This document shows, piece after piece, positions 1-64,000 of a DNA stretch of 64,000 nt. This DNA is from Ulvibacter litoralis. GTDB taxonomy: Bacteria; Bacteroidota; Bacteroidia; Flavobacteriales; Flavobacteriaceae. The stretch spans positions 62,001 through 126,000 of the forward strand of contig NZ_FNBA01000002.1 in the NCBI RefSeq assembly GCF_900102055.1. Direction: 5' to 3'. Made by a program: the position numbers and the translations under genes. Positions within the stretch are counted from its first letter, which is position 1, and each line of letters begins with the position of its first letter. The notes below the pieces were generated by a model. The model did not search any database. It was not told the origin of the DNA and was given only the letters and a program-made list of their open reading frames with translations.

Positions 1-1086
1 CATCGTTTGTACGTACGCCAAATCATTTTTACCATGCGAATATTCAATGCGTGTATCGTTTCGTAAATCTTCAATTCCTAAAATAGGCTTCAAGATGGTT
101 TTGTATAAAATCTGCGCATCCAATCCATCCAACGCATTTGAAATGGTGTAGCTGTTTTTCCGAAGTGATAACGAATAAAACTCACCGTCTAAGTACATGC
201 TAAAATGATGTTTTCGCAACGGTTTGTAGTATTCTTGATTTCTGTTTTCTATACGGAATACAGTATCTAACTGAATTAAAAATTCCTCTTTGCTTAACCC
301 GTTCAGTCCTTTTACCAATCGATTGAATTCGTAAATTTTTAAATCACTTTCTGGAATTAAATAAGACATAAAATAATTATACGCTTCCTTTCCTGTATGA
401 TTTTCATTTTCAGCTTTTAAATGCTTTGCTAACAAGCACGAAGAAGCAGATCTGTGATGTCCGTCGGCAATATAGAGCGTTTCCATGCCTTCGTAAATAC
501 TCTGAATAGTGTTAATTGTAGTTTCATCATCAACCTTCCACAAATAATGTGTGTCGCGATAGGTTGTGGTAAACTCGTACTCGGCACGATCGTGCATCAC
601 CGTTTCAATAATGGTTGCTAATTCATCATTGTCGGGGTAGGTGAGGAGCACGGGCTCGGCATTGAATCCTACTGTTTTTAAGTAATTTTCGAAAATGACT
701 TCTTTATACTCTAGGGTGTCTTCGTGTTTTTTTATGACGTCGTTTTCATAGTCTTGAGCGCTTGCTGCAGCAACAATTCCATTAAACTCCAAGCCGTCTC
801 TATTTACAATTTTATAGATATAAAAACTTGGTTTTTCGTCTTGAGTAAAAATTTCATCCTCTTTAAACTCCTGATACCGGTTGCGAACCAAACTGTATCT
901 TTCTTCACCGCTAATTTCCTTTTTGTATTTATAGCCAGGATTTACAATGTGTAAAAAAGAGAACGGGTTGTCCCGAAGTCTCGATTCAACTTGTTCTGGC
1001 GTATAACTATCGTACGACCGCGCTGCAAGCAAACTCACTTTGTCTCGTGTAGGGCGTACTGCTTTAAAAGGAATTATTTTTGCCAA
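1..1086 (-). CDS. DUF1015 family protein (3' end beyond the window)
   Basis: Partial gene: 362 codons are open from a TTG at 1086 down to position 1, and the end lies outside the window. I recognise the DUF1015 family from the N-terminus (AKIIPFKAVRPTRDK) and the YIADGHHRSA motif near the middle. The family is widespread but has no established biochemical role. Full members are about 400 residues, so roughly 50 are missing. The TTG start is chosen because it begins exactly at the conserved N-terminus and no ATG is in frame just upstream. It starts 20 bp after the stop of the acyl-CoA dehydrogenase gene and is probably co-transcribed with it. Confidence 0.85.
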   Translation of the reverse strand, partial: MAKIIPFKAVRPTRDKVSLLAARSYDSYTPEQVESRLRDNPFSFLHIVNPGYKYKKEISGEERYSLVRNRYQEFKEDEIFTQDEKPSFYIYKIVNRDGLEFNGIVAAASAQDYENDVIKKHEDTLEYKEVIFENYLKTVGFNAEPVLLTYPDNDELATIIETVMHDRAEYEFTTTYRDTHYLWKVDDETTINTIQSIYEGMETLYIADGHHRSASSCLLAKHLKAENENHTGKEAYNYFMSYLIPESDLKIYEFNRLVKGLNGLSKEEFLIQLDTVFRIENRNQEYYKPLRKHHFSMYLDGEFYSLSLRKNSYTISNALDGLDAQILYKTILKPILGIEDLRNDTRIEYSHGKNDLAYVQTM

Positions 1087-1106
1087 TTTTTCGTATTTGG
1101 ATTCTT

Positions 1107-1994
1107 TTACTGAAACATTTTTGCTACAGCTTCAGCTTTTCTGTTTTCACTGTAATCGTAGAAACCTTCGCCACTTTTTGCGCCTAACTTTCCAGCCATT
1201 ACCATATTCACTAATAACGGACAAGGTGCATATTTCGGGTTTTTAAATCCGTCGTACATCACATTCAGAATAGACAAACAAACGTCCAATCCTATAAAAT
1301 CAGCCAACGCTAATGGTCCCATAGGGTGGGCCATTCCTAACATCATTACTGTGTCAATTTCTTTCACACCAGCCACACCATTGTAAAGTGTTTCGATGGC
1401 TTCGTTAATCATTGGCATTAAAATACGATTGGCAACAAAACCAGGGTAATCGTTCACTTCCACAGGAACTTTGTGGAGTTTTTCTGAAAGTTCTTTAACT
1501 ATCGTGTAGGTTTCTTGGCTTGTACTATATCCTTTAATAATTTCAACCAGTTTCATAATCGGCACTGGATTCATAAAATGCATTCCGATTACCAATTCTG
1601 GGCGTGAGGTAACGGAAGCAATTTTTGTAATAGAAATGGAAGAAGTATTACTTGCTAAAATGGTGTCGGCTGCACAAAAAGTGTCTAAATCTTTAAAGAT
1701 TTTAAGTTTTAAATCTAAGTTTTCGGTAGCAGCTTCTACCACCAAACCTACCGATGCAACTCCTTCTTCTAAATTGGTGTAGGTGGTGATATTGTTTAAA
1801 GTATTTTGTTTGTCGGCTTCCGAAATTTTTTCTTTGGCCACCATTCGGTCTAAATTTTTTGATATTGTTGCCATCCCTCTGTCTAGAGAAGCTTGCGAGA
1901 TATCAATAAGGTTCACTTTATAATTGCTTTGAGCAAATGTATGGGCAATTCCATTTCCCATGGTTCCTGCTCCAATAACAGCTACGTTTTTCAT
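1107..1994 (-). CDS. hbd: 3-hydroxybutyryl-CoA dehydrogenase
   Basis: Cytosolic NAD(P)-dependent oxidoreductase that interconverts 3-hydroxyacyl-CoA (classically 3-hydroxybutyryl-CoA) and acetoacetyl-CoA, in fatty-acid, butyrate or phenylacetate-type metabolism. The 295-residue length matches stand-alone enzymes. The N-terminal Rossmann domain carries GAGTMG at residues 8-13; the catalytic His is H139 in GMHFMNP, and the C-terminal dimerisation domain begins at NDYPGFVANRI. The ATG start places the dinucleotide-binding strand at the very N-terminus, as is normal. It lies 38 bp downstream of the Gfo/Idh/MocA gene on the same strand, so an operon is likely. The substrate chain length cannot be read from the sequence. 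Confidence 0.93.
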   Translation of the reverse strand: MKNVAVIGAGTMGNGIAHTFAQSNYKVNLIDISQASLDRGMATISKNLDRMVAKEKISEADKQNTLNNITTYTNLEEGVASVGLVVEAATENLDLKLKIFKDLDTFCAADTILASNTSSISITKIASVTSRPELVIGMHFMNPVPIMKLVEIIKGYSTSQETYTIVKELSEKLHKVPVEVNDYPGFVANRILMPMINEAIETLYNGVAGVKEIDTVMMLGMAHPMGPLALADFIGLDVCLSILNVMYDGFKNPKYAPCPLLVNMVMAGKLGAKSGEGFYDYSENRKAEAVAKMFQ

Positions 1995-2032
1995 TGGTAT
2001 GTATTTTATAGAGATTTTGAACGGTACGTTTT

Positions 2033-3001
2033 TTAAACCGTTTTAAAATTTTCAATTATTTTCATGGCAACACGCAAAGCTTCAGCTCCTTGTTTTAAGC
2101 TTACTACAGGTGTTGTGTCTGTATGTATGGCATTTGCAAAAGACTCTAATTCGTCTAAAATTGCATTGTTGCTATTTACATCTGGGTTGTCAAAATAAAT
2201 CTGCTTTTTAACGCCTTCCGCATTGGTAAGTATCATAGCGAAATCGTCTGGATTTTCAGGGGCGTCTTTCATTTTAACCACTTCACATTTCTTGTCTAAG
2301 AAATCGACAGAGATGTACGCGTCTTTCTGAAAAAACCGTGCTTTACGCATGCTTTTCATAGAAATTCTACTCGCTGTTAAATTGGCAACACAACCGTTTT
2401 CAAACTCGATACGCGCATTAGCGATATCGGGCGTTTCACTAATAACGGCAACACCACCTGCATGAATGTTTTTTACTTCAGAATGCACCACACTTAAAAT
2501 CGCATCAATATCATGAATCATAAGGTCAAGTACCACAGAAACATCGGTTCCTCTAGGATTGAACTCTGCCAAACGATGCGCTTCAATAAACATCGGATTC
2601 TTTATTTTATGACTAACCGCCATAAATGCAGGGTTAAAACGTTCTACTTGTCCTACTTGTCCGCGAACTCCATTTTTCTTGGCTAAATCTCGAATGATAT
2701 TTGCTTCTTCTACGGTGTGCGTAATAGGTTTTTCAATAAACAAATGTTTCCCCGCTTCGAGTACTTTTTTAGCGCATTCAAAATGATAAATTGTTGGGGT
2801 AACAACATCTACCATATCACAAGCATCTATAAGCGCTTCCATTGAAGGAAAACTTTTATATCCAAATTCTTTTTCTATGGCTTCGGAAGCTGCTGCGTTA
2901 GAATCGTAAAAGCCGACTAATTCATATTGGTCGGACTGTTGCAGCAATTTTAAATGAATTTTACCTAAGTGTCCTGCACCTAAGACTCCAGCTTTTAACA
3001 T
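2033..3001 (-). CDS. Gfo/Idh/MocA family NAD(P)-dependent oxidoreductase
   Basis: Predicted cytosolic oxidoreductase of the glucose-fructose oxidoreductase / inositol dehydrogenase family. Residues 1-120 form a Rossmann fold with GVLGAGHLGKIHL at the start; the EKPITHTVEEA motif near residue 97 carries the family's conserved Lys-Pro, and the HDID motif near residue 168 is the second catalytic region. At 322 residues it is a normal length. The substrate is unknown: sugars, inositols and UDP-sugars are all used in this family. It is first in a probable three-gene unit with the hydroxyacyl-CoA dehydrogenase and the DUF1015 gene, and a clear -7 box lies 17 bp upstream. Confidence 0.9.
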   Translation of the reverse strand: MLKAGVLGAGHLGKIHLKLLQQSDQYELVGFYDSNAAASEAIEKEFGYKSFPSMEALIDACDMVDVVTPTIYHFECAKKVLEAGKHLFIEKPITHTVEEANIIRDLAKKNGVRGQVGQVERFNPAFMAVSHKIKNPMFIEAHRLAEFNPRGTDVSVVLDLMIHDIDAILSVVHSEVKNIHAGGVAVISETPDIANARIEFENGCVANLTASRISMKSMRKARFFQKDAYISVDFLDKKCEVVKMKDAPENPDDFAMILTNAEGVKKQIYFDNPDVNSNNAILDELESFANAIHTDTTPVVSLKQGAEALRVAMKIIENFKTV

Positions 3002-3017
3002 CAGTGTGGGTTTTCTA

Positions 3018-3025
3018 CAAATGTA
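3018..3025 (-). promoter_or_regulatory. Bacteroidetes -7 box TACATTTG
   Basis: Exact match to the TAnnTTTG -7 element read on the minus strand, 16 nt before the ATG at 3001 of the Gfo/Idh/MocA gene. The implied 5' leader is only about ten bases. Confidence 0.6.
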
Positions 3026-3154
3026 AGGAGATTTAAAAGAAAGTTCAAGGTTTCAGGATTCAAGTTTTAAACCAAATAGAAGATGGGATAAACGCATTTT
3101 TAAGTTGTTTCGATAGTTGCAATTTCTTATTTTGCACCTTCAAACCCCCAAGCC

Positions 3155-3796
3155 GTGAAAGACACTTTTACCCATCAAGGAATGCGAAAAAGATTAGTGG
3201 AAGTCCTTCAGAAAAAAGGAATTACCAACACTGATGTTTTAAACGCAATTAATAAAATTCCGAGACATTTATTTATGGATTCTGGCTTTATAGACCACGC
3301 CTATGTAGATAAGGCATTTCCTATCGCAGCCGATCAAACTATTTCACAACCTTATACTGTTGCACGCCAAACGGAATTGTTGAATGTGAAAAGAGGGTCT
3401 AAAATCCTTGAAATAGGGACGGGTAGTGGCTATCAAACGGCTGTATTACTTGAAATAGGTGCGTTGGTGTATTCTATTGAGCGCCAAAATGAACTGTTCA
3501 AAAAAACAAAATTGTTTTTACCAAAATTAGGCTACCGACCCAAACGCCTCATTTTTGGTGATGGCTATATCGGACTCGAATCAGAAGCGCCATTTGACGG
3601 GATTATCGTAACAGCAGGCGCACCGTATGTTCCCAAGCCTTTGTTGGCACAGCTTAAAATTGGTGGGAAACTTGTGATTCCTGTAGGCGATTCAGTGCAA
3701 ATTATGACTGTTTTTACACGGACTTCTAAAGTTGGGTTCGACAAAGAAGAATTTGGCGAGTTTCGTTTTGTTCCGTTATTGGAAGATAAAAATTAG
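3155..3796 (+). CDS. pcm: Protein-L-isoaspartate O-methyltransferase
   Basis: Repairs damaged proteins by methylating isoaspartyl residues with S-adenosylmethionine. The 213 residues match the PCMT family: an N-terminal segment (TFTHQGMRKRLVEVL), the substrate-side region QTISQPYTVA near residue 61, and SAM motif I EIGTGSGYQTAVL at 86-98. The start codon is GTG at 3155; it gives the canonical family N-terminus and there is no in-frame ATG upstream. It is a monocistronic gene, divergent from the Gfo/Idh/MocA gene, and is followed by a weak terminator hairpin. A TATTTTG sequence at about 3129 is a likely, slightly shortened -7 element. Confidence 0.95.
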   Translation: MKDTFTHQGMRKRLVEVLQKKGITNTDVLNAINKIPRHLFMDSGFIDHAYVDKAFPIAADQTISQPYTVARQTELLNVKRGSKILEIGTGSGYQTAVLLEIGALVYSIERQNELFKKTKLFLPKLGYRPKRLIFGDGYIGLESEAPFDGIIVTAGAPYVPKPLLAQLKIGGKLVIPVGDSVQIMTVFTRTSKVGFDKEEFGEFRFVPLLEDKN

Positions 3797-3800
3797 AAAC

Positions 3801-3834
3801 GCTTTCAACCAATTTTAGGAAAGCAGCTTTTTTT
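3801..3834 (+). terminator. Probable intrinsic terminator after pcm
   Basis: A six-base stem (GCTTTC / GAAAGC) with a 12-nt loop is followed after three bases by a run of seven T. It lies just after the pcm stop. The stem is short, so the call is moderate. Confidence 0.5.
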
Positions 3835-3855
3835 CAAAACTAAGATAGATTTGAG

Positions 3856-4749
3856 CTAAGATCGCTTCGATTTCATTTCGTAATTAATCTTTATTTGTCC
3901 ATTAATAATTAATCGAATGTAGTACACATCGTCTGTGTAGGCATTTGTATCAAACTCATACGATAAAAAATGTTCACCAGGTTTTGTCTCAGGGTTGTTG
4001 TATAATTCTTTCACCACAATGTCCTGATCGTTAAACATTCCAATGGTAACTGCCGATGTTTTTGAAAATTTATACTTGAACTTACCGCCAACTTTCCTTT
4101 TTACAAGATATCGATTGTCATAATTAGAATCTTCCTCATTGTTATCGATAGCGTCATACTCATTAAATGGATCTTGTTCTAAGGAAACACCTAATAAATT
4201 GGCTGTAAACGATTGAAAATGCAAGGCTTCTTCTTGGTCAAAACCATCTATCGCATAGAGGTTGTCAGGATCGTCTAACGACCAAATTGCATATTGAGCA
4301 TTAATTGTAAAGGCTTCTTTGGTTTGAATTTCTTGAGTAAGCTTCGCTAAATGCCCTGTGGCTAGGCCTCCTAATTTGTAGGCTTCTTTAGAACTTGGTG
4401 CTGAGTTGTGTTGCTGAATGCACATTCCTAACAAGGGTTTTGTAATCGTTTTTTCTTCGGAAAGCGCAATCAATTCTTCTTGTGTCGTAATTACATCTTG
4501 AATGTCTGGCGATACAGATTCAAATTTTTGACCGTTTGGAATTCGTATCTGAAGCGCAGCGTTGCTTTTATTTTTAAGGGTAATACGAATCGGTTCGTAA
4601 TAGTGCGGACTTTCAGAATTACCAGTCACATTGTATTCAACTAGTTTCTGTTCAATAGCAGTAGCGAGATCGTAGGTTTTGACTTCTTTTTTTGGTTGAT
4701 AATTTGTAAACGGAAAAAAGGCAATAAGCAGAATAAGAACACTTTTCAT
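3856..4749 (-). CDS. Secreted protein of unknown function
   Basis: 297 residues. A hydrophobic N-terminus (MKSVLILLIAFFPFTNY) looks like a Sec signal peptide, so the product is probably periplasmic or surface exposed. I see no lipobox Cys, no T9SS C-terminal domain and no family I can name. An acidic stretch rich in Asp, Asn and Glu (EYDAIDNNEEDSNYDNRY) lies near residues 199-216, and the C-terminal 80 residues look like beta strands. It is flanked by pcm (convergent) and by the serine hydrolase gene 95 bp upstream, with no obvious operon. An octamer copy (4818) sits in the upstream spacer. Confidence 0.7.
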   Translation of the reverse strand: MKSVLILLIAFFPFTNYQPKKEVKTYDLATAIEQKLVEYNVTGNSESPHYYEPIRITLKNKSNAALQIRIPNGQKFESVSPDIQDVITTQEELIALSEEKTITKPLLGMCIQQHNSAPSSKEAYKLGGLATGHLAKLTQEIQTKEAFTINAQYAIWSLDDPDNLYAIDGFDQEEALHFQSFTANLLGVSLEQDPFNEYDAIDNNEEDSNYDNRYLVKRKVGGKFKYKFSKTSAVTIGMFNDQDIVVKELYNNPETKPGEHFLSYEFDTNAYTDDVYYIRLIINGQIKINYEMKSKRS

Positions 4750-4844
4750 GCGTAGAAAAATAAAATGGTTAGTTTTTCAAAAACGCACCTTTTCAGATTT
4801 TAGTATGTATTATACACTTCCGAAGAAAAACAAAACGAAATAAT

Positions 4845-5963
4845 CTATTCGATCATATTTGTAATTTTTTCCCACATCGTGTTATGAAAATTGACAGGGA
4901 CTAAATCACCGTCGGGCGCTTCCCCCATTCTAATTACAACAAGGTTTTTACTCGGAACAACATCAATAAACTGTCCGTTTTTACCCATAGCTGCATACAA
5001 ATCTGATGGAGCATTAGGCGCAAGGGAAATAGGATAATTGCTAGTATCACTAGGGAAAACAATAGAAGACTTTCCGTTCAGCCAGCACAAATATCCATAC
5101 GATGGATTTAAAGTTTGTGAGCTGTTGGTCATTGCATTAAAATAGGAAGCATCAGACAGCACAGGCGTGGTATTCCAAGTTCCTTTGTTGAGAAGTAACA
5201 ATCCGAAGCGAGCCGCATCTCGAGCGGTACTCCAATACACATTATTGTCGCCTAATGGAAGCCAGGTTCCATCCATTCCTGTTTGCAACTCTATGTTTTG
5301 ATCTGTGAAGTCATTATAGCTAACACCCGCAGCATTGCTAACTACCGATTCTAAAAGGGTATATGGTGCATTGTGGTAGTACCATTGTGTGCCTGCATCT
5401 GCTAAATATTGAAGACATTCAGGGTCTGTACAATCTGGAGAAGAGACTGTGTAATCTAACCCCGTAGTCATAGTTAGTTGGTGCTTTAGAGTAATTAAAT
5501 CTTCTTTTTCAGAAGGTAAACTTGTCCAATTCGCACCCAAGTATGTTGAGGTTTTGTTGTTAATATCTAGCAATCCCTCTTGTTGAGCAATCCCGACCAA
5601 ACATGCCGTCAGTGTTTTTCCGGCGGAGGCCCAATACCAATTTGAGGTTTCATTAAATAAAGAATTTCCTTGAATAGTAGTTCCCCAGTATTTTTCGATT
5701 ACAATTTTACCGTCTTCTAGTACGATAAACGCTCTCGTGCCATTGTCTGATAAATAGGTGTATAAGTCTTCTGCAGCGGTCGTGTTCCATTGCAAACTCT
5801 CGATCGTTTTGGTGTCCCAAACGTTGGAGTTAGTTGGCGGAAAGTACATTTCTTCGTCCACAATTTGTACTTCCGGAATGGTATCGTCTCCTTTGCAATT
5901 ACATAAAATAAGCAGACATAAAAGAGGTAGGTAGCGCATCATTTTTATTTGACTTCTATTCAT
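4845..5963 (-). CDS. Lipoprotein serine hydrolase, beta-lactamase class C / esterase family
   Basis: Probable envelope-anchored serine hydrolase (beta-lactamase-related, PF00144 type). The N-terminus has a signal sequence ending LLILCNCKGD, a lipoprotein box with Cys as the lipid site. The catalytic SxxK is SAGK in WYWASAGKTLTACL near residue 114, and the Tyr-x-Asn motif is probably YHN in QWYYHNAPYTLLES near residue 196. Length (372) is normal. Substrate is unknown; such proteins are esterases, D-aminopeptidases or penicillin-binding enzymes more often than true beta-lactamases. ATGs at residues 8 and 9 (MMRYLPLL) would give a tidier signal peptide and may be the true start. Confidence 0.85.
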   Translation of the reverse strand: MNRSQIKMMRYLPLLCLLILCNCKGDDTIPEVQIVDEEMYFPPTNSNVWDTKTIESLQWNTTAAEDLYTYLSDNGTRAFIVLEDGKIVIEKYWGTTIQGNSLFNETSNWYWASAGKTLTACLVGIAQQEGLLDINNKTSTYLGANWTSLPSEKEDLITLKHQLTMTTGLDYTVSSPDCTDPECLQYLADAGTQWYYHNAPYTLLESVVSNAAGVSYNDFTDQNIELQTGMDGTWLPLGDNNVYWSTARDAARFGLLLLNKGTWNTTPVLSDASYFNAMTNSSQTLNPSYGYLCWLNGKSSIVFPSDTSNYPISLAPNAPSDLYAAMGKNGQFIDVVPSKNLVVIRMGEAPDGDLVPVNFHNTMWEKITNMIE

Positions 5964-5988
5964 TCAAAAAGTTTAATCTCTCTTTGAA

Positions 5989-8409
5989 TTAATAATTTAC
6001 ATATACAAAACCTGTAAAAGGGTTTGGATATTGTGCGTCATTTAAAAATAATACATAATAATACGTTCCTGTGGGAACAACTGTTTCTTTGTACAATAAA
6101 CCTGTATTCGGAATGCCATCCCAAAAGCCTTCTTCGTTGTCTCCTTTGTAAATTAAATTGCCTTCACGGCTGTAAATATGAAGTTCAAAATCATTGTAAA
6201 CATCTATCAATCCCGTAATTTCAAATACATCATTTATCCCGTCATTGTTAGGTGATATTCCCTGCGGAATCTCAGGCTTGCAATTTTGAGTGGTTAGCTG
6301 AAATGAAGCCGAGGTAAAACAAATTTCATTTTCTAAACGCACATAGATGGTTTGTGGATCGCTTGTATTCTGAAAGTTTTCCGTATTTACGATAGGATTG
6401 GTGTTCGCAATGGCATCGTCTAAAGAGTTATAGTAATGAATTTGATCATCGGTCGCTTCTGAAATTAAATCGTCTTGTACGGTTAAGTCGAAAATCGCAG
6501 TATTGTTTCCAATATCGCATAGTAACAAATCGGGAAGCATTGTAATTGGAGGAATGGAGCCAAACTCAACCGTTATCTCGAACGTATTATTGGTGTCGTT
6601 CAGTTCAAAAACAATTCCAGTTCCTGTTCCGAGGTCGTCAACACTTCCTACAATGGTAAATGTATTGGGAACGGAGTCTGGTAACATTACTGTGACAGAT
6701 CCAGGTTCGCTACCTCCAATTGGTAGTACAAATTCGGTTTCCGATTGTCCAATGAGTAGTCCTGAAATATAAAATGCAATAGGAGTAGCTGCGGGTAAAG
6801 GCGCTGTTCCTTCAGTATTGAAAACTGTATAATCTATAATTAAATCTCGCTGTCTACAGGCAAAGAGGTTGTCTTCTATTTCTATGGTCGCATCTGGTAA
6901 CGGACATACAATTACTTCAATAGTAAAGCTGCCGATGACGAAACAATCTGGATTGGCGACACGAACCCAAATGGTTTCGGGATTTGAGGTATTTTCGTAT
7001 GCTTCCGTTGTTGTTATAGGATTATCTTCATTTTGTGCGTCGGTTTCCGTAGTATAAAAAACAATATTATTTTGTGGATTTATTAGTGCGGTCGCTTCCG
7101 TTAGGTTGAAGGTTTCCGTTCCAAAAACATCACAAACCTCTAAATTACGAAGTCTAGAAATATCAGGAAAGACAAGCAAGTGAATTTCTTCGGAAGCTTC
7201 ATTGTTATCTTCATTAGACTCGCGAACGACTCCGTTTCCGAAGCCATCATCATCTACCATAGCACGCAATGTAAAATCGGCAGGAATTGCATCTGGAATC
7301 ACGACACTAATGCTTCCGCTTTCTGAACCGCCAATAGGTAAAATGGTTGTGGTTTCTGCTTGCCCGATAAGCGAATTGTTTGCGTAAAAAGCGATAGGCG
7401 TGTTGGCGGGAAGCTCGTCTGTGGAGTCAATGTTGTACACGGTATATTCCAGTTCAAAATCTTTATCGCCACAAGTGGTTCCACCTACAATAGAATCTAA
7501 AACGATGGTTGCGTCGGGTAATTCGGTGTTTAATACGGTTATAATATTGTTAATAATTACAAAATCTTGTCCAGAAGTGAGGCTTATGGTTGCGGTTTCA
7601 TCTCCAGGATTGATATTGTTTTCAATGTTGTAAACATCCATGTCCATATTGTACAACTCGGTCGAGTTTGTAAAACTGTTGGTTCCATTAAAAGCGTTGT
7701 TTTCAGGATTTAACGGTGGATTGCTAAGAGTTGCACCATTAATTTTAAGGGTTTCGTTTATCGCAATATTAGAATCTCCTTCCCAGGCAAGGAATCCAAT
7801 CTTTGCGCCAAGGTTGTCAAGAACATTTAAATTTTCAAGGGTAATGGTAAGGTCTTCATTGGTTGCTGAAACATATTCAAAACCATCAAATAGATTTACC
7901 TGATTTAAAGTTAACGAGGCATCTTCATAAATCACATTGACAGCCCAACCCGCAAAATTGGTAGTTCCCACACAGTAATTGGGAATTACCTCGGTAAGAT
8001 CTAATTCTGAAAGCGTATAGGTTGCATTTCCAGTAGCAGTAATAATAGGCGTAACGTCAGCATAGGCCGAAAAATACATTCGAACACCATTGTCTATTAA
8101 GAAAGTGCGTTCGGGAGTAATGGCAGTACCGTTAAATAATACGTCAAAATCGCCAGGACCAACACCTGCCCAATACAGATAGGCAGCTACAATTGTCTGT
8201 CCAGGTTCTAATGAAAAATCGGCGCTACTCTCTGTTAGAATCACACATCCTTGTGTTCCTCCTGTATTCTCTTCTACATTTAAAGTGTTTCCGAAGGCAA
8301 GGTAGTCGTATCGGCCATTAAATTGCTGAAATAACTCAATCTCCTGCGCTAGTAGTAGCATAGGAAACACTAGAAAAATAAAGAAGAAGATTTTTTTTAT
8401 GAAATTCAT
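5989..8409 (-). CDS. T9SS type B sorting domain (gliding-motility CTD) surface protein
   Basis: An 806-residue exported protein with an N-terminal signal peptide (MNFIKKIFFFIFLVF, cleaved after LLLAQ). The last ~95 residues (PQGISPNNDGINDVFEITG to FTGFVYVNY) are the gliding-motility-associated / type B T9SS sorting domain, which directs secretion across the outer membrane. Between them are two CARDB-like modules (both with PIAFY...IGQ...LPIGGSE...GS) alternating with two ~80-residue modules that end in TIWVRVANPDCF and TIYVRLENEICF. It is probably an adhesin or cell-surface structural protein; the ligand is unknown. It ends 25 bp before the serine hydrolase start. Confidence 0.9.
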   Translation of the reverse strand: MNFIKKIFFFIFLVFPMLLLAQEIELFQQFNGRYDYLAFGNTLNVEENTGGTQGCVILTESSADFSLEPGQTIVAAYLYWAGVGPGDFDVLFNGTAITPERTFLIDNGVRMYFSAYADVTPIITATGNATYTLSELDLTEVIPNYCVGTTNFAGWAVNVIYEDASLTLNQVNLFDGFEYVSATNEDLTITLENLNVLDNLGAKIGFLAWEGDSNIAINETLKINGATLSNPPLNPENNAFNGTNSFTNSTELYNMDMDVYNIENNINPGDETATISLTSGQDFVIINNIITVLNTELPDATIVLDSIVGGTTCGDKDFELEYTVYNIDSTDELPANTPIAFYANNSLIGQAETTTILPIGGSESGSISVVIPDAIPADFTLRAMVDDDGFGNGVVRESNEDNNEASEEIHLLVFPDISRLRNLEVCDVFGTETFNLTEATALINPQNNIVFYTTETDAQNEDNPITTTEAYENTSNPETIWVRVANPDCFVIGSFTIEVIVCPLPDATIEIEDNLFACRQRDLIIDYTVFNTEGTAPLPAATPIAFYISGLLIGQSETEFVLPIGGSEPGSVTVMLPDSVPNTFTIVGSVDDLGTGTGIVFELNDTNNTFEITVEFGSIPPITMLPDLLLCDIGNNTAIFDLTVQDDLISEATDDQIHYYNSLDDAIANTNPIVNTENFQNTSDPQTIYVRLENEICFTSASFQLTTQNCKPEIPQGISPNNDGINDVFEITGLIDVYNDFELHIYSREGNLIYKGDNEEGFWDGIPNTGLLYKETVVPTGTYYYVLFLNDAQYPNPFTGFVYVNY

Positions 8410-8484
8410 CGCTAGTGATTGACTGTTAAATATAAGGAATATCTAACAGTATTATAGCTTCCTAACGAAGAATAAAGTCTTGTT

Positions 8485-9324
8485 TTATAAATCTCTACGC
8501 TTTAAAATTGCATACGATCCATAAATAAACAATACTGTCCAACCCATAGTGATAAGTACTGTTGACCATTGAACGTCGTAATTCTGGTTAAAATTTTCTC
8601 CCAATTGATTTGCAGCCGACTGCACAGCACCTAATCTTGAAAAAGGTTCGGTGATGAGGTCAGACATTGCGTTTAAGGGTAGAAAGTTATAAACTGAGTC
8701 GAATAAATTGACATCTGTTTTCACTTTTATAAACTGAAATAAAATAGCGATTAGCCCTTCTATGACTTGCCATAATCCTAAAAATCCTAAGGCGAAAGCT
8801 GAGCGTTTTACCCAAAAAGCCAAGAACATACAAAAGCTAAAGAAGCAAATTAGCTTTAAGAAATATGCAAACAGATATTCTAAGTCACTAAATATGATTG
8901 AAAACTCGGTGTAATCTGAAAATATCAATCCCAAAGTTAGAGAAACGATAAATAGAAAAACAGTAGAAACTATTGAAAACAATACAACGGTAAGCACTTT
9001 TGAAATGATAAATTCCTTTTTACTAAGTCCGTCAATAAGGTTTTGTTTCAGCGTTCGGTAGCTGTATTCATTGGCGACAATGGAAACAATTACAATGGCT
9101 AAAAATATTTTAAGCCATGCAGCCATCCACGAGTTAAAATGCCAAATAAATGGAAAATTAAAAATACCTTGATCGGCTACTCTAAAGTTGATTCCACCAA
9201 AATTAAACTCGATAGAAACAATAAAAGCAATGAAGCAGATAAGTGAAAAATAGACGATAGAAATAATCTTAGCCGCCTTGTTATACTTTATTTTTTGAAG
9301 TTCAATGTTAAGTAATCGTAGCAT
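8485..9324 (-). CDS. ABC transporter permease (ABC-2 type)
   Basis: Membrane partner of the ATPase encoded 5 bp upstream on the same strand. It has 279 residues with about six hydrophobic segments: one near residues 21-41, then a large external loop, then several in the second half, and a last one near 255-272. This fits the ABC-2 / NatB-like permease layout. The exported substrate is unknown; such pairs often handle peptides, ions, antibiotics or lipids. The short gap to the ATPase gene implies translational coupling. Confidence 0.85.
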   Translation of the reverse strand: MLRLLNIELQKIKYNKAAKIISIVYFSLICFIAFIVSIEFNFGGINFRVADQGIFNFPFIWHFNSWMAAWLKIFLAIVIVSIVANEYSYRTLKQNLIDGLSKKEFIISKVLTVVLFSIVSTVFLFIVSLTLGLIFSDYTEFSIIFSDLEYLFAYFLKLICFFSFCMFLAFWVKRSAFALGFLGLWQVIEGLIAILFQFIKVKTDVNLFDSVYNFLPLNAMSDLITEPFSRLGAVQSAANQLGENFNQNYDVQWSTVLITMGWTVLFIYGSYAILKRRDL

Positions 9325-9329
9325 GTGGC

Positions 9330-10232
9330 TTAGTTTTGTTTGGTAAGTTCTAGGAATTGTTCTTCAAGACTTTCTTTGCGTTTTACAAGATGTGAAAGTG
9401 TGATGCCTTGATTAAAAAGGAATTTGTTTACTTCGGAAGCTTCCATCGGTTCGTTCAAGTAGGCGATAAGATGATCACCTTCCGTTTTAATAGTTCCGAA
9501 GGCGTTGTGTCCTTCCAAAGCGGCTTGTAATAGTACTAAGTCATTACTTTTTAAAGTGAAGAAGCCGTGACTGGCATTCATTCCATCGACAGTACCTGTG
9601 TATAAACTTTTTCCTTTCCGAAGAATTACAACATGAGAACACACTTTTTCTACTTCATCTAATAAATGCGACGCCAATAAAATTGTGGTTCCTTCTGAAG
9701 CAATCTTTTTTATTATTTCACGTATTTGATGAATACCCTGCGGATCTAATCCATTGGTAGGTTCATCAAGAATGAGAATTTCAGGATCGTTTAATAGGGC
9801 AGAAGCAATCGCTAAGCGTTGTTTCATTCCGAGTGAAAAAGAACTAAACTTACTGTTTTTACGCTCTAAAAGGCCAACAATTTCAAGCTTTTCTTCAATT
9901 TTAGTCGAAGACACTTCTTTTATTTTGCAAACCAATTCAAGATTTTGAACGGCTGTCATATACGGATAGAAATTAGGATGCTCGATAATTGCCCCAACTT
10001 TTTTTAACGCTTCGTGCGTGGTTCCGCTCCCGTCAAACCAATGAAACTCACCTTTGGTTCTGTTTACAACGTTTAGTACAATTCCGAGAGTGGTCGATTT
10101 TCCACTTCCGTTCGGACCTAGAATTCCGTAAACGTTTCCTTTTTCTATGGTAAAAGAAAGATCATCTACGGCAGTAAGTGATCCAAATTTTTTAGTAAGG
10201 TTACGAATCGTGAGGATGGCATTTCCTTGCAT
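9330..10232 (-). CDS. ABC transporter ATP-binding protein
   Basis: Cytosolic ATPase of a two-component ABC exporter. Walker A is GPNGSGKST near residues 38-46, the signature is SFSLGMKQRLAIA near 132, Walker B is EILILDEPTNGLDPQG near 151, and the switch His is in LLASHLLDEV. The ~80 C-terminal residues beyond the ATPase core resemble the accessory domain of bacitracin-resistance-type (BcrA) subunits, so drug or peptide export is possible but not shown. At 300 residues it is typical. It is first in a two-gene operon with the permease. Confidence 0.93.
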   Translation of the reverse strand: MQGNAILTIRNLTKKFGSLTAVDDLSFTIEKGNVYGILGPNGSGKSTTLGIVLNVVNRTKGEFHWFDGSGTTHEALKKVGAIIEHPNFYPYMTAVQNLELVCKIKEVSSTKIEEKLEIVGLLERKNSKFSSFSLGMKQRLAIASALLNDPEILILDEPTNGLDPQGIHQIREIIKKIASEGTTILLASHLLDEVEKVCSHVVILRKGKSLYTGTVDGMNASHGFFTLKSNDLVLLQAALEGHNAFGTIKTEGDHLIAYLNEPMEASEVNKFLFNQGITLSHLVKRKESLEEQFLELTKQN

Positions 10233-10306
10233 TGTTTTTTGGTGTTTAGTTATTGGTATGACGAGCGAGCTTCAAATTTGTTACAAGATAACCAAAAGGG
10301 ATGTAC

Positions 10307-10344
10307 AGAAAAATCCTAGATTCAGTAACTAGAACCTAGGATTT
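10307..10344 (-). terminator. Intrinsic terminator downstream of the nucleoid-associated protein gene
   Basis: Inverted repeat AAATCCTAG / CTAGGATTT with a 16-nt loop. Read on the minus strand the second arm runs into five T. It sits between the stop at 10375 and the ABC ATPase start. Confidence 0.55.
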
Positions 10345-10374
10345 ATATTGTTTTGTAGTTTCGTTTGTAACGAC

Positions 10375-11433
10375 TTACGATTTTTCTTCTTTGTTGAAAT
10401 ACACCAAATAATAATACATTTGTTTTTCTTCATCCCATCCTTTTTCTACAAAACGATCGGCACTTTCAGCATTGATAAAATCTAACTTAATCTGAATGTT
10501 TGTATCTAGATTAATTACATTTTTAATTTTCTTTCTAGCTGCTGTTACTGCTGTATTTGCAATAGGAAACGATGTTAAGTCTTGAATGCTATATTTAGGA
10601 GCTTTCTCGTTTTTATAGTTGTTAAACTCAGGTATTAAATCAGGATTGTCTATCACGTCATTCATGAATGCAGACTCCTCAAAACTATCATTTTTCGCAA
10701 AATGATTCACAGCACGATTCATGAATAAAACCTCTTGTTTTTTATCTTCTGCAGGAAGCACAACTTCCTTAGCAAAGTCTTGACAAAATTTTAAGTACTT
10801 TTTTGTTTTGAAGTTATCGTCTTCACAAGGGTCAACCCCTAAAAAGCTCTCTAACCAATAACGCGCATCGTAGCGATTGCTATCTACAGAAAGTACTTTA
10901 TAACCTTCTTCTTTTTTGACATTAAAAATAAGACAGCCTTTGTCTAATTTGTTGAGATTTACTCCTTGTTGTAGGTTGGCTTCTAATTGGTTTTGGGTTT
11001 CAGAAAATTGAAGAAAATCTTGTTTTAGCTCCGATTTGAATATTCCAATTCCGTTTACCTTTTCGTTGTCAATCTGTAAACCTTCAAAAAAGGCGATGTA
11101 GACTTCTCCACTTTTAATGTGTGGGTGCATCGATTGATCGTAAAGGTGTTGGGTAATTTTTTTACTGGCTTGGTGAATCGTACTTGGATCTGCAAACACT
11201 TCCGAAGCAATAGAAAATATTTCGTGAAATTCTAAGTCGGTATCGTGGGCAAATTGAAAGTAATTTTCTTCTTTTTCTCGAAAAGGTTTCAGAAAAAACT
11301 CTTTTAATAAAGGAGTAATTTCGTCGTCTGTTTGGTAAACTTCTTCGGAAAGTAATATAGGCTCATTTTTACTTTTATTCCCAACTCTATGAATAGATAA
11401 GGAAGCAATATGCGCAGAATATAAGTTGATCAT
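10375..11433 (-). CDS. Nucleoid-associated protein (NdpA/YejK-like, 37-kDa family)
   Basis: 352 residues. The N-terminus (MINLYSAHIASLSIHRVGNK), the central EVYIAFFEGLQID...NGIGIFKSE region and the C-terminal IQIKLDFINAESADRFVEKG match the NA37/NdpA family in Bacteroidetes. Those proteins associate with DNA in the nucleoid; the exact role is poorly defined. No signal peptide or membrane segment is present. It lies 43 bp downstream of the pRiA4b-like gene on the same strand, so co-transcription is likely, and is followed by a terminator hairpin. Confidence 0.8.
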   Translation of the reverse strand: MINLYSAHIASLSIHRVGNKSKNEPILLSEEVYQTDDEITPLLKEFFLKPFREKEENYFQFAHDTDLEFHEIFSIASEVFADPSTIHQASKKITQHLYDQSMHPHIKSGEVYIAFFEGLQIDNEKVNGIGIFKSELKQDFLQFSETQNQLEANLQQGVNLNKLDKGCLIFNVKKEEGYKVLSVDSNRYDARYWLESFLGVDPCEDDNFKTKKYLKFCQDFAKEVVLPAEDKKQEVLFMNRAVNHFAKNDSFEESAFMNDVIDNPDLIPEFNNYKNEKAPKYSIQDLTSFPIANTAVTAARKKIKNVINLDTNIQIKLDFINAESADRFVEKGWDEEKQMYYYLVYFNKEEKS

Positions 11434-11476
11434 TTTGAATCTTTAGAATTAAATTAGGTAAGCGTAGTAAGGAAGA

Positions 11477-12010
11477 TTAATTCCAGTTTTCGTCAAAGTC
11501 GAGGGTGTCGTAATCTTCAGGGTCCAGATCGAATTCGTCGTCGTCGTAAAAATCATCTACATCATCGTCCTCGTCGTCTTCTCCTTTTCCAACGTATTTT
11601 TTATGCGGGGCATCATCTGGAATTTCACCGTGTGCGAACATTAGGTTTGGATACATCATACCGGCTTCAGGTTCAGCAATTTCAGCGAGCTCAACTAAAA
11701 AAGTCCACATGGTTAAAAAGTCGTATACGTAGATTAATTTGGTGCTATTTTCAGAAACTACATTTTGCAGAAGGGTTTCGCTCATGACACGTAAAGCACC
11801 AGGGACTTCGCTCATATCAAACAATGGAATTTCTTCTTCTTGTTCCCACTCGTCATTACTTGTATAAAAAGAAGCCATCTCTTGCCCTTCAAAACCATAG
11901 GCTTGTGTGATGACATTATGAAAGTCTTCTAAGGTTGCGGTTTCTTCAATTTCAATATCACGAATCACATCTTCTTTTGCGTCGAGAATTATTCTAAAAC
12001 GGTAAATCAT
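11477..12010 (-). CDS. Plasmid pRiA4b ORF-3-like family protein
   Basis: 177 residues. The N-terminal ~115 (MIYRFRIILDAKEDVIRDIE, LEDFHNVITQAYGFEG) match the pRiA4b ORF-3-like family (PF07929), found on plasmids and in chromosomes and of no proven function. The last ~40 residues are almost all Asp and Glu (DDEDDDVDDFYDDDEFDLD), a strongly acidic tail that could mimic nucleic acid or bind basic proteins; that is inference. A good -7 box lies 18 bp upstream. The family name comes from a plasmid, but nothing around it suggests recent mobility. Confidence 0.8.
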   Translation of the reverse strand: MIYRFRIILDAKEDVIRDIEIEETATLEDFHNVITQAYGFEGQEMASFYTSNDEWEQEEEIPLFDMSEVPGALRVMSETLLQNVVSENSTKLIYVYDFLTMWTFLVELAEIAEPEAGMMYPNLMFAHGEIPDDAPHKKYVGKGEDDEDDDVDDFYDDDEFDLDPEDYDTLDFDENWN

Positions 12011-12028
12011 ATCAAAAATTTAAGATTG

Positions 12029-12036
12029 CAAAGATA
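12029..12036 (-). promoter_or_regulatory. -7 box TATCTTTG
   Basis: Exact TAnnTTTG match on the minus strand, 18 nt before the ATG at 12010; probably drives the pRiA4b-like and nucleoid-associated protein genes. Confidence 0.6.
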
Positions 12037-12151
12037 TTGTTTTTGCTTCATAAGGAACGACTATTTTTTGATGTAAAAGGAAAAATTACGCATATTACAT
12101 CTAAGATCATTTTATGAATTCCAAATGATTTTAAACTTAATATTTAAGTTT

Positions 12152-13171
12152 TTATTTACTATACCTATGCAGTGTAAAAGTCATTGCCGCAAGTAGAAAA
12201 AATGCGACTACTTGATGCAATACTCCTAAAACGACAGGAACTTGTAAAATTAAAGTAAACACTCCAAGTATAAATTGAACTAGCACGAGTGCAACAAGGA
12301 CGTGTACTCCTTTTTTCTGCGGAATTGTAGCTGTAACTTTTCGTGTTTTGTACCAGATAAGACCAATTAAGAATACCACTACATACGCCATATAACGATG
12401 TACAAACTGAACGCCACTTTTTCCTTCTACAAAATTTTTCCAAACAGGAGTTTGTTCAATAGTAACAGTTTCATGAATTAATTTGCCATCGTTCATCAAG
12501 GGCCAGTGATTGTGAATCCAGCCAGCATCAAGTCCTGCAACAAATGCGCCCCAAATAATTTGAAGGATTAAAACTCCCATTCCAATACGAATAAGGTTTC
12601 TCAATGTTATATCAATTTCTTTTTTCTTCGGAAACCAAAGATCTAAAGCGACCCATAATGTATAAGCGAACGTAATAAATGCAGTAGTTAAATGCATTGC
12701 CAAACGGAAATGGCTCACATCTGGATTATCTACCAAGCCACTTTTTACCATATACCAACCTAGAAACCCTTGAAATCCTCCAAGAAAAAGTATTAAGAGG
12801 CATTTTTTTACTGTTTTTTTTGAAAGCTGCTTTTTCAGCAGAAAATAAAGAAAAGGAATTAGAAATACCATTCCAATAAATCGGCCAATAACACGGTGTA
12901 GCCATTCCCAAAAGAAGATATCTTTAAAATCTTCTAACGAAAAGTGATTGTTTAGTTTTTGATATTCAGGATATTGTTTGTACAACTCGAAGGCCTCATT
13001 CCATTCCACCTCATTCATGGGAGGAAGCGTACCCGAAATAAGTTTGTAATTTGAAATTGAAAGTCCGGAATGTGTTAATCGTGTGATGCCGCCCACTACT
13101 ACCATTACAAATATGAGAGCACATCCTGTTAAAAGCCAGTAGATTACTTTTTTGTTTTGTTGCATATTCAA
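12152..13171 (-). CDS. ctaA: Heme A synthase, COX15/CtaA family
   Basis: Integral membrane enzyme that oxidises the C8 methyl group of heme O to a formyl group, giving heme A for aa3-type cytochrome oxidase. The 339 residues carry eight hydrophobic segments. Visible family motifs are GGITRLTHSGLSIS near residues 27-40, the heme-ligand His in FFWEWLHRVIGR near 92, MHLTTAFITF near 159, VHRYMAYVVV near 257 and VLGVLHQVVAF near 318. The start may be the first ATG or the one two codons later (MNMQQNKK). It implies an aerobic respiratory chain. A REP-like inverted repeat separates it from the cca gene upstream. Confidence 0.95.
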   Translation of the reverse strand: MNMQQNKKVIYWLLTGCALIFVMVVVGGITRLTHSGLSISNYKLISGTLPPMNEVEWNEAFELYKQYPEYQKLNNHFSLEDFKDIFFWEWLHRVIGRFIGMVFLIPFLYFLLKKQLSKKTVKKCLLILFLGGFQGFLGWYMVKSGLVDNPDVSHFRLAMHLTTAFITFAYTLWVALDLWFPKKKEIDITLRNLIRIGMGVLILQIIWGAFVAGLDAGWIHNHWPLMNDGKLIHETVTIEQTPVWKNFVEGKSGVQFVHRYMAYVVVFLIGLIWYKTRKVTATIPQKKGVHVLVALVLVQFILGVFTLILQVPVVLGVLHQVVAFFLLAAMTFTLHRYSK

Positions 13172-13178
13172 TGTCTGG

Positions 13179-13236
13179 TCGAGCGCAGCCGAGACCTACT
13201 TGTTTTAGTACTATTGACCTCTCGACTGCGCTCGAG
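13179..13236. repeat. REP-like intergenic inverted repeat
   Basis: Arms TCGAGCGCAGCCGAGA and TCTCGACTGCGCTCGA are complementary except for one base and enclose a ~25-nt AT-rich loop, between the cca stop and the ctaA start. Sequences built on GTCGAGCGCAGTCGAG are common dispersed intergenic palindromes in Bacteroidetes. A relative with a GGAG core lies at 48446-48517. Confidence 0.75.
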
Positions 13237-13255
13237 GGGACAGATTTACTTCTTT

Positions 13256-14680
13256 TTAAATCAGCTTCAATCCAAGTTCTTTTCCTTTTTTCAGCATAAA
13301 TTGGCGCGCCGCTTCGTATTCATTTGGAATGTCACCTTCTAAAATAGCTTCTTTAATCGCATCTTTTATAAGTCCGATTTCGCGAGAAGGTTTCAGTCCA
13401 AATGTGGTCATGATTTCTTCTCCGCTAACGGGAGGTTGAAAGTTTCGAATATGATCGCGTTCTTCTACTTCTACAATCTTATCGCGAACCAACTTAAAAT
13501 TTTGATGGTATTTTTTGAATTTCTTCGGATTTTTAGTCGTGATATCTGCTTCGCAAAGGGTCATTAAATCTTCCACATGTTCGCCAGCGTCAAAAACCAA
13601 TCTACGTACAGCGCTATCGGTTACTTCTGAAGCCAATACAATGGGGCGGGAGCTCATCAATACCATTTTCTGAACAAACTTCATCTTCTCGTTCAGTGGC
13701 ATTTTGAGACGTTTAAAGAGTTTGTAGACCATTTTTGAACCTACAAATTCGTGTGCGTGAAACGTCCAACCTATTTTTTTGTCAAAGCGTTTGGTTGGTG
13801 CTTTTCCGATGTCGTGTAATAAAGCCGCCCATCGCAACCAAAGGTCGTCTGTGGCTTGCGCAATATTATCTACTACTTCTAAGGTGTGCCAAAAGTTATC
13901 TTTGTGGCGTTGACCTTCTTTTTCATCAATTCCTTGTAGTGCGACTAATTCTGGTAATATAAAAGGGAGTAATCCTGTTTTATGCAACAAGCTAAATCCT
14001 TTTGAAGGCACTTCCGAAGCAATTATTTTATGTAATTCGTCAACAATACGCTCGTTAGAGATAATTTTGATCCGACTTGCATTTTTTGTGATGGCGTCTA
14101 GTGATTTTTTTTCAATGGTAAAGTCTAACTGAGAGGCAAATCGAATAGCGCGCATCATTCGTAACGGGTCGTCGCTGTAAGTAATGTCTGGATCTAAAGG
14201 TGTTTTAATCGTTCTGTACTCTAAATCTTGTAACCCATTAAAAGGATCGAGTAACGCACCGTATGAATCTTGATTAACGCTAATTGCCATGGCGTTAATG
14301 GTAAAATCGCGCCTGTTTTGATCGTCTTCTAGGGTACCATTTTCAACTTCTGGATTTCTGCTTTCTTCGGAATAGGACTCTTTTCGAGCACCTACAAATT
14401 CAAGTTCAATACCGCCTGATTTTAACATTGCAGTACCGTAATTTTTGAAGACTGAAACGTTTGGTTTTCCAGGTAATAATTTAGAAACTTCTTTGGCAAG
14501 CTCAATACCACTTCCTACAGCCACAATATCAATGTCTTTAGCAGTACCTCTTTTTAAGATGTAATCCCGAACAAATCCGCCAATTACATAACATTCTAGG
14601 TTAAGGTTAGAAGCTGCTTTCGCAATTGTATTAAATACAGGGTTTTGTAAAGCGGTTTTTAAATTTTGGGATGTTTGCAT
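13256..14680 (-). CDS. cca: CCA tRNA nucleotidyltransferase with HD domain
   Basis: Adds or repairs the 3'-terminal CCA of tRNAs. The 474 residues contain the class II nucleotidyltransferase head ([15 protein letters not shown] near residue 32, then KDIDIV with the metal-binding Asp pair), the [10 protein letters not shown] motif near 123, RMMRAIRFA near 174, and an HD phosphohydrolase domain ([11 protein letters not shown] near 290). It follows sua5 by 3 bp and is last of a five-gene tight cluster that begins with three glycosyltransferases. CCA-adding and A-adding enzymes cannot be told apart safely by eye. Confidence 0.92.
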
Positions 14681-14683
14681 TTT

Positions 14684-15244
14684 TTATTTTCTGAGCACTG
14701 TAACCGTTCCGTCATTTTTAATTTTGATAATAGTGGACGGTTTTCCAGCCTTTTTATCACGCTGCAAATTTACGACATAGTCAACGCCATCCAAAATCTC
14801 CTGACTTATTTCTTGAAAGTTTAACGGTGTTTTTTCGCCACTAATATTTGCCGAAGTAGAAACAATTGGACGCTTCAGTTTTCGGATTAGTTTTTGACAA
14901 AATTCATTGTCTACAATACGATAGGCAAGCGAATCGTCTGCTGCAATTAAAGTTTCAGAAACACGTATTGGATTGTCGTAAACAATGGTTGTGGGATCTA
15001 CCGAAAACTTTAAAACATCGTAAGCGCCTTTTGGAATTTGCTCTACAAATTGTTCGAGCATTCGCAAGTCACTTACCAAGCAAATTAACGATTTGTCGTT
15101 GGCGCGTTTTTTAAGTTCGTAAATACGCTCAATCGCTTTTGGATGTGTCGAATCGCAACCAATTCCCCAAACGGTATCGGTTGGATATAAAATAAGGCCC
15201 CCTTTTTTTAAGACAGCGAGTGCATTTTCAAGTTCAGTTTTCAT
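14684..15244 (-). CDS. tsaC: L-threonylcarbamoyladenylate synthase (Sua5/YrdC family)
   Basis: Makes threonylcarbamoyl-AMP from threonine, bicarbonate and ATP, the first step of the t6A37 modification of ANN-decoding tRNAs. At 186 residues it is the short TsaC type without the Sua5 C-terminal domain. Motifs: GGLILYPTDTVWGIGCD at 15-31, KKRANDKSLICLVSD near 45-59 and RPIVSTSANISGEKTP near 128-143. Its start overlaps the end of the upstream GT2 gene by 11 bp and it is followed 3 bp later by cca, so two tRNA-maturation genes sit at the end of a glycosyltransferase operon. Confidence 0.93.
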   Translation of the reverse strand: MKTELENALAVLKKGGLILYPTDTVWGIGCDSTHPKAIERIYELKKRANDKSLICLVSDLRMLEQFVEQIPKGAYDVLKFSVDPTTIVYDNPIRVSETLIAADDSLAYRIVDNEFCQKLIRKLKRPIVSTSANISGEKTPLNFQEISQEILDGVDYVVNLQRDKKAGKPSTIIKIKNDGTVTVLRK

Positions 15245-16148
15245 CGAAAGTTCGAGGTGTTTGTTTGTGTTTTAAAGATGCTTTTGAAGGATTTAGCTTC
15301 AGAAGTACCGATAATAAATACCATTTTTTAGGTTTCAGTAAGATGGCCGCAACCAAATATTTTCGGATGGTTACATATTTTATGAATCCGAAGTTTTTCC
15401 GAAGCACATATAAATAAGAGATATACGCCTCTTTGTCAATTTCAGGGGAGCTTCCGATGCTCACGCCTTGGTAGTGTAAAATTTTAGCTTCAGGCACTAG
15501 CATACTGCTATACCCTAATTTTTTAAGTCGGTAGCAAATATCCATTTCTTCCCAATACAGAAAAATGTTAGGATCAAATCCGCCAGCTTCTTCAAATGCC
15601 TTTGCGTTAAAAAATAGAAAGGCACCATTTACCCAATCCACTTTTATAGGCTGGGTGTATTTTTTTTTGCGTTTCGGGTAGCGTTTCGGATTCATTTTCT
15701 CCAAAAAACCTCTTCCGAAGAGCAAGCGACGGAGTCCTTTATTATGATCGAACGAAGGAACAAGGTTGTTGTGTTCGTCGTAATTTTGTGCAGTGCAAAC
15801 GCCTACGGGCGGATTGTGTTCCATGTAGCGATACAAAATGCTAAGGCAGTCATTTTGCAGCATGGCATCATTGTTCAAGAACAATACATACTTGGCGTTA
15901 GCATGTTGGTAACCATACATATTTCCTCCTCCAAATCCGGTGTTGAGGTCGCTTCTAAAAAGCTGAATGTATTCTTTCTTCGGAAAGTTTTGTTTCAGAT
16001 GTTTATAATCTGCAAGTTCCGAATTGTTATCTACCACAATAATCTGATACGACACAGCTTCCGAAGTTAAACCCACGACTGCTTCAATACATTTTAAGGT
16101 GTACTTTGAGGTGTTGTAATTAATAAGAATGACTGCAATGTCTTTCAT
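15234..16148 (-). CDS. Glycosyltransferase family 2
   Basis: Inverting GT-A glycosyltransferase, cytosolic face of the inner membrane. In 304 residues: VILINYNTSKYTLKC at the start, VVDNNSE near 39, the DxD-type LFLNNDAML near 90, a GAFLFFNAKAFEEAGGFD acceptor-side motif near 175, and the catalytic-base region WEEMDICYRLKKLGY near 204. This pattern is close to rhamnosyltransferase-like enzymes of O-antigen or core synthesis; donor and acceptor are unknown. It overlaps tsaC by 11 bp and follows the GT4 gene by 6 bp. Confidence 0.88.
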   Translation of the reverse strand: MKDIAVILINYNTSKYTLKCIEAVVGLTSEAVSYQIIVVDNNSELADYKHLKQNFPKKEYIQLFRSDLNTGFGGGNMYGYQHANAKYVLFLNNDAMLQNDCLSILYRYMEHNPPVGVCTAQNYDEHNNLVPSFDHNKGLRRLLFGRGFLEKMNPKRYPKRKKKYTQPIKVDWVNGAFLFFNAKAFEEAGGFDPNIFLYWEEMDICYRLKKLGYSSMLVPEAKILHYQGVSIGSSPEIDKEAYISYLYVLRKNFGFIKYVTIRKYLVAAILLKPKKWYLLSVLLKLNPSKASLKHKQTPRTFDEN

Positions 16149-16154
16149 ACAGCG

Positions 16155-17225
16155 TTATAGATTTAGCAATTTTTTATATACCTCGACATACTGTTGTGCG
16201 GTGGTTTCCCAACTGAAGCTTTTAGCACGATTTACATACCAATTTTCGTAAAACTCTTGCGCATTGTGAAACCGTGCCATTCCTAGTTGAAGGGTTTCGG
16301 CCATGTATTGCGGATCGTAATGATCCCAGTAAAAACTATGTTCACCCCCAATTTCAGGCAACGATGTATTGTTTGATATAAAAACAGGTTTTCCGAAGCG
16401 CATGGCTTCAATGGGAGGAATACCGAAACCTTCTCGCAACGATGGAAATACAAACGCATCGCAATGTTGCAAGTAGTATTGCTTTTGAAGGTCTTCTATT
16501 TTTCCAGTCTGAAACACCCGATTTTCAAAACCGTATTCTTTCACTAAAGCGGTAAGCTTGTCGGCGTAAATAGAGGTGTTATTTCCAGATAGAATTAAGT
16601 TGTACTCTGGCAAAAACTGAAGCATTTCTACCAAAGTGATAAAGTTTTTACGCTCGCTAAAGTCACCAATAGAAAACAAAAACGGTCGTTCTGAAGTGAT
16701 TTCGGGCTTGTAGCCTTCAGGAATAGAAATATCGGTAATGGTATTTCCGTTGTAAATTACATATTCCGGAATGTTTGGCACGTTAAAATGGTGGTGGGTA
16801 TCTTTTTTAGCAAATTCAGAAATATACACAATTCCATTAGCGCGTTTCAACTTCTCGTTAAATTTCGCTTTCAGTTTTGCTTGTAATAGAGAAGAACCTT
16901 CTTCCACAAAATGCACATCATGTACCGTTAATAAATAAGGAATATTAAAAAAGGGTTCCACTTTAATATTCTGATTTAAGCAATGCCAAAGGTTGTATTT
17001 TTTCTTTATTCTGAAAGGTTTGTGACGCGTGATGGAGCGGTATTTCTTGTATTTAAAAGTAGAACCAAACTCAGCTTTTAATTCCTTCACATTTTTAGCG
17101 TGCAAGGTAATTTTGAAGCCTTTCAGCGGTGTTTTAGCAAGTGCTTTTATAAGATGGTAATTAAACTGACCGAAGCCCGAATATTTATTCTTAAGGTTGT
17201 GAGATTCCAAAAAAACTTTTTTCAT
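16155..17225 (-). CDS. Glycosyltransferase family 4 (GT-B)
   Basis: Retaining GT-B glycosyltransferase, 356 residues. The N-terminal acceptor domain includes YLLTVHDVHFVEEGS; the C-terminal donor domain carries RPFLFSIGDFSERKNFITLV near 190 and the E-x7-E motif region SLREGFGIPPIEAMRFGKPV near 272-291, which binds the nucleotide-sugar diphosphate. Donor unknown. It lies 3 bp downstream of a WaaE-like gene and 6 bp upstream of a GT2 gene, pointing to a shared role in envelope glycan or LPS core assembly. Confidence 0.9.
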   Translation of the reverse strand: MKKVFLESHNLKNKYSGFGQFNYHLIKALAKTPLKGFKITLHAKNVKELKAEFGSTFKYKKYRSITRHKPFRIKKKYNLWHCLNQNIKVEPFFNIPYLLTVHDVHFVEEGSSLLQAKLKAKFNEKLKRANGIVYISEFAKKDTHHHFNVPNIPEYVIYNGNTITDISIPEGYKPEITSERPFLFSIGDFSERKNFITLVEMLQFLPEYNLILSGNNTSIYADKLTALVKEYGFENRVFQTGKIEDLQKQYYLQHCDAFVFPSLREGFGIPPIEAMRFGKPVFISNNTSLPEIGGEHSFYWDHYDPQYMAETLQLGMARFHNAQEFYENWYVNRAKSFSWETTAQQYVEVYKKLLNL

Positions 17226-17228
17226 GAC

Positions 17229-17990
17229 TTAGTCTATTTTACGATACAGCATCCATAAATTTACATATCTCTTAAAGGTAGCAAAAGCGCTTGTATATGC
17301 TAAAATAAAACCTTCTTTTCCATCCAAAATTCCTAATCTAATAAAATACTGGTGGTTAAAACGCCACCACGGACGCACAAAAAAGTGATACCAATTGGCT
17401 TGCTTTTTCTTTTTGTACAACATTTTGGCTTGCAGCGCACTGTAAGCGTGTAGCTTTTGCGTGTACGCATCAAACGATTTGTAGGTATAATGTGGAAGTC
17501 TATTTTTTAAATGGGCAGTTTCTCCTTCTACTTCCAGCGTTTCATGTACCAAATTCGCATTGTAATGACAGAACTGTTTGTTAAAGACACGGATTACAAA
17601 ATCATTTTGCATGCCACTGTATTTAATGCGCCGATTCATAAAGTAAAAATCACGTTTTACAAAATACGCATTGGCTTTCGGGTGTTGTAAAGTTTCTACT
17701 ATTTCTTCGGAAAGTGCTTTGGTAATTTCTTCATCTAGGTCGAAAAATACAATCCAATCGTTCGTAGCTTTCGAAAGTGCGAAGTTTTTTTGCGCTGAAA
17801 AATTGTCGAACTTTCGTTGAAAGACTGTTACCTTTTCGTGTTTTGTAGCAATGGCAACGGTTTCATCTGTGCTAAACGAATCGACAATAATAATTTCGTC
17901 GGCAAAATCAAGGCTTTTTAAGAACCCCTCCATGGCTTTCGCTTCGTTAAGCGTAATGGCAATTGCACTAATTTTTAAGGAGTTTTCCAA
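17229..17990 (-). CDS. Glycosyltransferase family 2, WaaE-like
   Basis: 253-residue GT2 protein like LPS core beta-glucosyltransferase WaaE/KdtX: AIAITLNEAKAMEGFL, DEIIIVDSFSTDETV near residue 32, RKFDNFSAQKNFAL near 60 and WIVFFDLDEEIT with the DxD-like centre. The start is TTG at 17990; no ATG is in frame ahead of the conserved first strand. A TACTTTTG -7 box lies 19 nt upstream, so this is the first gene of the five-gene unit running through cca. A clear paralogue is encoded at 18758-19495. Confidence 0.87.
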   Translation of the reverse strand: MENSLKISAIAITLNEAKAMEGFLKSLDFADEIIIVDSFSTDETVAIATKHEKVTVFQRKFDNFSAQKNFALSKATNDWIVFFDLDEEITKALSEEIVETLQHPKANAYFVKRDFYFMNRRIKYSGMQNDFVIRVFNKQFCHYNANLVHETLEVEGETAHLKNRLPHYTYKSFDAYTQKLHAYSALQAKMLYKKKKQANWYHFFVRPWWRFNHQYFIRLGILDGKEGFILAYTSAFATFKRYVNLWMLYRKID

Positions 17991-18009
17991 TAGTAGCTTG
18001 TAGTTTACG

Positions 18010-18017
18010 CAAAAGTA
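18010..18017 (-). promoter_or_regulatory. -7 box TACTTTTG for the glycosyltransferase-tsaC-cca operon
   Basis: Exact TAnnTTTG match on the minus strand, 19 nt before the TTG at 17990. It is one base away from an oppositely directed -7 box (18019-18026), so the two promoters overlap. Confidence 0.6.
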
Positions 18018-18018
18018 A

Positions 18019-18026
18019 TAATTTTG
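18019..18026 (+). promoter_or_regulatory. -7 box TAATTTTG for the polysaccharide deacetylase gene
   Basis: Exact TAnnTTTG match ending 2 nt before the GTG at 18029. The transcript would be leaderless or start inside the codon. Confidence 0.6.
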
Positions 18027-18028
18027 CA

Positions 18029-18754
18029 GTGATTAAACTTAAAACTTCTGTGCGCAAACTACCTATTTTAATGTACCATGATGTGTCTCCTACAACCAGT
18101 AAGGAGCTTACCATTTCGGTAGAAAAGCTTGAAAAACAATTTGCCTATTTAGCGAAGAACGGTTATAAAAGCTATCATTTTAAAGATTTGATGGATCTTG
18201 AAAAGCTATCTTCTAAAAAAAATGTAGTCATTACGTTTGACGATGGCTATGTAAGTCAGTTGGATTACGTGCTTCCATTGTTAGAAAAATATGACCTAAA
18301 AGCGACGTTTTTTGTGCCGTTGGCCTATTTAGGGAAAACAGATGAGTGGAATACAGCTACATTGCCTATTATGACTGCTGAGCAATTACGGTCATTACCA
18401 GCTACGCGTATTGAACTTGGGTATCATTCCTATTTTCACAAACGGTATAACGAATTGTCGAAAGCTGAAATTAAAGAAGACACAGAGCTTTGTTTTCGGG
18501 CAGCTTCAGAAAATGAATTGCCTTTTTCAGCTGTTGTTGCGTATCCGTATGGGAAGTATCCGAGAGAAGTTTCAGAAAAGAAAAAATTTATCAAGCAATT
18601 ACAATCCAATCAATTTGTATTTGGAACGCGCATTGGAAATCGTGTAAATCGTTTTCCGTTTAAAAAACCTTTCGAAATACAACGTATCGATGTGAAAGGA
18701 GAATATACAATGGCAACCTTTGCTTGGAAATTGAGATTTGGAAAGTTATTTTAA
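18029..18754 (+). CDS. Polysaccharide deacetylase family protein (NodB-like)
   Basis: Predicted carbohydrate esterase family 4 deacetylase acting on N-acetylated sugars. Motifs: PILMYHDVSPT near 12-22, VVITFDDGYVSQ with the catalytic TFDD near 70, and the zinc-binding HSYFHKRY region near 132. Length 241. No signal peptide is visible, so it may act on cytosolic or membrane-linked precursors, which suits its place among glycosyltransferases. The GTG start lies only 2 nt after a -7 box; the next in-frame ATG would delete the first conserved strand, so a leaderless mRNA is likeliest. It ends 3 bp from the convergent GT2 gene. Confidence 0.88.
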   Translation: MIKLKTSVRKLPILMYHDVSPTTSKELTISVEKLEKQFAYLAKNGYKSYHFKDLMDLEKLSSKKNVVITFDDGYVSQLDYVLPLLEKYDLKATFFVPLAYLGKTDEWNTATLPIMTAEQLRSLPATRIELGYHSYFHKRYNELSKAEIKEDTELCFRAASENELPFSAVVAYPYGKYPREVSEKKKFIKQLQSNQFVFGTRIGNRVNRFPFKKPFEIQRIDVKGEYTMATFAWKLRFGKLF

Positions 18755-18757
18755 TAG

Positions 18758-19495
18758 TTATTTCATTCCTTTTTGCAAAAGAATCAATTTTACATAGCGA
18801 GAAAAAACACCGTACGAATCTACAGCTGCTAACACCAATCCTGGAACCCCGTTTCGGAAGCCTCCTTTTTTAATAAACGAATCGAAAAAACGATACGAAG
18901 GTTTGAAAAATAAGTGGAAATATGTGGTTTTCTTATTCTTTTCAAAGCGTTGTTGCGCCTGAAACCATGCGTATTTTTCTTTTTTAGTAATGTAATGATG
19001 CAGTCCTTTATAGGTGTAGTGAATCATTTTTTGCTTCAGTTTCCCAACACTACCATTGCAATGTAGTTTTTCGTGAACCAAACCTGTAAAATGTGCCCCT
19101 TTTCGTTGTACCAAACGCAATACGTCGTTGCTTTGGAAATATAAGAAACGCGTCATGAAAAAATGCGGAAAATTTATTTTGTAACCACTGTGTTTCGGAT
19201 TTTCGAGCGTACATTTAATCTCAGCTTCTAACGATCTTGTAACACGTTCGTCGGCATCGATAAATAAAACCCAATCGCCGGTTGCGTGCTCTAATGCTGC
19301 GTTTTTTTGAGCCGAAAAGTTATCGAATTTTCGAGATATAAAATTGGATGCCAACGGTTTTGCGATTTCTACCGTAGCATCGGTGCTAAACGAATCGACT
19401 ACAATAATTTGATCGGCAAACGCAACCGATTGCAACGCATCTTTTATATAGTCGGCTTCATTGTACGTAGGTATAATTACTGTTAGTGTTGGCAT
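18758..19495 (-). CDS. Glycosyltransferase family 2, WaaE-like (second paralogue)
   Basis: 245 residues, strongly similar to the protein at 17229-17990: TVIIPTYNEADYIKDAL, IIVVDSFSTDATVEIA, RKFDNFSAQKNAALEHATG, LFIDADERVT and a shared C-terminal region ending FSRYVKLILLQ. It is probably an LPS core glycosyltransferase that adds a hexose; donor and acceptor are unknown. It is not in the same operon as its paralogue, as the deacetylase gene lies between on the other strand. A TAAGTTTG -7 box ends 4 nt before its ATG, suggesting a leaderless mRNA. Confidence 0.87.
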   Translation of the reverse strand: MPTLTVIIPTYNEADYIKDALQSVAFADQIIVVDSFSTDATVEIAKPLASNFISRKFDNFSAQKNAALEHATGDWVLFIDADERVTRSLEAEIKCTLENPKHSGYKINFPHFFMTRFLYFQSNDVLRLVQRKGAHFTGLVHEKLHCNGSVGKLKQKMIHYTYKGLHHYITKKEKYAWFQAQQRFEKNKKTTYFHLFFKPSYRFFDSFIKKGGFRNGVPGLVLAAVDSYGVFSRYVKLILLQKGMK

Positions 19496-19499
19496 GGTG

Positions 19500-19507
19500 C
19501 AAACTTA
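19500..19507 (-). promoter_or_regulatory. -7 box TAAGTTTG, 4 nt before the start codon
   Basis: Exact TAnnTTTG match on the minus strand followed by CACC and the ATG at 19495. Confidence 0.6.
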
Positions 19508-19518
19508 ATAAATAACTT

Positions 19519-19526
19519 TATCTTTG
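19519..19526 (+). promoter_or_regulatory. -7 box TATCTTTG
   Basis: Exact TAnnTTTG match on the plus strand 24 nt before the ATG at 19551, divergent from the promoter at 19500-19507. Confidence 0.6.
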
Positions 19527-19550
19527 ATGCTTTAATAGGAAAATCTACCC

Positions 19551-20510
19551 ATGTCAAATAAATGTCGCGTTTGCGGAAATTCAGAAGGAAATACAACTTA
19601 TACGGCGCGTGAAATGATGTACGGACTGAGAGAAGAGTTTGATTATTTTCAATGTGCTGTCTGTAAGTGTTTGCAAATGGTTCGTTTTCCTGAAGATATG
19701 TCAAAGTATTACCCTTCAGATTACTACAGTTTTGATCAATATGACGGGAAGAAATTTAAAGGGTTCAAGGGGGCAGTTAAAGTAGAGCAATACCGAGCTG
19801 CAGCTTTGGGAGGACCTGTTTATAAAAATACCTTCGGAAAGATTTTCGGAAAAAAAGAATATAAAATATTTAATGGATTAAACGTAACAAAAGAAACACG
19901 TCTGTTAGATGTTGGCTGCGGAAACGGACGAAATTTTTTATATCCATTGGCGGAAGTAGGTTTTAAAAATGTACTTGGATGTGATCCTTATTTGAAGGAA
20001 ACAATTACTTATGATAATGGATTGACCATAAAAAACGAATGGGTGTATACCATGAAAGGCCCTTTCGATATAATTACGTACCACCACGCATTTGAACATC
20101 TTCCAGATCCTTTTGAAAACTTAGAAAAGGTAAAGGAATTGTTAGCAGACAATGGTGTATGTATTCTCCGAATTCCAACGGTTTCATCCTATGCTTGGGA
20201 GCACTATAAAACGGATTGGGTGCAATTGGATGCGCCGAGACATTTCTTTTTACATTCTAAAGAGAGTATGGATATCCTTGCCGAAAAAACAGGGTTTGAG
20301 GTTTATAAAGTAGCGTATGATGCAAATCACTTTCAGTTTGAAGGTAGCGAAAAATATTTGAAAGACATTCCATTATCCGATCCAAAACCTAAAGGCTTTT
20401 CAGTCTCGATGAAACGAAAGCTTAAAAATTTCAAGTACAAACAAAAAGCAAAAAAACTTAATAAAGAGGAGATGGGAGATCAAGCAGCCTTTTATTTACG
20501 TAAGAAATAA
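19551..20510 (+). CDS. Zinc-ribbon class I SAM-dependent methyltransferase
   Basis: 319 residues. The N-terminus has two CxxC pairs (CRVCGN at 4-9 and CAVCKC near 36-41), a zinc-ribbon seen in methyltransferases of sugar-nucleotide and glycan pathways. SAM motif I is RLLDVGCGNGRNF near 120-132, and a later motif is DIITYHHAFEHLPDPFENLE near 175. The acceptor is unknown; in this context a sugar of the surface glycan is a reasonable guess. It has its own promoter and is followed 16 bp later by a GT2 gene that also has a -7 box. A Lys-rich stretch near the C-terminus could contact membrane or nucleic acid. Confidence 0.85.
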   Translation: MSNKCRVCGNSEGNTTYTAREMMYGLREEFDYFQCAVCKCLQMVRFPEDMSKYYPSDYYSFDQYDGKKFKGFKGAVKVEQYRAAALGGPVYKNTFGKIFGKKEYKIFNGLNVTKETRLLDVGCGNGRNFLYPLAEVGFKNVLGCDPYLKETITYDNGLTIKNEWVYTMKGPFDIITYHHAFEHLPDPFENLEKVKELLADNGVCILRIPTVSSYAWEHYKTDWVQLDAPRHFFLHSKESMDILAEKTGFEVYKVAYDANHFQFEGSEKYLKDIPLSDPKPKGFSVSMKRKLKNFKYKQKAKKLNKEEMGDQAAFYLRKK

Positions 20511-20513
20511 AAA

Positions 20514-20521
20514 TACCTTTG
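20514..20521 (+). promoter_or_regulatory. -7 box TACCTTTG, 5 nt before the start codon
   Basis: Exact TAnnTTTG match, separated from the ATG at 20527 by CCGCA. It begins 3 nt after the preceding stop codon. Confidence 0.6.
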
Positions 20522-20526
20522 CCGCA

Positions 20527-21351
20527 ATGAAATTAGACACTTCTATTATAATTAGTACCTATAACTCTCCTGCTTGGTTGGAAAAGGTTTTGTATGGCTT
20601 CAACAATCAGACTTATCGTATGTTTGAAGTTGTAATTGCCGATGATGGTTCTACCCAAGAAACGGCCGATGTGTTAGTGCGCCTTCAGAAGGAAGTATTC
20701 TTTCCTATTGTACATGTTTGGCACGAAGATGATGGGTTTCAGAAGACAAAAATTTTAAATAAAGCGGTTGAAAAGTGTAGCACACCTTATATTATCATGA
20801 CCGATGGTGATTGCATTCCACGGAAAGATTTTGTGGAAGTACATGTAAAATACCGTGTTGAAGGTCACTTTTTGTCAGGTGGATACTTTAAACTACCTAT
20901 GAATATTTCTGAAGCAATTACGAAAGAAGATATTTATACCGAACGTTGTTTTGATATAAAGTGGTTAAAAAAGCATGGACTAAAATCTTCATTCAAAAAT
21001 AGCAAACTTACAGCAGGACCTATTAAGGCGGGAATTCTGAATGCTATTACAACTACAACGGCTACTTGGAACGGTCATAATGCGTCTGGGTGGAAAGATG
21101 AAATCGTCGCGGTAAACGGTTTTGATGAACGTATGCAATACGGAGGGGAAGATAGAGAACTCGGCGAACGAATGATGAACAATGGCATAAAAGGACTTCA
21201 GATTCGATACAGTGCGATTACCGTGCATTTAGATCACCCTAGAGGCTATGTGAAAGAAGAAATGCTAGTGAAAAACAGAGCGATTCGAGATGCTGTTAAA
21301 GCAAATAATAGTATTTGGACCGACAACGGGATTGTGAAAAATAAGAAGTAA
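20527..21351 (+). CDS. Glycosyltransferase family 2 with galactosyltransferase-type C-terminus
   Basis: 274 residues. The N-terminal GT-A domain has IIISTYNSPAWLEKV, VVIADDGSTQETADV near 37 and IIMTDGDCIPRKDFVEVH (DGD as the metal-binding site) near 89. The C-terminal region GFDERMQYGGEDRELGERM near 198-216 is the Glyco_transf_7C motif seen in galactosyltransferase and chondroitin-polymerase-like enzymes. Donor unknown. The -7 box is only 5 nt from the ATG, so the mRNA is probably leaderless. It is convergent with the methyltransferase gene downstream. Confidence 0.87.
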   Translation: MKLDTSIIISTYNSPAWLEKVLYGFNNQTYRMFEVVIADDGSTQETADVLVRLQKEVFFPIVHVWHEDDGFQKTKILNKAVEKCSTPYIIMTDGDCIPRKDFVEVHVKYRVEGHFLSGGYFKLPMNISEAITKEDIYTERCFDIKWLKKHGLKSSFKNSKLTAGPIKAGILNAITTTTATWNGHNASGWKDEIVAVNGFDERMQYGGEDRELGERMMNNGIKGLQIRYSAITVHLDHPRGYVKEEMLVKNRAIRDAVKANNSIWTDNGIVKNKK

Positions 21352-21373
21352 GTAGTAAGACGAAAAGAGGGTT

Positions 21374-21955
21374 TTACACTTTTTTATAAGCACCTATTTT
21401 CCAATACTGAAGGGCTTCGTCTGTAGTAACTGTTGTAAAATCTAATTCTTTTAATTTTGGGTTCTCTTTAAAAAACTCCCAACAACCTGTACCTTCTCTG
21501 TAAATAGAAGTGATAATAACTCCGTTAGGGTTCAATTTTGCGAGTATTCGATTCAGTACATTTTCTTTTTCTGAATCGTGGATGTAGTAAAAAGCTTCGT
21601 TAAAAACAATCACATCAAAAGAGTTTGTAGGTGTAAAAGTGTGTGCGTCTGCAGCTATAAATTCTGCCTTCGGAAAGTTTTTAGCCTTGGCTTGTTGTAT
21701 AGAGACTTCAGAAAAATCAACTCCTAAAAAAGAAGAGAAAGCAACATCTTGCATGCGTTGGTTAAGCACACCATCGCCACAGCCAATGTCTAAGATTGCT
21801 GGGTTTTCTACGCCATAAGTTTTTAAATAATCTATAATTTGGTAATAGCGTTTCGCTTCTTTCTCACTTTTCAAATTATTCCATAGCCCTTTTTTATACT
21901 GCTTGTCCCAACGTTTTTTACGTCTCCAATTATGAAATTTGTCCAGGATATTCAT
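21374..21955 (-). CDS. Class I SAM-dependent methyltransferase
   Basis: 193 residues. SAM motif I is AILDIGCGDGVLNQRM near 53-68, motif II is FLGVDFSEVSI near 76, and motif IV is DVIVFNEAFYYI near 113. The first 40 residues are basic and aromatic (RRKKRWDKQYKKGLW), as in small methyltransferases of glycan loci. It starts 1 bp after the GT9 gene stop, so the two are almost certainly translated together; a glycan or lipid acceptor is likely but not shown. Confidence 0.82.
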   Translation of the reverse strand: MNILDKFHNWRRKKRWDKQYKKGLWNNLKSEKEAKRYYQIIDYLKTYGVENPAILDIGCGDGVLNQRMQDVAFSSFLGVDFSEVSIQQAKAKNFPKAEFIAADAHTFTPTNSFDVIVFNEAFYYIHDSEKENVLNRILAKLNPNGVIITSIYREGTGCWEFFKENPKLKELDFTTVTTDEALQYWKIGAYKKV

Positions 21956-21956
21956 A

Positions 21957-23030
21957 TTACTTTTTTGCTTCTTTTAAATGATGCTCTAAAAAGGGTTTTA
22001 GCTTACTAAGAATCATTTCTGGGGTTAATTCTCGGTACAGTTGCTCAGGGTTTTCTTCAATGATCTTTCGAGATTCTCTTGTAAACTCTTCAAATAATTG
22101 AGGCTTTTCTTCTAATAAATGCACAGAATCGTGCATAATTCCATCTTCAAAACTATTCCAATCACCTTTTTCAATGTAGGGCGAATAAATGGTAAACGTT
22201 GGTTTGTCCAAAGCTTTAGTAATGTGAACAGTTCCGCCTTCATTTGCAATTAAAACATCACACTGATTCATTAACTTAATGAAACCACGAATGGAATCTT
22301 CATACACATCAAGGTTTATTTGTTCCTTGTTTTTGCAAAGGGCGTAGATTTTTAACGCGTCTTCTTTTTGGGTAGGCCCGTAATTAAATAGAATAGTAGC
22401 GTTGTACGTTGCTGTGATGTAATCGATAAGTGTTGCGACATAGTCAAAAGGCATCGATTTTGGGAGTGTGCTTCCCAGTACCGTAAACATTACCACTGGC
22501 TTCTTTATATGTGCAATGCTATTGTAATTTTTTTCAGCTTCCGTTAAATAAATCTTCGGACGATCATCCGGATCTTTCAGCGGGAAAACAGAATTAACGA
22601 TGTTTAGTCTGTCCTCTATGGCTTTTCCGCAGAACTGCGTTTTATCATCCAAGAAATTAATAGGGTGGGTGTAAAATGGAATTTTTAAGGTTTTGTGCGC
22701 CCTTTTAAATCCGATTCTATATTTAGCACCCGAAAAAAGGCATAACAACCTGCTTTGAAACTTCGCATACGAGTCGAAAATGATATCGTATTCTTCTTTT
22801 TTAACCGCAGCAATGGTTTTTAATAACTTCGGAAACTTTTTTAGTTCTTTATCATTTGCCGTAATAATACGATCAATATTTGGGTTGTTTTCTAGGACAC
22901 CCGTTGTGTAATCGTACACAAAATAAGTAACTTGGCTATCGGGAAAAACCTTTTTAATATTATTAGCGATGACCGAACTTATGAGTACGTCCCCAATTCT
23001 TTTGTTCTGTATTACGAGTATTTTAGTCAT
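21957..23030 (-). CDS. Glycosyltransferase family 9 (heptosyltransferase-like)
   Basis: GT-B enzyme of the ADP-heptose:LPS heptosyltransferase family, expected to build the LPS inner core. The N-terminus MTKILVIQNKRIGDVLISS is the family signature, so the ATG at 23030 is chosen; a longer reading frame to 23129 would overlap the divergent kinase-like gene and add 33 residues with no homology. The C-terminal donor site includes KPVVMFTVLGSTLPKSMP and CDVLIANEGGTVHITKALDKP. Length 357. It couples to the methyltransferase gene at 21374. Confidence 0.88.
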   Translation of the reverse strand: MTKILVIQNKRIGDVLISSVIANNIKKVFPDSQVTYFVYDYTTGVLENNPNIDRIITANDKELKKFPKLLKTIAAVKKEEYDIIFDSYAKFQSRLLCLFSGAKYRIGFKRAHKTLKIPFYTHPINFLDDKTQFCGKAIEDRLNIVNSVFPLKDPDDRPKIYLTEAEKNYNSIAHIKKPVVMFTVLGSTLPKSMPFDYVATLIDYITATYNATILFNYGPTQKEDALKIYALCKNKEQINLDVYEDSIRGFIKLMNQCDVLIANEGGTVHITKALDKPTFTIYSPYIEKGDWNSFEDGIMHDSVHLLEEKPQLFEEFTRESRKIIEENPEQLYRELTPEMILSKLKPFLEHHLKEAKK

Positions 23031-23080
23031 AAAGATTACCTTCGCAAAGTACTTAATTTTTGAAGTTAATAAAATAAAAA

Positions 23081-23830
23081 ATGCATTCAACTTTTGTTGT
23101 CCATAAAAATTACGAATCTTTAAAACCACTTTTGAAAGATGCTATTAAACATTTTTCAGAAATGGGCGAGTATGTAACACAGGGAGAACGGAATGTCATT
23201 AAAAAAGTGACTATTGAAGGTGAGACGTTCAATATTAAAAAATTTAAGACGCCTAATGTATTTCAAGGTTTTGTGTATCAGTTTCTTCGGAAAAGTAAGG
23301 CAAAACGGTCTTTTGAGTATGCTACAAAATTGATTGATTGCAACATCAAAACTCCTTTTCCTGTAGGCTATTCTGAAACTTTTTCAGCTGGGTTGAAGGA
23401 GAGCTACTACATTAGTAAGCATGTAGCTTACGATTTCGACTTTCGCGATTTAATTCACCAGCCTAGGTTTCCAGACCGAAAAGAAATTTTAAAACAATTT
23501 GCAGCCTTCAGTTATCAGTTGCACGAGAATAACATCAATTTTTTAGATCATTCACCAGGAAATACGTTGATTAAAAAAACAGAAGACGGAACGTATGAGT
23601 TTTACTTGATCGATCTAAATAGGATGACTTTTGAACCGTTAAACTTGGATAAAAGGATGCATAATTTACGCAGACTTTGGTTGTCTAAAACGATGATACG
23701 TATTTTGGCAGAGGCGTATTCAATATTGTATGGAAGTTCGTACGATGAAACTCATACGTTATTGGTAAGACATAGTCGTCACTTTCAGCATAAAGTAAAC
23801 TCCAAAAAACTAAGAAGACGGAAGCGTTAA
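23081..23830 (+). CDS. Lipopolysaccharide (Kdo/WaaP-like) kinase family protein
   Basis: 249 residues with a protein-kinase-like fold of the LPS core kinase group (KdkA/WaaP/InaA). A Lys-containing strand (FNIKKFKTPNVFQGFVYQ) is followed by the catalytic loop LHENNINFLDHSPGNTLIKK near 148-167, where HSPGN replaces the usual HxDLxxxN, and the metal-binding DLNRM corresponds to DFG. The family phosphorylates Kdo or heptose of LPS; activity here is inferred from neighbours (GT9 divergent, GT2 cluster). The C-terminus is very basic (KLRRRKR). Confidence 0.8.
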   Translation: MHSTFVVHKNYESLKPLLKDAIKHFSEMGEYVTQGERNVIKKVTIEGETFNIKKFKTPNVFQGFVYQFLRKSKAKRSFEYATKLIDCNIKTPFPVGYSETFSAGLKESYYISKHVAYDFDFRDLIHQPRFPDRKEILKQFAAFSYQLHENNINFLDHSPGNTLIKKTEDGTYEFYLIDLNRMTFEPLNLDKRMHNLRRLWLSKTMIRILAEAYSILYGSSYDETHTLLVRHSRHFQHKVNSKKLRRRKR

Positions 23831-23840
23831 CCTCCGTCTT
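23815..23840. terminator. Hairpin between convergent genes, possible terminator
   Basis: Perfect 8-bp stem AAGACGGA / TCCGTCTT with a 10-nt loop, spanning the stop codon of the kinase-like gene. There is no good T run, so termination is uncertain. Confidence 0.35.
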
Positions 23841-23868
23841 ATCTATACTCTTTCAGTTTATAATTACA

Positions 23869-24684
23869 TTAAACCGCTACATCGTATTCTCTAAGCGCAT
23901 CGTTTAATGACGTCTTTTTGTTTGTGCTTTCTTTTCGAGTTCCAATAATTAAAGCACAAGGCACATTAAATTCGCCCGCAGCAAACTTTTTAGTATAGCT
24001 ACCAGGAATCACAACAGAACGTGCAGGAACCAATCCTTTTCGTTCTACAGGAGTGTCGCCGGTAACGTCGATAATTTTTGTAGAGGCTGTAAGTACAACA
24101 TTTGCACCTAAAACAGCTTCCGTTTCAACACGAACGCCTTCTACTACAATGCAACGAGAACCTATAAAGCAATTGTCTTCAATAATAACGGGAGCTGCCT
24201 GTAACGGCTCTAGCACTCCACCAATACCTACACCGCCACTAAGGTGTACGTTTTTACCGATTTGTGCACAGCTTCCAACGGTTGCCCATGTATCGACCAT
24301 GGTGCCTTCATCTACATACGCGCCAATATTTACATAACTAGGCATTAAAATAACTCCTTTAGAAATATAAGCTCCATGACGTGCAACAGCGTTTGGTACT
24401 ACGCGAATTCCTTTGGCTTCGTATCCTCTTTTTAATGGAATTTTATCGTGGTATTCAAAAATACCTGCTTCTAATGTTTCCATTTTCTGAATAGGGAAAT
24501 ACAAAACAATTCCTTTCTTTACCCATTCATTTACCTGCCAACCGTTTGCTGTTGGTTGTGCACAGCGAAGTGTACCTTCATCACAAAGACGAACAACTTC
24601 TCTAATAGCAGCGATTGTTTCAGGGTCTGTTAATAGGGAGCGATCGTCCCAAGCTTTTTCTATACGTTCTTGTAAGTGTGTCAT
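23869..24684 (-). CDS. dapD: 2,3,4,5-tetrahydropyridine-2,6-dicarboxylate N-succinyltransferase
   Basis: Transfers succinyl from succinyl-CoA to tetrahydrodipicolinate in the diaminopimelate/lysine branch that feeds peptidoglycan. The 271-residue protein has the N-terminal helical domain (IEKAWDDRSLL) and a left-handed beta-helix of hexapeptide repeats (MPSYVNIGAYVDEGTMVDTW, then GGVGIGGVLEPL and IGSRCIVVEGVRV). It is full length with the conserved C-terminus. A TATATTTG -7 box lies 19 nt upstream and ruvX is divergent. Confidence 0.96.
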   Translation of the reverse strand: MTHLQERIEKAWDDRSLLTDPETIAAIREVVRLCDEGTLRCAQPTANGWQVNEWVKKGIVLYFPIQKMETLEAGIFEYHDKIPLKRGYEAKGIRVVPNAVARHGAYISKGVILMPSYVNIGAYVDEGTMVDTWATVGSCAQIGKNVHLSGGVGIGGVLEPLQAAPVIIEDNCFIGSRCIVVEGVRVETEAVLGANVVLTASTKIIDVTGDTPVERKGLVPARSVVIPGSYTKKFAAGEFNVPCALIIGTRKESTNKKTSLNDALREYDVAV

Positions 24685-24703
24685 GTTTCAGTAAAAATTT
24701 ATA

Positions 24704-24711
24704 CAAATATA
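24704..24711 (-). promoter_or_regulatory. -7 box TATATTTG for dapD
   Basis: Exact TAnnTTTG match on the minus strand, 19 nt before the ATG at 24684. Confidence 0.6.
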
Positions 24712-24764
24712 AAACCTCACTTTCAATAAAGTGTCCATTTTTAGCATAGTATTTAGTAATGCTG

Positions 24765-24772
24765 TATTTTTG
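24765..24772 (+). promoter_or_regulatory. -7 box TATTTTTG for ruvX
   Basis: Exact TAnnTTTG match, 8 nt before the ATG at 24781. It probably drives ruvX and def. Confidence 0.6.
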
Positions 24773-24780
24773 CAGCGAAA

Positions 24781-25191
24781 ATGGGACGAATTTTAGCAAT
24801 TGATTACGGTACAAAACGAACAGGAATAGCTACTACTGACGAATTACAGCTTATAGCTTCAGGTTTAACAACGGTTGAGACTAAGACATTAATTGCTTTT
24901 TTGAAGCAATATATTGCTTCGGAAAAAGTTGAATTAGTATTGGTAGGCGAGCCCAAACAGAAAGATGGGAGTCCGTCCGATGTTGAGGTTGAAATTCAGA
25001 AATTTTTAAAACAGTTTGCCAACGCATTTCCAACAATGGAAATGAAAAGGGTAGACGAACGTTACACCAGTAAGATGGCGTTTCAAACAATGATTGATAG
25101 CGGACTTAAAAAGAAGCAACGTAGAAATAAAGCGTTGATTGATGAAATAAGTGCTACGATCATTTTACAAGAATATTTATACAACAAATAG
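24781..25191 (+). CDS. ruvX: Putative Holliday junction resolvase / 16S rRNA processing protein RuvX (YqgF)
   Basis: YqgF-family RNase H-like nuclease, 136 residues. The first strand MGRILAIDYGTKRTGIATTD carries the catalytic Asp; ELVLVGEPKQKDGSPSD is the second acidic region; KRVDERYTSKMA and DEISATIILQEYL complete the site. The family is linked to 16S rRNA 5'-end processing and, in some bacteria, Holliday-junction cleavage. It is followed 9 bp later by def. Confidence 0.95.
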   Translation: MGRILAIDYGTKRTGIATTDELQLIASGLTTVETKTLIAFLKQYIASEKVELVLVGEPKQKDGSPSDVEVEIQKFLKQFANAFPTMEMKRVDERYTSKMAFQTMIDSGLKKKQRRNKALIDEISATIILQEYLYNK

Positions 25192-25200
25192 CATACACGA

Positions 25201-25791
25201 ATGATTTTACCAATTGTCGCTTACGGCGATCCAGTTTTACGAAAAAAAGGAACAATTATAGATAAGGACTATCCAAAATTGGATGCGCTCATAGAAAATA
25301 TGTTTGATACGATGTATGCCTCAAGTGGTATTGGTATTGCTGCGCCTCAGGTTGGAGTTCCTATCCGATTATTTATAGTAGATGCGTCTCCTTTTGCTGA
25401 TGATGAAGATTTAACTGAAGAAGAATGTAAAGAACTTGAAACTTTCAAAAAAGTGTTTATAAACGCTACTATCCTTGAGGAAAAAGGGGAAGAGTGGGCG
25501 TTTAATGAAGGTTGTTTAAGTATTCCAGACGTTCGGGAAGATGTATTTAGACAACCTGATATTGTGATTGAATATGAAGATGAAAACTTCAAAAAGCATA
25601 CAGATACTTTTTCAGGGATGGCAGCTAGAATTATTCAACATGAGTACGATCATATTGAAGGAATTTTGTTTACCGATAAACTATCGCCACTTAAAAAACG
25701 TTTGATAAAAGGAAAGCTAAGTAACATTTCAAAAGGAAAAGTAGGTGTCGATTATCGCATGCGTTTTCCAAATGCTAAAAAGAAACGTTAA
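25201..25791 (+). CDS. def: Peptide deformylase
   Basis: Removes the N-formyl group from nascent proteins. The 196-residue enzyme shows the three family motifs: GIGIAAPQVG near residues 43-52, EGCLSIP near 103-109 (metal-binding Cys) and HEYDHIEG near 147-154 (two metal-binding His and the catalytic Glu). An acidic insert (DDEDLTEEECKELE) between motifs 1 and 2 is usual in Bacteroidetes enzymes. It is probably co-transcribed with ruvX. Confidence 0.97.
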   Translation: MILPIVAYGDPVLRKKGTIIDKDYPKLDALIENMFDTMYASSGIGIAAPQVGVPIRLFIVDASPFADDEDLTEEECKELETFKKVFINATILEEKGEEWAFNEGCLSIPDVREDVFRQPDIVIEYEDENFKKHTDTFSGMAARIIQHEYDHIEGILFTDKLSPLKKRLIKGKLSNISKGKVGVDYRMRFPNAKKKR

Positions 25792-25891
25792 CACGTTTGG
25801 TAATTTCAATCAAACCAAAGATATTTGCGACCAACTAAAAAAACACAGCGTTGTTTTTGGTCAATAAAAAATTATAATAGAATTTCATTAT

Positions 25892-26431
25892 ATGAGTTTA
25901 GAAAAAATATTATCTATTTCGGGAAAACCAGGATTGTACAAGTTAACAACACAAACTAGATCTGGTTTTTTAGCAGAATCATTACTTGATGGTAAAAAGA
26001 TTAGCGTAGGAGGAAGACACAATGTAAGTTTACTTTCTGAAATTGCAATCTACACACTTACTGAAGAATTGCCTTTACGTGAGGTTTTCTTGAAGATTTC
26101 TGAAAAAGAAAACGGAAAAGAAGCTATAAACCATAAAGTTTCAAAAGACGAACTAGAAGAATATTTCTTTTCAGTATTGCCAGATTACGACGAAGACAGA
26201 GTATATGCTAGTGATATCAAGAAAGTAGTGCAATGGTACAATTTACTTGTAAAAAATGGTGTGACTGATTTTTCTGAAAAAGAAGAAGTTGCTGAAGAAA
26301 CTAAAAAAGAAAAGGCAGATCCTAAAAAAGGAGGCGCAGCTAAAACGGTAGCTCCAAAAAGTACATCGCCTAAAGCATCCTCTTCTAAAAAAGGAGCTGC
26401 AGCTAAAAGTACAGCGGCTAGAAAGAAATAA
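25892..26431 (+). CDS. DUF5606 domain protein with Lys/Ala-rich tail
   Basis: 179 residues. The first ~130 (SLEKILSISGKPGLYKL, SGFLAESLLDGKKISV, ELEEYFFSVLPDYDEDRVY, DIKKVVQWYNLLVKNG) match the Bacteroidetes DUF5606 family, of unknown function. The last ~45 residues are low complexity: an acidic-to-basic switch, then a Lys/Ala/Ser/Pro-rich tail (KASSSKKGAAAKSTAARKK) like a histone H1 C-terminus, suggesting nucleic-acid binding (inference). It lies between def and mazG and is followed by a strong terminator. Confidence 0.85.
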   Translation: MSLEKILSISGKPGLYKLTTQTRSGFLAESLLDGKKISVGGRHNVSLLSEIAIYTLTEELPLREVFLKISEKENGKEAINHKVSKDELEEYFFSVLPDYDEDRVYASDIKKVVQWYNLLVKNGVTDFSEKEEVAEETKKEKADPKKGGAAKTVAPKSTSPKASSSKKGAAAKSTAARKK

Positions 26432-26538
26432 TTTGTAACTGTAAAGCAAATACGGTTTAGCGAACAATATTCAATAATTGTAAGAGAATTTAATGTAGTG
26501 CTGCTTTTGCGCAGTAGTCAAGTTCTTTTAATTATCAT

Positions 26539-26572
26539 AAAAAAGGTAGGAGTGTATACTCCTACCTTTTTT
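26539..26572. terminator. Strong bidirectional intrinsic terminator
   Basis: A perfect 15-bp stem (AAAAAAGGTAGGAGT / ACTCCTACCTTTTTT) with a GTAT loop. The A and T tails allow use on both strands. It separates the DUF5606 and mazG transcripts. Confidence 0.9.
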
Positions 26573-26634
26573 CTTTTTAAGGGATTTTTGTAAATCATTT
26601 TCGTTCTCCGTTCCTTTAAAATAAAGAATTCTTG

Positions 26635-26642
26635 TAGCTTTG
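26635..26642 (+). promoter_or_regulatory. -7 box TAGCTTTG for mazG
   Basis: Exact TAnnTTTG match, 25 nt before the ATG at 26668. Confidence 0.6.
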
Positions 26643-26667
26643 TTTTTAGCACCGATACCCAATTACT

Positions 26668-27441
26668 ATGAATTCTAGAGAAAACCAACTGAAGGCGTTT
26701 GACCGTTTGTTAACCATTATGGATGAGTTGCGTGAGCAATGTCCTTGGGATAAAAAACAAACCATGGAAACGCTCCGACACTTAACCATTGAAGAGACGT
26801 ATGAGTTGGGAGATGCTATTTTAGAAAAAGATCTAGAAGAGGTCAAAAAGGAATTAGGTGATGTATTATTACATATTGTTTTTTACGCAAAAATAGGAAG
26901 TGAAACCAACGATTTTGATATTGCCGATGTGTGTAATGAAATATGCGAAAAGCTTATTTCTAGACATCCCCATATTTATGGAGACGTAGTTGTTGAAAAT
27001 GAAGAGGATGTGAAAAAGAACTGGGAAAATTTAAAACTAAAAGAAGGAAAAACAAGCGTTTTAGAGGGTGTTCCAAAATCGCTTCCAGCATTGGTAAAAG
27101 CAAATAGAATTCAAGATAAAGTTGCGGGAGTAGGGTTTGATTGGGAAGAACCACAACAAGTTTTTGAAAAATTACAAGAAGAATTAGAAGAGTTGCAATA
27201 TGAGGTTTCTGAAAACAACAAGGAGGCCATAGAAGCTGAGTTTGGTGATGTTTTATTCTCTATGATTAACTACGCACGTTTTCTTAAAGTAGACCCTGAA
27301 AACGCCTTAGAACGCACAAACAAGAAGTTTATCAAGCGTTTTCAATACCTAGAAGGCAAAGCAAAAGAATTGGGTAAATCGATGGACGAAATGACTCTTG
27401 CCGAAATGGATGTATATTGGGAAGAAGCGAAAAAAATCTAG
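26668..27441 (+). CDS. mazG: Nucleoside triphosphate pyrophosphohydrolase
   Basis: All-alpha NTP pyrophosphohydrolase that removes non-canonical or excess NTPs, giving NMP and PPi. The 257-residue protein is the two-domain form: N-terminal domain with QCPWDKKQTMETL near 24 and EETYELGDAI near 42 (metal-binding EExxE type), then a second domain with LEELQYEV, EAEFGDVLFSMINYARFL near 191 and the C-terminal EMDVYWEEAKK. It is transcribed alone from its own promoter and meets the methyltransferase gene 4 bp from its stop. Confidence 0.95.
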   Translation: MNSRENQLKAFDRLLTIMDELREQCPWDKKQTMETLRHLTIEETYELGDAILEKDLEEVKKELGDVLLHIVFYAKIGSETNDFDIADVCNEICEKLISRHPHIYGDVVVENEEDVKKNWENLKLKEGKTSVLEGVPKSLPALVKANRIQDKVAGVGFDWEEPQQVFEKLQEELEELQYEVSENNKEAIEAEFGDVLFSMINYARFLKVDPENALERTNKKFIKRFQYLEGKAKELGKSMDEMTLAEMDVYWEEAKKI

Positions 27442-27445
27442 CGAC

Positions 27446-28072
27446 TTACTGTTTAAATACAACTACATTCCCTTCCACCGTTAGGGAAGAAAAATCCATG
27501 TGTTCTTTTATCCAGGTTAAGTTTCTTTCCGAATAAAAAACTACATGTGTGCTGTCATTTTTGTAATACCAGTTTCCAAAATTCTCTTTCTTCGGAAGTA
27601 ATTGCGTCATACAATATAATTTTCCGTTAGGTTTTAAAAGGTTCCGAAGCAATTTAAATTCTTTATTGGGCGAACTAAAATGTTCCATTACTTCACTACA
27701 TATTATAAAATCATAGGTAGCATGCAAAGACTCTTTTTCAGGGTAGAAAAAAGGGTCGTATAGCGTAATTGAATAGCCTTTGTCTTTTAATAGTTTTGCG
27801 ATAACTGGTCCTGGGCCTGCACCAAAATCTAATCCGATAGCTGTTTGGGGCTGCTGCTGAAAAATACGAGTTACAATCGGTGCTACAAAGTCTTGGTAGT
27901 TGGTGTCGTTTACATCGTTTTGATGCTGTAAATACCTTTTTTTCTCGGCTTCGGTTGAAGGGAAGTGCGACGAGTGTTTAAACACCAAATCACACATGCT
28001 GCATTGTAGAAATAAAATACCCCCACTGTTACAAAACTCTTTTATAGAAGTATCGTGACAGAGAGGGCACAT
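27446..28072 (-). CDS. Zinc-ribbon class I SAM-dependent methyltransferase
   Basis: 208 residues. Two CxxC pairs (CPLC at 2-5 and CSMC near 24-27) form a zinc ribbon, followed by SAM motif I GLDFGAGPGPVIAKLL near 79-94 and DFIICSEVMEHFSSP near 120. It shares this design with the protein at 19551-20510 but is shorter. Substrate unknown; these resemble the methyltransferase_23 group. It is convergent with mazG (4-bp gap), and the DUF349 gene ends upstream of it by 15 bp. Confidence 0.82.
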   Translation of the reverse strand: MCPLCHDTSIKEFCNSGGILFLQCSMCDLVFKHSSHFPSTEAEKKRYLQHQNDVNDTNYQDFVAPIVTRIFQQQPQTAIGLDFGAGPGPVIAKLLKDKGYSITLYDPFFYPEKESLHATYDFIICSEVMEHFSSPNKEFKLLRNLLKPNGKLYCMTQLLPKKENFGNWYYKNDSTHVVFYSERNLTWIKEHMDFSSLTVEGNVVVFKQ

Positions 28073-28087
28073 TGTTTTTGTTTAATA

Positions 28088-30103
28088 TTATTGGCGTGCA
28101 GCTCTAATCTTAGAAAGTTTTGCTTTCCAAACTTCCAATTGCTCTTTGTGACGCGCAATATTTGTATGTACGTCTTTTACCAATGGATTATTAGAATCTA
28201 CATTTTGAAAGAAACCTAAGTTATTTTCTAACTGACGAATTTCATTTTTACTTTCTTCAATTTTCTTAGAGATGAAAAATTGCTCGTTTTGAAGTTTTCG
28301 ATCGTCTTCTTGCGAAACCATCGAATTGAGTTTATTTTCAAATTTAATAAGCTCAGATTCTTTTTTGCCTAAATCTAATTTACCAAAAAGACCGTCTAAT
28401 GCTTTATTGAAATCTTGCTCGATACTTTTCTTGTTATACGGTACACGACCCAATTCTTTCCATTCTGAAATTTTCCCTTTAATATTGGTAATATCAGTTT
28501 TATGGTCACCGGTTAATTCGAAACTAGAAAGATTTTCTAAAAAGGCTTTTTTGGTGTCATAATTAGCCATTTCCTCTTTATTAGCTTCATTTTTTTGAGC
28601 ATTAATTCTGTCAAAATAATGATTACAAGAGGCTTTAAATTTTTTCCAAATCTTGTCGCTATCTTTTCTAGGAACGTGACCAATTTTTCTCCAATCGTTC
28701 TGGATTTTCTTCATTAACGGAGTCACTGTTTCAAAATCGTCACTGTCTTTATTTTCTTCAGCGATTTTAATAAGCTCTCGTTTCTTTTCTAGATTGGTGT
28801 ATTGTTCTTTCTTTTGGTTTTTATAGAAGCTGTTTTTCTCGTGATTAAAAAGCCTGGTTGCTTCTTTAAATTCGTTCCAAATTTCTTTATTCTTAGCACG
28901 AGGGACTTTTCCAGTTTCAAAATAAGCGTCACGTAATTCTTGTACTTTTTTAATTGCGTTTTGCCAACCTTGATGACTTGGTTTTGTAGTAGAAACCACC
29001 TCTTTTATTTTAGCGATTAGTTCCTTTTTAGCTTCGTAATTTTTATCGTAGGATGCCTCTTCTTCTTTTAATAGTTCAAATCGTTTGTCGTGAATTACTT
29101 TTGTAGCTTCACTAAACTTGTCCCAAACATCATCACGATACTCTTTAGCAACAGGTCCAATGTCTTCTTTCCACATTTTATGCAACATTTGTAATTCGCG
29201 GAAAGCTTTATTAACATCGGCTTCTTGAGCTAATTCGTTGGCACGAACAATAAGCTTTAACTTTTGCTCAAGATTGTGTTTAAAGTCTAAATCTCTAAAC
29301 TCTCTGTTTAAATGTAAAAAGTCATAAAAATTCTCAACATGATGATGGTAGGTATTCCAAACAATATTGTATTTGTCTCTCGGAATTGCACCAGCAACAT
29401 GCCATTTTTCTTGAATTTCTTTAAAATGCTTGTAGGTTGTATTTATATTTTCTTCTGCATTTAGCAAACCTTTCAATTCTTCAATAAGCTCATTTCTTTT
29501 GTCAAGATTCGCCTGTAAATCCATTTTAAGATTTTTATAATGGCTATTGCGCTTTTCTTTGTAATCGAAATAAAGAGAATTGAATGTTTTTTTATCGGGT
29601 GTAGAGTAGTGGAAGTCTATAATATTTCCTCCTTCGGCTAAAAACTCTTCTTTTTTATGCTCTAATTCATCCTGAAACTTAGCGTTAAACTCGGTACGAA
29701 TTTCTTCAACGTCATGTTTCAGTTCCTGAATGGATTTTGTTTTTAGGAGTGTCTCTAATTCTGTAATGAGTTGCTTTGGAGTAAGTGTATGGTAATCCTT
29801 TTGTGCTTTTTCTTCAATGTCATCATCACTTTCTTCATCGTCTGAGGAGGCAACTTCTTCTTCGTCTTCTATCGTTTCTTCGGAAGTATCTGTAACTTCT
29901 GTAGTTGCTGTATCAGTTTCAGAAGGATCGACAGCCTCTTTTGGAGTTTCTTCTTTTTTTTCTGAAGCTGTTATTGGTGCTTCAGAAGGTGTTGCTTCTA
30001 CTTCGGTTTCAGAAGGTGTTTCAGTAACCAAATTTTCAGCTTTTTTGTTTTCTTCTGAAGTTTTTTCTATTTCTTCAGCTTTGTTTGAGTTCTCGTCAGA
30101 CAT
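28088..30103 (-). CDS. DUF349 repeat protein with acidic N-terminal extension
   Basis: 671 residues, highly charged and predicted mostly helical. The first ~100 are a low-complexity Glu/Thr/Ser-rich segment. Then come at least five ~70-residue DUF349 repeats, each with a Trp in a motif such as KEIQEKWHVAGAIPRDKYN, LHKMWKEDIGPVAKEYRD, KIQNDWRKIGHVPRKDSD and KISEWKELGRVPYNKK, and a C-terminal coiled coil. DUF349 proteins have no settled function. No signal or membrane segment. It lies upstream of the methyltransferase gene by 15 bp, and aroE ends 102 bp before its start. Confidence 0.88.
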   Translation of the reverse strand: MSDENSNKAEEIEKTSEENKKAENLVTETPSETEVEATPSEAPITASEKKEETPKEAVDPSETDTATTEVTDTSEETIEDEEEVASSDDEESDDDIEEKAQKDYHTLTPKQLITELETLLKTKSIQELKHDVEEIRTEFNAKFQDELEHKKEEFLAEGGNIIDFHYSTPDKKTFNSLYFDYKEKRNSHYKNLKMDLQANLDKRNELIEELKGLLNAEENINTTYKHFKEIQEKWHVAGAIPRDKYNIVWNTYHHHVENFYDFLHLNREFRDLDFKHNLEQKLKLIVRANELAQEADVNKAFRELQMLHKMWKEDIGPVAKEYRDDVWDKFSEATKVIHDKRFELLKEEEASYDKNYEAKKELIAKIKEVVSTTKPSHQGWQNAIKKVQELRDAYFETGKVPRAKNKEIWNEFKEATRLFNHEKNSFYKNQKKEQYTNLEKKRELIKIAEENKDSDDFETVTPLMKKIQNDWRKIGHVPRKDSDKIWKKFKASCNHYFDRINAQKNEANKEEMANYDTKKAFLENLSSFELTGDHKTDITNIKGKISEWKELGRVPYNKKSIEQDFNKALDGLFGKLDLGKKESELIKFENKLNSMVSQEDDRKLQNEQFFISKKIEESKNEIRQLENNLGFFQNVDSNNPLVKDVHTNIARHKEQLEVWKAKLSKIRAARQ

Positions 30104-30205
30104 TTATTTCAATGTTAAAGTTCTTATATCTTAGATGGTCAAGATACTAACAACTCTGCAAACAACAAAGTTCACAGCGATTTTTAGAGGATATTTATAC
30201 AAATT

Positions 30206-30937
30206 TTAAGATTTCCAGATGGACCAGGACTTTTTAGCCTGATGTTCAAGCATTTTGAACCCGTTTGTAACACGTGCCCCTTTGGCATATCCCATTTTTA
30301 AAAATTCTGTTTCTCTCGGATTGTAAATTAAATCGAAGAGTACATGATCTTTGGTGAGGTATTGATATGGAATGTTTGGTAATTCGTGAGTATTAGGGAA
30401 AGTACCTAATGGTGTGCAATTAATAATGAGATAATGACTTACCATTACATTGCGATCTAAATTTGAATAGGTTAAATTTTCATTTGTTTTTTTTCTCGAT
30501 ACAAAACGGTACGTAAACCCCATTGTTTCTAACACGTAAGCAATTGCTTTTGAAGCACCTCCAGTACCTAATATTAGGGCTGTTTTTTCTTTAATGGGTA
30601 AGAAATCTGCTAGAGCTTTGGCAAATCCATAATTATCGGTGTTATAGCCTATTAGTTTTCCGTCTCGATTAATTTTAATAGTGTTGACGGCCCCTATTTT
30701 TTTAGCTTCTTTGTCAATTCTATCTAATAATGGAATGACAGCTTCTTTGTATGGTATGGTAACATTTAAACCTTTGAGGTCTTCGTTTTTTGTGATAATA
30801 TCACATAAGTTTGAAATGGACCCTACATCGAAGTTTACGTAGGAGTCTGTTCTTTTTTCGTGTTCAAATTTTGCAGTGAAGAAGGTTTTTGAAAAGGAGT
30901 ATCCAATATCTTTTCCAATAAGTCCGTATTTAGCCAT
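30206..30937 (-). CDS. aroE: Shikimate dehydrogenase
   Basis: NADPH-dependent reduction of 3-dehydroshikimate in aromatic amino acid synthesis. At 243 residues it is a compact member. Visible: the substrate site LIGKDIGYSFSKTFF near 5-19, LKGLNVTIPYKEAVIPLLD near 54-72 with catalytic Lys65 (TIPYK), GAVNTIKI near 82, and NADP-binding ALILGTGGASKAI near 120. The 3' partner of two DUF368 genes; its start overlaps the end of the nearer one by 8 bp, so it is translationally coupled in a three-gene operon. Confidence 0.94.
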   Translation of the reverse strand: MAKYGLIGKDIGYSFSKTFFTAKFEHEKRTDSYVNFDVGSISNLCDIITKNEDLKGLNVTIPYKEAVIPLLDRIDKEAKKIGAVNTIKINRDGKLIGYNTDNYGFAKALADFLPIKEKTALILGTGGASKAIAYVLETMGFTYRFVSRKKTNENLTYSNLDRNVMVSHYLIINCTPLGTFPNTHELPNIPYQYLTKDHVLFDLIYNPRETEFLKMGYAKGARVTNGFKMLEHQAKKSWSIWKS

Positions 30938-31952
30938 TTTGGTGAGATCTTAGTTTTTGGTACCAGTCTAAGCTGAGTACTATGATTATACCAGCGAAAA
31001 TAAATAAAATCGCAAGAATTGTCTCGTAAGATAATTCCGATGGGAAATAGCGATCATACCCATAGATTATTTCTCTTCCGTTCGCGTCAAATAGTTGGTT
31101 TCCATTTGAATCGTACTTGAGTATTTTCAGTTTCCAAGGCCAAACAACACCTAGCGATCCCGCTATAAAGCCAATAATAACAGCATTGGTGGCTTTCTTG
31201 AATTTTTTTAAAACGTAGCCTAAAACATGCGATAAAAAAACCAATCCAGTTAAAGAACCAAGAGAGAAAACAACTAAAACTTTTAATAATTCAACTCGTT
31301 CAGGGTTGTTTACAAAACTAAAGTCTGCGAGTATTATATCTGAAAAGGTATCTGATAAAGCATTTACGGCGTCTACTAATAAGAGTACGTAATTTCCAAG
31401 AAGTATGAGGATAAAGGACCCTGACAATCCTGGGAGCGTCATTCCGGAGACGCCTATTATTCCGCAGAAAAACACAAAAATAAGGTTGCTATTTTCTTTA
31501 GCGGGTTCTAAAAAACTAATACTTACGCCTACAATAATTCCGCAGAGTAAATAGGCGATGTACTTTCGGCTCCATTCGCCAAAATCTTTTGCGATAAAAT
31601 AAATCGAGCCTATAATCATTCCGAAGAAAGCACTCCAAACATACTGCTCGTAATGAACAATTAAGTAATCTAGTATTTTAGAAACACTGAAGTAACTAAT
31701 CACCATTCCTAGTAGTAGCAAGCCTAAAAATCGCCCGTTTATGTATTTCGAAAAACTTTTAAAACGTCCATTGATAAGTAGCGCAAAGGCTTTTTTGTTT
31801 ATTTTCTGAAGGGAATAAATAAATTCTTCATAAAAACCTGCTACATAAGCAACCACACCACCAGACACGCCAGGAACTTTATTTGCAGCTCCCATTGCCA
31901 ATCCTTTGAGCACTAGCCATACCTTATCTGAAAATGAACGGTTTTCGTACAT
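30930..31952 (-). CDS. DUF368 polytopic membrane protein (second copy)
   Basis: 340 residues with about eight to nine hydrophobic segments. The family signature MGAANKVPGVSGGVVAYVAG lies near residues 15-34 and a second inverted-like motif GVSGMTLPGLSGSFILILLG near 166-185, both PG-S-G types. DUF368 proteins have been linked to undecaprenyl-phosphate translocation (PopT) in some bacteria; whether that holds here is inference. The stop overlaps aroE and its start abuts the other DUF368 gene (1-bp overlap), so the pair arose by tandem duplication. It has a long loop near 250-300 not seen in the first copy. Confidence 0.87.
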   Translation of the reverse strand: MYENRSFSDKVWLVLKGLAMGAANKVPGVSGGVVAYVAGFYEEFIYSLQKINKKAFALLINGRFKSFSKYINGRFLGLLLLGMVISYFSVSKILDYLIVHYEQYVWSAFFGMIIGSIYFIAKDFGEWSRKYIAYLLCGIIVGVSISFLEPAKENSNLIFVFFCGIIGVSGMTLPGLSGSFILILLGNYVLLLVDAVNALSDTFSDIILADFSFVNNPERVELLKVLVVFSLGSLTGLVFLSHVLGYVLKKFKKATNAVIIGFIAGSLGVVWPWKLKILKYDSNGNQLFDANGREIIYGYDRYFPSELSYETILAILFIFAGIIIVLSLDWYQKLRSHQNG

Positions 31953-32923
31953 TAAGGTTCTTTTTTAGCTACAGCGAGTTTTTCCAGTATAAAAATACTT
32001 AGAAAGCCTAATACCATGAATATAATAGCATAAAGTATTAAGGGCTCTTCAGCATAATTGGAAGGTAAAACACTTCGTTCTAAAAATGGAACTTTCTCAC
32101 CTGAATGACTTATTCTGTATTCTAATACCTCTTTCCAAGGCCATATTTTATTTAGTGCACCAATCATAAAACCTGTTAATACGGCTAATATTAAATTTTT
32201 ATGATGGGCAAACATCCAGTTTAAAACGCGAGAGAAGACCTTTAAGCCAACAATAGCTCCTATTCCGAAGATTGCTATTTTTAATAATGCTGATGAGAAT
32301 AACTCCCAGTTTAATTTTGAAATTCCGTCTCCTAATTGGGTAATAGTACCTATAATGGACTTGTAAGCACCGAGTAATAGAAGGATAAAAGCCCCTGAGA
32401 TTCCAGGTAAAATCATGGCGATAATAGCAATGAAACCTGCAAAAAATAAAAACCAAGTGCTATTGGTGTCTCCAATGGGTTTGGCGAGTGTAATGGCATA
32501 CGATAATGCTGTTGCGATGAGCAATGCTGCACTTACTTTTAAGTTCCATTTTGTGATTTGTTTTCCAACGTATAAAATACTAGCCAGTACAAGTCCGAAG
32601 AAAAAAGACCAAACTATAATTGGGTGATTGTGTAGTAACCAGGTAATTACTTTTGCTAAAGAAAGAATACTAATAGCCACACCGCTAAATAAAGCGAGTA
32701 GAAAACTTAAATTATAGCTTTTCCATGCGGTAGAAAATCCGTCCGATTTCCACATTTTCAAAAAGCCCATGTCTAATTTGTGTATGGTTTCTATGAGTTC
32801 TTCATAGATGCCAGAAATAAATGCGATGGTTCCGCCAGAGACACCAGGAACAACATCTGCTGCTCCCATTGCGAGTCCTTTTGCGGTTATGGTAAGGTAT
32901 TGTAATAAGTTTCGGGATGGCAT
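31952..32923 (-). CDS. DUF368 polytopic membrane protein (first copy)
   Basis: 323 residues with about eight hydrophobic segments. MGAADVVPGVSGGTIAFISG near 19-38 and IAMILPGISGAFILLLLGAY near 167-186 are the two duplicated DUF368 signature motifs. A candidate for polyprenyl-phosphate recycling (PopT-like), by family reports rather than by anything decisive here. It is first in the operon, with a TATTTTTG -7 box 19 nt upstream of its ATG. Confidence 0.87.
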   Translation of the reverse strand: MPSRNLLQYLTITAKGLAMGAADVVPGVSGGTIAFISGIYEELIETIHKLDMGFLKMWKSDGFSTAWKSYNLSFLLALFSGVAISILSLAKVITWLLHNHPIIVWSFFFGLVLASILYVGKQITKWNLKVSAALLIATALSYAITLAKPIGDTNSTWFLFFAGFIAIIAMILPGISGAFILLLLGAYKSIIGTITQLGDGISKLNWELFSSALLKIAIFGIGAIVGLKVFSRVLNWMFAHHKNLILAVLTGFMIGALNKIWPWKEVLEYRISHSGEKVPFLERSVLPSNYAEEPLILYAIIFMVLGFLSIFILEKLAVAKKEP

Positions 32924-32942
32924 AAAATAAATGTCTATCCCT

Positions 32943-32950
32943 CAAAAATA
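32943..32950 (-). promoter_or_regulatory. -7 box TATTTTTG for the DUF368-DUF368-aroE operon
   Basis: Exact TAnnTTTG match on the minus strand, 19 nt before the ATG at 32923. Confidence 0.55.
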
Positions 32951-32956
32951 CGTAAA

Positions 32957-34357
32957 TTAAAGGGAAGGATTTTCGTGTTTTTTAATAATTTCTTTAACCG
33001 ATCGCATGTCGTAAACCGAAGGAAATAATTCTTCAAGAATCATTGCGAATTCTGGTTCAAATTTCAGCCCGTTTTTAAGGTGATATTCGCCTTTTGTTTC
33101 TTCTGCTAAATAATAATATACACCTGCCAATCGGTATTCAATTTCGGCAGATTCTGGGTAAAATTCGGCAGCTTGAAAAAGGTTGTTTGTAGCTGCTTCA
33201 AATTCGCCAAGTTTTATTAAAATATCACAGCGTGTAAGCCAAGTTTCAATTTCATAATTCCCTAATTCTAACGCTTTTCTAAAACCTACTTCAGCTTCTT
33301 CAAAAAGGCTTAAGTTGTTGTTTATTTTAGCATAACGCTTCCAATACATCACATTTTCACTATCAATACTAAGCGCTTTATCAATATAGTATAGGGCTTT
33401 ATTGTAGTTTTTAATTTTGCAATAGTGATCTGTAATCGCAATCCAGCCTTTGTCTAATAAAGCGTCTTCTTCCACACATTTTGTGAAAAATTGCAATGCA
33501 AGATCGCCGTTTCCAAGTTTTTCATGACATTTTCCAATTCGCAATAATGCGAAAGAGGTAGGGTCGTCTAATCCTAAAGTGATGGTGTAACTTTCTATCG
33601 CATCGTTATAGCGTTTAAGTTTTTCCAAGACCTTTCCTTTTTCAAGGTAGGCTCCTATAAACTTATCATCGCTAATAATAGCGAAATCAAAAGCAGCTAA
33701 TGCTTTTTTATAATCTTTTAAGATAACATACTGCTTTCCTACTTGGTGCCAAGCAACTTCACAGTACGGGCTTTTATTTAAAAAGTCATTTAAATAGTCG
33801 ATGGCCTCAACATTCTGTTCTAAAAATTCGAAGCAATAAATCACATTGTAAAGCGCCGAATAGTCACTGTCGTCCGCTTCAATGCATTTCATGAAGTAAC
33901 TTTTAGCATTTTCAAAATCTTCTAAAAACAAATATTCCATTCCGATAAGGGAAAGTACATCCGATTCGTCATTGGTTAATTCAAGTGCTTTTTCTAAAAG
34001 TTGAATGGCTTTTTTATGCTCGTCTTTACGTGAAAATATATTGGCTTTCTGAATGTAAATTTCTTCGTTCGATTGCTCTAAAAGGTACAAATCGTCTAAT
34101 AGCTTCTCAGCTACTTCTAACTGATTCTCAAAAATGTACATTTCAATTTGAAACAATTTCAGATTTGTAGCGGAAGGATGCTGTTCTAGTCCTAGCTTTG
34201 TTGCCTTTTTTGCCAAAGACATTTTTCCATTTTCAAGGTAATGGTGAATAATTTCTTCAAATTCTTCTGAGTCGAAAAAAAGCACGCTATTTGTTTTAAG
34301 CATGGATTCAAAACGTGAAAGAGAGAAATTGTTATGCTCGTTAGGGGTCAATTGCAT
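32957..34357 (-). CDS. Tetratricopeptide repeat protein
   Basis: 466 residues with about ten to eleven TPR units through the whole length (for example HKKAIQLLEKALELTNDESD, YKKALAAFDFAIISDDKF, YNKALYYIDKALSIDSEN, FEEAEVGFRKALELGNYE). It has no signal peptide or membrane segment, so it is probably a cytosolic scaffold for protein interactions. Partner unknown. It ends 33 bp after the DUF368 start on the same strand; a TATCTTTA box variant lies near 34389. Confidence 0.87.
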   Translation of the reverse strand: MQLTPNEHNNFSLSRFESMLKTNSVLFFDSEEFEEIIHHYLENGKMSLAKKATKLGLEQHPSATNLKLFQIEMYIFENQLEVAEKLLDDLYLLEQSNEEIYIQKANIFSRKDEHKKAIQLLEKALELTNDESDVLSLIGMEYLFLEDFENAKSYFMKCIEADDSDYSALYNVIYCFEFLEQNVEAIDYLNDFLNKSPYCEVAWHQVGKQYVILKDYKKALAAFDFAIISDDKFIGAYLEKGKVLEKLKRYNDAIESYTITLGLDDPTSFALLRIGKCHEKLGNGDLALQFFTKCVEEDALLDKGWIAITDHYCKIKNYNKALYYIDKALSIDSENVMYWKRYAKINNNLSLFEEAEVGFRKALELGNYEIETWLTRCDILIKLGEFEAATNNLFQAAEFYPESAEIEYRLAGVYYYLAEETKGEYHLKNGLKFEPEFAMILEELFPSVYDMRSVKEIIKKHENPSL

Positions 34358-34491
34358 ACGCAGCGGTTTAACTGTTTCTTCTATTATTAAAGATACTAAT
34401 GATTGCTAAAGTTCAATAGTTATGCCGTTATTGTTGTTAACACGGTTATTAACAGGCTTTTACATGTCTAAATCACTGTTAGTCAGTTGGT

Positions 34492-35685
34492 TTAGAGGTG
34501 TGTATTTTTAGATACTTCTTCAAATACTTCCGTCAATATGGCACAACCTTCTGCAATTTCTTCTTCTGAAATGGTTAAAGGAGGCGTGATACGAATGGCA
34601 CGACCTTCAAAAAGGAGCCAAAATAAGATCAATCCTCTTTCTTTGCATTGTAGTATTACTTCTGAAGCAATTTCCGCAGAATCCATAATGAGTGCCAGCA
34701 TCAATCCTTTTCCGCGGATTTCTTTAATTAGTGGGTGTGTTAGTTTTTTTCTGAAGTATTGTTCTTTCTGAAGCGTTTGCAGAATCAAATCAGTTTCGGT
34801 AATTTCTTGCAAGGTTGTGAGTGCTGCGGCAGCAATCACTGGATTTCCGCCAAAAGTGGTAATGTGCCCTAATTTTGGATTGTCTTGTAACAATGTCATA
34901 AGTCCTTCTGAAGCTGTAAAAGCACCAATCGGCATGCCGCCTCCCATTCCTTTTCCCATCACCAATATGTCGGGAACTATGTCAAAATGTTGAAATCCGA
35001 AGAGTTTTCCGGTACGACCAAATCCTGGCTGAATTTCATCTAAAATAAGCAAAGCGCCTACCGACTCACATTTTTCTTTTACCTTTTTCAAATAATCATT
35101 CTCAGGAAAAATAAATCCCGCGCCTCCTTGAATGGTTTCTAAAATAACACCCGCCGTTTTAGTAGTGATCTTGTCTAAATCTTCTACCGAATTAAACTGA
35201 ATAGGGTGGCACTCTGGAACCAAAGGTTTGAAAGCATTTTTACGTTCTTCAAAGCCCATCACGCTCATCGATCCCATGGTGTTTCCGTGGTATGCGTGAT
35301 TTGCATACAATAACTCCGTTCTTCCTGTCGCTCTTCGCGCTAACTTTAAAGCGCCTTCAATGGCTTCAGTACCACTATTAACTAGGTAGGTAGTTTGTAA
35401 ACTTTCGGGTAATTTACTTGCGAGCAATTTTGTTAAAGCAACTGCGGGTCCTTGAATGTATTCACCATAGACCATCACGTGCAAATACGAGTCTAATTGC
35501 GCTTTGGTAGCGTTTACAACTCGTGGATGACAATGTCCTAAAGTGCAAGCTGAAACGCCAGCCACAAAATCTAAGTGTTTTTTTCCGTCTGTGGTATAAA
35601 TATAACTCCCTTTGGCGTGCGATACTTCGAGCGCTAAAGGATGCGGACTGGTTTGTGTTTGGTATTTGAAAAAATCATCTTTCAT
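34492..35685 (-). CDS. Aspartate aminotransferase family protein (class III PLP-dependent)
   Basis: 397-residue PLP-dependent transaminase of the ornithine / acetylornithine group. Motifs: GKKHLDFVAGVSACTLGHCH near 34-53, NSGTEAIEGALKLARR near 103, LILDEIQPGFGRTGKLFGFQ near 214-233 (PLP-ring Asp) and DILVMGKGMGGGMPIGAF near 238 (Schiff-base Lys). Substrate cannot be fixed: acetylornithine, ornithine and gamma-aminobutyrate all occur in this group. It lies 23 bp downstream of the OstA-like gene and is probably the last gene of the relA-fur-purA-ostA unit. Confidence 0.9.
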   Translation of the reverse strand: MKDDFFKYQTQTSPHPLALEVSHAKGSYIYTTDGKKHLDFVAGVSACTLGHCHPRVVNATKAQLDSYLHVMVYGEYIQGPAVALTKLLASKLPESLQTTYLVNSGTEAIEGALKLARRATGRTELLYANHAYHGNTMGSMSVMGFEERKNAFKPLVPECHPIQFNSVEDLDKITTKTAGVILETIQGGAGFIFPENDYLKKVKEKCESVGALLILDEIQPGFGRTGKLFGFQHFDIVPDILVMGKGMGGGMPIGAFTASEGLMTLLQDNPKLGHITTFGGNPVIAAAALTTLQEITETDLILQTLQKEQYFRKKLTHPLIKEIRGKGLMLALIMDSAEIASEVILQCKERGLILFWLLFEGRAIRITPPLTISEEEIAEGCAILTEVFEEVSKNTHL

Positions 35686-35708
35686 ACAATTAGAAAGGGA
35701 TTAGGTGT

Positions 35709-37481
35709 TTAGTTTTCTTTTTCTTCGGAATTTTCTTTCTTCGGAAGTATGCCGTCGCTGTTTTCGTCTGAATCGCGCGTTAATGGCTTGGGGTCGTCAG
35801 GGTTGTTCTGAAAGTTTTTCGGACCTAATTTTGAAGCTTCAGGAATGTTTAGTTCATCTTCAGGAATGTCTTCAAAAAATTCACCTTCATCTTCAGGTAA
35901 TTGAATTCCTTGTATCTTCGGAAGTATTGGCGCAGGTTTTCCTTTAAATAAATCCTCTTTCCGAAGCAAACGTTCGTCACCTCTCCATTGAAAACCTGTT
36001 AGTTTCCGAGCATTTTCAGGAAACTTTGAAGGGGGATAGACTTTTCCGTCAGCTTGTTTTATAAATCGAATTCCAGAAATTTTCTGTTGCTCCAAATACA
36101 TTTGAATGGAACTAGATGTTGTGTTATTTATGCCTACCAATTCGTTTTCCTCGTTTCGTGAATAGTAAATGACTTCTGCATTTTTATTGATATTCACGGT
36201 GTCTAACTCGTTATTGGTAAACAAACCGATAAGACGTTCTCCTTTTACTTGATTGTAGCCTAAACTGTCTTTCTGAACCAAAAAAGCATTGTTGAATACT
36301 TTTAAAGTATCTAGTTTTTCAGTTTTTGTATCTGATAAAATATGAATGGTATCACCTGTCATTTGGTTTTCACCAGCCCAAAGTACAGGTTCTCGAAGTA
36401 GTTTCGTAATCCCAGATTTTTGATACACATAAATAGAATCACATTTTCCACTTGTAGGCTCTTCACCTGGAGCTCCTTGCTTGAATAAACGCGCTCTGTG
36501 AAACCCTTTTATCACTCTATTTTCAGGTTTTCCTGTTACTTGTAGCGTATCTGCGTGTACGTAAATGGAGTCGTTGTCTCTTAATGTAATTGCCACTGCT
36601 CGTTTGGTGATAAAAAGAGAATCTTTGGCTCTAAACACTTCCGCGTAATGGCCTTTGATCAAACTTTTGTTTACCGTATCTAACACTCTAATGTTATTGG
36701 TAGCGGAGGCAAAGCTTCGATTTCGATCAAAATAAATACTGTCTCCGTATAAAATTCTGTTGTTGTAATCTACTCGTGAATTTTTTACAAAATAACCGTT
36801 GTCGTTTCTAGTGTCGTAATACCCACGCTCGCAATATACCGTGCTAGTTTCGCTTACAATGGTCGATTCTCCGTATAAATAAGCAGCACCCGTTTCAGAA
36901 TAAAAATCTAATTGCTCTGAATTTACGGTATATTTTGGGTTTTTAATGACCACTTTAGATAAGAACTGGTACTTTTTACTATTTGCGTAGTAGCGTCCAA
37001 TTCGGCTAGTTAAAGTACTAGCCGTATCGCGAACTGTCCCGCCGGTTCGGTAATAGGCTTGTTGTTTGATACGATCAAAATAAAGGGTGTCTGTTTTTAG
37101 CGTGGTTTGCGGATTCTTCATTACAACTTCACCACTGGCAAAAGCAAATTGTGTGTTTCCGTTGTATTCGGCGTACTTGCTATTCATTTGAACGGTATCT
37201 CCTTGTGCAATGCGAACGCTTCCGTAGGCTTTTACAAAGTTGTCTTTGAGATACACGTAGGCTTGATCGCACCACATTTCAACCCCTTCATGAACAATGT
37301 ATACCTGTCCATCAGCATCTTTGGTATAGATAATCGCGTCTGGTAATTCGGGTTTAATTTCTAGGTATCCAGATTTGATGTCCACTTTTTGCTTCAGCGT
37401 ATCTTGCTGTGCATGAAGAACACTTCCGAAGAGAATAAAAAAAAGAAGCACAGACTTAGTCGTTAAGACATTGCTTAACAT
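35709..37481 (-). CDS. OstA-like / LptA-domain protein
   Basis: About 590 residues with a signal peptide (LLFFILFGSVLHAQ) and long OstA/LptA-like beta-jellyroll repeats such as QMNSKYAEYNGNTQFAFASG and NPQTTLKTDTLYFDR, the fold used to carry LPS across the periplasm. The family is typical of Bacteroidetes and may act in LPS or lipoprotein traffic; I infer this by fold only. The C-terminal ~110 residues are Pro/Glu/Asp rich and disordered. The frame also has a TTG at 37517, but the ATG at 37481 gives a proper signal peptide. Four octamer copies cluster at 35723-35967. Confidence 0.82.
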   Translation of the reverse strand: MLSNVLTTKSVLLFFILFGSVLHAQQDTLKQKVDIKSGYLEIKPELPDAIIYTKDADGQVYIVHEGVEMWCDQAYVYLKDNFVKAYGSVRIAQGDTVQMNSKYAEYNGNTQFAFASGEVVMKNPQTTLKTDTLYFDRIKQQAYYRTGGTVRDTASTLTSRIGRYYANSKKYQFLSKVVIKNPKYTVNSEQLDFYSETGAAYLYGESTIVSETSTVYCERGYYDTRNDNGYFVKNSRVDYNNRILYGDSIYFDRNRSFASATNNIRVLDTVNKSLIKGHYAEVFRAKDSLFITKRAVAITLRDNDSIYVHADTLQVTGKPENRVIKGFHRARLFKQGAPGEEPTSGKCDSIYVYQKSGITKLLREPVLWAGENQMTGDTIHILSDTKTEKLDTLKVFNNAFLVQKDSLGYNQVKGERLIGLFTNNELDTVNINKNAEVIYYSRNEENELVGINNTTSSSIQMYLEQQKISGIRFIKQADGKVYPPSKFPENARKLTGFQWRGDERLLRKEDLFKGKPAPILPKIQGIQLPEDEGEFFEDIPEDELNIPEASKLGPKNFQNNPDDPKPLTRDSDENSDGILPKKENSEEKEN

Positions 37482-37529
37482 CCTACGAAAGGTGCTTCTG
37501 TTTTTATATAGTTTCAAAAAATATGTTGT

Positions 37530-38801
37530 TTACCTATGTATCGTCTGTTTTCTGTCTGGTCCAACAGAAACAACTTTGATAGGAATTTCCAATTCTTTTT
37601 CTAAAAATGCGATGTATTCGTTTAGTTCCTTTGGAAACTGACTTGGATCGGTCATTTTAGTTAAATCTTCTTTCCAACATTTGAAAGACGTGTAGATAGG
37701 AGTTACATTTTCCGGTTCAATATTGTACGGTAAATGCTTGATAGTTTCTCCTTTGTATTTGTAAGCTGTACAAACCTCAAGACTGTCGAATCCAGAAAGA
37801 ACATCGCCTTTCATCATCATAAGTTGTGTGACTCCATTTACTTCGCACGTATATTTTAAAGCAACAAGATCTAACCAACCGCAACGTCTCGGACGTCCGG
37901 TTACAGCTCCAAATTCACGTCCTACGTTCGCCATTTCCAAACCTACTTCATCAAAAAGTTCAGTAGGGAAGGGGCCAGAACCCACGCGTGTTGTGTATGC
38001 TTTAAAGATTCCGAATACGTCTTTTACTTTGTTCGGAGCGATTCCTAAACCTGTACAAGCACCAGCGGCAGTTGTATTTGAAGAGGTTACAAATGGATAC
38101 GTTCCAAAGTCGATATCTAATAAAGATCCTTGTGCACCTTCCGCTAAAATAGTTTTACCTGCTTTAATGGCTTGGTTTAAGTATTCTTCACTGTCTATAA
38201 AAGTTAATTCTTTCAGTGTTTTTACCGCTTCAAAGAATTCAACTTCCATTTCTTCTAAATCGTACTGCACGTCAACATTGTAAAAAGCAATCATCGCTTC
38301 ATGCTTGTTGGCTAAGCTTCTGTATTTTTCTTTCCAGTTTGGAAGTTCTAAATCACCAACACGAATACCATTTCGACCGGTTTTGTCCATGTATGTTGGG
38401 CCAATTCCTTTTAACGTAGAACCAATTTTGGCTTTTCCTTTGGAAGCTTCCGAAGCAGCATCAAGAAGTCTGTGCGTAGGTAAAATTAAATGAGCCTTTC
38501 TAGAAATAATAAGTTTGGCTTTGTAGTCAATTTTAAATTGCTCTAAACCTTCTAATTCTTTTACAAAAACAACAGGATCTATTACCACACCATTACCAAT
38601 TACATTGATTGATTTTTCGTGAAATATTCCAGAAGGGATTGTTCTTAAAACGTGTTTTATTCCGTCAAATTCAAGTGTATGACCAGCATTTGGTCCGCCT
38701 TGAAAACGCGCGATTATATCATAGTTTTTTGTTAGAACATCGACGATTTTTCCTTTTCCTTCGTCGCCCCATTGTAATCCAAGTAGTAAGTCTACTGCCA
38801 T
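37530..38801 (-). CDS. purA: Adenylosuccinate synthase
   Basis: GTP-dependent conversion of IMP and aspartate to adenylosuccinate, the committed step to AMP. 423 residues, full length: LLGLQWGDEGKGK near 6-18 (P-loop), GGPNAGHT near 35, IGSTLKGIGPTYMDK near 126, LLDIDFGTYPFVTSSNTTA near 230 and TGRPRRCGWLDL near 302. It sits 6 bp after the Fur-family gene and downstream of relA, whose alarmone is a known competitive inhibitor of PurA. Confidence 0.97.
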   Translation of the reverse strand: MAVDLLLGLQWGDEGKGKIVDVLTKNYDIIARFQGGPNAGHTLEFDGIKHVLRTIPSGIFHEKSINVIGNGVVIDPVVFVKELEGLEQFKIDYKAKLIISRKAHLILPTHRLLDAASEASKGKAKIGSTLKGIGPTYMDKTGRNGIRVGDLELPNWKEKYRSLANKHEAMIAFYNVDVQYDLEEMEVEFFEAVKTLKELTFIDSEEYLNQAIKAGKTILAEGAQGSLLDIDFGTYPFVTSSNTTAAGACTGLGIAPNKVKDVFGIFKAYTTRVGSGPFPTELFDEVGLEMANVGREFGAVTGRPRRCGWLDLVALKYTCEVNGVTQLMMMKGDVLSGFDSLEVCTAYKYKGETIKHLPYNIEPENVTPIYTSFKCWKEDLTKMTDPSQFPKELNEYIAFLEKELEIPIKVVSVGPDRKQTIHR

Positions 38802-38807
38802 AGTATG

Positions 38808-39275
38808 TTAAGAGTTTTCCTGATTAGTTTCAGGCGTTTTTTTATTTCCGTAGAAATATAAAGAATGGTTTGTAATTTCTATATCGAAAACTTCTTCGAT
38901 TGTTTTTTTGATTGTTTGAATACGAGGATCACAGAATTCAATAACTTCTCCATTGGAGAGAATGACGTGATCGTGTTGTTTATCGAAATATGACTTTTCG
39001 TAATGTGCCTGACTTTGCCCAAACTGATGTTTGCGAACCAAACGGCATTCGAGTAGTAATTCGATAGTATTGTAAAGAGTAGCACGACTTACGCGGTAGT
39101 TTTTGTTCTTCATATTGGTATACAAAGACTCAATGTCGAAATGATCGTCGTGATCGTATATTTCTTGAAGTATAGCGTAGCGTTCAGGTGTTTTACGGTG
39201 TCCTTTTTCTTCTAAGAATCCCGTAAATACATTCTTTACAATTGCCTGATTATTTATGTTTGTTTTTGAACTCAT
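38808..39275 (-). CDS. Fur family transcriptional regulator
   Basis: 155 residues. The winged-helix domain includes [20 protein letters not shown] near 26 and recognition helix [20 protein letters not shown] near 60-79; the metal-sensing C-terminal part has [20 protein letters not shown] near 94-113 with the HDH pair. The usual second CxxC of PerR/Zur is absent (only C-D-P near residue 115), so iron or manganese sensing is likelier than zinc. It is the first gene of fur-purA-ostA-aminotransferase and has its own -7 box in the 24-bp gap after relA. Confidence 0.92.
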
Positions 39276-39285
39276 AGTAAAGGGC

Positions 39286-39293
39286 CAAAGTTA
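39286..39293 (-). promoter_or_regulatory. -7 box TAACTTTG in front of the Fur-family gene
   Basis: Exact TAnnTTTG match on the minus strand, 10 nt before the ATG at 39275 and just after the relA stop. It may give the fur-purA part of the unit independent expression. Confidence 0.55.
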
Positions 39294-39299
39294 CTCAAT

Positions 39300-41510
39300 T
39301 TATATTCTTGTAACTTTATCAATTCCGTTTATTTTTTTAATGTTTTGAACCAAGTTATCAAGAATCCCTTTATTTTTTACAACCACAATAATTTTTCCTG
39401 TAAAAACGCCGTCGTTACTGTCAAAATGAACGCTCTTCATATCAATATTTAAATTGCTCGAAATAACTTTTGTAACTCCGTTTACCAATCCTATTTTGTC
39501 AATTCCAGAAATGCGTAATTCTGCTTTAAACTCTCGTTGTGTAGAATCTATCCATTTTGCAGGCATGATTCGATAGCTGTAATTGCTTTGTAATTGGATG
39601 GCATTAGGACAGTTTTGTTTGTGTACTTTAATACCTTCATTTACGGTAATAAACCCGAAAACATCATCCCCAGGAATAGGGTTACAGCAGTTCGCCATTT
39701 TATAGTCTAGCTTTTCCTCTTCCTTTCCAAAGACTAATTGATCATACTTTTCGGTAATCTCATCTCTATTTACCTCCTCTTGATTGGCAGGTTTTCGGAT
39801 TCGATTTTTAAAGAACGTCATCAAAGCATTGCTTCTCGAGGCAGCAAATTCTTTTAACTTCGGATTGTCAATAATTCCTGCACCGACACGATAAAATAAA
39901 TCCAAACTGGTTTTTACTTTAAAAAAGACCACCAATTGATTCACCGTTTTTTCGTCCAGTGCAATTTTTAAGGATTTTAATTTCCGCGTTAAAATTACTT
40001 TTCCTTCTTCTGCAATTTGCTTCTTTTCATCTTTTAACGATGATTTTATTTTAGAACGGGCTCTAGCAGAATTGGCATAATCTAACCAGTTAGCAGAAGG
40101 TTTGGCTTTGTCTGAGGTAATAACCTCTACCTGGTCACCACTTTTCAGCTCATTGCTTAGTGGAACTAATTTTCCATTTACTTTGGTGCCTCGCGTATGT
40201 AGTCCAATTTCGGTATGAATATGAAACGCAAAATCTAAAGCAGTAGAACCCTTTGGAAGGGAGTACAAATCTCCTTTTGGCGTAAATATAAAAATCTCTT
40301 TGGCGTAGAGATTGAGTTTAAACTCTTCTACAAAATCGATGGCGCTAATGTCCGAGTTTTCTAGGGTGTCTTGAAGCTTGTTCAGCCACGATTCTAAGCC
40401 ACCATCGTCTGTGTCTTTTTCTTTGTTTTTATATTTGTAGTGCGCTGCAAATCCTTTTTCAGCGATTTCGTTCATGCGTTCACTTCGTATTTGTACTTCA
40501 ACCCAGCGACCTTTTGGTCCCATAACGGTGATGTGTAACGCTTCATACCCTGTCGATTTTGGTGACGAAATCCAGTCGCGCAATCGAATGGGGTTAGGCC
40601 GAAAGTGATCGGTTACAATCGAATAGATTTTCCAAGCAATAAATTTCTCGTTTTCGCGATCACTCTTGTAGATGATTCGAACGGCAAATTTGTCGTATAC
40701 TTCGTCAAACGTAACGGTTTGAGCCAACATTTTTCGTCGAATAGAAAAAATAGATTTCGGACGTCCTTTTATTTCATAGTTTAGTTTTTCCTCGTCTAAA
40801 GTGTCTCTTATTGTTTTCGAAAAGGCTTCAATATAGGCGTCTTGCTCTTCTTTACTTTCTTTTATTTTGCTTAAAATATCATCGTAAATTTCAGGTTCTG
40901 TATATTTTAACCCTAAGTCTTCTAATTGTGTTTTAATGTTGTACAGACCAATTCGGTGTGCTAAAGGGGCATAGATGTACAATGTTTCCGAAGCAATTTT
41001 AACCTGCTTATAGGCGGGCATCGAGTCCATTGTTTGCATATTATGCAGACGGTCTGCAATTTTGATGATAATTACCCGAACATCTTCATTCAGCGTAAGT
41101 AGCATTTTTCGGAAGTTTTCTGCTTGTAACGAAACTTCGCCGTCGTACGGCATGTTTTCAATCTTGGTTAATCCGTCAACAATTCGAGCAACGGTCTCTC
41201 CAAACATACGTTCAATGTCGTTGAGGGTATAAGAGGTGTCTTCCACCACATCGTGTAGTAGGGCAGCAGCAATAGAAGTTGCGTCCAAGCCAATTTCTGA
41301 AGCGACTATTTTCGCTACAGCAATGGGATGAAATATGTATGCCTCACCAGATTTTCGGCGTTGCTCTTTGTGTGCATCTACCGCAACGTCGAAAGCACTT
41401 CGGATTAGTTTTTTGTCATCTGCAGAAAGCGTACGATAACTAATCTTTAGTAGCTCTTTGTATTGCTTGGTGATTTGCTTGTTCTCTTTTTCTAGGGCTT
41501 CCTCTGTCAT
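39300..41510 (-). CDS. Bifunctional (p)ppGpp synthetase/hydrolase, RelA/SpoT family
   Basis: 736-residue alarmone enzyme. Domains in order: HD hydrolase with HPIAVAKIVA near 61 and ALLHDVVEDTSY near 83-94 (His-Asp intact, so hydrolysis is likely active); synthetase near 230-370 with RLRDWISSPKSTGYEALHIT; TGS near 400-465 with FIFTPKGDLYSLPKGSTALD; a helical/zinc-finger region with CCNPIPGDDVFGFI; and a C-terminal ACT domain (FTGKIIVVVKNKGILDNL). It is a long Rel, probably the sole one. The next genes in the same direction are the fur-purA unit. Confidence 0.94.
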   Translation of the reverse strand: MTEEALEKENKQITKQYKELLKISYRTLSADDKKLIRSAFDVAVDAHKEQRRKSGEAYIFHPIAVAKIVASEIGLDATSIAAALLHDVVEDTSYTLNDIERMFGETVARIVDGLTKIENMPYDGEVSLQAENFRKMLLTLNEDVRVIIIKIADRLHNMQTMDSMPAYKQVKIASETLYIYAPLAHRIGLYNIKTQLEDLGLKYTEPEIYDDILSKIKESKEEQDAYIEAFSKTIRDTLDEEKLNYEIKGRPKSIFSIRRKMLAQTVTFDEVYDKFAVRIIYKSDRENEKFIAWKIYSIVTDHFRPNPIRLRDWISSPKSTGYEALHITVMGPKGRWVEVQIRSERMNEIAEKGFAAHYKYKNKEKDTDDGGLESWLNKLQDTLENSDISAIDFVEEFKLNLYAKEIFIFTPKGDLYSLPKGSTALDFAFHIHTEIGLHTRGTKVNGKLVPLSNELKSGDQVEVITSDKAKPSANWLDYANSARARSKIKSSLKDEKKQIAEEGKVILTRKLKSLKIALDEKTVNQLVVFFKVKTSLDLFYRVGAGIIDNPKLKEFAASRSNALMTFFKNRIRKPANQEEVNRDEITEKYDQLVFGKEEEKLDYKMANCCNPIPGDDVFGFITVNEGIKVHKQNCPNAIQLQSNYSYRIMPAKWIDSTQREFKAELRISGIDKIGLVNGVTKVISSNLNIDMKSVHFDSNDGVFTGKIIVVVKNKGILDNLVQNIKKINGIDKVTRI

Positions 41511-41584
41511 AACTCTAAAGTACTACTTCAATATATAAGATGCAACAATATTTACACCTATTACAAACTAAAATAGCAGGTGAG

Positions 41585-42829
41585 TTATTTGACCGTATTT
41601 CGTTCTAAGTTTTGAAAGCGCTGCAACAGCGTAGGATGTGAGTAGTGCGCAAAAACGTATGCTGGGTGTGGCGTAAGATTACTCAAGCTGTTTTTTGAGA
41701 GTTTTTTTAATGCTGAAACTAACGGCGCTCCACTAAATGTGGTTTTGGCATAATTATCTGCTTGGTATTCAAACTTGCGAGAAAGGTAATTCATGATGAG
41801 GCTTGTAATCTCAGAAATAGGACTAAACAACACGCCAAATGCGATTAAACCAATGTGAAATGAAGGTTGTGATACGTTTAATGCTTCGGAAAGTGCCGAA
41901 TTACCCACAAACTGGGAAAGAATCCAGAATGTGAAACCAGTAGTGACGATAGAAGCTGCCAAGTTTATTAGGATATGGTTCTTTTTGTAGTGTCCTACTT
42001 CATGTGCTAATACGGCTACAATTTCATCTTCTTCCAAGTCGTTGATAAGGGTGTCGTATAAAGTCACTCTTTTTTCACTTCCGAAGCCAGAAAAATACGC
42101 ATTTGCCTTTGTGCTTCGTTTGGAACCATCAATGACAAAAATCTTATCAAGCGTAAAACCTACTTTTGAAGCATAGGTTTCAATTTTAGAACGCAAGGCG
42201 CCTTCTTCTAATGGGGATTGTTTGTTAAATAATGGAACTAGTAAACGCGCGTAAAATAAATTCATAAATAAGGTAAAGACAGTTACTAAGCCCCAAGCAT
42301 AAAGCCAAAAGTTAGTTCCTGCAGTTTCGTAAAACCAAACAATAACACTTAGCAGTAATCCGCCAATTACAATAAGCATTAGCCAACCCTTCAGTTTATC
42401 TATTATGAAGGTTTTTTTTGAAGTTTTATTGAAACCGTATTTTTCTTCAATGACAAAAGTGTGGTAAAAACTAAAAGGGGTACTTAAAATGTCGCTCGCC
42501 AGCATAATAATTCCGAAGAAAAGCAGGGCAACAACAATCGAATTTTCAGAAAAAGAACGCGCCAACGTGTCTACAAAAGCAAAGCCATCTAAAAAGAAAA
42601 ACGCCAGCGTAGCAACCAACGATATGGTTGATGTAAAGAAGGTAAAACGGTAATTTTCTTTTTTGTATTGTTGCGATTTTGTGTATTCCTCTTTGTTAAA
42701 AACATCTTTTAAAGCCTCCGGAATAGGGTCGTTATAGTGTTTTGCGTTTAAGAAATCGAGCAGTTTGTCAATTAAAAAACTGATGACTAGAATACCAATG
42801 ATGCTATAAAAAATGGTTTGTGGACTCAT
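41585..42829 (-). CDS. M48 family zinc metallopeptidase (Ste24/CAAX prenyl protease type)
   Basis: 414-residue integral membrane peptidase. There are about seven hydrophobic segments; the zinc site is VLAHEVGHYKKNHIL near 273-287 (HExxH) and the third ligand is in RKFEYQADNYAKTT near 350. This is the Ste24p arrangement, found in bacteria without prenylated CAAX proteins, where it probably acts in membrane-protein quality control (inference). Monocistronic: 74 bp from relA and 67 bp from the SpoU gene. Confidence 0.93.
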   Translation of the reverse strand: MSPQTIFYSIIGILVISFLIDKLLDFLNAKHYNDPIPEALKDVFNKEEYTKSQQYKKENYRFTFFTSTISLVATLAFFFLDGFAFVDTLARSFSENSIVVALLFFGIIMLASDILSTPFSFYHTFVIEEKYGFNKTSKKTFIIDKLKGWLMLIVIGGLLLSVIVWFYETAGTNFWLYAWGLVTVFTLFMNLFYARLLVPLFNKQSPLEEGALRSKIETYASKVGFTLDKIFVIDGSKRSTKANAYFSGFGSEKRVTLYDTLINDLEEDEIVAVLAHEVGHYKKNHILINLAASIVTTGFTFWILSQFVGNSALSEALNVSQPSFHIGLIAFGVLFSPISEITSLIMNYLSRKFEYQADNYAKTTFSGAPLVSALKKLSKNSLSNLTPHPAYVFAHYSHPTLLQRFQNLERNTVK

Positions 42830-42896
42830 ATAAATAATTAGTAATTGTTAATTTTTAGGTTCTACTTCTTGGAGAATTTTAGAATTGAACTAAATC

Positions 42897-43703
42897 TTAA
42901 TTAAAATCCCGTTGTCGTTTCGCTTCGAAGATAAGGATTCCTGCAGCTACAGAAACGTTCATGGAATCTATTTCGCCTTGCATCGGTATGTGTATGTTTT
43001 GAGTCGCCGCATCGCGCCACTCTTGCGATAAACCTGTAGACTCGGTTCCTACTATAATAGCGGTTGCTGTGGTGTAATCTAAAGTATGATAGGGTACAGA
43101 TTCTTGTAAAATAGCACTGTAAATATTGATATTGCGTTCTTTTAAAAATGCAATGATTTCTGTGGTGGTTCCTGTTGCTAACTGATTGGTAAAAAGACAA
43201 CCCACACTGCTTCGGATGATGTTCGGATTATAGAAATCTGTTTTCGGATTGGCAATGATAACAGCATCAACATGCGCGGCATCTGCCGTACGTAATATGG
43301 CACCAATATTTCCTGGCTTTTCAGGGGCTTCAGCAATAAGAATAAGCGCTGTTTCTGAAGGCAATTCTAACTCTTGTAATGATAATTCTTTCGTTTCAGC
43401 AATGGCTAAAAAACCTTCCGTAGTGGTTCGGTAGGCTACTTTTTGATAGACTTCCGAAGAAATTTCAATAAAATCGGCTTCAGAATTTGCTTGCTCTTTT
43501 AAACGAAACAAACTCTCTTCGGCAATAATATCCGAACAAAATAAAACTGTTTTTAGAAAGTAACCGCCTTTAAGTGCGAGTTCAATTTCACGTTGTCCTT
43601 CAATAACAAATAAACCACTTTTTTTTCGCTCTCTAGATTTCTCTTGAAGCTGAAGTAATTGTTTTACCAATGGGTTTTGAAGGCTTGAAATTTGTTTGTG
43701 CAT
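42897..43703 (-). CDS. TrmH/SpoU family RNA 2'-O-methyltransferase
   Basis: 268-residue SPOUT methyltransferase. The N-terminal RNA-binding part (SRERKKSGLFVIEGQREIEL) precedes the knotted domain with PEKPGNIGAILRTADAA near 134-150 (motif 1), AIIVGTESTGLSQEWRD near 213 (motif 2) and IPMQGEIDSMNVSVAAGIL near 236 (motif 3), the SAM site. Like RlmB or TrmH it probably methylates rRNA or tRNA ribose; the target cannot be called. A TAATTTTG -7 box is just 4 nt from the ATG. Confidence 0.92.
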   Translation of the reverse strand: MHKQISSLQNPLVKQLLQLQEKSRERKKSGLFVIEGQREIELALKGGYFLKTVLFCSDIIAEESLFRLKEQANSEADFIEISSEVYQKVAYRTTTEGFLAIAETKELSLQELELPSETALILIAEAPEKPGNIGAILRTADAAHVDAVIIANPKTDFYNPNIIRSSVGCLFTNQLATGTTTEIIAFLKERNINIYSAILQESVPYHTLDYTTATAIIVGTESTGLSQEWRDAATQNIHIPMQGEIDSMNVSVAAGILIFEAKRQRDFN

Positions 43704-43707
43704 TTGG

Positions 43708-43715
43708 CAAAATTA
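43708..43715 (-). promoter_or_regulatory. -7 box TAATTTTG, 4 nt before the SpoU start codon
   Basis: Exact TAnnTTTG match on the minus strand followed by CCAA and the ATG at 43703. Confidence 0.6.
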
Positions 43716-43813
43716 ATGAATTAGTGGTTACTTATTTCGTTTACAGAGCGATTTGTTCCTCAAATAATTGAAAAAAGCAATTGAATTTAATACCTTACCA
43801 AAAATACATAATC

Positions 43814-45001
43814 ATGAAAAAAATACTACTCTTACTGTTTGTCTTCGTGGCACTTATGGCAAAAGCGCAGGTAGCAAATCCACCTTCCGATCTTAGTGTA
43901 TGTGATGATGATAATGATGGATTTGCCCAATTTGATTTAACAGTTACGGCACCGGAAATTCTAGGATCTCAAAATCCTTCCGATTTTATAATCACCTATC
44001 ATGAATCTCAAGCAGATGTCACAACGGGTGAAAATGCAATTCTGAATACTACAAGCTATACCAATAGTGGGAATCCGCAAATAATCTTTGTGCGAGTAGA
44101 GGAAGTCTCTACTGGGAGTTTCGCCATCACGAATTTTTACTTGACTGTAACGAATTCGCCTTCTCTAGTAACACCCACACCGCTTGTAATTTGTGACGAT
44201 GACAATGATGGTTTTTCAGTATTTGATTTAACTATTAAAGATGCGGAGATTCTCGATGGTGCGGTAGGTATCACGTTAGGGTATTACGAAACAGAACTAG
44301 ACGCGCTTGCGGGTATGAATCAATTAGCAAGTCCTTATGCAAATATAACTCCCTATTCACAAATTGTATTTGCGAGAGCGACAAATGATGCGACAGGATG
44401 CTTTGCTATTGTAGAGTTAGAACTCATTGTGTTAGACGGTTGTCCAATAATTACGCAGCCCCCAGCACCTATTTATATTAATGATGGAGATGCTAATGGG
44501 ATGGCTATTTTTGACCTTAGAACGAATGAGACGATGATGTTAGGTTCACAAGATCCCTCTGTGTATTTGTTTTCGTATCACATCACTTTTGACGATTCTG
44601 ATAGCGGAATGAATGCGATTACCAATCCAGAGGCGTATCAAAATGTCGCGAATCCGCAGACCATTTATGCGCGATTAACCAATAGTAACAATCAAAGCTA
44701 TGCGTTAACCGATTTTGAAATAGAAGCCGATGGCGTTTTGGGAGTGGATGCGAATGTGTTTTCAGACATGTCAATATTTCCAAATCCTACTTCGGAAAGA
44801 ATAACAATACAATCACAGTTTTTAGCTTCGGAAAGTAACGTTTCTATTTACACACTTCAAGGGCGTCAAGTGTTTTCAGAAATATTACAACCAGAGAACG
44901 GAAAAATAACAATTCCTGTTTCTGAAATCTCCTCAGGGATATACTTATTGAAGCTTACTTCTGAAGGTTACTCGATAACGAAGAAGCTTTTAAAACAGTA
45001 A
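43814..45001 (+). CDS. T9SS type A sorting domain-containing surface protein
   Basis: 395 residues. Signal peptide MKKILLLLFVFVALMAKAQ; the ATG at 43814 is used because it opens this peptide, whereas the upstream frame adds a non-signal extension. Three ~85-residue modules follow (VCDDDNDGFAQFDLT, VICDDDNDGFSVFDLTIKD, INDGDANGMAIFDLRTNET), each ending in a variant of NPQTIYARL. The last ~80 residues (FPNPTSERITIQSQ to YSITKKLLKQ) form the type A T9SS sorting domain. The modules resemble two in the type B protein at 5989-8409. Probably an adhesin or surface structural protein. It is followed by a strong terminator. Confidence 0.88.
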   Translation: MKKILLLLFVFVALMAKAQVANPPSDLSVCDDDNDGFAQFDLTVTAPEILGSQNPSDFIITYHESQADVTTGENAILNTTSYTNSGNPQIIFVRVEEVSTGSFAITNFYLTVTNSPSLVTPTPLVICDDDNDGFSVFDLTIKDAEILDGAVGITLGYYETELDALAGMNQLASPYANITPYSQIVFARATNDATGCFAIVELELIVLDGCPIITQPPAPIYINDGDANGMAIFDLRTNETMMLGSQDPSVYLFSYHITFDDSDSGMNAITNPEAYQNVANPQTIYARLTNSNNQSYALTDFEIEADGVLGVDANVFSDMSIFPNPTSERITIQSQFLASESNVSIYTLQGRQVFSEILQPENGKITIPVSEISSGIYLLKLTSEGYSITKKLLKQ

Positions 45002-45024
45002 TACATATAATATATAACAAAAAG

Positions 45025-45052
45025 AAGAGGCTCCCATTGGGAGCCTCTTTAC
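45025..45052. terminator. Strong intrinsic terminator
   Basis: Eleven-bp stem AAGAGGCTCCC / GGGAGCCTCTT with a three-base ATT loop, then T and an AT-rich tail. It lies between the convergent T9SS type A gene and the cold-shock gene and may serve both. Confidence 0.85.
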
Positions 45053-45074
45053 TTTTAAAAATTGAAGCGTACTT

Positions 45075-45266
45075 TTATAAAACTCTTACGTTTACCGCGT
45101 TTAATCCTTTTTTTCCTTCTTTAAGCTCGAATTCAACTTCGTCGCCTTCGCGAATTTCGTCAATTAAGCCTGAGATGTGTACAAAATGTTCGTTGTTTGA
45201 ACCTTCTTCTGTGATAAAACCAAAACCTTTGGTGTCGTTGAAGAATTTTACTGTTCCTTTATTCAT
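45075..45266 (-). CDS. cspA: Cold-shock family protein (Csp-type)
   Basis: 63-residue single-stranded nucleic-acid-binding beta-barrel. Both RNA-binding motifs are present: KGFGFI (RNP1) at 13-18 and HFVHIS (RNP2) at 27-32, with the usual KFF near 7. Length is typical. A TATCTTTG -7 box lies 34 nt upstream, which would give a short leader. It is convergent with the T9SS type A gene across the terminator at 45025-45052. Confidence 0.96.
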   Translation of the reverse strand: MNKGTVKFFNDTKGFGFITEEGSNNEHFVHISGLIDEIREGDEVEFELKEGKKGLNAVNVRVL

Positions 45267-45300
45267 TATTAAAAATTTAAATTAATTACTAGTTTGATTT

Positions 45301-45308
45301 CAAAGATA
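45301..45308 (-). promoter_or_regulatory. -7 box TATCTTTG for the cold-shock gene
   Basis: Exact TAnnTTTG match on the minus strand, 34 nt before the ATG at 45266. Confidence 0.6.
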
Positions 45309-45357
45309 ATGCCACAAATGTTAACAGGGAATTAATTATTTGTATCCTTTGTGGTTT

Positions 45358-45603
45358 TTATTTGATAGAACGAAGGTATAAACGTTCTACTTTATCCCGA
45401 GCCCACGGGGTTTTACGTAAAAAAGTAAGACTAGACTTAATAGAAGGGTCGCTGGTAAAGCATCTAATATTAATTTTACTACCTAAGGTTTCCCATCCAT
45501 AAGTTTTAACAAGATGTTCTAAAATGTCTGCCAATTTTACACCGTGCAACGGATTGTTTACCTGCGCTTCTTTTTGAAGTGATTCTTTCTTCTTATCGTT
45601 CAT
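45358..45603 (-). CDS. VF530 family DNA-binding protein
   Basis: 81 residues. The core [40 protein letters not shown] and [15 protein letters not shown] matches the VF530 (DUF2132) family. A structure of a family member suggested DNA binding; the role is unknown. The first 15 residues are a charged extension. It lies upstream of the cold-shock gene on the same strand (91-bp gap with that gene's promoter) and diverges from the small transcript region beyond 45604. Confidence 0.9.
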
Positions 45604-45736
45604 ACTGCCTTATTTTACAGTGTGAAGGTACATATTTACAACAAATTGTGAAACGTATAAAATCAAGTCTTTTATTTAATTTGAGAAATATTCGTTAAAA
45701 AGTGATTTTGATGTTTTTCAAGATGAAAATATGTTA

Positions 45737-45744
45737 TAGCTTTG
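45737..45744 (+). promoter_or_regulatory. -7 box TAGCTTTG of the small transcript
   Basis: Exact TAnnTTTG match 10 nt before an ATG at 45755; no convincing -33 TTG is visible at the usual spacing. Confidence 0.5.
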
Positions 45745-45754
45745 TCCCATCAGT

Positions 45755-45814
45755 ATGAAACAAAATAATATGTATATCATTTGTAAAAAGTCTAGGAATT
45801 TTTCCGAAGGGTAG
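45755..45814 (+). CDS. Possible 19-residue leader peptide 1
   Basis: ATG-to-TAG frame encoding MKQNNMYIICKKSRNFSEG, placed 10 nt after a -7 box and 23 bp before a terminator stem. An octamer copy at 45800 lies in its last codons. It is too short to be certain; it could be chance. Confidence 0.3.
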   Translation: MKQNNMYIICKKSRNFSEG

Positions 45815-45837
45815 CGTATATAATATAATCAATATTT

Positions 45838-45872
45838 AAAACGCTCTACCTTCATACGTAGAGCGTTTTTTG
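45838..45872 (+). terminator. Strong intrinsic terminator 1 of the leader region
   Basis: A perfect 12-bp stem (AAAACGCTCTAC / GTAGAGCGTTTT) with an 8-nt loop, followed by T residues to 45871. Confidence 0.85.
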
Positions 45873-45886
45873 TTTAAATAATAAAA

Positions 45887-45967
45887 ATGAAAGAGTATAA
45901 TTCGATTTGTAGTTTGAATAAGCGTATGTGTAAACATGCCAATTTAACCGTATATCATAGGGAGTGA
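45887..45967 (+). CDS. Possible 26-residue leader peptide 2
   Basis: ATG-to-TGA frame of 26 codons with two Cys and several basic residues (starts MKEYNSICSLNKRMCKH). It lies between two terminators and ends 22 bp before the second. Translation is not shown; a leader-peptide role is inference. Confidence 0.3.
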   Translation: MKEYNSICSLNKRMCKHANLTVYHRE

Positions 45968-45989
45968 ATTCATATTTCACAATAGTCAC

Positions 45990-46030
45990 AATCCCTTTGG
46001 TTTTATTTATAATCAAAGGGATTTTTTTTT
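45990..46030 (+). terminator. Intrinsic terminator 2 / candidate attenuator before yitT
   Basis: A perfect 10-bp stem (AATCCCTTTG / CAAAGGGATT) with a 14-nt loop and a run of nine T ending 9 nt before the yitT ATG at 46040. No -7 box lies between it and the gene, so yitT expression seems to need read-through. Confidence 0.8.
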
Positions 46031-46039
46031 AATACAATT

Positions 46040-46891
46040 ATGAAAAATATAGTAACAATCAATTTAAGTAGAGAAAGAGTAATAGCCGAATTAATAAGCT
46101 ATGGCTGGGTGTTTTTTGGATCATTCATCTTATCCATTGCATATGTTCTGTTTATCATTCCTCATTCTTTGGTTCCAGGAGGTATTTTAGGGTTGAGTAT
46201 TGTAACAAACGAACTTACTTCCTTGTCCATTGGTATGGTGGCCTTAGCGGTTAATATTCCATTGTTATTATGGGGAACAAAGGTTTTGGGTAGAAAAGTA
46301 GGAATTAAAACGGCTTTTTCTATGATACTAGTTTCTTTGTTTATTGACTTATTTTCTATAGTCACAAATGGAAAAATCTATATTGATGATGTATTAGTTT
46401 CATCCTTGTTTGGGGGTGTTATTATTGGTGTGGCAGTTGCTATTGTCATGAATGCAGGGGCAACTACAGGAGGAAACGATATTTTGGTTCGAATCATCGC
46501 AACTAAGATCAAGTTGCCTTACAGTCAGTTAATTTTAGTTATTGACGGAGCAGTAATTCTATTGGGAATCTTTGTTTTTGAAGACTTTACCATGGCGGCT
46601 TATAGTATTATTGCCATTATTGCCATAAGTAAAACAATTGATTATTATATCAAGAAATCGGTTCAAAACCGTACTGTGTTTGTATTTTCAAGTAAAAACT
46701 TATTAATTCAAGAAGCTTTGTTGATGAATGAAAATAGTACCGATAGTATCTTAAAATTAATTCATCACGACTCTAATGACAAATTAATATTGATTACAAA
46801 AAACAATAAGAAAATAGCTCCTTTAGAGGGGTTAATCTATAGTATAGACCCGCATGCTACGATCACCGTGTTGGAGTCTAACAGTAATTAA
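46040..46891 (+). CDS. YitT family membrane protein
   Basis: 283 residues. About five to six hydrophobic segments in the first 200 (WVFFGSFILSIAYVLFIIP near 24, then VFGGVIIGVAVAIV-type and IILV segments), the family's NAGATTGGNDILVRIIATKI near 134-153, and a cytosolic DUF2179 C-terminal domain (VFVFSSKNLLIQEALL onward). The YitT family includes transporters but most have no proven substrate. It stands downstream of a terminator-ended leader, so attenuation is likely. No octamer copies occur in it. Confidence 0.88.
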   Translation: MKNIVTINLSRERVIAELISYGWVFFGSFILSIAYVLFIIPHSLVPGGILGLSIVTNELTSLSIGMVALAVNIPLLLWGTKVLGRKVGIKTAFSMILVSLFIDLFSIVTNGKIYIDDVLVSSLFGGVIIGVAVAIVMNAGATTGGNDILVRIIATKIKLPYSQLILVIDGAVILLGIFVFEDFTMAAYSIIAIIAISKTIDYYIKKSVQNRTVFVFSSKNLLIQEALLMNENSTDSILKLIHHDSNDKLILITKNNKKIAPLEGLIYSIDPHATITVLESNSN

Positions 46892-46903
46892 CAAAAATGT
46901 AAC

Positions 46904-46935
46904 ACGACTTTTGGAATGAGCATTCCAAAAGTCGT
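46904..46935. promoter_or_regulatory. Palindromic operator for the TetR-family regulator
   Basis: Perfect inverted repeat with 15-bp arms and a 2-bp AG centre; the left arm is ACGACTTTTGGAATG. It covers the -33 region (TTG at 46911) up to the -7 box TATATTTG (46935-46942), so a bound repressor would block RNA polymerase. The inner half-site TTGGAATG recurs at 47516. Confidence 0.8.
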
Positions 46936-46942
46936 ATATTTG
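46935..46942 (+). promoter_or_regulatory. -7 box TATATTTG for the tetR-like gene, 4 nt before its start
   Basis: Exact TAnnTTTG match, overlapping the operator by one base and separated from the GTG at 46947 by TATT. Confidence 0.65.
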
Positions 46943-46946
46943 TATT

Positions 46947-47498
46947 GTGAATAAAAAAGAAACCATATTAGTTAAAGCATTAGAACTTCTCACTGAAAAA
47001 GGTGTTCATAACACACCTATGTCAGCCATAGCAAAAGCTGCTGGAACGGGAATGGGAACTATTTATAATTACTTTCCAAACAAAGAAGCTTTAATTAATG
47101 ATATTTATGTAAGTATTAAAGAACAAGAGAAGTCTGTTTTTTTAGACTTTGATTCTGATGCAGCTATAAAACCACAATTTGAAAATTATTTCACTTCTAT
47201 TATTGAGTTTTTTATAGCAAACCCTACTTATTTTAAATTTATGGAGCAATTACAAGCTTCTCCTATTATCACAAATGAAAGTAGGGACCTGGGGCAACAA
47301 TCTGTCGTTCCTGTATTTCAACTAATAGAGAAAGGAAAAAAAGATCAAATTATTAAAAACATCGAAATTGATGAGTTATTAATGTTTACTGGAGGCGCTA
47401 TTTTATCCTACTTACGATGGTATTTCAACAATCTAGAAGCAGGAAAGGCATCACTTACAAATCAAATTAATATGGTTTGGGATGCTTTAAAGGAGTAA
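46947..47498 (+). CDS. TetR/AcrR family transcriptional regulator
   Basis: 183 residues. N-terminal helix-turn-helix: MSAIAKAAGTGMGTIYNYFP near 26-45 with the GTIYNYF recognition helix. The C-terminal ligand domain is divergent, so the inducer is unknown. The start is GTG at 46947: the only initiation codon that keeps the whole HTH and suits the -7 box 4 nt upstream. Own-promoter palindrome and the related site before the SDR gene imply self-repression plus control of the SDR gene, by analogy with many TetR systems. Confidence 0.92.
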   Translation: MNKKETILVKALELLTEKGVHNTPMSAIAKAAGTGMGTIYNYFPNKEALINDIYVSIKEQEKSVFLDFDSDAAIKPQFENYFTSIIEFFIANPTYFKFMEQLQASPIITNESRDLGQQSVVPVFQLIEKGKKDQIIKNIEIDELLMFTGGAILSYLRWYFNNLEAGKASLTNQINMVWDALKE

Positions 47499-47515
47499 AA
47501 AAATTTATGTACAAA

Positions 47516-47537
47516 TTGGAATGAACGTTCGTTCCAA
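47516..47537. promoter_or_regulatory. Second operator-like palindrome upstream of the SDR gene
   Basis: 22-bp near-perfect palindrome (TTGGAATGAACGTTCGTTCC plus AA; one mismatched pair). It shares TTGGAATG with the operator at 46904 but with a wider centre. It ends 9 nt before the SDR ATG, well placed for repression. Confidence 0.7.
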
Positions 47538-47546
47538 AATATAATT

Positions 47547-48410
47547 ATGATGAAAAAAAATATATTAATTACAGGAACTTCAACAGGAGTTGGCTTTGAA
47601 AGTGCTATTCTTTTCGCACAGAACAATTATAAAGTGTACGCTACAATGCGTAATCTTAAAAAAGCCGACAATCTTAGAAAGAGAATTGAAGAAGATAATT
47701 TAGACATCGAGTTGCTTCCGCTTGATGTAACAAATGTAGAATCCATTCAATCTGCAGTGTCTACTATTATTCAAAAAGATGGGAAGATAGATGTACTATT
47801 CAATAATGCAGGAGCAGGGTTTGCTAAAACAACCGAACAGTCTACTGAAGCAGAAATTAGATGGGTTACAGAAGTTAATTATCACGGAGTTGTTTTTTGT
47901 ACGCAAGCGGTATTACCTTATATGCGCAAGCAAAAGTCAGGTCAAATAATTAGTATTACATCGGTTGGTGGACTGGTAGGACAGCCTTTTAATGAGTTGT
48001 ATTGTGGTGCAAAATTCGCAGTTGAAGGGTACATGGAAGCACTTTCTACCTATGTTAGTGATGCTTTTAATATTAAAATTTCTTGTGTAGAGCCCGGCGG
48101 AATTTCAACAGAATTTATGACCTCTGCCATCGAAAAGACAGCTGTGGAAGGATCATTAGCAACTGGAGAATACTTGCCAATTTTTGAAAAATACTTAGCA
48201 GGAAACCAAAAAAGAGCGAATGAAAGTAAAGATCAAGTATATCAAACTGGATTAGAAGTAGCCTCTGTAGTTTTAAAAGTAGCTCAAAATGACAATCCAC
48301 CGTTGCGAATTCGTACTTCTAAATGGGCGGAAGATTTTTGTATGCTAAAAACACAAGCCGATCCAGACGGTAGTAAGTTGGTAAATCAAATAAAAAGCAG
48401 TTTTCTATAG
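47547..48410 (+). CDS. SDR family oxidoreductase
   Basis: 287-residue short-chain dehydrogenase/reductase. NAD(P) motif TGTSTGVGFESAILFAQ near 9-25, DVTNVESIQSA near 60, NNAGAGFAKTT near 89, catalytic Ser in SITSVGGLVG near 139 and YCGAKFAVEG (Tyr-x3-Lys) near 153-162. Substrate unknown. It follows the TetR gene in the same direction and has a matching operator, so it is probably the regulator's target. The first codon may be the ATG at 47547 or the next one (MMKKN). Confidence 0.92.
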   Translation: MMKKNILITGTSTGVGFESAILFAQNNYKVYATMRNLKKADNLRKRIEEDNLDIELLPLDVTNVESIQSAVSTIIQKDGKIDVLFNNAGAGFAKTTEQSTEAEIRWVTEVNYHGVVFCTQAVLPYMRKQKSGQIISITSVGGLVGQPFNELYCGAKFAVEGYMEALSTYVSDAFNIKISCVEPGGISTEFMTSAIEKTAVEGSLATGEYLPIFEKYLAGNQKRANESKDQVYQTGLEVASVVLKVAQNDNPPLRIRTSKWAEDFCMLKTQADPDGSKLVNQIKSSFL

Positions 48411-48445
48411 TAGTTAAGGGAAGTAAAAATAATACTGAACTGATA

Positions 48446-48517
48446 TGTCATGTCGAGCGGAGTCGAAACCCACTTTAAAAAATAACTTTAAAGTTCTCGA
48501 TTCCGCTCGACATGACA
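48446..48517. repeat. REP-like intergenic inverted repeat
   Basis: 21-nt arms (TGTCATGTCGAGCGGAGTCG and A on the left) complementary except for one G-T-type mismatch, with a ~30-nt AT-rich loop. It lies between convergent genes and could also end transcription. Related in design to 13179-13236 (GTCGAGCG core). Confidence 0.8.
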
Positions 48518-48518
48518 T

Positions 48519-48585
48519 TTTTTAAATTTTGCTATCTGCTATATTTTTCCATTTTTAAATTTTGCTATCTGCTATATTTTTCCAT
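48519..48585. repeat. 33-bp tandem duplication at the 3' end of the amidohydrolase gene
   Basis: Two exact copies with period 33 bp. Reading on the minus strand, each unit contains ATGGAAAAATATAGCAGATA then G and an A/T-rich tail. The first copy codes for the last residues MEKYSR and the stop; the second is the untranslated repeat. It abuts the REP-like element. Confidence 0.9.
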
Positions 48586-49854
48586 GTAGCGTTTCCACAG
48601 TTCTGTTTGATGTGTTTCTAACGAGAGTTCTCTTCCGTCAATAAACGCATGAGTTAATACGTTAGTGCGCATATCTAAGGCATCGCCTTCAGAAATAAAT
48701 AGCGTAGCACTTTTACCAATTTCTAAAGTTCCGTAGGAAGCATCGATTCCTAAAATTTTTGCTGTATTTCCCGTAATTAATTGCAAGGCTGTTTCTTTTT
48801 CCATCCCTTGAGCCACTAATTGTCCTGCGTAAAAAGGAAGGTTTCGCGTCTGAAAGTTAGAAGTACTACTGTTTTCTAAAGCAACTAACAATCCGCCATC
48901 TACTAATAACTTCGGAAGCTTATACGGCAAATCATAATCGTCGTCTGCTTTTTTAGGAAGACTATGTGTGTGCTGTACCAAAACTGAAATATTGTATTTT
49001 TTAAGAAACGGAATAATTTTATACGCTTCATAACCGCCTACTAACACCACTTCTTTAACACCGCTTTCTTTGGCAGAAGTCACCGCGTCAATGATTTCTT
49101 TTTCACCATTGGCATACACATATAATTTTTGCGAACCATCAAACAACCCTTTCATAGCGTTAAATGCTTCATTTTTGGTTTCAGTACGGCTCTTTCCGTA
49201 GGCTTTTGAATTGTTATAAAAAGCAGTTACCTCGTCTACATCTTTGGTATAATCTTTATTTGGTAAAAAGCCTCTTGGTTCACCTTGCCACCAACGTCCT
49301 CTTCTAAACGTGCTAGGCCAGTGTAAATGGATTCCGTCGTCCACTTTAACGGCTGCATCTTCCCAATTCCATGCATCGAACTGAACAATAGAAGACGTCC
49401 CTGAAATTCGTCCGCCTTGTGGTGCAATTTGTCCAAGCAGCACTCCGTTTGGGCGCATCGATTCTACCACTTTACTTTCAGCATTATAGGCGATTAAACT
49501 TCGAATGTTAGGAATAAAATCTCCAATTTCGTCATCGTCATTACTCGCTCTAACCGCATCCACTTCGACAAGTCCTAATGGTTTGGCAGGAGCAATAAAG
49601 CCAGGATAGACATGTTTCCCTTTCGCGTCGATAATACGCCCTTTGGCAGGTGTGGTTTGGTTTCCGATAGCAGTAATTTTGCCATTTTCAAAAACAAGCG
49701 TGCTGTTTTCTAAAATAGTGCCGTTCCCTATGTGTGCGGTTGCACCTGTAATCGTAATCGTTCCTGTTTGTTTTGTTGCAGGAGTTTGTTGCGCTATGGC
49801 ATGAATTCCGAAAAGGAAAGCGACTCCAACTAATATTTGTTTTAAATTTTTCAT
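48565..49854 (-). CDS. Amidohydrolase-like protein lacking the HxH metal motif
   Basis: 429 residues, signal peptide (VGVAFLFGIHAIAQ). It has the amidohydrolase front beta-sandwich (ITITGATAHIGNGTILENST) and the C-terminal LGIDASYGTLEIGKSATLFI region, but the first barrel strand reads VYPGFIAPAKPLG where active members have GxIDxHxH. Hence probably a non-catalytic homologue or a changed enzyme. It lies 7 bp downstream of the double-domain amidohydrolase and is likely co-expressed; both are exported. Its last codons are repeated in the 33-bp tandem duplication. Confidence 0.85.
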   Translation of the reverse strand: MKNLKQILVGVAFLFGIHAIAQQTPATKQTGTITITGATAHIGNGTILENSTLVFENGKITAIGNQTTPAKGRIIDAKGKHVYPGFIAPAKPLGLVEVDAVRASNDDDEIGDFIPNIRSLIAYNAESKVVESMRPNGVLLGQIAPQGGRISGTSSIVQFDAWNWEDAAVKVDDGIHLHWPSTFRRGRWWQGEPRGFLPNKDYTKDVDEVTAFYNNSKAYGKSRTETKNEAFNAMKGLFDGSQKLYVYANGEKEIIDAVTSAKESGVKEVVLVGGYEAYKIIPFLKKYNISVLVQHTHSLPKKADDDYDLPYKLPKLLVDGGLLVALENSSTSNFQTRNLPFYAGQLVAQGMEKETALQLITGNTAKILGIDASYGTLEIGKSATLFISEGDALDMRTNVLTHAFIDGRELSLETHQTELWKRYMEKYSR

Positions 49855-49861
49855 CGTTCGC

Positions 49862-52819
49862 TTAGTTTAAGGTTTCACATTCAAAGTGTTTGTTTTCTTT
49901 TCGCTTGGGAGGTTTTGTTTTACCGCCCTTTTCCTTCTCTTGAAGCATCATTTTTTGTAACTTATTTCTTTCCAAATGAATGGCCATTCGCTTTTGTGCA
50001 TCTTGCTGTAAGTCGAAATAAACGACCCCTTCTATAATTGTTTTTTCAGCTTTCGCATAGACTGATAGTGGGTGATCGGTCCACAAAACAACGTCTGCGT
50101 CTTTTCCTTCCTTAATACTTCCTACACGTTTGTCTAGATGTAATAATTTTGCAGGATTTATGGTCACCGTTTTCCACGCTTCTTCTTCGGTCATTCCACC
50201 GTATTTCACTGTTTTTGCAGCTTCTTGATTAAGTCGACGTGACATTTCAGCATCATCGCTATTAATCGCTACCGTAAGACCTTGACTTGCCATAATCGCA
50301 GCATTGTAAGGGATGGCGTCATTAACTTCAAACTTATACGCCCACCAATCGCTAAAGGTGGAAGCTCCTACGCCGTGTTCTTTCATTTTGTCGGCGACTT
50401 TATACCCTTCTAAAATATGTGTAAAGGTGTTGACGCGGAAATTAAATTTTTCTGCAACCTTCATCAACATATTAATTTCACTTTGCACGTACGAATGACA
50501 ACTAATAAAACGCTCTCCATTTAAAATTTGAGCCAATACTTCCATCTCTTCATCGTAACGGAAGGGTTGTCCGCTTTTCTTTTTGGTGTCGTATTCTTTG
50601 GCACGATTAAAATAGTTGATGTACAATTGCTCAACACCCATACGCGTCTGAGGAAAACGTTTAAAACTTTGCCAATTCGATTGTTTTACGTTTTCTCCAA
50701 GGGCAAATTTTATAAATTTCGGACTCTCAGAATACAGCAATCCATCGGCGTTTTCTCCCCATTTCAGTTTGATAATAGCCGATTGTCCGCCAATTGGATT
50801 GGCCGATCCGTGTAAAATTTGAATCGATGTAACTCCTCCAGCCAAATCACGGTAAATAGCGACATCTTCAGGGTCTATCACATCAGCAATCGATACTTCG
50901 GCAGACGAATTGTGACCTCCTTCATTAATAGATAAGGCCGCGATATGTGAGTGTTCGTCAATAATTCCAGCAGTGAGGTGCTTTCCTGTAGCATCAATCA
51001 TTTTGGCGCTTCCTGCGTTGAGGTTTTTGCCAATCTTAGTTATTTTTCCGTTCTTGATTAATACGTCAGTTTCAGTTAAAATTCCAGCAGTTTCACTGGT
51101 CCAAACGGTTGCATTTCTAAATAAGAGGTCTTGTTGTTTAGGTTTTTCTGAAAAACCATACCCTACATTTGGATACGTGATAGGAACAATTTCTACCGTG
51201 TCATTTTTCTCTTCGGAAGCTGTGTCTTCTTCGGAAAAATCTTTGGTGCGAGTCGCTGTAAAAGTGGTTTCAACACCATTTGGAAGAATTATCTTTCCTG
51301 AAAAGTAAGTTCCTTCCTTCTGAATAATCGCCGTTGCCGTATGTGTCTCTTTTGAAGCTTCATCCGTAAATGAAAACGTGATCCAGTTTTCTGTGTATTC
51401 AATTTTTGAAGCATATTTAACGCTATCAAGTTTCACTTCCAATTTAAGTTTGTCTGCTGTACCGCTTATGGTAGCGTCGTATTTCTTTCCGCCAGCAGCA
51501 AAAGCATATTCTCCTCGAATGTCTTTTTGATCTTTCGAATGAATTACATTTTTAACGCCTTGCACCCAATTTTCATAAAGAGTTGTTTCTTTATCAAAAA
51601 CAGGTCCGGAGGTAATTAAAAAATTAGCATAACGCCCTGTTTGTAGGGAACCAATTTTATCACTTTTTCCTAATAATTCAGCAGGAACCGTAGTTAATGC
51701 TTCCAAGGCTTTTGTTTTATCAAAACCATAGGTAAATGCCTTTTGCAATTGTTCTGAAAATTCAGAAGGCTTTTTTAAATCGTGCGTTGTGAGTGAAAAC
51801 GTCACGCCGTTCTCCGATAATACCTTCGGATTTAAAGGCGCTTGATTCCAAGTCCGCATGTCTTCCAGCGAAATATAATCGGCTAAATACGGATTGCTTA
51901 CATCGTAGGCTTCAGGAAAGTTAATGGGAATGATATACTTGGCGTTGGTTGCTTTAATACTTTCGATGGCTTCATATTCATCACCACCTCCCACAATTAC
52001 ATAGTTGATGTTAAAAAGATCTCCAATTTTATCGGCTCTTAGGTCGTTTCCTTTATCACCTGCTTCAAAGAAAGAGGTAATTCCTTTATTGGTAATTAAG
52101 GCTTCCAATGAACGGTCTTTAGTTGCAACTTTTCCTTTGGCATACCAATCGGCATCGTAATACATTTGACGAAGCAATGCCATGGCGCCCATTAACGAAC
52201 CAGGGTACGACTGTTTGCTCTTTACGCTTTTGGAGAACGAAAAGTACTGTCCGGAAGCATCTTCAATAATACGTTCGGCATCGCCATTTTCATCATTCAA
52301 TGCCACTAAAACACCTGTTCCTCTTGCAATACCGTCCATTAAATGTGTATTTACAACCCCAAACCCAACTTTCCGAAGTGCTTCTGCATCTTTTTTAGCA
52401 TAAGTGAATGAATCGATTCCATTTTGCTCTGGCATGATGTGGTCGTTCCAATAAAAGCCATCGCGAGACGCTTCATATTGAGGCGAACGTCCTTGTCCGG
52501 GTTTCCGTTTTGGGGTTTCAATTCCGAAGTTGGTATACGGATCGATAAAAGAAGGGTAGATGTGTTTTCCTTCAAGGTTGATGTGAACAGCGTTCTGCGG
52601 AATAGTAATCGAAGTCCCTACATTGACAACTTTACCATTTTGAATGAGTAAGGTTCCGTTGGTAATAACTTGAGTGGGGGTTACGTAAATGGTAGCGTTT
52701 GTAAATGCTGTGTAGTTGTTGTTGTCTTCTTTTAGGCCTTCGTTTTTAGGAAAGTATTCCTGAGCGTTTGAAACGAACATACCGAAACAAAAGAAAATGA
52801 ATAATACTGCTTTTCTCAT
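49862..52819 (-). CDS. Exported double-domain amidohydrolase
   Basis: 985 residues, signal peptide (AVLFIFFCFGMFVSNAQ). Two amidohydrolase-type modules in tandem. The N-terminal one (about 25-440) has the degenerate strand HIYPSFIDPYTNFG with no HxH. The C-terminal one (about 570-975) has LTAGIIDEHSHIAAL with HSH intact near residue 620, SCHSYVQSEINMLM, THILEGYKV and VAINSDDAEMS, so it is probably a real metal-dependent hydrolase (imidazolonepropionase-like). A ~100-residue beta-rich insert separates them. Substrate unknown. The C-terminal 25 residues are very basic. Followed by the lone amidohydrolase-like gene. Confidence 0.88.
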   Translation of the reverse strand: MRKAVLFIFFCFGMFVSNAQEYFPKNEGLKEDNNNYTAFTNATIYVTPTQVITNGTLLIQNGKVVNVGTSITIPQNAVHINLEGKHIYPSFIDPYTNFGIETPKRKPGQGRSPQYEASRDGFYWNDHIMPEQNGIDSFTYAKKDAEALRKVGFGVVNTHLMDGIARGTGVLVALNDENGDAERIIEDASGQYFSFSKSVKSKQSYPGSLMGAMALLRQMYYDADWYAKGKVATKDRSLEALITNKGITSFFEAGDKGNDLRADKIGDLFNINYVIVGGGDEYEAIESIKATNAKYIIPINFPEAYDVSNPYLADYISLEDMRTWNQAPLNPKVLSENGVTFSLTTHDLKKPSEFSEQLQKAFTYGFDKTKALEALTTVPAELLGKSDKIGSLQTGRYANFLITSGPVFDKETTLYENWVQGVKNVIHSKDQKDIRGEYAFAAGGKKYDATISGTADKLKLEVKLDSVKYASKIEYTENWITFSFTDEASKETHTATAIIQKEGTYFSGKIILPNGVETTFTATRTKDFSEEDTASEEKNDTVEIVPITYPNVGYGFSEKPKQQDLLFRNATVWTSETAGILTETDVLIKNGKITKIGKNLNAGSAKMIDATGKHLTAGIIDEHSHIAALSINEGGHNSSAEVSIADVIDPEDVAIYRDLAGGVTSIQILHGSANPIGGQSAIIKLKWGENADGLLYSESPKFIKFALGENVKQSNWQSFKRFPQTRMGVEQLYINYFNRAKEYDTKKKSGQPFRYDEEMEVLAQILNGERFISCHSYVQSEINMLMKVAEKFNFRVNTFTHILEGYKVADKMKEHGVGASTFSDWWAYKFEVNDAIPYNAAIMASQGLTVAINSDDAEMSRRLNQEAAKTVKYGGMTEEEAWKTVTINPAKLLHLDKRVGSIKEGKDADVVLWTDHPLSVYAKAEKTIIEGVVYFDLQQDAQKRMAIHLERNKLQKMMLQEKEKGGKTKPPKRKENKHFECETLN

Positions 52820-52915
52820 ACAATGGTTGGTTTAGTTGAATATGATTTCTAAAGATAGGAACCCTAACCCATTTTTCAATAAAACAGAACGGTTTTAACA
52901 AGTGCTGAAAGAGCG

Positions 52916-53983
52916 CTACATTTTAGTATGTTCAAAGTGATTGACCACCAATGCAACCATATAGTTGTAACTCATAATTCCTTTAGATTGGTTGTTGGCT
53001 TTTAAAAAATGATCCCAAAAGCTTTTAGAAATTTCTTCAAAAGGGTTTTCGTATGAAGCCCAAAAATCACGCATTTCTTTATAACTCGCTAAAATTCCAG
53101 GGTTGATGGTTTCTACAATTTCATGGTATTTGTCAAGATCTCTTCGTGCAATTTCGTTCACACAATAGCGAAGAGCAAAAATATAGCCTGTATATTGAAT
53201 ATAGGGATCGTCGTTATAGAGTGTTGCAAGCATCGCAATAAAATTAGCTTCGTTTTCGGCTGCATAGCCTAATTGATGGGCTTGTTCATGGCAAGTTACC
53301 ACAGGATATTTATGTATTTTAATCAACCTATTCACTTGGGCTTCTCCCGAAAATGGATTGTAATACCCACTATAGCCCATATACGTTAACCCCAAACTCC
53401 AACTACTACTTTTAATGCTTTTTGGCTGATAAGCGAGGTATGGATATTCACTTTCTAGGTTGTGATAGCCGTTTACAGATTTTTCGTACACTTGCTTGTG
53501 TGTGTATGGAATATCGACCATAATGCTGTCCTTATAGCCAAGTTTACGGTGCATTTCGTTCGACTTTGAAATAAGTCCGTTTGTGGTTTCTATGAGTTGT
53601 TCTAGAGTGTATTCAGTTTTTAAATCAAGCGACTTGTGTAAGGGTACTCTGTAGTAATTAAGTCCCCAAAGCACATTAAAAACAAAATAAACAATAGAGA
53701 GTGTTGCAACAATGTCGGTGAAAAAACGAATAGGCTCGTACGTGAGGCGCAAGATGTTTTTATAGATCCATCGAATGGCAAGTACACCAATGAGAAGGTA
53801 GAAAATATCCCCCATCGAAAAAGGAATCCATCCAAATAAATAACGCGAAATTTTTGAAATAATAAGGTAGAGGCCTTGACTGTAATACTGTTCAATAAAG
53901 GTTGGGTAGTTTTTTAAAATTTGTAATACGATAACTTGAAAAGGAAGTAAAAGTGCTACAATTATTTTAGTCTTATTTCGCAT
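52916..53983 (-). CDS. DUF3810 membrane-anchored putative zinc peptidase
   Basis: About 355 residues from the ATG at 53983. Three hydrophobic segments in the first ~110, then a soluble domain with TCHEQAHQLGYAAENEANFI, an HExxH zinc-peptidase motif followed by a conserved Glu helix. DUF3810 is a Bacteroidetes family; the zinc-peptidase idea is from the motif. The reading frame extends to 53998, but that ATG lies inside the -7 box TATGTTTG, so the second ATG, 4 nt after the box, is chosen. Confidence 0.85.
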   Translation of the reverse strand: MRNKTKIIVALLLPFQVIVLQILKNYPTFIEQYYSQGLYLIISKISRYLFGWIPFSMGDIFYLLIGVLAIRWIYKNILRLTYEPIRFFTDIVATLSIVYFVFNVLWGLNYYRVPLHKSLDLKTEYTLEQLIETTNGLISKSNEMHRKLGYKDSIMVDIPYTHKQVYEKSVNGYHNLESEYPYLAYQPKSIKSSSWSLGLTYMGYSGYYNPFSGEAQVNRLIKIHKYPVVTCHEQAHQLGYAAENEANFIAMLATLYNDDPYIQYTGYIFALRYCVNEIARRDLDKYHEIVETINPGILASYKEMRDFWASYENPFEEISKSFWDHFLKANNQSKGIMSYNYMVALVVNHFEHTKM

Positions 53984-53987
53984 AACC

Positions 53988-53995
53988 CAAACATA
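53988..53995 (-). promoter_or_regulatory. -7 box TATGTTTG, 4 nt before the DUF3810 start codon
   Basis: Exact TAnnTTTG match on the minus strand followed by GGTT and the ATG at 53983. Confidence 0.6.
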
Positions 53996-54041
53996 CAAAT
54001 AAATCTTTTACGACTTTGTTTTTATAGCCACTCTAAAGCTG

Positions 54042-54049
54042 TAATTTTG
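54042..54049 (+). promoter_or_regulatory. -7 box TAATTTTG for pepD
   Basis: Exact TAnnTTTG match, 80 nt upstream of the ATG at 54130, the longest leader inferred here. Confidence 0.45.
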
Positions 54050-54129
54050 TAGAAAAGGCTACGGAAGTATTCCCTTTTTCAATACTATTTTAATAACTAT
54101 AAATATACTGTATTCACAGACAAAACATT

Positions 54130-55587
54130 ATGAACGAAGCAATAAGAAACTTAGAGCCCAAAGCACTTTGGAATAAATTCGCAGATTTAAACGCGGTACC
54201 ACGACCTTCAAAAAAAGAAGAGCGCGTTATTGCATTTATGAAAGCTTTTGGAGAAAATTTGGGTCTTGAAACATTGGTAGATGAAGTAGGAAACGTAATA
54301 GTTCGCAAGCCTGCAACGAAAGGAATGGAAGACCGTAAGGCAATTGTGATGCAGTCGCATTTGGATATGGTACACCAAAAAAATAACGATACCGAGTTTG
54401 ATTTTGACACACAAGGAATTGAGATGTATGTCGATGGTGACTGGGTTCGTGCCAAAGGAACGACCCTTGGAGCCGATAACGGACTAGGAGTGGCTACGAT
54501 TATGGCTATTTTAGAAAGTACTACTATTGAACATCCTGCATTGGAAGCTTTGTTTACTATTGATGAAGAAACTGGAATGACAGGGGCAATGGGACTTAAA
54601 GGAGGAATTCTTCAAGGAGATATATTACTAAATTTAGACACGGAAGAGGACGATGAAATTGGCGTAGGTTGTGCTGGGGGTGTAGATGTCACTGCAACAC
54701 GAAAGTACACTGAAACCGAAGCACCTTCTGAAGGGCAAACATATACGATCGTTGTAAAAGGATTGCAAGGCGGTCATAGCGGAATGGATATTATCAAAGG
54801 ATTGGGAAATGCCAATAAAATGATGAATCGCGTGTTGTATGCTGTTTCTGAAGTGGCGCATCTTTCAGAATTACAAGGAGGAAGTCTTCGGAATGCATTA
54901 CCTAGAGAAAGTAAAGCGACGGTTGTAGTACCTAAAGCGAATGAAAACACGTTTCTTTCCGAAGTGAAAAACATCACTGAAGCGATTACTACCGAATACC
55001 AATCGTTAGAAAAAGATCTTGTAATTACAGTTGAAAAAGCTGCGGAACCTTCTAAAAAAGTAATGGCAGAAGCTGATCAAAAAGTATTTTTACAAGCGAT
55101 GTCTGCTGCTCATAATGGGGTGTATCGAATGAGTCCTGCGATTGAAGACTTGGTAGAAACGTCTAACAATATTGCGAAAGTAACTTTGAAAGAAGGAGCT
55201 ATAAAAGTAGAATGTTTATCACGATCGTCAGTAAAATCATCGATCGATAATTTGGTAAATGCGTTGACTTCAACCTTTGAGTTGGCAGGGTTTGCTGTAA
55301 CTGCAACAGGCGAATATCCAGGTTGGGCACCCAATATGGACAGTGCTATCTTGAAAGTTTTAGATTTATTATATGAAAAAATGAACGGGCAAAAAGCAAA
55401 TGTAGCTGCTTGTCACGCTGGATTGGAATGTGGGATTTTAGGACAGAATTATCCTGAAATGGATATGATTTCTTTCGGGCCAACAATTAAAGGAGCGCAC
55501 TCTCCAGATGAAAGAGCTTGTATTTCTTCAACGCAAAAATATTGGGAGTTTGTATTAGCTATTCTAAAAGAGATTCCGAAGAAATAA
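54130..55587 (+). CDS. pepD: Aminoacyl-histidine dipeptidase (M20 family)
   Basis: Cytosolic zinc dipeptidase of broad specificity. 485 residues: VMQSHLDMVHQKNNDTEFDF near 76-95 (first metal His), TTLGADNGLGVATIMAILE near 113 (bridging Asp), FTIDEETGMTGAMGLKGGIL near 143 (catalytic Glu pair), GLQGGHSGMDIIKG near 212 (dimerisation domain) and CHAGLECGILGQNY near 427 with the last metal ligand in IKGAHSPDERACI. Full length, no signal peptide. Confidence 0.96.
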   Translation: MNEAIRNLEPKALWNKFADLNAVPRPSKKEERVIAFMKAFGENLGLETLVDEVGNVIVRKPATKGMEDRKAIVMQSHLDMVHQKNNDTEFDFDTQGIEMYVDGDWVRAKGTTLGADNGLGVATIMAILESTTIEHPALEALFTIDEETGMTGAMGLKGGILQGDILLNLDTEEDDEIGVGCAGGVDVTATRKYTETEAPSEGQTYTIVVKGLQGGHSGMDIIKGLGNANKMMNRVLYAVSEVAHLSELQGGSLRNALPRESKATVVVPKANENTFLSEVKNITEAITTEYQSLEKDLVITVEKAAEPSKKVMAEADQKVFLQAMSAAHNGVYRMSPAIEDLVETSNNIAKVTLKEGAIKVECLSRSSVKSSIDNLVNALTSTFELAGFAVTATGEYPGWAPNMDSAILKVLDLLYEKMNGQKANVAACHAGLECGILGQNYPEMDMISFGPTIKGAHSPDERACISSTQKYWEFVLAILKEIPKK

Positions 55588-55655
55588 AAAAGCGGAATAG
55601 TTTTTGGTTTAAATCTATTATATTGTTTAACACTAATTTTAAAAACTAAAAAAAC

Positions 55656-56153
55656 ATGGGATTATTTTCATTTATTAAAGATGCTGGAGCAAAAGTTTTT
55701 GGTATCGGCAAAACAACTGCAGAAGAAAAAGCAGAAGCAGCAATGGAGGCAGCAGAAAAAGTTGCAGCAAACAACGAAAGAGCGTCGCAACAACTTACAA
55801 AGGTTATTGGTGACCTAGGACTAGAAGTAGAAGACTTATGTGTTTCTATTGATGGTGAAACAGCGACCATTAACGGTACTGCTAAAAATCAAGAAACAAG
55901 AGAGAAAGTTATTTTAGTAGTTGGGAACAGCGCTGGGATTTCTGGTGTTGAAGACGAAATGTCAGTGGCTGTTGAAGAGCCAGTAGCCATTTTCCACACA
56001 GTTCAAAAAGGAGATACATTAAGTAAAATAGCTAAAACAGTTTACGGAAATGCAATGAAGTATCCTGTTATTTTTGAAGCTAACAAACCAATGCTTACAC
56101 ACCCTGACAAAATTTACCCAGGACAAGTGTTACGTATTCCTGCGTTAGACTAA
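55656..56153 (+). CDS. BON and LysM domain protein (YgaU/Kbp-like)
   Basis: 165 residues with no signal peptide. After an Ala/Glu-rich N-terminal helix (EEKAEAAMEAAEKVAANNE) comes a BON domain (about 43-103, DLGLEVEDLCVSIDGE) and a LysM domain (about 112-163, HTVQKGDTLSKIAKTVYGNA). The design equals E. coli YgaU/Kbp, a cytosolic potassium-binding protein; the same role here is inference. The family also includes members of unknown function. It is transcribed in the same direction as pepD and ends at a strong terminator. Confidence 0.9.
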   Translation: MGLFSFIKDAGAKVFGIGKTTAEEKAEAAMEAAEKVAANNERASQQLTKVIGDLGLEVEDLCVSIDGETATINGTAKNQETREKVILVVGNSAGISGVEDEMSVAVEEPVAIFHTVQKGDTLSKIAKTVYGNAMKYPVIFEANKPMLTHPDKIYPGQVLRIPALD

Positions 56154-56174
56154 GTATTTAAAAAATACAACATA

Positions 56175-56209
56175 AAAAAAGCCCGCTCATAATTTGAGCG
56201 GGCTTTTTT
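56175..56209. terminator. Strong bidirectional intrinsic terminator
   Basis: A perfect 15-bp stem (AAAAAAGCCCGCTCA / TGAGCGGGCTTTTTT) with a five-base loop between the convergent BON/LysM and PPIase genes. Confidence 0.92.
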
Positions 56210-56227
56210 ATTTATTGGTTTAAGGGC

Positions 56228-57340
56228 TTATTGACCATCTGCCAATCCAACTAATTCTAATTCAAAAACTAAGTCAGAGTTTGGTGGAATAACGCCTCCA
56301 GCACCTTGTTCTCCGTATCCTAATTGAGATGGGATAAAGATGGTTGCTTTGTCGCCAATGCTCATTGATAATAATCCTTCTTTAAATCCAGGGATTAATG
56401 CAGCATCTTTACTGTAGTCAGAAACCATAGGAACGTATCCGTTTTTAGCAACTTTCGTCGCATTTAGCATGTCGTATTTTTCTTCAACCTCACGAATGTT
56501 AGAATCGAATAAAGTTCCATCAGCAAGATACCCAGCGTAGTTAATTTTTACTTTAGCGCCTTCATTTGGTTGTACACCTTCACCTTTAGCAGTAAAATGA
56601 ACTTTTACACCAGAAGGTAATTCGTCAGCTTTCGCTTTTAATTCATTCAAAGCAACAGCAGTTTCGCTAGCAACTTTCTTCATTTTTTCAGCTTTCGCTT
56701 TTTTCTCTAATTCAATTTTTTCCATTTCAGCACTAAACATTGGTATTTTTTGACCAGAAGTGTTGATAATGTTTACAGTTTGAATCGTAACAGGCTCTAC
56801 AGGTTTGTCGCCTGGTTTTGTTGTAGGTAGCGATCCAATAGAATCTACTACTTCTTGTCCTAAAACAACTTCACCAAAAACAGTGTGTCTTCCATTTAAC
56901 CAAGGTGTTTCTTTAAGCGTTACAAAAAACTGGCTTCCGTTGGTTCCAGGTCCAGAGTTAGCCATCGATAAAACTCCTTTTTTGTCGTGTCTTAATTCTG
57001 GATCTAACTCGTCAGGAAAACGGTATCCTGGGTTTCCAGAACCATCTCCTTTAGGATCACCACCTTGAATCATGAAATCTTTGATAATTCGGTGAAACGA
57101 TAAACCATCGTAAAACTTTTTCCCTTTGTAAAGAGAATCAACCATATCGTTAGTTCCTTCAGATAGACCAACGAAATTAGCAACAGTAAGTGGCGTTTTG
57201 TCGTTGTATAATTTAGCTACAAAAGTTCCTTTGTTTGTTACAAATTCAGCATAAACACCTTTTTCTAAATCAGGGTATTTATTTTGACAAGAGGCAAATG
57301 TCAAGGTTAGGAGTACTAATAAAAATGTTGCTTTTTTCAT
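56228..57340 (-). CDS. Lipoprotein peptidyl-prolyl isomerase: cyclophilin-FKBP fusion
   Basis: 370 residues from the ATG at 57340 (an upstream TTG at 57367 gives no proper signal). The lipoprotein signal ends LLTLTFASCQN. A cyclophilin domain (about 25-195) has FHRIIKDFMIQGGDPKGDGS and SMANSGPGTNGSQFFVTL; a Lys/Glu-rich coiled-coil linker follows; the C-terminal FKBP domain has VKINYAGYLADGTLFDSN and FIPSQLGYGEQGAGGVIPPN. Both active sites look intact. A periplasmic folding catalyst. It is in an operon with gldI (10-bp gap) and the DHH phosphoesterase. Confidence 0.93.
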   Translation of the reverse strand: MKKATFLLVLLTLTFASCQNKYPDLEKGVYAEFVTNKGTFVAKLYNDKTPLTVANFVGLSEGTNDMVDSLYKGKKFYDGLSFHRIIKDFMIQGGDPKGDGSGNPGYRFPDELDPELRHDKKGVLSMANSGPGTNGSQFFVTLKETPWLNGRHTVFGEVVLGQEVVDSIGSLPTTKPGDKPVEPVTIQTVNIINTSGQKIPMFSAEMEKIELEKKAKAEKMKKVASETAVALNELKAKADELPSGVKVHFTAKGEGVQPNEGAKVKINYAGYLADGTLFDSNIREVEEKYDMLNATKVAKNGYVPMVSDYSKDAALIPGFKEGLLSMSIGDKATIFIPSQLGYGEQGAGGVIPPNSDLVFELELVGLADGQ

Positions 57341-57350
57341 AAATAAATAG

Positions 57351-57905
57351 TTATTGGTTTTGTTCAATTGATTTTAAGGTTATTTTACTTTGTACAGGGA
57401 TGTTTGTCCCTAGTTTATTTTCGATACCGTAGTAGCCATAGGCTTTATACGAAGGGAAAAGAAACGTAACAGTTTCTCCTACTTTCATTAATTTAACACC
57501 ATCTCGAATCCCTGAGATTAAATCTTGGTTGGTTTGATCTACTTTGTAATGTTGTAATCCGTTTTCTTCTTCGGAAAGAATTGTAGTGCCATTCAAATCT
57601 TTTACATTATAAGTAAAGGAAATAACATCGCCAAACTCAGGCATTACAGCCGCTATAGAATCTTGTTTGGTGTTATAATAATACCAAAACCCGCTGTCGG
57701 AAGCAAGATAGGTATGTGCTGAATCTGCATCTATAATATCTTGAATCGCTGCTTTTTCATTTTCATAAATCTTTTTATTGCGTTCGGCAGATTCTTTTAT
57801 GAAAGAACCAGAAGCAGCTTGTACAGGGCGTCTAGCTTCAGGACTTTTACAAGATAAAACTCCTAAACTACATACAATAAGGACTAAAAGTGAGCGAACC
57901 ATCAT
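57351..57905 (-). CDS. gldI: Gliding motility-associated peptidyl-prolyl isomerase GldI
   Basis: 184-residue lipoprotein (signal LLVLIVCSLGVLSCKSPEAR) with an FKBP-type isomerase domain in the C-terminal part (FGDVISFTYNVKDLNGTTIL, VGETVTFLFPSYKAYGYYGI, LGTNIPVQSKITLKSI). GldI is a lipoprotein needed for gliding and T9SS function in several Flavobacteriia; its loss blocks gliding in F. johnsoniae. It overlaps the DHH gene by 4 bp and precedes the PPIase fusion by 10 bp, so two isomerases are made together. Confidence 0.9.
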   Translation of the reverse strand: MMVRSLLVLIVCSLGVLSCKSPEARRPVQAASGSFIKESAERNKKIYENEKAAIQDIIDADSAHTYLASDSGFWYYYNTKQDSIAAVMPEFGDVISFTYNVKDLNGTTILSEEENGLQHYKVDQTNQDLISGIRDGVKLMKVGETVTFLFPSYKAYGYYGIENKLGTNIPVQSKITLKSIEQNQ

Positions 57906-58918
57906 TGGTTGAGTGCATTTTTATAAGAGGGCAAGATACTAATAAATTCAGTAATAGTTTTGTTAAGAGAATGTGAACTTCTTCCGCCAGCAGCGTTAAT
58001 GTGGCCGCCACCATTGTAGTGGGTTCTTGCAACCTCGTTAACAGAAAAGTCGCCTTTGCTTCGAAGGGACATTTTTACAATATTTTCTTGTTTATTCTCT
58101 ATGAATATTACTGCAAAAATAACTCCTTCAATAGAAAGCGCATAGTTCACAAAACCTTCAGTATCTCCTTTTTTAAAGTTGTTAGAATCTAGCTCTTGTT
58201 GTGTTAACGTGATGTATGCTGTTCTATATTCTGGGAGAATGGTAAGGTTGTTTAGTGCAATTCCCAAAAGTTTCATTCGGTCTGGACTATTGGTATCGTA
58301 TATGTTTTGATGAATTTCGGCATTGTTTGCTCCCGCATCCATTAACTGCGCAATGACGCGATGTGTTTCAGCAGTGGTAGATGGAAATCGGAACGATCCT
58401 GTATCGGTCATGATACCTGTGTACAAATTGGTTGCGATTTCAGGATTTAACTTTTCTAAGCCACCTAACGCTTTTATAAAATGATATACCATTTCGGCAG
58501 TCGAACTCATCGAGGTGTCACTATAAGTAGCCACCGCATACGTATCGGGTTGCTGGTGGTGATCGATCATTACAAATTGAGCATTGCTAGTCTCTAACGG
58601 TTGTTGCAAATCGCCAACTCTACTTAAATGGTTGAAATCTAAGGTGAAAATAAGTTCCGCTTCATCAATTAGTGAATTTCCTGCTTTCTGATCTTTTTCA
58701 TACAACTGAATAGTTTCACAACCTGGCATCCATTTTAAGAAACTAGGAAAATCATTCGGCATTAACACGGTAGGTGCATGTCCGAGTTCTTTCAGAAAGA
58801 AATAAAGACCTAAGCAAGAGCCGACCGCATCTCCATCGGGATTTTTATGGCCAATAATTACAATTTTTTTAGGCGTATTGAGTAGGTTTTTAACCGTAGT
58901 TGTTGTTTCAGAATTCAT
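57902..58918 (-). CDS. DHH family phosphoesterase (NrnA-like)
   Basis: 338 residues. DHH domain: KIVIIGHKNPDGDAVGSCLG near residue 19 and MIDHHQQPDTYAV near 107; the C-terminal DHHA1 domain has ARTHYNGGGHINAAGGRSSH near 299-318. It resembles NrnA-type nano-RNase / pAp phosphatase, which degrades short oligonucleotides; c-di-AMP hydrolase activity is an alternative. The ATG at 58918 is used; an upstream in-frame TTG at 58933 lies next to a TATCTTCG box variant. It leads the gldI-PPIase operon. Confidence 0.9.
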   Translation of the reverse strand: MNSETTTTVKNLLNTPKKIVIIGHKNPDGDAVGSCLGLYFFLKELGHAPTVLMPNDFPSFLKWMPGCETIQLYEKDQKAGNSLIDEAELIFTLDFNHLSRVGDLQQPLETSNAQFVMIDHHQQPDTYAVATYSDTSMSSTAEMVYHFIKALGGLEKLNPEIATNLYTGIMTDTGSFRFPSTTAETHRVIAQLMDAGANNAEIHQNIYDTNSPDRMKLLGIALNNLTILPEYRTAYITLTQQELDSNNFKKGDTEGFVNYALSIEGVIFAVIFIENKQENIVKMSLRSKGDFSVNEVARTHYNGGGHINAAGGRSSHSLNKTITEFISILPSYKNALNQ

Positions 58919-58964
58919 AGGGCGAAGATACAATTAATTAGTATTTAGGTAATGTTTGATTTCT

Positions 58965-58972
58965 TACTTTTG
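58965..58972 (+). promoter_or_regulatory. -7 box TACTTTTG for the PhoD-like gene
   Basis: Exact TAnnTTTG match, 23 nt before the ATG at 58996. Confidence 0.55.
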
Positions 58973-58995
58973 AAGGATCTAAAAATATATTCAAA

Positions 58996-60048
58996 ATGAG
59001 AATTTTAACTTTATGTATTATCGGTGCCGTGTTAGTTTCATGCAAGCAACCTAAAAAAGAAGCTACAACTGAAGGTGTCACAACTGAAAAACCTTCCGAA
59101 GAAAAAGAAAATTTCACCATTGTTTTTGCAAGTTGCAACGATCAAAATAGAGAACAACCTCTGTGGAAACCTATTCTAGAAAACAAACCAGATGTATTTA
59201 TTTGGGGAGGCGATAATGTATATGCCGATACTGCCGATATGGTTAAAATGAAAGCTGATTATGATAAAGTGCTTGCAAATTCAGACTATAAAAAGTTAAC
59301 TGAGGCAACGACAGTTATTGGTACGTGGGACGATCATGATTATGGTAAAAATGATGCGGGTGTAGAATGGGAGAAGAAAGCAGAAGCGCAACAAGTATTG
59401 CTAGATTTCTTGAATGTGCCTCAAAATGATTCACTTCGGAAGCAAGAAGGAGTATATTATACGCAGAAGTATGAAACGGCTAAAGGAAACGTAAAAGTGA
59501 TTTTATTAGATACCCGTACGTTTCGAGATTCGTTAAAGAAAAGTACAGTTGAAGGCTGGCGTTTTGAACCTTGGAAAGAAGGAGAGGGCGGAACGGTTTT
59601 AGGCGACACTCAATGGGCATGGCTAGAAGCACAATTAAATGATACAGATGCAGATTTTACATTAATCGTAAGTAGTATTCAGTTTTTGGCGTACGAACAC
59701 GGCTGGGAAAAATGGGGGAACTTCCCATTAGAAGTAAAGCGAATGGAAAAAGTGTTGGCCAATGCAAAAGCGAAAAATATTTTAATGGTTAGTGGCGATC
59801 GTCATTTGGGTGAGTTTTCGGTTAAAAATATTCCGGGACTCTCCTATCCGTTAGTCGATTTTACAACGAGCGGATTAACGCATACCTATCCTGAAAGTCC
59901 AGATACCCCTAATGAATATAGACAAGGAAAGATTATAAAAGACCTTAATTTTGGGGTACTTCAATTTGACTTTAATGCGAATAAAGTAACGATGGAGCTT
60001 AGAGGAAAAGAAAATACAATATTAGAATCTTTAGTACAGCAATATTAA
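58996..60048 (+). CDS. Lipoprotein alkaline phosphatase D-like metallophosphoesterase
   Basis: 350-residue lipoprotein (MRILTLCIIGAVLVSCKQPK, lipobox VLVSC). Motifs: FASCNDQNREQPLWKPILEN near residue 39, DVFIWGGDNVYADTAD near 65 (metal-binding Asp), GTWDDHDYGKNDAG near 110 (the DDHD motif), VSGDRHLGEF near 263 and TSGLTHTYPE near 290. This is the PhoD-like calcineurin-type phosphodiesterase family; it may cleave phosphate esters or diesters at the cell surface, substrate unknown. It stands alone between the DHH and ndk transcripts. Confidence 0.9.
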   Translation: MRILTLCIIGAVLVSCKQPKKEATTEGVTTEKPSEEKENFTIVFASCNDQNREQPLWKPILENKPDVFIWGGDNVYADTADMVKMKADYDKVLANSDYKKLTEATTVIGTWDDHDYGKNDAGVEWEKKAEAQQVLLDFLNVPQNDSLRKQEGVYYTQKYETAKGNVKVILLDTRTFRDSLKKSTVEGWRFEPWKEGEGGTVLGDTQWAWLEAQLNDTDADFTLIVSSIQFLAYEHGWEKWGNFPLEVKRMEKVLANAKAKNILMVSGDRHLGEFSVKNIPGLSYPLVDFTTSGLTHTYPESPDTPNEYRQGKIIKDLNFGVLQFDFNANKVTMELRGKENTILESLVQQY

Positions 60049-60085
60049 ACTATGGTTAATAGCTTGTGTATGATACTTAAAAGTT

Positions 60086-60093
60086 TATTTTTG
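60086..60093 (+). promoter_or_regulatory. -7 box TATTTTTG for ndk
   Basis: Exact TAnnTTTG match, 20 nt before the ATG at 60114. Confidence 0.6.
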
Positions 60094-60113
60094 CACAAAA
60101 TTTATAAAAAGTA

Positions 60114-60533
60114 ATGAGAACAGACAGAACGTTTACAATGTTAAAGCCCGATAGTGTTGAAAAAGGACACATTGGAGCAATTCTTGAAAAAATAAATGCT
60201 TCAGGTTTTAGAATCGTAGCATTGAAATTAACGCAAATGACTACTGCCGATGCACAAGCATTTTACGCAGTTCATAGCGAAAGACCTTTCTATGGTGAAT
60301 TAGTAGAATATATGACTCGTGGTCCTATTGTTGCTGCTATTCTTGAAAAAGACAATGCTGTAGAAGATTTCCGTACGTTAATTGGAGCTACAAACCCTGC
60401 TGATGCTGCCGAAGGTACTATCAGAAAGATGTATGCTGCTTCTATCGGTGAAAACGCTGTTCACGGAAGTGATAGTGACGAAAACGCTGCTATTGAAGGT
60501 GCTTTCCATTTCTCAGGAAGAGATATGTTTTAA
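60114..60533 (+). CDS. ndk: Nucleoside diphosphate kinase
   Basis: Transfers the gamma-phosphate between NTPs and NDPs through a phospho-His. The 139 residues show [20 protein letters not shown] at 4-23, the [17 protein letters not shown] region near 56, [19 protein letters not shown] near 90-108 and the active-site His in [15 protein letters not shown] near 113-127. Length is normal. Transcribed alone, with a terminator 25 bp after the stop. Confidence 0.97.
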
Positions 60534-60558
60534 GCAACATCATAATACGAATACGAAG

Positions 60559-60594
60559 AGCGTCATCCTTGTCAAGTGGATGGCGCTTTTTTTT
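60559..60594 (+). terminator. Intrinsic terminator after ndk
   Basis: A 10-bp stem (AGCGTCATCC / GGATGGCGCT, one G-T pair) with a 9-nt loop, then eight T. Confidence 0.85.
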
Positions 60595-60608
60595 GCGCTA
60601 TAATTAGC

Positions 60609-60905
60609 TTATCGCAATACGAGTTTTGTAATAAGTTGTTTTCCGAGTTCCTCGTTTAGAATGCGAATTATCTTTTCTTTGCCGTAGCTTAATTCTTCAC
60701 GCAGTACAGATGAGCTTAATTGTACAAAAAGCGTGTCTCGTTCTAATACAATATTGGTGGTGTAGTTTGAAATCGCAGGTCCTAAAACATTGCTCCACGC
60801 AGCTTTTACATCCACTTTGTCCAATCCAGTTTCTAGATTGTTTTTCTGAATAAAATCTTTTAAAACGTCGCTAATACTGGTGTTTTCTGCTTTTCTTTTT
60901 GCCAA
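60609..60905 (-). CDS. DUF721 / DciA-like protein
   Basis: 98 residues. The core DVKAAWSNVLGPAISNYTTN and TLFVQLSSSVLREELSYGKE match the DUF721 family, which includes DciA, a replicative-helicase (DnaB) loader/operator in bacteria without DnaC. It lies with recF and a lipoprotein in a run of replication- and repair-linked genes. The start is TTG at 60905: the MAKRK N-terminus is typical of the family and no ATG is in frame. A -7 box sits in the end of the upstream gene. Confidence 0.85.
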   Translation of the reverse strand: MAKRKAENTSISDVLKDFIQKNNLETGLDKVDVKAAWSNVLGPAISNYTTNIVLERDTLFVQLSSSVLREELSYGKEKIIRILNEELGKQLITKLVLR

Positions 60906-60920
60906 TTTGATGTATGTTTT

Positions 60921-61367
60921 CTAGTTGTCAAAGGTAAACTTTACAAACTTTTTATAGGCGTATATTTTGCCTTCTTTGTTTTTAATTTTAAGGATGCTGT
61001 CGGTTGCTACAAGTACGGTTTCTTTCCACGTATCGAAAGGCGTTGAGTAATAGAGTCGCAAGCTGTCGTCTTCAATTTTAGTGGTGAAGTTTTCAGAAGC
61101 GCCGTTGTTTTGAAAGGTTCCATCTAATTTTGGAGCTACTTTTGTGCGCATTCCTTTTTCTTCGGAAAGTGATATGTAATCGAGTGTGGCGCTAAAGGAA
61201 AAGTCTTTTTTCGTTCCGTCAGGAAGTTCAACAGTTTCAATTTGCCAATAACCGCTCAGTTTTTCTTTTTGTGCTGAAGGATCCATCTTTCCGCAGGAAA
61301 TGAATACTAGTAAACTTGCAGCAACTATACAATTTCTTAGTACTATATATAGTGTATTTAGTTTCAT
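60921..61367 (-). CDS. Lipocalin-like lipoprotein, function unknown
   Basis: 148 residues. A lipoprotein signal ends ASLLVFISCGKMD (Cys in FISC). The mature part, LSGYWQIETVELPDGTKKDF, DYISLSEEKGMRTKV and KIEDDSLRLYYSTPFDTW, has alternating strands like the lipocalin-like fold seen in many Bacteroidetes lipoproteins. No enzyme motif. It is 9 bp downstream of recF and 15 bp before the DciA-like start, probably in a recF operon. Confidence 0.75.
   Translation of the reverse strand: MKLNTLYIVLRNCIVAASLLVFISCGKMDPSAQKEKLSGYWQIETVELPDGTKKDFSFSATLDYISLSEEKGMRTKVAPKLDGTFQNNGASENFTTKIEDDSLRLYYSTPFDTWKETVLVATDSILKIKNKEGKIYAYKKFVKFTFDN
60929..60936 (-). promoter_or_regulatory. -7 box TACCTTTG inside the lipoprotein gene end
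   Basis: Exact TAnnTTTG match on the minus strand, 23 nt before the TTG at 60905; it overlaps the last codons of the lipoprotein gene and would give the DciA-like gene its own transcript. Confidence 0.4.
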
Positions 61368-61376
61368 TGGTATGTT

Positions 61377-62456
61377 TTATAATTTAAACATTTTATACGA
61401 CTGTCCAACCTTCTTAATTACATTTTCGGTGCGATCGGCATGTGTGTCGCTTATAAATAATTGTCCGAAGTTTTCGTCGTGCACCAAATTAATAATTTGT
61501 TCTACGCGTTGTTCGTCCAATTTGTCAAAAATATCATCTAACAATAAGATAGGGTTTACCTTGCTTTGTTGCTTTATGAAATCAAACTGTGCTAATTTTA
61601 AAGCGATTAAATACGATTTTTGTTGTCCTTGCGAGCCAAACTTTTTAATAGGATGTTCGTCAATTTCAAAACTAAGGTCGTCTTTATGAATTCCGAAGTT
61701 GGTGTATTGCGACAGTTTGTCCTTTAATGCGTTCTCTTGTAGTAGTAACAAAAGGTCTTTTTCTTTCAACTGACTGCTATAGGCTAGCGAAACGGTTTCA
61801 GAACCGCTACTAATCGCTCTGTATCTATTGAGGAAAATAGGCGTGAAGTCTTCTAGAAACTGATTTCTTTTATTGAAGATTTCTGTACCGTATTGGTGTA
61901 GCTGTTCGTTGTATATATCTACCGTATCTTGATTGTGGGTGTTGTTAGCTGCGAAATACTTTAATAAAGAGTTGCGTTGTGCAAGCACCTTGTTGTAGTT
62001 TAATAAGGTATGTAGGTATTTAGAGTCTCCTTGTGAAATAACACCATCAATAAATTTTCTACGAGTGTCGCTTCCTTCGGTAATTAAATCACGATCGGAA
62101 GGGGAGATAATAACCAAAGGTAGAAAACCAATGTGCTCACTAAATTTTTCGTAGGCTTTGGCGTTTCGTTTTATAATTTTTTTCTGTCCTCTTTTCGCAC
62201 TGACGAGTATTTTTTCGGAGCCTGTTTCTTTTTCATATTCGCCTTCTACTACAAAAAAATCTTCTCCGTGTTTTATGTTTTGACTCGTTATTGGATTGAA
62301 ATAACTCTTTCCGAAGGATAAATGGTAAATAGCATCCAAAACATTCGTCTTTCCTACGCCGTTATGTCCTACAAAACAATTGATTTTAGGGTCGAACGAA
62401 AAAGTTTCCGTTTCAAAATTTTTATAGTTTAGTAGTGATAATTTGTTTAAAAGCAT
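61377..62456 (-). CDS. recF: DNA replication and repair protein RecF
   Basis: SMC-like ATPase that helps load RecA on gapped DNA. 359 residues: [17 protein letters not shown] at the N-terminus, Walker [17 protein letters not shown] near 29-44, the signature region [20 protein letters not shown] near 270, and Walker [18 protein letters not shown] near 301. It precedes the lipoprotein and the DciA-like gene, whereas in many bacteria it follows dnaN. No -7 box is clear upstream. Confidence 0.96.
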
Positions 62457-62577
62457 AGTAGTTAATAAGTTACCGTTTTGTTTTAGAGATAATTTCTTTC
62501 AGAAAAGCACTAAAAACAGGACTGCAAATTATTGAAAAATAAGAAATCTTTTCCCTTTTAAATTCTAATAAATATTT

Positions 62578-62585
62578 TATTTTTG
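62578..62585 (+). promoter_or_regulatory. -7 box TATTTTTG for the TPR-ribH unit
   Basis: Exact TAnnTTTG match, 19 nt before the ATG at 62605. Confidence 0.6.
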
Positions 62586-62604
62586 CGCTTCAACAAACAA
62601 AACT

Positions 62605-63369
62605 ATGGCAACGTACAAGAAACGTGGTGGTAAACCAAGAACTAAAGTCGAAAAGGAGTTAGATATTGAAGAAGGAAGTACTACGGCTGAGGTATTTAAT
62701 ACATTAGATGAAGGTGCGTCTAAAACGGAGGCGTGGGTAGAGAAAAACCAAAAATACATCTTAGGATTTATTGGTGTAATCGCTATCTGTGTGTTGGGTT
62801 ATTTGGCATTCGAACAGTTTGTTCAAAAACCTAAAGAAGTAGAAGCAACCAATGAAATGTTTCAAGCGCAAACTTATTTTGAGCAAGCGTTAACAGCTGA
62901 GGCTAAAGATTCATTATTCAATTTATCACTTACAGGTGGTGAAGGGAAATACGGATTTTTAGATATCATCGATAACTACGGTGGTACTAAAGCAGGAAAC
63001 CTTTCTAAGTATTACGCTGGAATGGCATACTTAAATACGAACAACTACAAAGAAGCTATCAGTTACTTAGATGACTTTAGTAGTGATGATGCTGTTTTAG
63101 GTCCTTTGGCAAAAGGAGCTATTGGTGATGCATTTGTTCAATTAGGACAAGATGATAAAGCATTAAGTTATTACGAAACTGCGGCTAAGATGAATGTAAA
63201 CGAATTTACTACACCTAGATTTTTATTGAAAGCTGGAACTACAGCATTAAAATTAGGTAATGCATCTAAAGCAGTTAGCTTTTTCTCTGAAATTACAGAA
63301 ACATATCCAACATCTACTGAAGCTACTAAAGCAACAGCAGGTTTAGGGAGAGCTGAAGCAATGAACTAG
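62605..63369 (+). CDS. Membrane-anchored tetratricopeptide repeat protein (YfgM-like)
   Basis: 254 residues. A basic and acidic N-terminal segment (TYKKRGGKPRTKVEKELD) precedes one membrane helix near 49-67 (YILGFIGVIAICVLGYLAF); the rest carries TPR-like helices (NLSKYYAGMAYLNTNNYKEA, AIGDAFVQLGQDDKALSYYE, AVSFFSEITETYPTSTEATK). This resembles YfgM-type periplasmic chaperone-associated proteins; the role here is unproven. ribH follows 2 bp later. Confidence 0.85.
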   Translation: MATYKKRGGKPRTKVEKELDIEEGSTTAEVFNTLDEGASKTEAWVEKNQKYILGFIGVIAICVLGYLAFEQFVQKPKEVEATNEMFQAQTYFEQALTAEAKDSLFNLSLTGGEGKYGFLDIIDNYGGTKAGNLSKYYAGMAYLNTNNYKEAISYLDDFSSDDAVLGPLAKGAIGDAFVQLGQDDKALSYYETAAKMNVNEFTTPRFLLKAGTTALKLGNASKAVSFFSEITETYPTSTEATKATAGLGRAEAMN

Positions 63370-63371
63370 AA

Positions 63372-63869
63372 ATGGCTACAGAAAATAATAATTTATCCAT
63401 TTACGATAAAGCAACAATCCCAAACGCGAAAAATTTTCGGTTTGGGATTGTTGTTTCTGAATGGAATCCAGAAATAACCGAAGGCATGTTTCAAGGTGCT
63501 TTTGACGCTTTGTTAGATTGTGGTGCTATTAGTGAAAACATTGTACGATGGAACGTTCCAGGAAGTTTCGAATTGGTGTATGGTAGCAAGCGTATGATTC
63601 AGAGTTATGACATGCTAGATGCAGTGATCGCTATTGGAAATGTGATACAAGGGGAGACCAAGCATTTCGATTATGTGTGTGAAGCCGTATCGCAGGGAAT
63701 TAAAGACCTAAATGTACAGTATGATATTCCTGTTCTGTTCTGTGTACTTACCGATAACAACAAGCAGCAATCTATTGATAGAAGCGGCGGGAAGCATGGA
63801 AACAAAGGAACCGAGGCAGCCATTGCAGCTATAAAAATGGCGCAACTACGTAAGGACGCAAAGTTCTAA
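63372..63869 (+). CDS. ribH: 6,7-dimethyl-8-ribityllumazine synthase
   Basis: Penultimate step of riboflavin synthesis: 3,4-dihydroxy-2-butanone 4-phosphate plus ribitylamino-uracil gives lumazine. 165 residues: FRFGIVVSEWNPEITEGMFQ near 22-41, WNVPGSFELVYGSKRM near 60, AIGNVIQGETKHFDYVCEAV near 86-105 (active-site His region) and LTDNNKQQSIDRSGGKHGNK near 126. It starts 2 bp after the TPR gene. Confidence 0.97.
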   Translation: MATENNNLSIYDKATIPNAKNFRFGIVVSEWNPEITEGMFQGAFDALLDCGAISENIVRWNVPGSFELVYGSKRMIQSYDMLDAVIAIGNVIQGETKHFDYVCEAVSQGIKDLNVQYDIPVLFCVLTDNNKQQSIDRSGGKHGNKGTEAAIAAIKMAQLRKDAKF

Positions 63870-63972
63870 ATCTTCTTTTCTGATTTTATTCTGAATAATT
63901 GAGCGGTACTTCGGTATGGTAATTGTGTAAAATTTACCGCAGTTTGAAGTAAAAAAACTGTCATATTTTAAG

Positions 63973-63980
63973 TAACTTTG
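63973..63980 (+). promoter_or_regulatory. -7 box TAACTTTG for the gene at the right edge
   Basis: Exact TAnnTTTG match, 13 nt before the ATG at 63994. Confidence 0.5.
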
Positions 63981-63993
63981 AAACACGACAATT

Positions 63994-64000
63994 ATGGGAG
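63994..64000 (+). CDS. Start of a gene cut by the right window edge
   Basis: ATG followed by GGAG, 13 nt after a TAACTTTG -7 box. Only two whole codons (Met-Gly) are visible. The order ribH then mutL is common in Flavobacteriia, so MutL is a guess, not a call. Confidence 0.4.

Follow-up and report, generated by a model that had tools for sequence, protein, structure and literature searches.

Attenuators of the trp, his and ilv type combine a short open reading frame (ORF), an RNA arm that is covered by the terminating ribosome, an intrinsic terminator and a gene downstream. Signs of attenuation by leader peptides have been described ahead of amino-acid operons in Flavobacterium psychrophilum, and section 19 of that report makes no mention of tandem units (PMC9723704). 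Two short ORFs within one leader are found in the Salmonella mgtCBR operon, which contains a transporter gene and for which amino-acid shortage is one signal; according to the passages on this leader, mgtM and mgtP sense different signals (ATP and proline, respectively) and their stem-loops are unlike intrinsic terminators (PMC3641672). In actinobacteria, Cys codons in short ORFs are thought or have been shown to control downstream genes, and the passages concerned describe runs of Cys codons before cys/cbs genes, Mycobacterium leaders that have no conserved terminator hairpins and, in M. smegmatis, translation attenuation (PMC1262725; PMC13236596).

The leader upstream of yitT in Ulvibacter litoralis, which lies in a window of 64,000 nucleotides (the whole stretch of DNA that was analysed, to which all positions below refer), has sequence counterparts of each of the parts of the trp, his and ilv attenuators, but it contains two full units in series, its leader peptides mostly hold a single Cys codon and no run, and the gene behind it codes for an uncharacterised membrane protein and is not part of a biosynthetic operon. 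It shares with mgtCBR the two short ORFs in one leader and with the actinobacterial leaders the Cys codons, but these are isolated and are combined with intrinsic terminators, twice. A literature search for a leader upstream of yitT gave no such title among the matches listed. The first-pass annotation had described a 26-codon frame followed by a perfect terminator that ends 9 nt before the yitT ATG (46040); these coordinates were borne out and the arrangement proved to be conserved in 18 genomes, and they cover the second unit of a tandem, the features of which are as follows.

45737-45744, plus strand: -7 box TAGCTTTG (TAnnTTTG), present in 18/18 loci
45755-45814, plus strand: leader ORF 1, MKQNNMYIICKKSRNFSEG and stop codon, with the Cys codon TGT at 45782-45784; open in 18/18 loci
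45807-45816, plus strand: proposed antiterminator 5' arm of unit 1, running across the stop codon of leader 1; best-pairing stretch in 18/18 loci, a bulged helix in the window
45838-45871, plus strand: intrinsic terminator 1, AAAACGCTCTAC..GTAGAGCGTTTT and a T run; from the terminator scan and compensatory pairs
45887-45967, plus strand: leader ORF 2, MKEYNSICSLNKRMCKHANLTVYHRE and stop codon, with Cys codons at 45908-45910 and 45929-45931; open in 18/18 loci
45924-45939, plus strand: hairpin (GTATGT GTAA ACATGC) at the second Cys codon of leader 2; a hairpin in 18/18 loci
45954-45963, plus strand: proposed antiterminator 5' arm of unit 2, ATCATAGGGA, in the last leader-2 codons; mimics the terminator 3' arm
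45990-46030, plus strand: intrinsic terminator 2, AATCCCTTTG..CAAAGGGATT; stem 45990-46023 and nine T ending at 46030
46040-46891, plus strand: yitT, YitT-family membrane protein of 283 aa (Pfam PF02588, E 4.1e-51)

The order of box, ORF1, terminator 1, ORF2, terminator 2 and yitT is the same in 18/18 loci. The box matches the Bacteroidota -7 consensus TAnnTTTG and starts 18 nt before ATG1 in 17 loci and 16 nt before it in L002; since it ends 10 nt before ATG1, the 5' UTR of leader 1 should be very short. mRNAs of these bacteria are described as lacking Shine-Dalgarno sequences in the passages of PMC6847099 on this point. From 40 nt before ATG1 to yitT this box is the sole TAnnTTTG, both in the window and in the other 17 loci, so that the earlier claim of no -7 box behind terminator 2 holds for 18/18 loci. 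A scan of 3 kb, both strands included, gave 10 terminator-like sites where shuffled sequence gave 1.5 (sd 1.1), and the stem of terminator 2 has 10 perfect pairs, or 13 in the scan counting G-T. Rfam 15 gave no match at gathering score in the 64 kb window and only sub-threshold ones in 45650-46050.

The whole cassette was recovered in 18 genomes of four genera (genera as grouped by the search tool). The 18 distinct loci compared here (the window, L002-L004, L026-L029 and L070-L079; L069 was left out as identical to L003 from ATG1 onward) are kin and not independent samples. In 397 genomes of the family the unit-1 model (R1) gave six strong matches of at least 102 bits, the next best reaching 51, and the same six genomes hold a close yitT in a protein search of 299 genomes. 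R1 matches at E<=0.1 occur in 187/397 genomes, all but the six strong ones at 51 bits or below; ten weaker loci were read by eye, of which four are leaders of ilvD (L036, L037, L041 and L060) and six look like ordinary terminators, and the remainder were covered by the scan only. Within three of the genera the cassette is present in 6/8, 5/13 and 4/7 genomes. The genus of U. litoralis has it in the window genome, G001 and G003, and G002 gave no leader-peptide match and only a weak R1 match. Upstream of the cassette, 11 of the 18 loci were examined and four different neighbour genes were seen (VF530, a monooxygenase-like gene, a DEAD-box helicase-like gene and a fourth; the monooxygenase and helicase names come from reading only), which indicates that the leader is inherited together with yitT. 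Wider relatives of the 26-aa peptide were sought and rejected, as 16 of the 19 matches (14/40 genomes, E<=10) were dropped as chance; the matches adjoining yitT were those in the window, G001 and G003 only.

Leader frames are open in 36/36 cases, each followed by a terminator, and are presumably translated. Their lengths change in whole-codon steps (60 or 63 nt for ORF1; 81, 84, 93, 96 or 99 nt for ORF2), with the stops fixed on the antiterminator arm; the stop of ORF2, which runs from ATG to TGA over 26 codons in the window, is likewise kept at a constant place relative to its arm. The spacer after ORF1 (70-84 nt) is free of the three-nt rule. By divergence class, pN/pS ranged from 0.40 to 0.76 in leader 1 and from 0.61 to 0.92 in leader 2, mildly below 1 and consistent with weak purifying selection on the peptides. 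Differences at codon positions 1, 2 and 3 numbered 796, 950 and 836 in leader 1, where they give no coding signal, and 1356, 1625 and 1996 in leader 2. To us these data suggest that an open frame and the identity of a few residues count for more than the remaining peptide sequence does.

The hairpins and T runs of both terminators were found in 18/18 loci, and almost every locus retains the core pairs, both partners having changed in places. In the window, terminator 1 shows the compensatory replacements G-C to A-T and T-A to C-G; for terminator 2, two loci have T-A replaced by A-T and two have C-G replaced by T-A. The best partner of the terminator 5' arm within the leader is the region of the stop codon in 36/36 units, as judged by comparing the pairing of a 21-nt stop-codon window with that of rival windows of the same unit starting at least 12 nt away. 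This window had first been picked by eye and its energy was matched by 0-0.14 of its own shuffles; in an unbiased scan the best window crosses the stop codon in 18/18 loci for unit 1 and covers the final codons of the leader, ahead of its stop, in 18/18 loci for unit 2. In unit 1 the arm includes the stop codon, commonly as UAGARCG opposite CGUUCUA (bulged in the window), and in unit 2 it resembles AUCAAAGRGA, a mimic of the terminator 3' arm. Of the ten pairs drawn for unit 2, the inner seven are kept in nearly all loci and the outer three form in 3, 13 and 7 of 18 loci, so that the antiterminator would have about seven pairs in most loci, fewer than the terminator. In unit 1 and in these inner seven pairs, changes in the arm are mostly A/G opposite T and pairing is kept. 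An antiterminator that excludes the terminator and is overlapped by the stop region was thus found in 36/36 units, and the alternative pairing that the first-pass annotation had suggested looking for in homologues is present in 18/18 loci for each unit, with seven of ten pairs in unit 2. A hairpin that would sequester the antiterminator arm was not established; on ORF1 plus its stop region, RNAalifold returned no consensus structure and no pairs, and a conserved ORF1 hairpin first suggested by eye was rejected for this reason and because most loci did not surpass their codon shuffles.

Because the best partner of the terminator 5' arm lies at or just before the leader stop, a terminating ribosome would mask the antiterminator, and the yitT leader very probably consists of two ribosome-mediated transcription attenuators in series. 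A single promoter immediately upstream of leader ORF 1 would start transcription. In either unit, a ribosome reaching the end of the short ORF would cover the antiterminator arm, whereupon the terminator hairpin would form and transcription would end; were the ribosome delayed further upstream, the arm would stay accessible, could pair with the 5' arm of the terminator and would let RNA polymerase read on. Production of YitT would require read-through at both units, whose effects would multiply. The earlier claim that yitT is expressed by read-through only, hence by attenuation or antitermination, gains support from the conserved pairing; that the read-through is regulated, by which signal, and what YitT does are points that we infer from sequence.

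The likeliest cause of a delay would be slow decoding of Cys codons when charged tRNA-Cys is scarce, and YitT would then switch on under cysteine or sulfur shortage. The Cys codons that had been noted in leader 2 turned out to be conserved, and their spacing from the stop varies little. There are 42 Cys codons in the leaders, all TGT; Cys makes up 4.9% of leader residues after the first, compared with 2.5% expected from composition and 0.8% in window ORFs of at least 150 aa. It occurs 10-13 codons before the stop in 33/36 leaders versus 3.5 expected, a count and a ratio that exceed those of the 10 other residues counted, of which Lys (27 vs 10.8), Met (16 vs 2.8) and His (13 vs 3.3) are also above expectation at this place. 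Of the 36 leaders, 27 contain a single Cys codon, two (L079 leader 1 and L072 leader 2) lack Cys, and L002 leader 2 keeps only the upstream one; every locus has Cys in at least one leader. Adjacent Cys codons were found in none of the 36 leaders, which thus contain no polycysteine run. The reach of a ribosome is given as 12-15 nt beyond the P site in the passages of PMC3641672 that treat it. By arithmetic, a ribosome with the Cys codon in its A site would leave about 13 nt between its edge and the antiterminator arm in either unit of the window, and about 7 nt in loci with Cys 10 codons before stop 2. These codons are the best candidate for the sensor and charged tRNA-Cys is a likely signal, to which we give an even chance; that tandem attenuators with a shortage of charged tRNA-Cys as the delay signal make up the full explanation appears somewhat probable. 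In the genome of U. litoralis, a strict leader scan, which requires TAnnTTTG near the ATG, found no Cys leader near eight PALP-family genes. A similar strict scan of L036-L068 did not recover the ilvD leaders; its one candidate was MGEIILVYNII in L048.

The same tandem attenuators could also be set by nascent-chain arrest, as in the TnaC and erm leaders, with the ribosome halting at Ile-Cys-Lys or Met-Cys-Lys when a small molecule or antibiotic binds. A lone Cys codon makes a weak tRNA sensor, and I, C and K of the leader 1 motif 'ICK' are each kept in 17/18 loci while much else drifts; yet, apart from a Cys with Lys or Asn behind it, leaders 1 and 2 have little in common, and Cys stays when its neighbours change (SKCQ in L073, HKCK in L026, MCN in L029), so we consider arrest unlikely. 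Somewhat less likely still is a general sensor of translation, in which any stalled or absent ribosome frees the antiterminator, inhibitors or starvation induce yitT, and Cys is incidental or kept by a hairpin. Since no arm-sequestering hairpin was established, an absent ribosome may indeed also mean the ON state, and the Cys codon of unit 2 lies in or at a hairpin whose structure might contribute to its retention. The share of codon shuffles that reach this hairpin is no more than 0.10 in 17/18 loci and no more than 0.05 in 10/18 (0.053 in the window). The TGT is in the 3' arm of this hairpin in most clades and in the 5' arm and loop in the window, and such variation by clade weakly favours the codon over the structure. 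A general sensor would also leave the distance of the leader 1 Cys unexplained; in most loci, folding of the last 12 codons of leader 1 does not surpass that of codon shuffles.

Two further explanations were considered. Were the leader an unregulated double terminator that yields short RNAs, with yitT expressed from a constant low level of read-through, the conserved frames, stop positions and antiterminator arms in 36/36 units would have no explanation, and we regard this as very improbable. More improbable again is that yitT is driven from a different kind of promoter, located within the leader or immediately in front of the gene. Matches to a sigma-70-like pattern do exist there (e.g., 45985-46013), but they number 19 on both strands of 3 kb against 12.8 expected (sd 3.7), and the region holds no TAnnTTTG box in 18/18 loci. 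The sigma-70 pattern differs from the promoter pattern of Bacteroidota.

A comparable arrangement precedes ilvD (named from reading the protein sequence) in the genome of U. litoralis, where the unit-1 model matched with 55 bits (E 1.2e-6) at the following place.

G000:C38:228308-228425, minus strand: ilvD leader L060, a match to the unit-1 model

This leader was found only in a separate search, the search of 397 genomes having used stricter filters. The order is leader 1 MNTQIINIISSIPAIILQG, terminator, leader 2 MKLISSILVIIIIIPWC, terminator and ilvD, and a leader of the first kind stands before ilvD in three other genera (L036, L037 and L041), with a second leader in L037 and L041. As at yitT, two ORFs and two terminators lie in series in L060, L037 and L041 with the arm at or just after the stop: of the 7 ilvD units tested, 5 have their best-pairing window across the stop, and in both L037 units it starts 3 nt after the stop. 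The ilvD leaders differ in being rich in Ile/Val and in that the second terminator lies about 165-300 nt before ilvD, compared with 9 nt at yitT. Ile/Val-rich leaders before ilvD are a prediction of branched-chain amino-acid attenuation, so that this architecture appears to be used for amino-acid sensing in the same genome.

The YitT family is described as uncharacterised in Pfam (PF02588), the AlphaFold model was too poor for use (mean pLDDT 44.7), and the passages concerned assign no function to YitT in PMC9723704, PMC7366714, PMC10434189, PMC10240068, PMC13148045, PMC10533825, PMC4944035, PMC1262725, PMC3641672 or PMC13236596. Five YitT paralogues (found in four of the five genomes searched) have no such leader in the 330 nt upstream, as judged by eye, and the device therefore seems specific to the YitT subfamily downstream of the cassette. 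Depletion of Cys in YitT (0-1 Cys in 283-285 aa, 18/18 orthologues) was considered as a sign of cysteine starvation and rejected, as the leaderless paralogues also have only 1-2 and 5/46 window ORFs of at least 200 aa (YitT included) lack Cys too. A link to sulfate assimilation was likewise discarded: PF01507, which we take to be the family of CysH and CysD, is present in 16/18 cassette-positive and 12/14 cassette-negative genomes, showing no association. As a separate observation, 28/32 genomes searched have a PF01507 protein and that of U. litoralis, one of the 32, has none, and sulfate assimilation by this route may have been lost there.

We tentatively suggest that Bacteroidota have attenuators of transcription that sense cysteine and work through intrinsic terminators, with two leaders giving a multiplied response, and that the YitT subfamily is a cysteine- or sulfur-related transporter, a reading that we hold to be plausible but somewhat doubtful. 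If true, it would provide a testable function for a widespread family of uncharacterised membrane proteins. For the subfamily, a concrete hypothesis would follow from a leader responding to a single amino acid. Serial attenuators, seen here before both yitT and ilvD, would be a simple means to steepen a response, and the Flavobacteriaceae would be a good place for the study of leader peptides in bacteria described as having no Shine-Dalgarno sequences.

Three repeats were seen in passing. Between yitT and a TetR-family gene, the window has a 16-pair inverted repeat (46902-46937) with a TATATTTG box at its 3' end, which may be a TetR operator. In G001, the near-identical stretches L022 and L023 lie about 8.6 kb apart on one contig, within a longer repeat. 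The window also has an inverted repeat at 48414-48525 whose two strands read MSCRAES..DSARHD as short frames; a mobile repeat of intergenic DNA is a possible identity.
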